From the NCBI GenBank assembly GCA_021825955.1, contig JAKAEH010000008.1, positions 1-10,447 on the forward strand: a stretch of DNA of 10,447 bases. Reading direction: 5' to 3'. Source of the stretch: a bacterium. GTDB lineage: Bacteria; Patescibacteria; Microgenomatia; Levybacterales; UBA12049. The notes below the pieces were generated by a model. It was not told where the DNA came from. It did not search any database and saw nothing but the letters and a program-made list of their open reading frames with translations. Positions 1 to 10,447 of the stretch are shown piece by piece; within the stretch, counting starts at the first letter, position 1, and each line of letters opens with the position of its first letter. Both the position numbers and the translations under genes were made by a program.

Positions 1-150
1 CGCGTACCAAGATATTGTTCCGCTTATGTTTTTATCTGCCTCTATTCCGCTTGAAATAGATTTAACATTTTTAAGCTCTTTTGAGTTTAAATATGCCTCT
101 GCAAGTCTGCTCCTATACGTATTTCCCTTACAAACAAAGTGGATTATCAT
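1..150 (-). CDS. Low-molecular-weight protein tyrosine phosphatase / arsenate reductase-like, N-terminal part
   Basis: Only the first 50 codons are present; the gene continues past the left edge. The N-terminus is a short beta strand (residues 2-6) running into a CX5R phosphate-binding loop, Cys7 to Arg13 (CKGNTYRS), which is the signature of the LMW-PTP fold at its usual place near the N-terminus. Family members dephosphorylate phosphotyrosine or, in the ArsC branch, reduce arsenate; the visible part cannot separate the two. The usual CxGNICRS appears here as CKGNTYRS. The ATG at 150 follows a TATAAT at 162-157 by only 6 nt, with no Shine-Dalgarno sequence, so the message is probably leaderless. 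It lies 26 nt downstream of mreB on the same strand. Confidence 0.8.
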   Translation of the reverse strand, partial: MIIHFVCKGNTYRSRLAEAYLNSKELKNVKSISSGIEADKNISGTISWYA

Positions 151-156
151 AAACCA

Positions 157-162
157 ATTATA
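157..162 (-). promoter_or_regulatory. -10 box for the phosphatase gene
   Basis: Perfect TATAAT on the minus strand, 6 nt before the ATG at 150. With the usual distance of about 7 nt, transcription would start at or next to the A of the start codon. Confidence 0.55.
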
Positions 163-176
163 ACAGAGGCTGTAAA

Positions 177-1319
177 TTATTTTAATCCGCCGATAACTTT
201 AACTCTATGTAAAAGTGAGTCGTCCTGCAAAACTTTACCGGTTCCTCTAACAACGCTTGTTAAGGGGTCTTCGCTTCGCAAAACCGGAATATGAATTCTT
301 TCAACTATCAGATGGTCAAAACCTGTAAGAAGAGAAGCTCCGCCTGTTAATAAAACCCCGTGTTCAAGAATATCGCTTGTCAATTCCGGCGGTGATTCTT
401 CTAAAACGCCCGCGATTGCATCGATAATCTTTGATAATATCGGGGACAAAGCCTCTCTTACTTCAACTTCCGTAACCCTAAGACTTTTAGGAAGACCTGT
501 TTCTATGTCTCTTCCCCTGACAACAGCCATCCTTTCCTGTCTAGCTTCCGAGTCATGAACCGTAAACCCCGAAGCATTAGCCTCTCCTTCCGATACTTTT
601 TCGTCCAAAGGACGACCGGCCTTTGGCCGGGATTTTTGTTCATAAGCGCTTCCTATTTTTATCTTCAAATCTTCTGCTGTTTTTTCTCCTAAAATTAACC
701 CGTGTCTTAATCTTATATAATGAGTAATTGCGCTATCCATCTCGTCTCCTGCAATTTTTAAAGACTTGCTGACAACTATGCCCCCCAAAGAAATTACCGC
801 AATTTCGGTTGTTCCCCCACCTACATCAACAACCATAACTCCCGTTGGCGAAAAAACCGAAATGTCCTCACCAATGGCCGCAGCCATGGGCTCCTCTATT
901 AAAAACGCTTCCCTTGCTCCCGCAGACAAAGCCGCTTCCCAAACCGCGCGTCTTTCAACCTCGGTAACGGATGAAGGGATTCCGATAACAACTTTTGGCC
1001 TTGACCAGGCAACCGGCATAACGTGCCCAATTTCATGGACAGCTTGGATGTAATGAGCAATCATTGCCGCAGTTGCGTCAAAATCTGCAATTACTCCACC
1101 ATGCAGAGGCCTTACTGTTTCAATTGTTGAGGGAGTTTTTCCAACCATTCTTTTAGCTTCGGTACCGATTGCGATTACTTTTTTAGTTTTTTTGTGCATT
1201 GCAACAACCGAAGGCTCCCTTATTACAATCCCTTTATTCCTTACCCAAACTAAAGTATTAGCCGTTCCAAGGTCAATGCCAACATCGTGGGAAAACATCG
1301 AGAAAATTTTGTCAAACAT
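177..1319 (-). CDS. mreB: Rod shape-determining protein MreB
   Basis: Bacterial actin that polymerises under the inner membrane and positions cell-wall synthesis. The 380 residues cover the whole family: the phosphate-1 loop GIDLGTANT at 14-22, the phosphate-2 motif VDVGGGTTEI at 164-173, the IEEPMAAAIG segment at 141-150 and the adenosine motif LTGGASLL at about 324-331. MreB is usually about 340 residues. The excess is a block at about residues 227-264, between KIGSAY and the family's VRGRD-x-x-TGLPK segment. That block is encoded by 528-641 and contains two GC-rich palindromes, so it looks like an in-frame repeat insertion. The start at 1319 gives the standard short N-terminus; no clear Shine-Dalgarno sequence precedes it. 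The phosphatase gene follows on the same strand and the O-antigen ligase gene diverges. Confidence 0.97.
   Translation of the reverse strand: MFDKIFSMFSHDVGIDLGTANTLVWVRNKGIVIREPSVVAMHKKTKKVIAIGTEAKRMVGKTPSTIETVRPLHGGVIADFDATAAMIAHYIQAVHEIGHVMPVAWSRPKVVIGIPSSVTEVERRAVWEAALSAGAREAFLIEEPMAAAIGEDISVFSPTGVMVVDVGGGTTEIAVISLGGIVVSKSLKIAGDEMDSAITHYIRLRHGLILGEKTAEDLKIKIGSAYEQKSRPKAGRPLDEKVSEGEANASGFTVHDSEARQERMAVVRGRDIETGLPKSLRVTEVEVREALSPILSKIIDAIAGVLEESPPELTSDILEHGVLLTGGASLLTGFDHLIVERIHIPVLRSEDPLTSVVRGTGKVLQDDSLLHRVKVIGGLK
602..630. repeat. Paired GC-rich palindromes inside mreB
   Basis: Two adjacent perfect hairpins in the extra MreB segment: CGTCC-AAA-GGACG at 602-614 and CCGGCC-TTT-GGCCGG at 616-630. 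They are much richer in G+C than the flanking coding sequence and encode a basic, proline-containing stretch (RPKAGRP). Confidence 0.75.
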
Positions 1320-1327
1320 AAAATCAG

Positions 1328-1397
1328 CGTATAGGAAATAGCGTATAGGGTATAGTTAACTAAACGCTAGACGCTAATCTCTAATCACTAATATAAC
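1328..1397. repeat. Heptad-periodic dyad element in the mreB leader
   Basis: Ten consecutive 7-nt units. The first four end in TAG (1332-1334, 1339-1341, 1346-1348, 1353-1355) and the next five end in CTA (1360-1362, 1367-1369, 1374-1376, 1381-1383, 1388-1390). CTA is the complement of TAG, so the element is dyad-symmetric about the palindrome TAGTTAACTA at 1353-1362. It lies between divergent mreB and the O-antigen ligase gene, and would be in the mreB 5' UTR if the promoter called at 1390-1418 is right. Confidence 0.8.
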
Positions 1398-1418
1398 ATC
1401 TTGCGGTAGTTTTTCCAA
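1390..1418 (-). promoter_or_regulatory. Sigma70-type promoter for mreB
   Basis: On the minus strand, TTGGAA (1418-1413), a 17-nt spacer, then TATATT (1395-1390). Transcription would start near 1383, about 65 nt before the mreB ATG. The -10 overlaps the end of the heptad element. Confidence 0.5.
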
Positions 1419-1456
1419 TATGGTAGCATTAGATTTAACCTTAGAATCTAATGAAT

Positions 1457-1532
1457 CCCGTTAGAAAAATATGTTTAAAAGAAATATTCTTAAAATTAAA
1501 GCAAAATCACTTAGGAAGGATTTTCTAACGGG
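1457..1532. repeat. Long-range inverted repeat ending at the O-antigen ligase start codon
   Basis: CCCGTTAGAAAAAT at 1457-1470 is the inverse complement of ATTTTCTAACGGG at 1520-1532, apart from one extra A. The right arm ends at the base before the ATG at 1533. Between them is AT-rich sequence. The unit also carries a 25-codon reading frame (ATG 1451, TAA 1526-1528) that starts MNPVRK. It could be a mobile palindromic element or an RNA hairpin that hides the start codon. Confidence 0.7.
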
Positions 1533-3860
1533 ATGAAATATCTCAATGCCTTAAACAAAATCATTGAATACGGCTTTTACGCAATATTTTTCTTTGTCCC
1601 CCTTGCCCTTGCCGACAAAACCTCGGAACTTTTTGAATTCAACAAACTGTGGGTTACTTTTATCTTATCCCTTGTAATTTTAACTGCGTGGATTTCCAAA
1701 ATGCTTATTAAAAGGCAATTTAAAATACAACGGACTCCTCTTGATATTCCAATTATTTTATTTTTGCTTTCCCAAGTAATCTCAACTGTTTTTAGCCTTG
1801 ACAGGCACGTTTCCTTATGGGGGTACTATTCCCGCTTTAACGGCGGACTTCTTTCTATTATTACTTACATTTTTCTTTACTATGCCTTTGTTTCAAATTT
1901 TCAAGAGAATGCAAAAACAATTATTAAAAGACTCATTTTTGTGGCTCTTTCCTCAGCTATCGTAGTTTCCTTATGGGGACTTCCTTCGCATTTTGGATAT
2001 GATCCGACGTGTTTTCTTTTTAGAGGAAGTCTTGACGTAGCATGTTGGACATCGGATTTTCAGCCTATGATTCGTATCTTTTCAACTCTAGGACAGCCGG
2101 ATTGGCTGTCTGCCTATCTTTCAATTTTGTTACCAATTTCAATGGCCTTGTTTATAAAATCAACGTTTTTTAAAGGCGCTAACAATAAAAAGCCCCAATT
2201 TTCAAAAAAACTTGCTGTTTTTGCTGTCTTTTCTTTTTTAATATTTCTTCTTTTTTATGTAGATATTGCCTATACAAGAGCTAAGTCAGGATTTTTGGCA
2301 ACTTGGTTTTCAATAGCCTTTTTCGCGGTAAGTTATGCTTTTCTTGAATTAAGAAATCGTAATAACAAAATCAAAAATCTTTCTTTGGATTTCAAACTGC
2401 TTCTCTTAACCTTAGTCTCTATTATTACTGTTACTTTTTTTATAGGCACTTCTTTTGTCAGAATTGACAGCAAGTTCACTTTTAACGGCTTGAAAAATCA
2501 ATTTATAAAACCCCCTGCCGTAACCAAGACCGTTGCAAAACCTGTAGCCACAAAACCACCGGCCCCATTAGCTTCCGGAGAATTAGGCGGCACGGATTCG
2601 GGAACAATTAGACTTTTGGTTTGGGAAGGCGCAATAAAGGCGTGGATTCATAATCCAATCTTTGGCACCGGAGTTGAAACTTTCGCTTTTGCATACTATA
2701 AATATAGACCCGAAGCACACAATCTTACTTCCGAATGGCGCTATCTCTATAACAAAGCTCACAACGAATATTTAAATTATCTTGCCACAACCGGTGCTTT
2801 CGGATTATTAACTTATCTTTCAATGATTGGTCTTTTCCTATTCCTAAGCTTAAAATACCTTTGGAAAAATAAAGGCGGAGATACCAATAACAGAAAAATT
2901 TTAGTGCTTGCTCTTGTTTCAGGATACATAAGCATTCTTATTAGTAATTTCTTCGGATTTTCGGTTGTAATAGTCAATCTTTTTATGTTTTTAATTCCGG
3001 CTTTAGTATTTATTTTGGCAAATTTAATTAATTATGATAAAAATTTAAGCTTTTCATTTGCTTCTAAAAAAATTGAGAATAAAAAAACAGAAGACCAAGA
3101 ATTTACGGTTACAAAACCTATTTGGGTAATTATCGCAATTATAGCTGTTATAAACGGATACCTTATATTTACGCTTATTAATTTCTGGAATGCCGATAAA
3201 GACTACGCCTTAGGATATAATTATGATAGAGTTAACCAATATCAAACCGCATATCCCCTACTTCACAAAGCCGTAACCGAAAGACCGGATGAACCGGTAT
3301 TTAAAGACGAGTTGGCTATTAACGATGCTGTCTTAGCAATTTCAATTTTGGAACAGAAATTTACAGACCCCACGCAGCAAAAACAAGCTACGGAACTTGC
3401 GCAAAAACTTGCCCAAGAAGCTGTAACAACAAGCGACAAAATTACTTCGGAGAATCCAAACAACGTGGTTTTCTGGAAAACAAGAGTTAGGATTTTTTAT
3501 ACATTGGCTCAAGCTGATGAGCGTTATCTTGCATCAGCTCTAACCGCTATCAAAAAAACAGCCGAACTGGCACCAACCGATGCGGATATTTCCTATAACT
3601 TGGGGATATTATATGGTCAAAATGGAGACGCAAAAAACGCAGTGGCAACTTTAAAAAACACAATAAAATTAAAACAAGATTTTTCAAATGCCTATTATGC
3701 GCTTGGCATTTTCTATCACCAGCTGGCCATAAATAATAAAGGCGTTGTCGTAAATGAGGACTACCAGCAAAAAGCAATTGACACAATGAACTTCATGCTT
3801 AAAAATGTCGCTCCCGGAGATTCAAGAGCAATAGACGCATTAAAAGCCTGGAAGAAATAA
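1533..3860 (+). CDS. O-antigen ligase/polymerase-like (Wzy_C) membrane protein with C-terminal TPRs
   Basis: A 775-residue polytopic protein. Many hydrophobic segments fill about residues 10-480, with one more near 530-550 before a soluble C-terminus. The Wzy_C-type loop is visible at about 357-380 (R..VWEGAIKAWIHNPIFGTG) and 407-415 (KAHNEYLNYL); these are the arginine- and His/Asn-bearing segments of the O-antigen ligase (WaaL)/polymerase (Wzy)/PilO-ligase superfamily, which transfers or polymerises undecaprenyl-linked glycans on the outer face of the membrane. The C-terminal 200 residues hold TPR-like helices (for example about 681-712, NLGILYGQNGDAKNAVATL). A proline/threonine-rich stretch at about 330-345 lies between membrane segments. 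It is first in a run with def and fmt, only 1 nt before def. No Shine-Dalgarno sequence is seen; the right arm of an inverted repeat abuts the ATG. Ligase versus polymerase cannot be decided here. Confidence 0.85.
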   Translation: MKYLNALNKIIEYGFYAIFFFVPLALADKTSELFEFNKLWVTFILSLVILTAWISKMLIKRQFKIQRTPLDIPIILFLLSQVISTVFSLDRHVSLWGYYSRFNGGLLSIITYIFLYYAFVSNFQENAKTIIKRLIFVALSSAIVVSLWGLPSHFGYDPTCFLFRGSLDVACWTSDFQPMIRIFSTLGQPDWLSAYLSILLPISMALFIKSTFFKGANNKKPQFSKKLAVFAVFSFLIFLLFYVDIAYTRAKSGFLATWFSIAFFAVSYAFLELRNRNNKIKNLSLDFKLLLLTLVSIITVTFFIGTSFVRIDSKFTFNGLKNQFIKPPAVTKTVAKPVATKPPAPLASGELGGTDSGTIRLLVWEGAIKAWIHNPIFGTGVETFAFAYYKYRPEAHNLTSEWRYLYNKAHNEYLNYLATTGAFGLLTYLSMIGLFLFLSLKYLWKNKGGDTNNRKILVLALVSGYISILISNFFGFSVVIVNLFMFLIPALVFILANLINYDKNLSFSFASKKIENKKTEDQEFTVTKPIWVIIAIIAVINGYLIFTLINFWNADKDYALGYNYDRVNQYQTAYPLLHKAVTERPDEPVFKDELAINDAVLAISILEQKFTDPTQQKQATELAQKLAQEAVTTSDKITSENPNNVVFWKTRVRIFYTLAQADERYLASALTAIKKTAELAPTDADISYNLGILYGQNGDAKNAVATLKNTIKLKQDFSNAYYALGIFYHQLAINNKGVVVNEDYQQKAIDTMNFMLKNVAPGDSRAIDALKAWKK

Positions 3861-3861
3861 G

Positions 3862-4500
3862 ATGTTAGAAATAGTTAAAGCCCCCAACCCTATCCTTTCA
3901 CAAAAGGCAAAACAAATTGTCAAGGTTGATAAAGCTGTTACAAAACTCATTGCAGAAATGATAAAATCTATGGAGTCTGTGTCCGACCCAATAGGAGTTG
4001 GATTGGCCGCTCCCCAAGTTGGAAAATCGCTTCGGCTTTTTATTGCAAAACCAAGTCAAAAATCAAAAATCTTGGTTTTTATTAACCCAAAGATTGTAAA
4101 AAAAGAAAAAAAGTTGAACGAAGCCGAGTCAGACTCGGCGAAAGAGAAACCCGCCTCTGGAGGGTTGAGCAAAGCGACCCGCCTGCCAAAGCCTGGCACT
4201 GGCGGGCAGGAATCCGCCTCTGGCGGAAAAGAGCACAAAAAATTAGAAGGTTGCCTTTCCCTTTTAAACATTTGGGGTTCGGTTGAACGCTTTGATAGTG
4301 TCTGGATTTCATACCAAGACGAGACCGGAAAAAAACACAATCGAAGATTCGACGGATTTCTGGCAACAATTCTTCAGCACGAAATTGACCATCTTGATGG
4401 AATTCTCTTTCCCAAAAGAGTACTGGAACAAAAAGGCACGCTTTACAAATCGGAAAAAGACGAAAAAGGCGAGGACATATTTGAAGAAATAAAACTATGA
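3862..4500 (+). CDS. def: Peptide deformylase with a repeat-derived insertion
   Basis: Metalloenzyme that removes the formyl group from the N-terminal methionine of new proteins. All three motifs are present: GVGLAAPQ at 45-52, EGCLS at 129-133 (metal-ligand Cys131) and QHEIDH at 172-177 (two His ligands and the catalytic Glu). At 212 residues it is longer than usual because of an insertion at about residues 85-126, between the KIVKKEKK strand end and motif II. That insertion (about 4114-4240) is GC-rich, Gly/Ser/Lys/Pro-rich in protein and full of palindromes, so the fold should accommodate it as a surface loop. The ATG is 1 nt after the previous stop, with a weak GGAAG 7 nt upstream. The end overlaps fmt by 4 nt (ATGA). 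Confidence 0.96.
   Translation: MLEIVKAPNPILSQKAKQIVKVDKAVTKLIAEMIKSMESVSDPIGVGLAAPQVGKSLRLFIAKPSQKSKILVFINPKIVKKEKKLNEAESDSAKEKPASGGLSKATRLPKPGTGGQESASGGKEHKKLEGCLSLLNIWGSVERFDSVWISYQDETGKKHNRRFDGFLATILQHEIDHLDGILFPKRVLEQKGTLYKSEKDEKGEDIFEEIKL
4114..4240. repeat. Cluster of GC-rich palindromes inserted in def
   Basis: Includes GCCGAGTC-A-GACTCGGC (about 4123-4139), an inverted pair CCTGCC...GGCAGG around the CCAAAGCCTGGCA core (about 4182-4210) and CCGCC-TCT-GGCGG (about 4213-4225). The stretch keeps the reading frame open and separates two segments of an otherwise standard deformylase. Confidence 0.75.
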
Positions 4501-5348
4501 AAATTGTGTTTTTCGGTTCCTCCGGCTACGTTTTACCAGTTATTGAAAAATTAAAAAAAGATTTTGAAATCGAACTGGTAGTGACAACCGAAAAGGAAGA
4601 CGGCGCAGTTACAAAGTATTCCATTGAACATGAAATTCCTTACGTTTCGGTCTCCTCTCTTTCCGACCAAGATACAAGATACAAAATACTAAATACTAAA
4701 TCCGAACTCGCCGTTCTTGCCGATTTTGGCTTAATTATCCCAGAAACTATTTTGCACAAATTCAAATACGGGATATTGAATATCCACCCTTCCCTTTTGC
4801 CAAAATATAGAGGCTCAACGCCTGTCCAAAATGCAATATTGAATAATGAAAAAGAAACCGGAATAAGTATTATAAAACTTGACGGCAAAGTAGATCACGG
4901 TCCGATTCTTCTTCAAGTTAAAGAAGAGATTAAAAGCAGCGATACAGCGCAATCTTTGTATGAACGGCTATTTGAAATGGGTAGTGATTTACTGTATCAA
5001 AATATCAAGCAATATATCAAAGGAGAGCTAAAATTAATCGGGCAAGATCATAAAAAGGCCACCTTTACCAAAATTCTGATAAGAAATGACGGCTATTTTG
5101 AGCTAAGCAATCCCCCATCTCTTGAAAAATTGGACTTAATGATAAGAGCTTACTTTCCCTGGCCTAGCGCGTGGACCCGTTCAATGATAAACGCCCGCCC
5201 TGAGCGAGGCCGAAGGGGTAAATCATCAATAATTAAATTTCTTCCGCAAAAGAAACTTCAGGTTGAGGGAAAAAAACCTGTCAGTTATAAAGATTTTATC
5301 AATGGCTATCCGAATTTGGATAAGCAACTCCTTTCACTTTTAAAATAA
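4497..5348 (+). CDS. fmt: Methionyl-tRNA formyltransferase
   Basis: Transfers a formyl group from 10-formyl-tetrahydrofolate to Met-tRNA(fMet). The N-terminal Rossmann domain begins KIVFFGSSGYVLPVIEKL. The catalytic signature N-x-H is Asn95 and His97 in NIHPSLLPKYRG, and the catalytic Asp is Asp133 in KVDHGPIL. The C-terminal OB-fold domain follows, with the RAYFPWPSAWT segment at about 217-227. At 283 residues it is slightly short of the common 310. Two repeat-derived stretches can be seen: a 7-nt tandem repeat at 4671-4698 (residues about 59-68) and an ARPERGRRG segment at about 233-241. It overlaps def by 4 nt, so translation is probably coupled; the enzymes add and remove the same group. 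Confidence 0.95.
   Translation: MKIVFFGSSGYVLPVIEKLKKDFEIELVVTTEKEDGAVTKYSIEHEIPYVSVSSLSDQDTRYKILNTKSELAVLADFGLIIPETILHKFKYGILNIHPSLLPKYRGSTPVQNAILNNEKETGISIIKLDGKVDHGPILLQVKEEIKSSDTAQSLYERLFEMGSDLLYQNIKQYIKGELKLIGQDHKKATFTKILIRNDGYFELSNPPSLEKLDLMIRAYFPWPSAWTRSMINARPERGRRGKSSIIKFLPQKKLQVEGKKPVSYKDFINGYPNLDKQLLSLLK
4671..4698. repeat. 7-nt tandem repeat within fmt
   Basis: GATACAA occurs twice (4671-4684), followed by AATACTA twice (4685-4698). This 7-nt periodicity is not a multiple of three, so it is not peptide-driven. It matches the unit length of the intergenic heptad elements. Confidence 0.8.
5187..5222. repeat. Short GC-rich repeat insertion within fmt
   Basis: CCCT-GAGCGAGGCCGA-AGGGG is a GC-rich patch in AT-rich coding sequence and encodes RPERGRRGK. 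A near-identical peptide, RSERGPRGK, is at the N-terminus of the unrelated gene at 9999. Confidence 0.5.
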
Positions 5349-5370
5349 AAGCTCCGTTGATAATAGGCGT

Positions 5371-5481
5371 TTGATGCTAGATGTTGGAATTTGAAACTGG
5401 AAAATAGATGTTAGACTTTTCTATCTTCAATCATCTAACTTCAAATTCAAGCTTCCAGTTTCTATTGTCTATAATCAAGTT
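5371..5481. repeat. Heptad-periodic dyad element R1, 3' side of rpmB
   Basis: About 111 bp. The left half has a TAG/TGG/TTG-like trinucleotide every 7 nt and the right half a TCT/TTC/CCA-like trinucleotide every 7 nt, with TTGATG at one end and ATCAA at the other. It shares the start TTGATG-N-TAGATGTT and the end ATCAAGTT with R2. It fills the gap between the convergent ends of fmt and rpmB. Confidence 0.7.
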
Positions 5482-5710
5482 AAACAGTGGTGACCGGAGT
5501 TTCTACCTTTTCGGCTACTTGAGGCTTTACTGCATTTTTCCAAACCCTTAAACATTTCGTGCAAAGTTTCATTGTTTTAGTGATTCCACCCATTTTAATC
5601 CTCGCATTATGAAGGTTTGGTTTAAATATTTTTCTTGTTCGGTTTTTTGCATGAGACACGTTGTGTCCATACATTACTCCCTTTCCGCAATTAAAACATT
5701 TCATCGCCAT
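5480..5710 (-). CDS. rpmB: Ribosomal protein bL28, zinc-binding form
   Basis: Large-subunit ribosomal protein of 76 residues. The N-terminus (MKCFNCGKG) and the later LCTKCLR give two CxxC pairs expected to bind one zinc. The L28 signature is the stretch [19 protein letters not shown], which binds rRNA, followed by [13 protein letters not shown]. Two in-frame ATGs lie at the start (residues 1 and 3), so the exact start is uncertain by two codons. It is a single gene on the minus strand with a heptad repeat element directly on each side. Confidence 0.97.
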
Positions 5711-5718
5711 AATACTTT

Positions 5719-5830
5719 TTGATGATAGATATTAGAAACTAGATGTTAGATTTTGAAGCTGGAAATTTGATGCTAGATTCTATCTTCTAACCTCAAGTTC
5801 TAGCTTCCAGTTTCCACTGTCCAGCATCAA
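5719..5830. repeat. Heptad-periodic dyad element R2, between rpmB and the M50 gene
   Basis: 112 bp, exactly sixteen 7-nt units, from TTGATG to CATCAA, which are inverse complements. TAG recurs at 7-nt steps on the left (5726, 5733, 5740, 5747) and TCTA/TCCA-type motifs at 7-nt steps on the right. It occupies nearly all of the divergent intergenic space, so any promoters for rpmB and the M50 gene would have to lie within or overlap it. Confidence 0.8.
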
Positions 5831-5836
5831 GTTAAT

Positions 5837-6526
5837 ATGATATCATATATTGTAGCTTTGGACAATATGGGAATTGTATTTGGCCTTATAATGTTGGTTA
5901 TCCTTGTTTTCTCCGCAATCTTGCATGAAGTGGCACATGGCTTTGTAGCAGACCGCCTTGGTGACCCAACCGCTAGGCTTATGGGGAGACTTACTCTTAA
6001 TCCAAGAAAACACATCGACCCTTTTATGAGCATTGCTCTTCCTCTTATTTTAATTCTTTCCGGTTCTCCTGTTATTTTCGGCGCCGCAAAACCGGTTCCT
6101 GTTGATCCATTTAATTTAAAAGAGGGACGGAAAGATATTGCTATTGTTTCTCTCGTAGGACCTTTAACTAATGTACTAATTGCCGTTTCTGCCGCGCTTA
6201 TTTTAAAAGGACTAAGGATATCTGTACCAATGTTTGCAGGGTCCTCTTATGATTTTATATTTTTTATTATTTACCCGATTCTTCTAACAATTACCCAAAT
6301 AAATCTTCTCCTGGCTATTTTTAATCTTTTGCCCATACCGCCTCTTGACGGTTCAAAGATTTTTGCTTTGATTTTGCCGGAAAAAGAGGCAAATATTTAT
6401 CTTTCTTTGGGTTCAATCGGAATTTTTATAATCTTTTTTCTTTTGATGTTTCCAATTGGAGGATTTTCACTGGGTGGTTTAATCTTTAATCTTCTCTCCT
6501 TCTCCGAAAAACTGCTAGGATTATAA
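5837..6526 (+). CDS. Site-2 protease family (M50) membrane protein
   Basis: A 229-residue, strongly hydrophobic protein of the compact M50 group without PDZ or CBS domains. The zinc-binding HEVAH is at 30-34 in the first long membrane segment; the third ligand is in NLLPIPPLDGSK, Asp161, in a later segment. The order of the two motifs and the length fit small site-2 proteases (SpoIVFB/YwhC-like), which cut substrates within the membrane. The substrate is unknown. A second in-frame ATG at 5867 (MGIVFGLIML) lies right before the first membrane helix and is an alternative start; neither has a Shine-Dalgarno sequence. Its upstream region is the R2 repeat. Confidence 0.9.
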   Translation: MISYIVALDNMGIVFGLIMLVILVFSAILHEVAHGFVADRLGDPTARLMGRLTLNPRKHIDPFMSIALPLILILSGSPVIFGAAKPVPVDPFNLKEGRKDIAIVSLVGPLTNVLIAVSAALILKGLRISVPMFAGSSYDFIFFIIYPILLTITQINLLLAIFNLLPIPPLDGSKIFALILPEKEANIYLSLGSIGIFIIFFLLMFPIGGFSLGGLIFNLLSFSEKLLGL

Positions 6527-6532
6527 ACCCTC

Positions 6533-6568
6533 TTGTCAAGTTGACAATATTATTTATAATGATATACT
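6533..6568 (+). promoter_or_regulatory. Strong promoter with palindromic operator-like site
   Basis: TTGACA (6541-6546), a 16-nt spacer, then TATACT (6563-6568). The perfect palindrome TTGTCAA-G-TTGACAA at 6533-6547 covers the -35 box, where a repressor could bind. Transcription is expected to start near 6575. It drives the structured RNA, not a protein gene. Confidence 0.7.
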
Positions 6569-6574
6569 TTAATT

Positions 6575-6795
6575 GTTCTTTGGTATTAGAGGTAATTGCC
6601 AGATTTTCCTCTACAATTTCACTGGATTTTAGGTAACCTCAAGATTTTGAGGCGACAGGGCGAATTACCAATGTTCCCGTGAGGAGCAGGTTGAGTCCAC
6701 CTAGTTAAAGGTCCGGGGAAACGCCAATTGCACTCGATACCGAAGACGTACTTATTCTTATTTATATCCTCTAATGAGGCTTAGCCTCTTTATAT
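6575..6795 (+). ncRNA. Unidentified structured non-coding RNA
   Basis: No protein gene is seen here. A near-consensus promoter and a terminator-like hairpin bracket about 200 nt with nested helices: a 10-bp closing stem 6577-6586 with 6737-6746 (one G-U pair); a second stem 6591-6600 with 6659-6669 (10 bp, one bulged G); a hairpin CCTCAA-GATT-TTGAGG at 6637-6652; and TTCCC 6674-6678 with GGGAA 6716-6720. The closed ends and branched interior fit a stable structural RNA. I cannot recognise hallmark sequences of tmRNA, RNase P RNA, SRP RNA or 6S RNA, so a divergent or new family is possible. Confidence 0.55.
6776..6794 (+). terminator. Weak intrinsic terminator after the structured RNA
   Basis: GAGGC-TTA-GCCTC followed by TTTATAT. 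The stem has only 5 bp and the T-run is broken, so termination may be partial, with read-through into the tRNA-Thr gene. Confidence 0.45.
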
Positions 6796-6808
6796 ATTCC
6801 GTTTAATT

Positions 6809-6817
6809 TGCTAAAAT
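6809..6817 (+). promoter_or_regulatory. Extended -10 before the split tRNA-Thr(TGT)
   Basis: TGC-TAAAAT ends 8 nt before the first tRNA base at 6826. The TG dinucleotide makes it an extended -10; no good -35 is seen. Confidence 0.45.
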
Positions 6818-6860
6818 CGTGTTGTGCCGACTTAGCTCAGTGGTAGAGCAGCTGTTTTGT

Positions 6861-7022
6861 CCCAGCACTATCTTGCCAAATTTTCCAAATTTGGCTTAGA
6901 AGTGCGGGATCCCGTAAAACTAAGCTTGCCGAGATAGCTCAGTGGTAGAGCAGCTGTTTTGTAAACAGCAGGCCCAGGGTTCGAATCCCTGTCTCGGCTC
7001 AGCAAGCAAGTTTTACTGGGAT
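6861..7022 (+). other. Intron-like insert 1, carrying a complete tRNA-Thr
   Basis: Inserted after anticodon base 36 (boundary ambiguous by one T). Helix 1 is the closed hairpin 6860-6909: TCCC with GGGA, GCACT with AGTGC, and a 9-bp GCCAAATTT/AAATTTGGC tip. Helix 2 pairs 6910-6921 with 7009-7021 (TCCC/GGGA and GTAAAACT/AGTTTTAC, one bulged T), continues with GCTT/AAGC, and encloses the embedded tRNA. The first 55 nt are nearly identical to insert 2. No group I core or terminal G is present, so the class is unknown. Confidence 0.75.
6928..6999 (+). tRNA. tRNA-Thr(TGT), complete, embedded in insert 1
   Basis: A full 72-nt cloverleaf: acceptor GCCGAGA/TCTCGGC, D-arm GCTC/GAGC, anticodon stem GCTGT/ACAGC with loop TTTGTAA (anticodon TGT, reading ACA), T-arm CAGGG-TTCGAAT-CCCTG and discriminator T. 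CCA is not encoded (CAG follows). Apart from the acceptor stem it is almost identical to the 5' half of the host gene around it. Confidence 0.93.
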
Positions 7023-7069
7023 AAACAGCGGGTCGGTCCGATGTTCATCGGACCAGTCAGATCACTATA

Positions 7070-7098
7070 TTGAAACGCGTATATCAATCACGTATAAT
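7070..7098 (+). promoter_or_regulatory. Promoter for the endonuclease-like gene
   Basis: TTGAAA (7070-7075), a 17-nt spacer, then a perfect TATAAT (7093-7098). The GTG start is 6 nt further on, so the transcript would be leaderless. Confidence 0.65.
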
Positions 7099-7104
7099 TA
7101 AATC

Positions 7105-7479
7105 GTGAATACTAAACGAAAAGGAAGCATAGCGGTTGGAATTGCAATCGCACATTTTATAGGAAAGGGAGCGACTGTTCTCTTACCTGTAGGTGATTGT
7201 GATTTATACGATTTGGTTATAGATTAAAATGACAGTATAAAGAAAATACAGTGTAAATACATAAGTGACAAGGAGCCAAATGGAGGGTATAATGTTGATC
7301 TAAGAACATTTGGCGGATATAGAGATAAAACTTATTATCTAAGATACAAAAAGGGTGATTTTGATTTACTTTTTGTTTATTGCAGCAATGAACAAAAATA
7401 TTTAATTCCTGCAGAAAAAATTATAGATAAAGCGCATCTTGTTCTTGGAGCAAAGAGTTGGAATGAATTTAAATGTTAA
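7105..7479 (+). pseudogene. Group I intron-associated PD-(D/E)XK homing endonuclease-like protein, interrupted by a stop
   Basis: From GTG at 7105 the frame runs 40 codons, meets TAA at 7225-7227, and continues open for 83 more codons to TAA at 7477-7479. The parts read as one protein. K-x-K-G-x-I-A-V at 4-11 is followed by the active-site strand GDCDLYDLVID (30-40), and after the stop comes KKIQCK, which supplies the Q-x-K of the PD-(D/E)XK motif. The tail (DFDLLFVYCSNEQKYLIPAEKI) resembles the I-Ssp6803I-like group, whose founding member sits in a cyanobacterial tRNA-fMet intron. The stop removes the catalytic lysine, so the gene is probably dead or carries a recent point mutation. It ends at the base before tRNA-Tyr. 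Family assignment is from motif recall. Confidence 0.75.
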
Positions 7480-7563
7480 GCTGGGTTCGCGTAGCGGCAA
7501 TCGCATCTGGCTGTAGACCAGACGTCCGAAAGGGCTGCGGGGGTTCGAGTCCCTCACCCAGCA
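7480..7563 (+). tRNA. tRNA-Tyr(GTA)
   Basis: 84-nt class II tRNA: acceptor GCTGGGT/ACCCAGC, anticodon stem TCTGG/CCAGA with loop CTGTAGA (anticodon GTA), a long variable arm at about 7523-7538, T-arm GGGGG-TTCGAGT-CCCTC and discriminator A. CCA is not encoded (CTA follows). It begins at the base after the endonuclease reading frame's stop, so its promoter must lie in or before that gene. Confidence 0.95.
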
Positions 7564-7621
7564 CTACGTCCAAACGTGGCTGGCTTGCCGGCTTGGCTCA
7601 GTGGTAGAGCAAGTCATTGGT

Positions 7622-7787
7622 CCCAGCACTATCTTGCCAAATTTCATAGAATTTGGCTTAGAAGTGCGGGATCCCGTAGTTCTATGCCGACATAGTTTAG
7701 TGGTAAAACGATTCATTGGTAATGAATTGAGTATGGGTTCGATTCCCATTGTCGGCTCAAAAAAGGTCGGCAAGAAACTACTGGGAT
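7622..7787 (+). other. Intron-like insert 2, carrying a complete tRNA-Thr
   Basis: 166 nt at the same anticodon-loop site as insert 1. Helix 1 hairpin 7621-7671 has the same stems as in insert 1 (TCCC/GGGA, GCACT/AGTGC, GCCAAATT/AATTTGGC) but a different tip loop (TCATAG). Helix 2 pairs 7672-7681 with 7776-7786 (TCCC/GGGA and GTAGTT/AACTAC, one bulged T). Insert 1 uses different bases there (GTAAAACT/AGTTTTAC), so this helix is kept by compensating changes. It encloses the embedded tRNA. Confidence 0.8.
7686..7757 (+). tRNA. tRNA-Thr(GGT), complete, embedded in insert 2
   Basis: A full 72-nt cloverleaf: acceptor GCCGACA/TGTCGGC, D-arm GTTT/AAAC, anticodon stem ATTCA/TGAAT with loop TTGGTAA (anticodon GGT), T-arm ATGGG-TTCGATT-CCCAT and discriminator T; CCA is not encoded. 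It has the same anticodon as the host gene it interrupts but differs from it in every stem, so it is not a recent copy of that gene. Confidence 0.93.
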
Positions 7788-7857
7788 AATGACTAGATCG
7801 TGGGTTCGATTCCCACAGCCGGCTCAAATATTAGGGCTTCAATTTTGGAATAAATTC

Positions 7858-7866
7858 TGCTAGAAT
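7858..7866 (+). promoter_or_regulatory. Extended -10 for rpmG
   Basis: TGC-TAGAAT (7858-7866), 7 nt before the rpmG ATG, with no Shine-Dalgarno sequence between. This predicts leaderless or nearly leaderless transcription. Confidence 0.5.
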
Positions 7867-7873
7867 ATCGGAT

Positions 7874-8050
7874 ATGGCAAAAAAGGGAGAACACAGAATA
7901 AAAATAGGCTTGGTTTGTCCAGCTTGTAAAAACAGAAATTATATAACAACTAAGAATAAATTGAATACGGAAGCAAAATTAGTATTTAAAAAATTTTGTA
8001 AACATTGTCGAAAGATAACCGAACATAAAGAATCAGAAAAATTAAAATAA
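7874..8050 (+). CDS. rpmG: Ribosomal protein bL33, zinc-binding form
   Basis: 58-residue large-subunit ribosomal protein. It starts MAKKGEHRIKIGLVCPAC and has the family layout: CPAC at 15-18 and CKHC (about 43-46) as the zinc CxxC pairs, with NYITTKNK between. Placement between tRNA-Thr and tRNA-Trp matches the common bacterial rpmG-trpT neighbourhood. Its last nine codons (EHKESEKLK, then stop) recur 107 nt downstream as EHKESKKLK plus stop, with a structured sequence between the copies, so the 3' end looks like the site of an insertion that restored the reading frame's end. Confidence 0.95.
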   Translation: MAKKGEHRIKIGLVCPACKNRNYITTKNKLNTEAKLVFKKFCKHCRKITEHKESEKLK

Positions 8051-8157
8051 TTTGAGATCCTGCTAAGGTCGCTCTTTAAGCCGTGTACGGACAGTACTGA
8101 AAAGGCTTAAAGGAAGACGTGCGGGACGAACATAAAGAAAGCAAAAAACTTAAATAG
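8020..8157 (+). repeat. Duplicated rpmG 3' end flanking a structured insert
   Basis: CGAACATAAAGAA occurs at 8020-8032 and 8127-8139, and each copy continues into a similar A-rich end and a stop. Between them is a 9-bp stem CTTTAAGCC (8074-8082) with GGCTTAAAG (8104-8112), plus TCCTGC near 8058-8063 that can pair with GCGGGA at 8121-8126. The repeat unit is 107 nt. Confidence 0.7.
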
Positions 8158-8176
8158 CTCCTCAAGTTCTACGCAA

Positions 8177-8205
8177 TTGATTGAAACAATATTTCCAAGT
8201 ATAAT
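8177..8205 (+). promoter_or_regulatory. Promoter for the tRNA-Trp transcript
   Basis: TTGATT (8177-8182), a 17-nt spacer, then TATAAT (8200-8205). Start expected near 8212, giving a leader of about 110 nt before tRNA-Trp. Confidence 0.55.
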
Positions 8206-8215
8206 AAGGTGTATA

Positions 8216-8320
8216 GGGACGTGGTGAAATGGAACGGAGCATAGCGAGTTCGCCTGCTTGACAGGCGAGGAACAGCAGTCTCTCCCGCTAAAGCGGGATC
8301 GCGAAGTTCTAAGCAGTCCA
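8216..8320 (+). other. tRNA-like remnant invaded by palindromic repeat, tRNA-Trp leader
   Basis: The leader opens GGGACGTGGTGAAATGG, which looks like the acceptor and D-arm beginning of a leucine- or valine-type tRNA, directly after the promoter. No matching anticodon arm, T-arm or ACGTCCC strand follows. Instead there are palindromes: TCGCCTG/CAGGCGA (about 8250-8268) and CCCGC-TAAA-GCGGG (about 8284-8297). I infer a tRNA gene destroyed by repeat insertion; it may just be leader sequence. Confidence 0.35.
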
Positions 8321-8323
8321 AAT

Positions 8324-8394
8324 AGGCCAGTAGTTAAATGGTATAACTGAGGTCTCCAAAACCTCTGTTGGGGGTTCGATTCCCTCCTGGCCTG
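8324..8394 (+). tRNA. tRNA-Trp(CCA)
   Basis: 71-nt tRNA: acceptor AGGCCAG/CTGGCCT, D-arm GTT/AAC, anticodon stem GAGGT/ACCTC with loop CTCCAAA (anticodon CCA), T-arm GGGGG-TTCGATT-CCCTC and discriminator G73, the bacterial tryptophan identity base. CC follows but the A of CCA does not. Confidence 0.95.
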
Positions 8395-8439
8395 CCGAAA
8401 ACTTTATTTTATCTCTCAAAAGGCATACACTAATTGTGT

Positions 8440-9252
8440 ATGGCTGTAAGGCACTATCATCATCATTACCATTTTAGTTACGAAACATCCAAAAAACGTC
8501 ACTTCTCTTCTCTCTTAATAGTTGTTTCAATCGTTACTCTTATTTTTGTTATTCTTTTTAGACTGTTAACCCCGGAGCAAGCAATTGATCTTAAACAATT
8601 ATCTCCCGAAGACATCGCGTTTGCTTCATTTAATACTTTATTCAGACTTTTTATTTCTTATGTTTTTGCTTTAGTCTTGTCAGTTCCAATCGCACTTTTT
8701 ATTACCAAAAGCAAGAAAACCGAAAGAATAATGCTTCCTATAACCGATATTTTCCAATCTGTTCCCATTTTGGCTTTTTTTCCAATTATAGTTTTGGCGT
8801 TTATAAAACTACAGATGATAGAAGGAGCGGTAATTTTTATCCTCTTTATGGCAATGCTCTGGAACTTAGTTTTTAGCATGATTGGCGGATTAAAGACTAT
8901 TCCCGAGGACATTTTGTTTGCAGCGCAGATTTATAAAATAAAAGGTCTTAGGAAACTTTGGTACATAACTATTCCTGCTATTTTTCCCTATATTATAACC
9001 GGCTCGCTTCTTGCCTGGGCACAGGGCTGGAGCCTTTTAATTGTTGCCGAGGCTTTGCATAGCTATATTCCAAACGGAACCATAGCCCAAGATCCGTTGG
9101 GGCTTGGCAGTTTACTAGTTAATGCCTTCTACAACGGGCAAAATTCGGTTTTCCTTGCTTCCCTTGCCGTAATGATTCTCTTGATAACTTTTATTAACTT
9201 TTTTGTTTGGCAAAAACTATTGCATTTGGCAGAAAGGTATAAATTTGACTAA
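8440..9252 (+). CDS. ABC transporter permease, NitT/TauT (SsuC/ThiX-like) type
   Basis: Membrane subunit of a substrate-binding-protein-dependent importer, 270 residues from the ATG at 8440 (a TTG two codons earlier is also possible). After a His-rich start (HYHHHYH) there is one membrane helix, then the BPD-type core with about five more. The coupling loop that docks on the ATPase is the stretch EDILFAAQIYKIKGLRKLW followed by ITIPAIFPYIITG; the EAA-loop glycine falls in KGLRK. The family carries nitrate, sulfonates/taurine or thiamine precursors; substrate cannot be told. A TACACT at 8426-8431 may be a -10 close to the ATG. The ATPase gene overlaps its end. No binding-protein gene is in the window. 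Confidence 0.85.
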   Translation: MAVRHYHHHYHFSYETSKKRHFSSLLIVVSIVTLIFVILFRLLTPEQAIDLKQLSPEDIAFASFNTLFRLFISYVFALVLSVPIALFITKSKKTERIMLPITDIFQSVPILAFFPIIVLAFIKLQMIEGAVIFILFMAMLWNLVFSMIGGLKTIPEDILFAAQIYKIKGLRKLWYITIPAIFPYIITGSLLAWAQGWSLLIVAEALHSYIPNGTIAQDPLGLGSLLVNAFYNGQNSVFLASLAVMILLITFINFFVWQKLLHLAERYKFD

Positions 9253-9964
9253 TCCAATTATTCTTAAAAATATTGGTAAAACCTATTTGGGTTCAAAAAC
9301 ACCCGCCGTTTCCAATTTTAACTTGGAAGTAAATAACGGAGAGTTTTTATGCCTAATTGGACCTTCCGGTTGTGGCAAATCAACTATTTTGAAACTGATT
9401 GCAGGACTTGAAAAACCTACAAGCGGAACAATTGAAAAACCCGAAAGTGTGGGAATGGTATTCCAATCCGGCGCGCTTTTGCCCTGGTTAACAGTTGAGG
9501 AAAACATTGCTTTTCCAATATACACAAAGGGAATTAGCAAGGAAAGAGCAGAAGATTTAACCAACAAATATATACGGATGGTTTCCCTCGGAGAATTTAA
9601 ATTAAAATATCCAAGAGAGCTTTCCGGAGGCCAAAAACAACGAGTTGGAATCGCCCGCGCTCTTGCGGTTGAACCCGAGGTTTTACTTTTGGACGAGCCT
9701 TTTTCCGCCCTTGACCCAATTAATACAGATGAACTACATGGATATCTTTTGAATATTTGGAAAGAAACACATAAAACAATTGTTATGGTATCTCATTTAA
9801 CAGAAGAGGCAATTTTACTTGCCGACAGAATCGCAGTAATGAAACAAACAACATTGCAAAACATTGCCGAAGTAAATTTAAAAAGACCGAGGAAAGAAGA
9901 AGATAAAAAATTCTTGGAATTTTTGGAAAACATTAAACACGAACTATCTTCTTCGACAATTTGA
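9245..9964 (+). CDS. ABC transporter ATP-binding protein, NitT/TauT (SsuB/ThiZ-like) type
   Basis: ATPase partner of the preceding permease. Counted from the TTG start it has Walker A GPSGCGKST, a Q-loop in MVFQSGALLPWLTVEENI, signature LSGGQKQRVGIARAL, Walker B VLLLDEPFSALD and the switch histidine in MVSHLTEEA; the set is complete and should hydrolyse ATP. The LLPWLTV Q-loop is typical of the SsuB/TauB/NrtD group. I chose TTG at 9245 (239 residues) because GAAAGG at 9232-9237 is a good Shine-Dalgarno 7 nt upstream. The ATG at 9203 would add 14 residues outside the family and overlap the permease by 50 nt; TTG overlaps it by 8 nt, suggesting coupled translation. Confidence 0.93.
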   Translation: MTNPIILKNIGKTYLGSKTPAVSNFNLEVNNGEFLCLIGPSGCGKSTILKLIAGLEKPTSGTIEKPESVGMVFQSGALLPWLTVEENIAFPIYTKGISKERAEDLTNKYIRMVSLGEFKLKYPRELSGGQKQRVGIARALAVEPEVLLLDEPFSALDPINTDELHGYLLNIWKETHKTIVMVSHLTEEAILLADRIAVMKQTTLQNIAEVNLKRPRKEEDKKFLEFLENIKHELSSSTI

Positions 9965-9990
9965 CTATGGGGTTAATTGAGTGTTATAAT
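9961..9990 (+). promoter_or_regulatory. Promoter for the small gene at 9999
   Basis: TTGACT (9961-9966), an 18-nt spacer, then TATAAT (9985-9990). The ATG is 8 nt further on, so at most about one or two untranslated bases are expected. The -35 overlaps the stop of the ATPase gene. Confidence 0.65.
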
Positions 9991-9998
9991 CTGCGCTT

Positions 9999-10268
9999 AT
10001 GGGATCAAGATCTGAAAGAGGACCAAGAGGAAAAGCTGTTTTAATGAATTGTGTTGAATGTCCGCTTGTGAAGCCGGCGCAAAAAGCCAATTCCGCGGAT
10101 GCTTGTTTTTTTGGTGCCGGTGCTGCACAAGTTGTAGTTAATCAAAGTCACGTTTTGTCCGGCAAAGAAACGGAAACCGTAATCGATTTTATCGCCGCAA
10201 ATAAAGACAGAAGTAAAAATTGTCCGGCGGAAACAATAATTGCTGAAACATTGAGATTGCCCCTTTAA
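9999..10268 (+). CDS. Hypothetical protein, small and Cys-containing
   Basis: 89 residues; family not recognised. Residues 1-15 are basic (RSERGPRGK) and nearly match the repeat-encoded RPERGRRGK inside fmt, so the native start could be the ATG at residue 16 (MNCVECPLVKP), or the N-terminus may be repeat-derived. The rest holds a CVEC pair and two further cysteines (ACFFGAG and NCPAET), enough for a metal site or disulfides, although spacing does not name a family. No membrane segment or signal peptide is clear. The strong promoter placed 8 nt before the first ATG favours that start. It has its own promoter and converges on the PAP2 gene. Confidence 0.65.
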   Translation: MGSRSERGPRGKAVLMNCVECPLVKPAQKANSADACFFGAGAAQVVVNQSHVLSGKETETVIDFIAANKDRSKNCPAETIIAETLRLPL

Positions 10269-10290
10269 CATCAGCCGTCTCACAAAATCC

Positions 10291-10446
10291 TCAATAGATT
10301 AAAATCGCGGATATAAGGCCCATTGATAATCCCAAAATTGCTCCGCCTATTACATCTGACAACCAATGTTCACCCAAATAAATTCTTGAAGCAAACATTG
10401 TTACGTCAAATAGTAAAACCAAAGAAAAAATAATTACCTTCTGAAA
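10291..10446 (-). CDS. PAP2-superfamily phosphatase, C-terminal part
   Basis: Only the last 51 codons are in the window; the gene enters from the right edge. The sequence SRIYLGEHWLSD is the third PAP2 phosphatase motif (SR-x5-H-x3-D) with the nucleophilic histidine and its aspartate, followed by a glycine-rich membrane helix (VIGGAILGLSMGLISAILIY) at the C-terminus. PAP2 enzymes of this form dephosphorylate lipid phosphates such as undecaprenyl pyrophosphate or phosphatidic acid at the membrane. Recycling of the undecaprenyl carrier would fit the glycan ligase at 1533, but that link is inference. Confidence 0.88.
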   Translation of the reverse strand, partial: FQKVIIFSLVLLFDVTMFASRIYLGEHWLSDVIGGAILGLSMGLISAILIY

Positions 10447-10447
10447 A

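Follow-up and report, generated by a model that had tools for sequence, protein, structure and literature searches.

The anticodon region of tRNA genes is a site of insertion for bacterial group I introns, and an intron of archaeal tRNA-Trp holds a nested C/D box RNA, as stated in one account (PMC4090602). Integrative elements, such as phages and ICEs, target tRNA genes as well and leave fragments of them by partial duplication (PMC9897764), and Rickettsia palindromic elements (RPEs), like the element described here, insert inside genes (PMC10969869). We analysed a stretch of 10,447 nucleotides, referred to as the window, from a bacterium of the Levybacterales (contig JAKAEH010000008.1, assembly GCA_021825955.1), in which an earlier note had recognised a complete tRNA-Thr(GGT) nested in an intron-like insert of another tRNA-Thr(GGT). 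The nesting of these same-anticodon tRNAs is real, with the complete gene lying within an insert in the anticodon loop of the other one. Among the matches listed for open-access PMC full text, we found no paper describing nested same-anticodon or same-isotype tRNAs or elements of this kind, in line with what the earlier note had supposed. We consider it likely that the insert is a member of a palindromic family, located in or beside tRNA genes and probably mobile, that breaks a tRNA gene and supplies a substitute of the same isotype.

Nested tRNA-Thr genes and an eroded remnant in the window

The insert that separates the halves of the outer tRNA-Thr(GGT) is made up of two hairpins, HP1 and HP2, and the inner tRNA is located at the apex of the latter:

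7587 to 7620, + strand: 5' half of the outer tRNA-Thr(GGT) (joined halves named tRNA-Thr(GGT) by ARAGORN)
7621 to 7671, + strand: HP1 of the element, TCCCAG...GCGGGA (model R1, partly built from it, 88.5 bits)
7672 to 7685, + strand: left arm of HP2, TCCCGTAGTTCTAT (inverted match to R1)
7686 to 7757, + strand: inner complete tRNA-Thr(GGT), at the apex of HP2 (RF00005, 75.7 bits; also found by ARAGORN)
7765 to 7786, + strand: right arm of HP2, GGTCGGCAAGAAACTACTGGGA, and end of the element (R1 model and sequence)
7787 to 7824, + strand: 3' half of the outer tRNA-Thr(GGT) (joined halves named by ARAGORN)

The insert noticed earlier thus exists, but its cut, previously drawn between exons at 7587-7621 and 7788-7824, shifts by one base to 7621-7786, because the ends are TCCC and GGGA throughout the family; the T can be assigned to either side. 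HP1 (7621-7671) folds with a z of -6.31 and belongs to a covarying stem (alignment of 55 HP1 sequences), and HP2 is an inverted HP1, with R1 matching the minus strand at 7658-7786 (53.7 bits, E 7e-13). The nest in its entirety (7587-7827) folds far better than its shuffles (z -6.98). Its inner tRNA-Thr(GGT) recurs letter by letter in the genomes G070 and G071 (loci L016 and L024/L046), which share their order with G001, the Levybacteria record MFOV01000005.1; on this basis, a close relative of Candidatus Levybacteria (Microgenomates, CPR) is the likely source of the window.

A second nest, missed by the earlier note, lies 761 bases upstream, where a tRNA-Thr(TGT) is interrupted in its anticodon loop by an insert (6860-7021) that contains a complete tRNA-Thr(TGT). 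A run of 22 nt near the beginning of the insert is identical at both nests of the window (shuffle mean 0.00 in 200 shuffles with up to 3 mismatches allowed), and the stretch 6827-7066 likewise folds far better than shuffles (z -6.24):

6826 to 6859, + strand: 5' half of the outer tRNA-Thr(TGT) (sequence; joined halves named Thr(TGT) by ARAGORN)
6860 to 6909, + strand: HP1 of the first element (R1, partly built from it, 89.0 bits)
6910 to 6927, + strand: left arm of HP2 of the first element (sequence and fold)
6928 to 6999, + strand: inner complete tRNA-Thr(TGT) (RF00005, 76.5 bits)
7000 to 7021, + strand: right arm of HP2 of the first element, ending in CTGGGA (sequence and fold)
7022 to 7063, + strand: 3' half of the outer tRNA-Thr(TGT) (sequence; GGTCCGATGTTCATCGGACC replaces the T-arm and the acceptor is mispaired)

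With Rfam, this outer tRNA-Thr(TGT) scores 19.8 bits at 6826-6896, which is under the gathering score. A third copy, also missed by the earlier note and eroded, precedes a tRNA-Trp at 8283-8319, and its match to R1 is weak (19.5 bits, E 0.0039, 8283-8312):

8215 to 8282, + strand: eroded 5' half of an outer tRNA-Trp (by eye; another palindrome fills the D-loop)
8283 to 8319, + strand: third element, consisting of a shrunken HP1 (TCCCGCTAAAGCGGGA) and the left arm of HP2 (by eye; right end and 3' half are gone)
8324 to 8394, + strand: complete tRNA-Trp(CCA) (RF00005, 65.6 bits)

As this tRNA-Trp(CCA) sits behind a left arm of HP2 in the same manner as the tRNAs of L003, L007, L027 and L054, it would formerly have been an inner tRNA. 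In total, the window holds two nests and one remnant.

Several further features were observed in and around these clusters. Dead outer tRNAs contain other GC-rich palindromes (e.g., CCTGCCTGCCGGCAGGCAGG), which occupy their D- and T-loops or lie close to their anticodon arm (L016, L024, L025, L032, L038, L080, and 8233-8275 of the window). Between the two nests of the window (7096-7479) lies a broken gene for a PD-(D/E)XK endonuclease (PF11645) in two pieces (E 2.6e-9 and 3.9e-10), of which an open relative, 66% identical, is present in L044 (3592-3972), in the genome of L027. Stand-alone GIY-YIG genes are located near nested clusters in L068 (985-1266; PF01541) and, as detected by tblastn, in L018, L019, L024 and L026. 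Upstream of the Thr cluster, a stretch that looks similar by eye in the window (6600-6770) and in L020 (upstream of 1460) reads GGGGAAACRCCAAYT, followed by CTCGRTAYC and AAGAC; it has no Rfam match in the window and is perhaps an undescribed structured RNA.

Extent, anatomy and insertion sites of the element family

The family that we examined comprises 62 elements from 41 genomes, the genome of the window being one of them. When 84,980 species genomes were scanned for the pattern, seven loci emerged, five of which are real (L002 and L005, apparently located in coding sequence, were dropped). R1 matched 24 of the 82 genomes of the Levybacteria order, the order of G001, two of them by chance, and it also matched 31 of 372 genomes of a class sample, 5 of 27 genomes from a second order and 5 of 379 genomes of a phylum sample; these samples overlap. 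A complete tRNA is present within or close to every one of the 55 hits of R1 with E ≤ 1e-6. Among 12 weaker hits, the seven with a complete tRNA were kept (G012, G013b, G144b, G161, G224a2, G331, G352) and the five for which none was found were dropped as chance hits (L036, L037, L092, L093, L095; E 3e-5 to 0.03), so that the presence of a complete tRNA inside, or at most about 240 nt from the start of, each of the 62 elements is in part a matter of selection. Second-hairpin hits of elements already counted were left out of the 62, and three more copies that were read in G562 stand outside this number. No strong copy was found away from tRNA genes, strong copies being located in or beside them. 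Viral contigs gave no match to two exact patterns, and a BLAST search against phages matched 155 records, none over more than 80% of the query; among the 20 listed records, tRNA genes account for 10 matches and a repressor gene for the other 10. All five carriers that have names are MAGs.

When an element is counted as nested if a complete tRNA begins 30 to 120 nt behind its start, 51 of the 62 are nested. Their inner tRNAs represent nine anticodons and seven isotypes: Thr (TGT 17, GGT 7, CGT 7), Cys (12), Trp (4), and Ala, Pro, Val and Glu with one each. The tRNA occupies one constant position of the element in 48 of the 62 and the other hairpin in three more (G004b, G275c, G105), and the right arm has since been lost in some nests (L007, L024, L031). 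Eight of the 11 non-nested elements are tRNA-free hairpins with a complete tRNA adjoining; G006 and G012 are disrupted, and G224a2 reads as the outer shell of a double nest.

Each element consists of two hairpins that stand head to head and are mutually inverted around a centre that reads CGGGATCCCG, with outer ends that read TCCCAG inward from either side (TCCCAG / CTGGGA). HP1 has the layout TCCC-A-GNNNN-A-TCT-T-stem...stem-TT-AGA-NNNNC-GGGA. HP2 is an inverted HP1, the stem of which is capped in the usual nests by the inner tRNA in place of the apical loop. R1 matches HP2 on the opposite strand across the tRNA in three nested copies only (window, L016, L020), and it likewise matches HP2 of the tRNA-free L023 as an inverted HP1; in the remaining nested copies, HP2 was read by eye. 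In L070, the stem arms GTACATTTTGT/ACAAAATGTAC directly continue the inner acceptor stem. In L057 (1564-1671) and in the window (7686-7774), moreover, the right arm of HP2 complements the inner tRNA's 5' acceptor strand, which consequently has two possible partners.

The stem of HP1 shows covariation. In the above-mentioned alignment, prepared with MAFFT, 92.7% of the cells of the 12 pairs of the proximal stem are paired, double-sided changes occupy 74 cells (20.8 in shuffles, none of 500 reaching 74), covariation reaches 0.318 against at most 0.097 with the partners slid, and eight pairs carry a double-sided change against 4.7 in shuffles (1 of 500 as high). A weaker measure of covariation, the number of further pair types, is 21 against 18.5 in shuffles (43 of 500 as high). 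Double-sided changes are also present in six of the eight pairs of the middle stem, and four single hairpins fold with z values of -5.0 to -6.4. This covariation is no proof of function, as template switching during replication can perfect palindromes too.

The apex of HP1 contains an extended -10-like box (TGnTAnnAT) in 33 of the 62 elements against 1.2 in mononucleotide shuffles. It is present in 31 of 48 sense-nested elements and in none of 11 others (Fisher p 8e-5), or in 2 of 14 others if three unclear elements are counted (Fisher p 0.0016), with related sequences inflating both sets of counts. By its sequence, the box could possibly be a built-in promoter of the inner tRNA. Together with the strong structural constraint on HP1, it speaks for a non-mobile regulatory or promoter cassette that is selected for the expression of tRNA-Thr, -Cys or -Trp and of which the outer tRNA is a by-product. 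We regard such a cassette as very unlikely: its presence is patchy (24/82, 31/372 and 5/379 genomes), isotypes, loops and orientations differ between the copies, the box is absent from both nests of the window, and in L007, L024 and L031 the arms are eroded and the inner tRNA is retained.

The usual insertion site is the anticodon loop (e.g., TTTG|TAA, TTGG|TAA, TTTG|CAG, CTC|CAA). Two elements are inserted in a D-loop (AG|TTGG; Pro in L070, Val in L041) and five in a T-loop (GTT|CRA and similar), the latter adjoining complete His, Gly, Val, Leu and Leu tRNAs; the eroded sites of G352 and G006 were left out of this assignment. The isotype of the broken tRNA is unreadable in the T-loop cases because the remnant comprises the T-stem and the 3' end only. 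At 42 hand-checked ends, the target duplication amounts to 0 nt in 38 and to 1 nt in four. A 7-mer junction test was positive in 29 of 48 elements and the four bases on the left correspond to the inner anticodon region in 38 of 48, where the misses of both tests include lost 3' halves and wrong ends.

Decay of the outer genes and probable origin of the nests

In each of the 51 nests, we joined the outer halves by trying every GGGA-like end behind the inner tRNA. ARAGORN assigned the inner anticodon to the joined gene in 18 nests and something else in 5, and it left 28 unrecognised; the program is lenient, given that the outer Thr(TGT) of the window passes despite its abnormal T-arm and acceptor. 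The earlier note had called the insert intron-like and had suggested that, if both tRNAs mature, a single transcript gives rise to two isodecoders. On this view, the insert would be a tRNA intron of a new kind, whose hairpins bring the halves together so that a ribozyme or an enzyme excises the insert, the inner tRNA is set free from it and both tRNAs mature. The exact and structured ends of the insert are in keeping with this proposal, as are the 18 joined genes with the inner anticodon, both nests of the window included, and splicing is conceivable at the Thr(GGT) locus of the window since its outer gene is still intact.

We nevertheless hold such an intron to be quite unlikely. Covariance models for group I and group II introns gave no match at the gathering cut-off in the window and none up to E 5 over 6500-8450. 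In group I introns, U ends the 5' exon and G ends the intron; the insert ends in A (a cut moved by one base would make this a T). PF01974, the tRNA splicing endonuclease of the archaeal type, was detected in none of the 22 carrier genomes searched (out of 40 behind the 62 loci), the control matching 4 of 14 named genomes, all of them archaea, and the RtcB ligase was detected in 2 of the 22. An intron spliced by proteins calls for an intact outer tRNA that is the sole copy, whereas only 18 of the 51 outer genes are recognised with the inner anticodon and a complete tRNA is located inside or near all 62 elements (weak tRNA-less hits having been dropped), as is expected if the outer gene is dispensable. 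Insertions are also found in D-loops and T-loops, and the five T-loop elements reside in tRNA fragments without a recognisable anticodon arm, where splicing could not help. An intron of the group I, group II or archaeal type was therefore dropped as the main reading on the evidence from the models, the endonuclease and the outer tRNAs. Splicing is an unlikely explanation of the nests, and the two suggestions of the earlier note find no support in these data.

The outer genes of close relatives are decayed. In G070 and G071, which carry the inner Thr(GGT) of the window, the outer gene is unrecognised: palindromes lie within its D-loop and T-arm in G070, and in G071 there is a palindrome in the D-loop and the 3' half is missing. 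In G002, the sole genome checked for further copies, ARAGORN was applied to 43 tRNA matches and left two of the weakest unnamed, in an assembly that may be incomplete; among the others, Trp, Thr(GGT) and Thr(CGT) are represented by their inner copies alone. A second gene for any of these affected tRNAs was not found there, and the outer Trp is unrecognised. The decay of the outer genes, in conjunction with these sole inner copies, makes it very likely that the inner tRNA is the working gene of the nest.

The two Thr genes of the cluster Thr(TGT)-Tyr-Thr(GGT) each have nested and plain alleles in different species, and one and the same tRNA type may be inner, outer or plain, depending on the species. 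G084 has an inner Thr(TGT) that matches the plain gene of L016 at 100% identity, and the Thr(TGT) type found inside the nests of G024, G035 and G037 shares 97% with the outer Thr(TGT) of G068, which encloses an inner tRNA of another type. For the inner Thr(GGT) of the window, identity is 95% to the plain gene of L021 and 76% to its own outer gene. In the tRNA-Pro(CGG) of L070 (G224), inner and outer gene are identical at 74 of 74 positions, and this copy consequently derives from the target itself or from a very near relative. G394 comes next, with 67 of 73 positions, and the rest of the 22 joined cases share about 60-82%, three of them having been joined at wrong or doubtful ends. In L069 (1902-2300), a fragment of an outer tRNA-Thr is followed by an element and a broken tRNA-Thr, and these by another element and a complete tRNA-Thr(TGT); by eye, and with an eroded outer shell and a weak model match (E 4.8e-4), this appears to be a nest within a nest.

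These comparisons also bear on the idea that tRNA genes were duplicated and that a palindromic repeat with a liking for hairpin loops invaded the spare copy, the nests being due to such loops as hot spots in general and the element having no role in the replacement. The eight tRNA-free elements with a complete tRNA adjoining and none inside would be accounted for in this manner, as would the other GC-rich palindromes that likewise fill D- and T-loops of dead outer tRNAs. However, the tRNA is found at the same position of the element in 48 of 62 cases and in the other hairpin in three more, the extended -10 box is concentrated in sense-nested elements (31/48 versus 0/11 or 2/14), and inner and outer genes have mostly diverged to a degree that is unlike fresh tandem copies, with G394 and the tRNA-Pro of G224 as exceptions. 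We therefore judge duplication followed by invasion of the spare copy to be rather improbable.

The reading of the insert as a member of a palindromic and likely mobile family is supported by the two-hairpin anatomy, by the strong copies that are confined to loops, by the lack of target duplication, by the intact inner tRNA with the anticodon of the joined outer gene in 18 of 51 nests, by the decayed outer genes, by the nested and plain alleles of one cluster, and by the nested Pro pair without any difference. The gene-less element would enter the loop of a tRNA gene, thereby breaking it, and would bring or make a complete tRNA of the same isotype that takes over the function. To judge from the sequences, the element itself may move, presumably as a folded single strand, since the pairing of the hairpins is kept as their letters change, and it would join to the tRNA loop without duplicating the target. 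The nests might form by fold-back copying, as suggested by the right arm of HP2 that complements the first bases of the inner tRNA (e.g., GCCGTGAT/ATCACGGC in L057). The inner tRNA would be matured as usual by RNase P and 3' nucleases, and the outer halves would be discarded and would then erode.

A mobilising gene was not found. No parent transposon with the same ends was seen in the loci examined, and clustering of their ORFs revealed no shared transposase among the 40 largest clusters. The Y1 transposase (PF01797) is present in 18 of 22 carriers and in 31 of 60 non-carriers of one order, a weak association in which kinship is uncorrected (Fisher p 0.021). A homing endonuclease was considered as the mover and rejected; genes of the PF11645 and GIY-YIG types occur nearby, but neither recurs with the element in the loci examined. 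That no strong copy lies away from tRNA genes is unusual for a transposon, and the presence or absence of the element was seen at the level of species, with no empty site at the level of strains.

On a more far-reaching reading, which we offer tentatively, a folded DNA devoid of genes enters loops of essential single-copy tRNA genes, copies or carries a whole tRNA into its hairpin, and drives waves of replacement that leave nested tRNA genes behind. tRNA genes are held to be among the most stable genes; in these bacteria with small genomes, a tiny element that brings the replacement along seems to overwrite them time and again. Cleave-and-rescue drives are engineered systems, and if our reading is true, the element would be their natural counterpart and a new source of tRNA isodecoder turnover. 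It raises the puzzle by which route an exact copy of a tRNA reaches a hairpin loop. For annotation, the nests hold a warning, as their outer halves are missed or mistaken for the exons of an intron-bearing gene.

The element among known palindromic repeats, islands and introns

Like a MITE, the element is short and non-coding and has terminal inverted repeats (TCCCAG / CTGGGA); it differs from a MITE in its target site, which shows 0 nt of duplication at 38 of 42 ends and 1 nt at four. With REP/BIME sequences, which are associated with RAYT (Y1) transposases, and RPEs, compared here by their descriptions, it shares short, non-coding, palindromic and dispersed copies, and BIMEs are pairs of inverted hairpins with bulges, as is the element. 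In contrast to these repeats, it lacks target duplication, its strong copies are located only in or beside tRNA genes, and it carries a complete tRNA that would replace the host gene.

Integrative elements that target tRNA genes resemble it in their target and in the tRNA fragments that they leave. They carry genes, however, and recombine site-specifically, whereby their own 3' part makes the tRNA whole again; an integrase and a duplicated att core are characteristic of them. Here, about 95 nt of hairpins and a second whole tRNA are inserted into three different loops, amounting to about 160-200 nt with the inner tRNA, and we found neither a gene nor an integrase inside nor a duplicated core.

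A bacterial group I intron shares the insertion in the anticodon region, whereas the element matches no intron model, has the wrong ends, measures about 95 nt without the tRNA, is also inserted in D- and T-loops, and mostly leaves an outer tRNA that is unrecognised. Archaeal tRNA introns offer a parallel in that a functional RNA is nested in a tRNA insert; they are spliced by a protein endonuclease, which was not found here, and yield the outer tRNA as the product, whereas the nested RNA described here is a second tRNA.

Palindromic repeats have some features in common with the element, as have tRNA-targeting islands and tRNA introns. To our knowledge, no known system unites loop-specific insertion, the lack of target duplication and an enclosed complete tRNA as a substitute.
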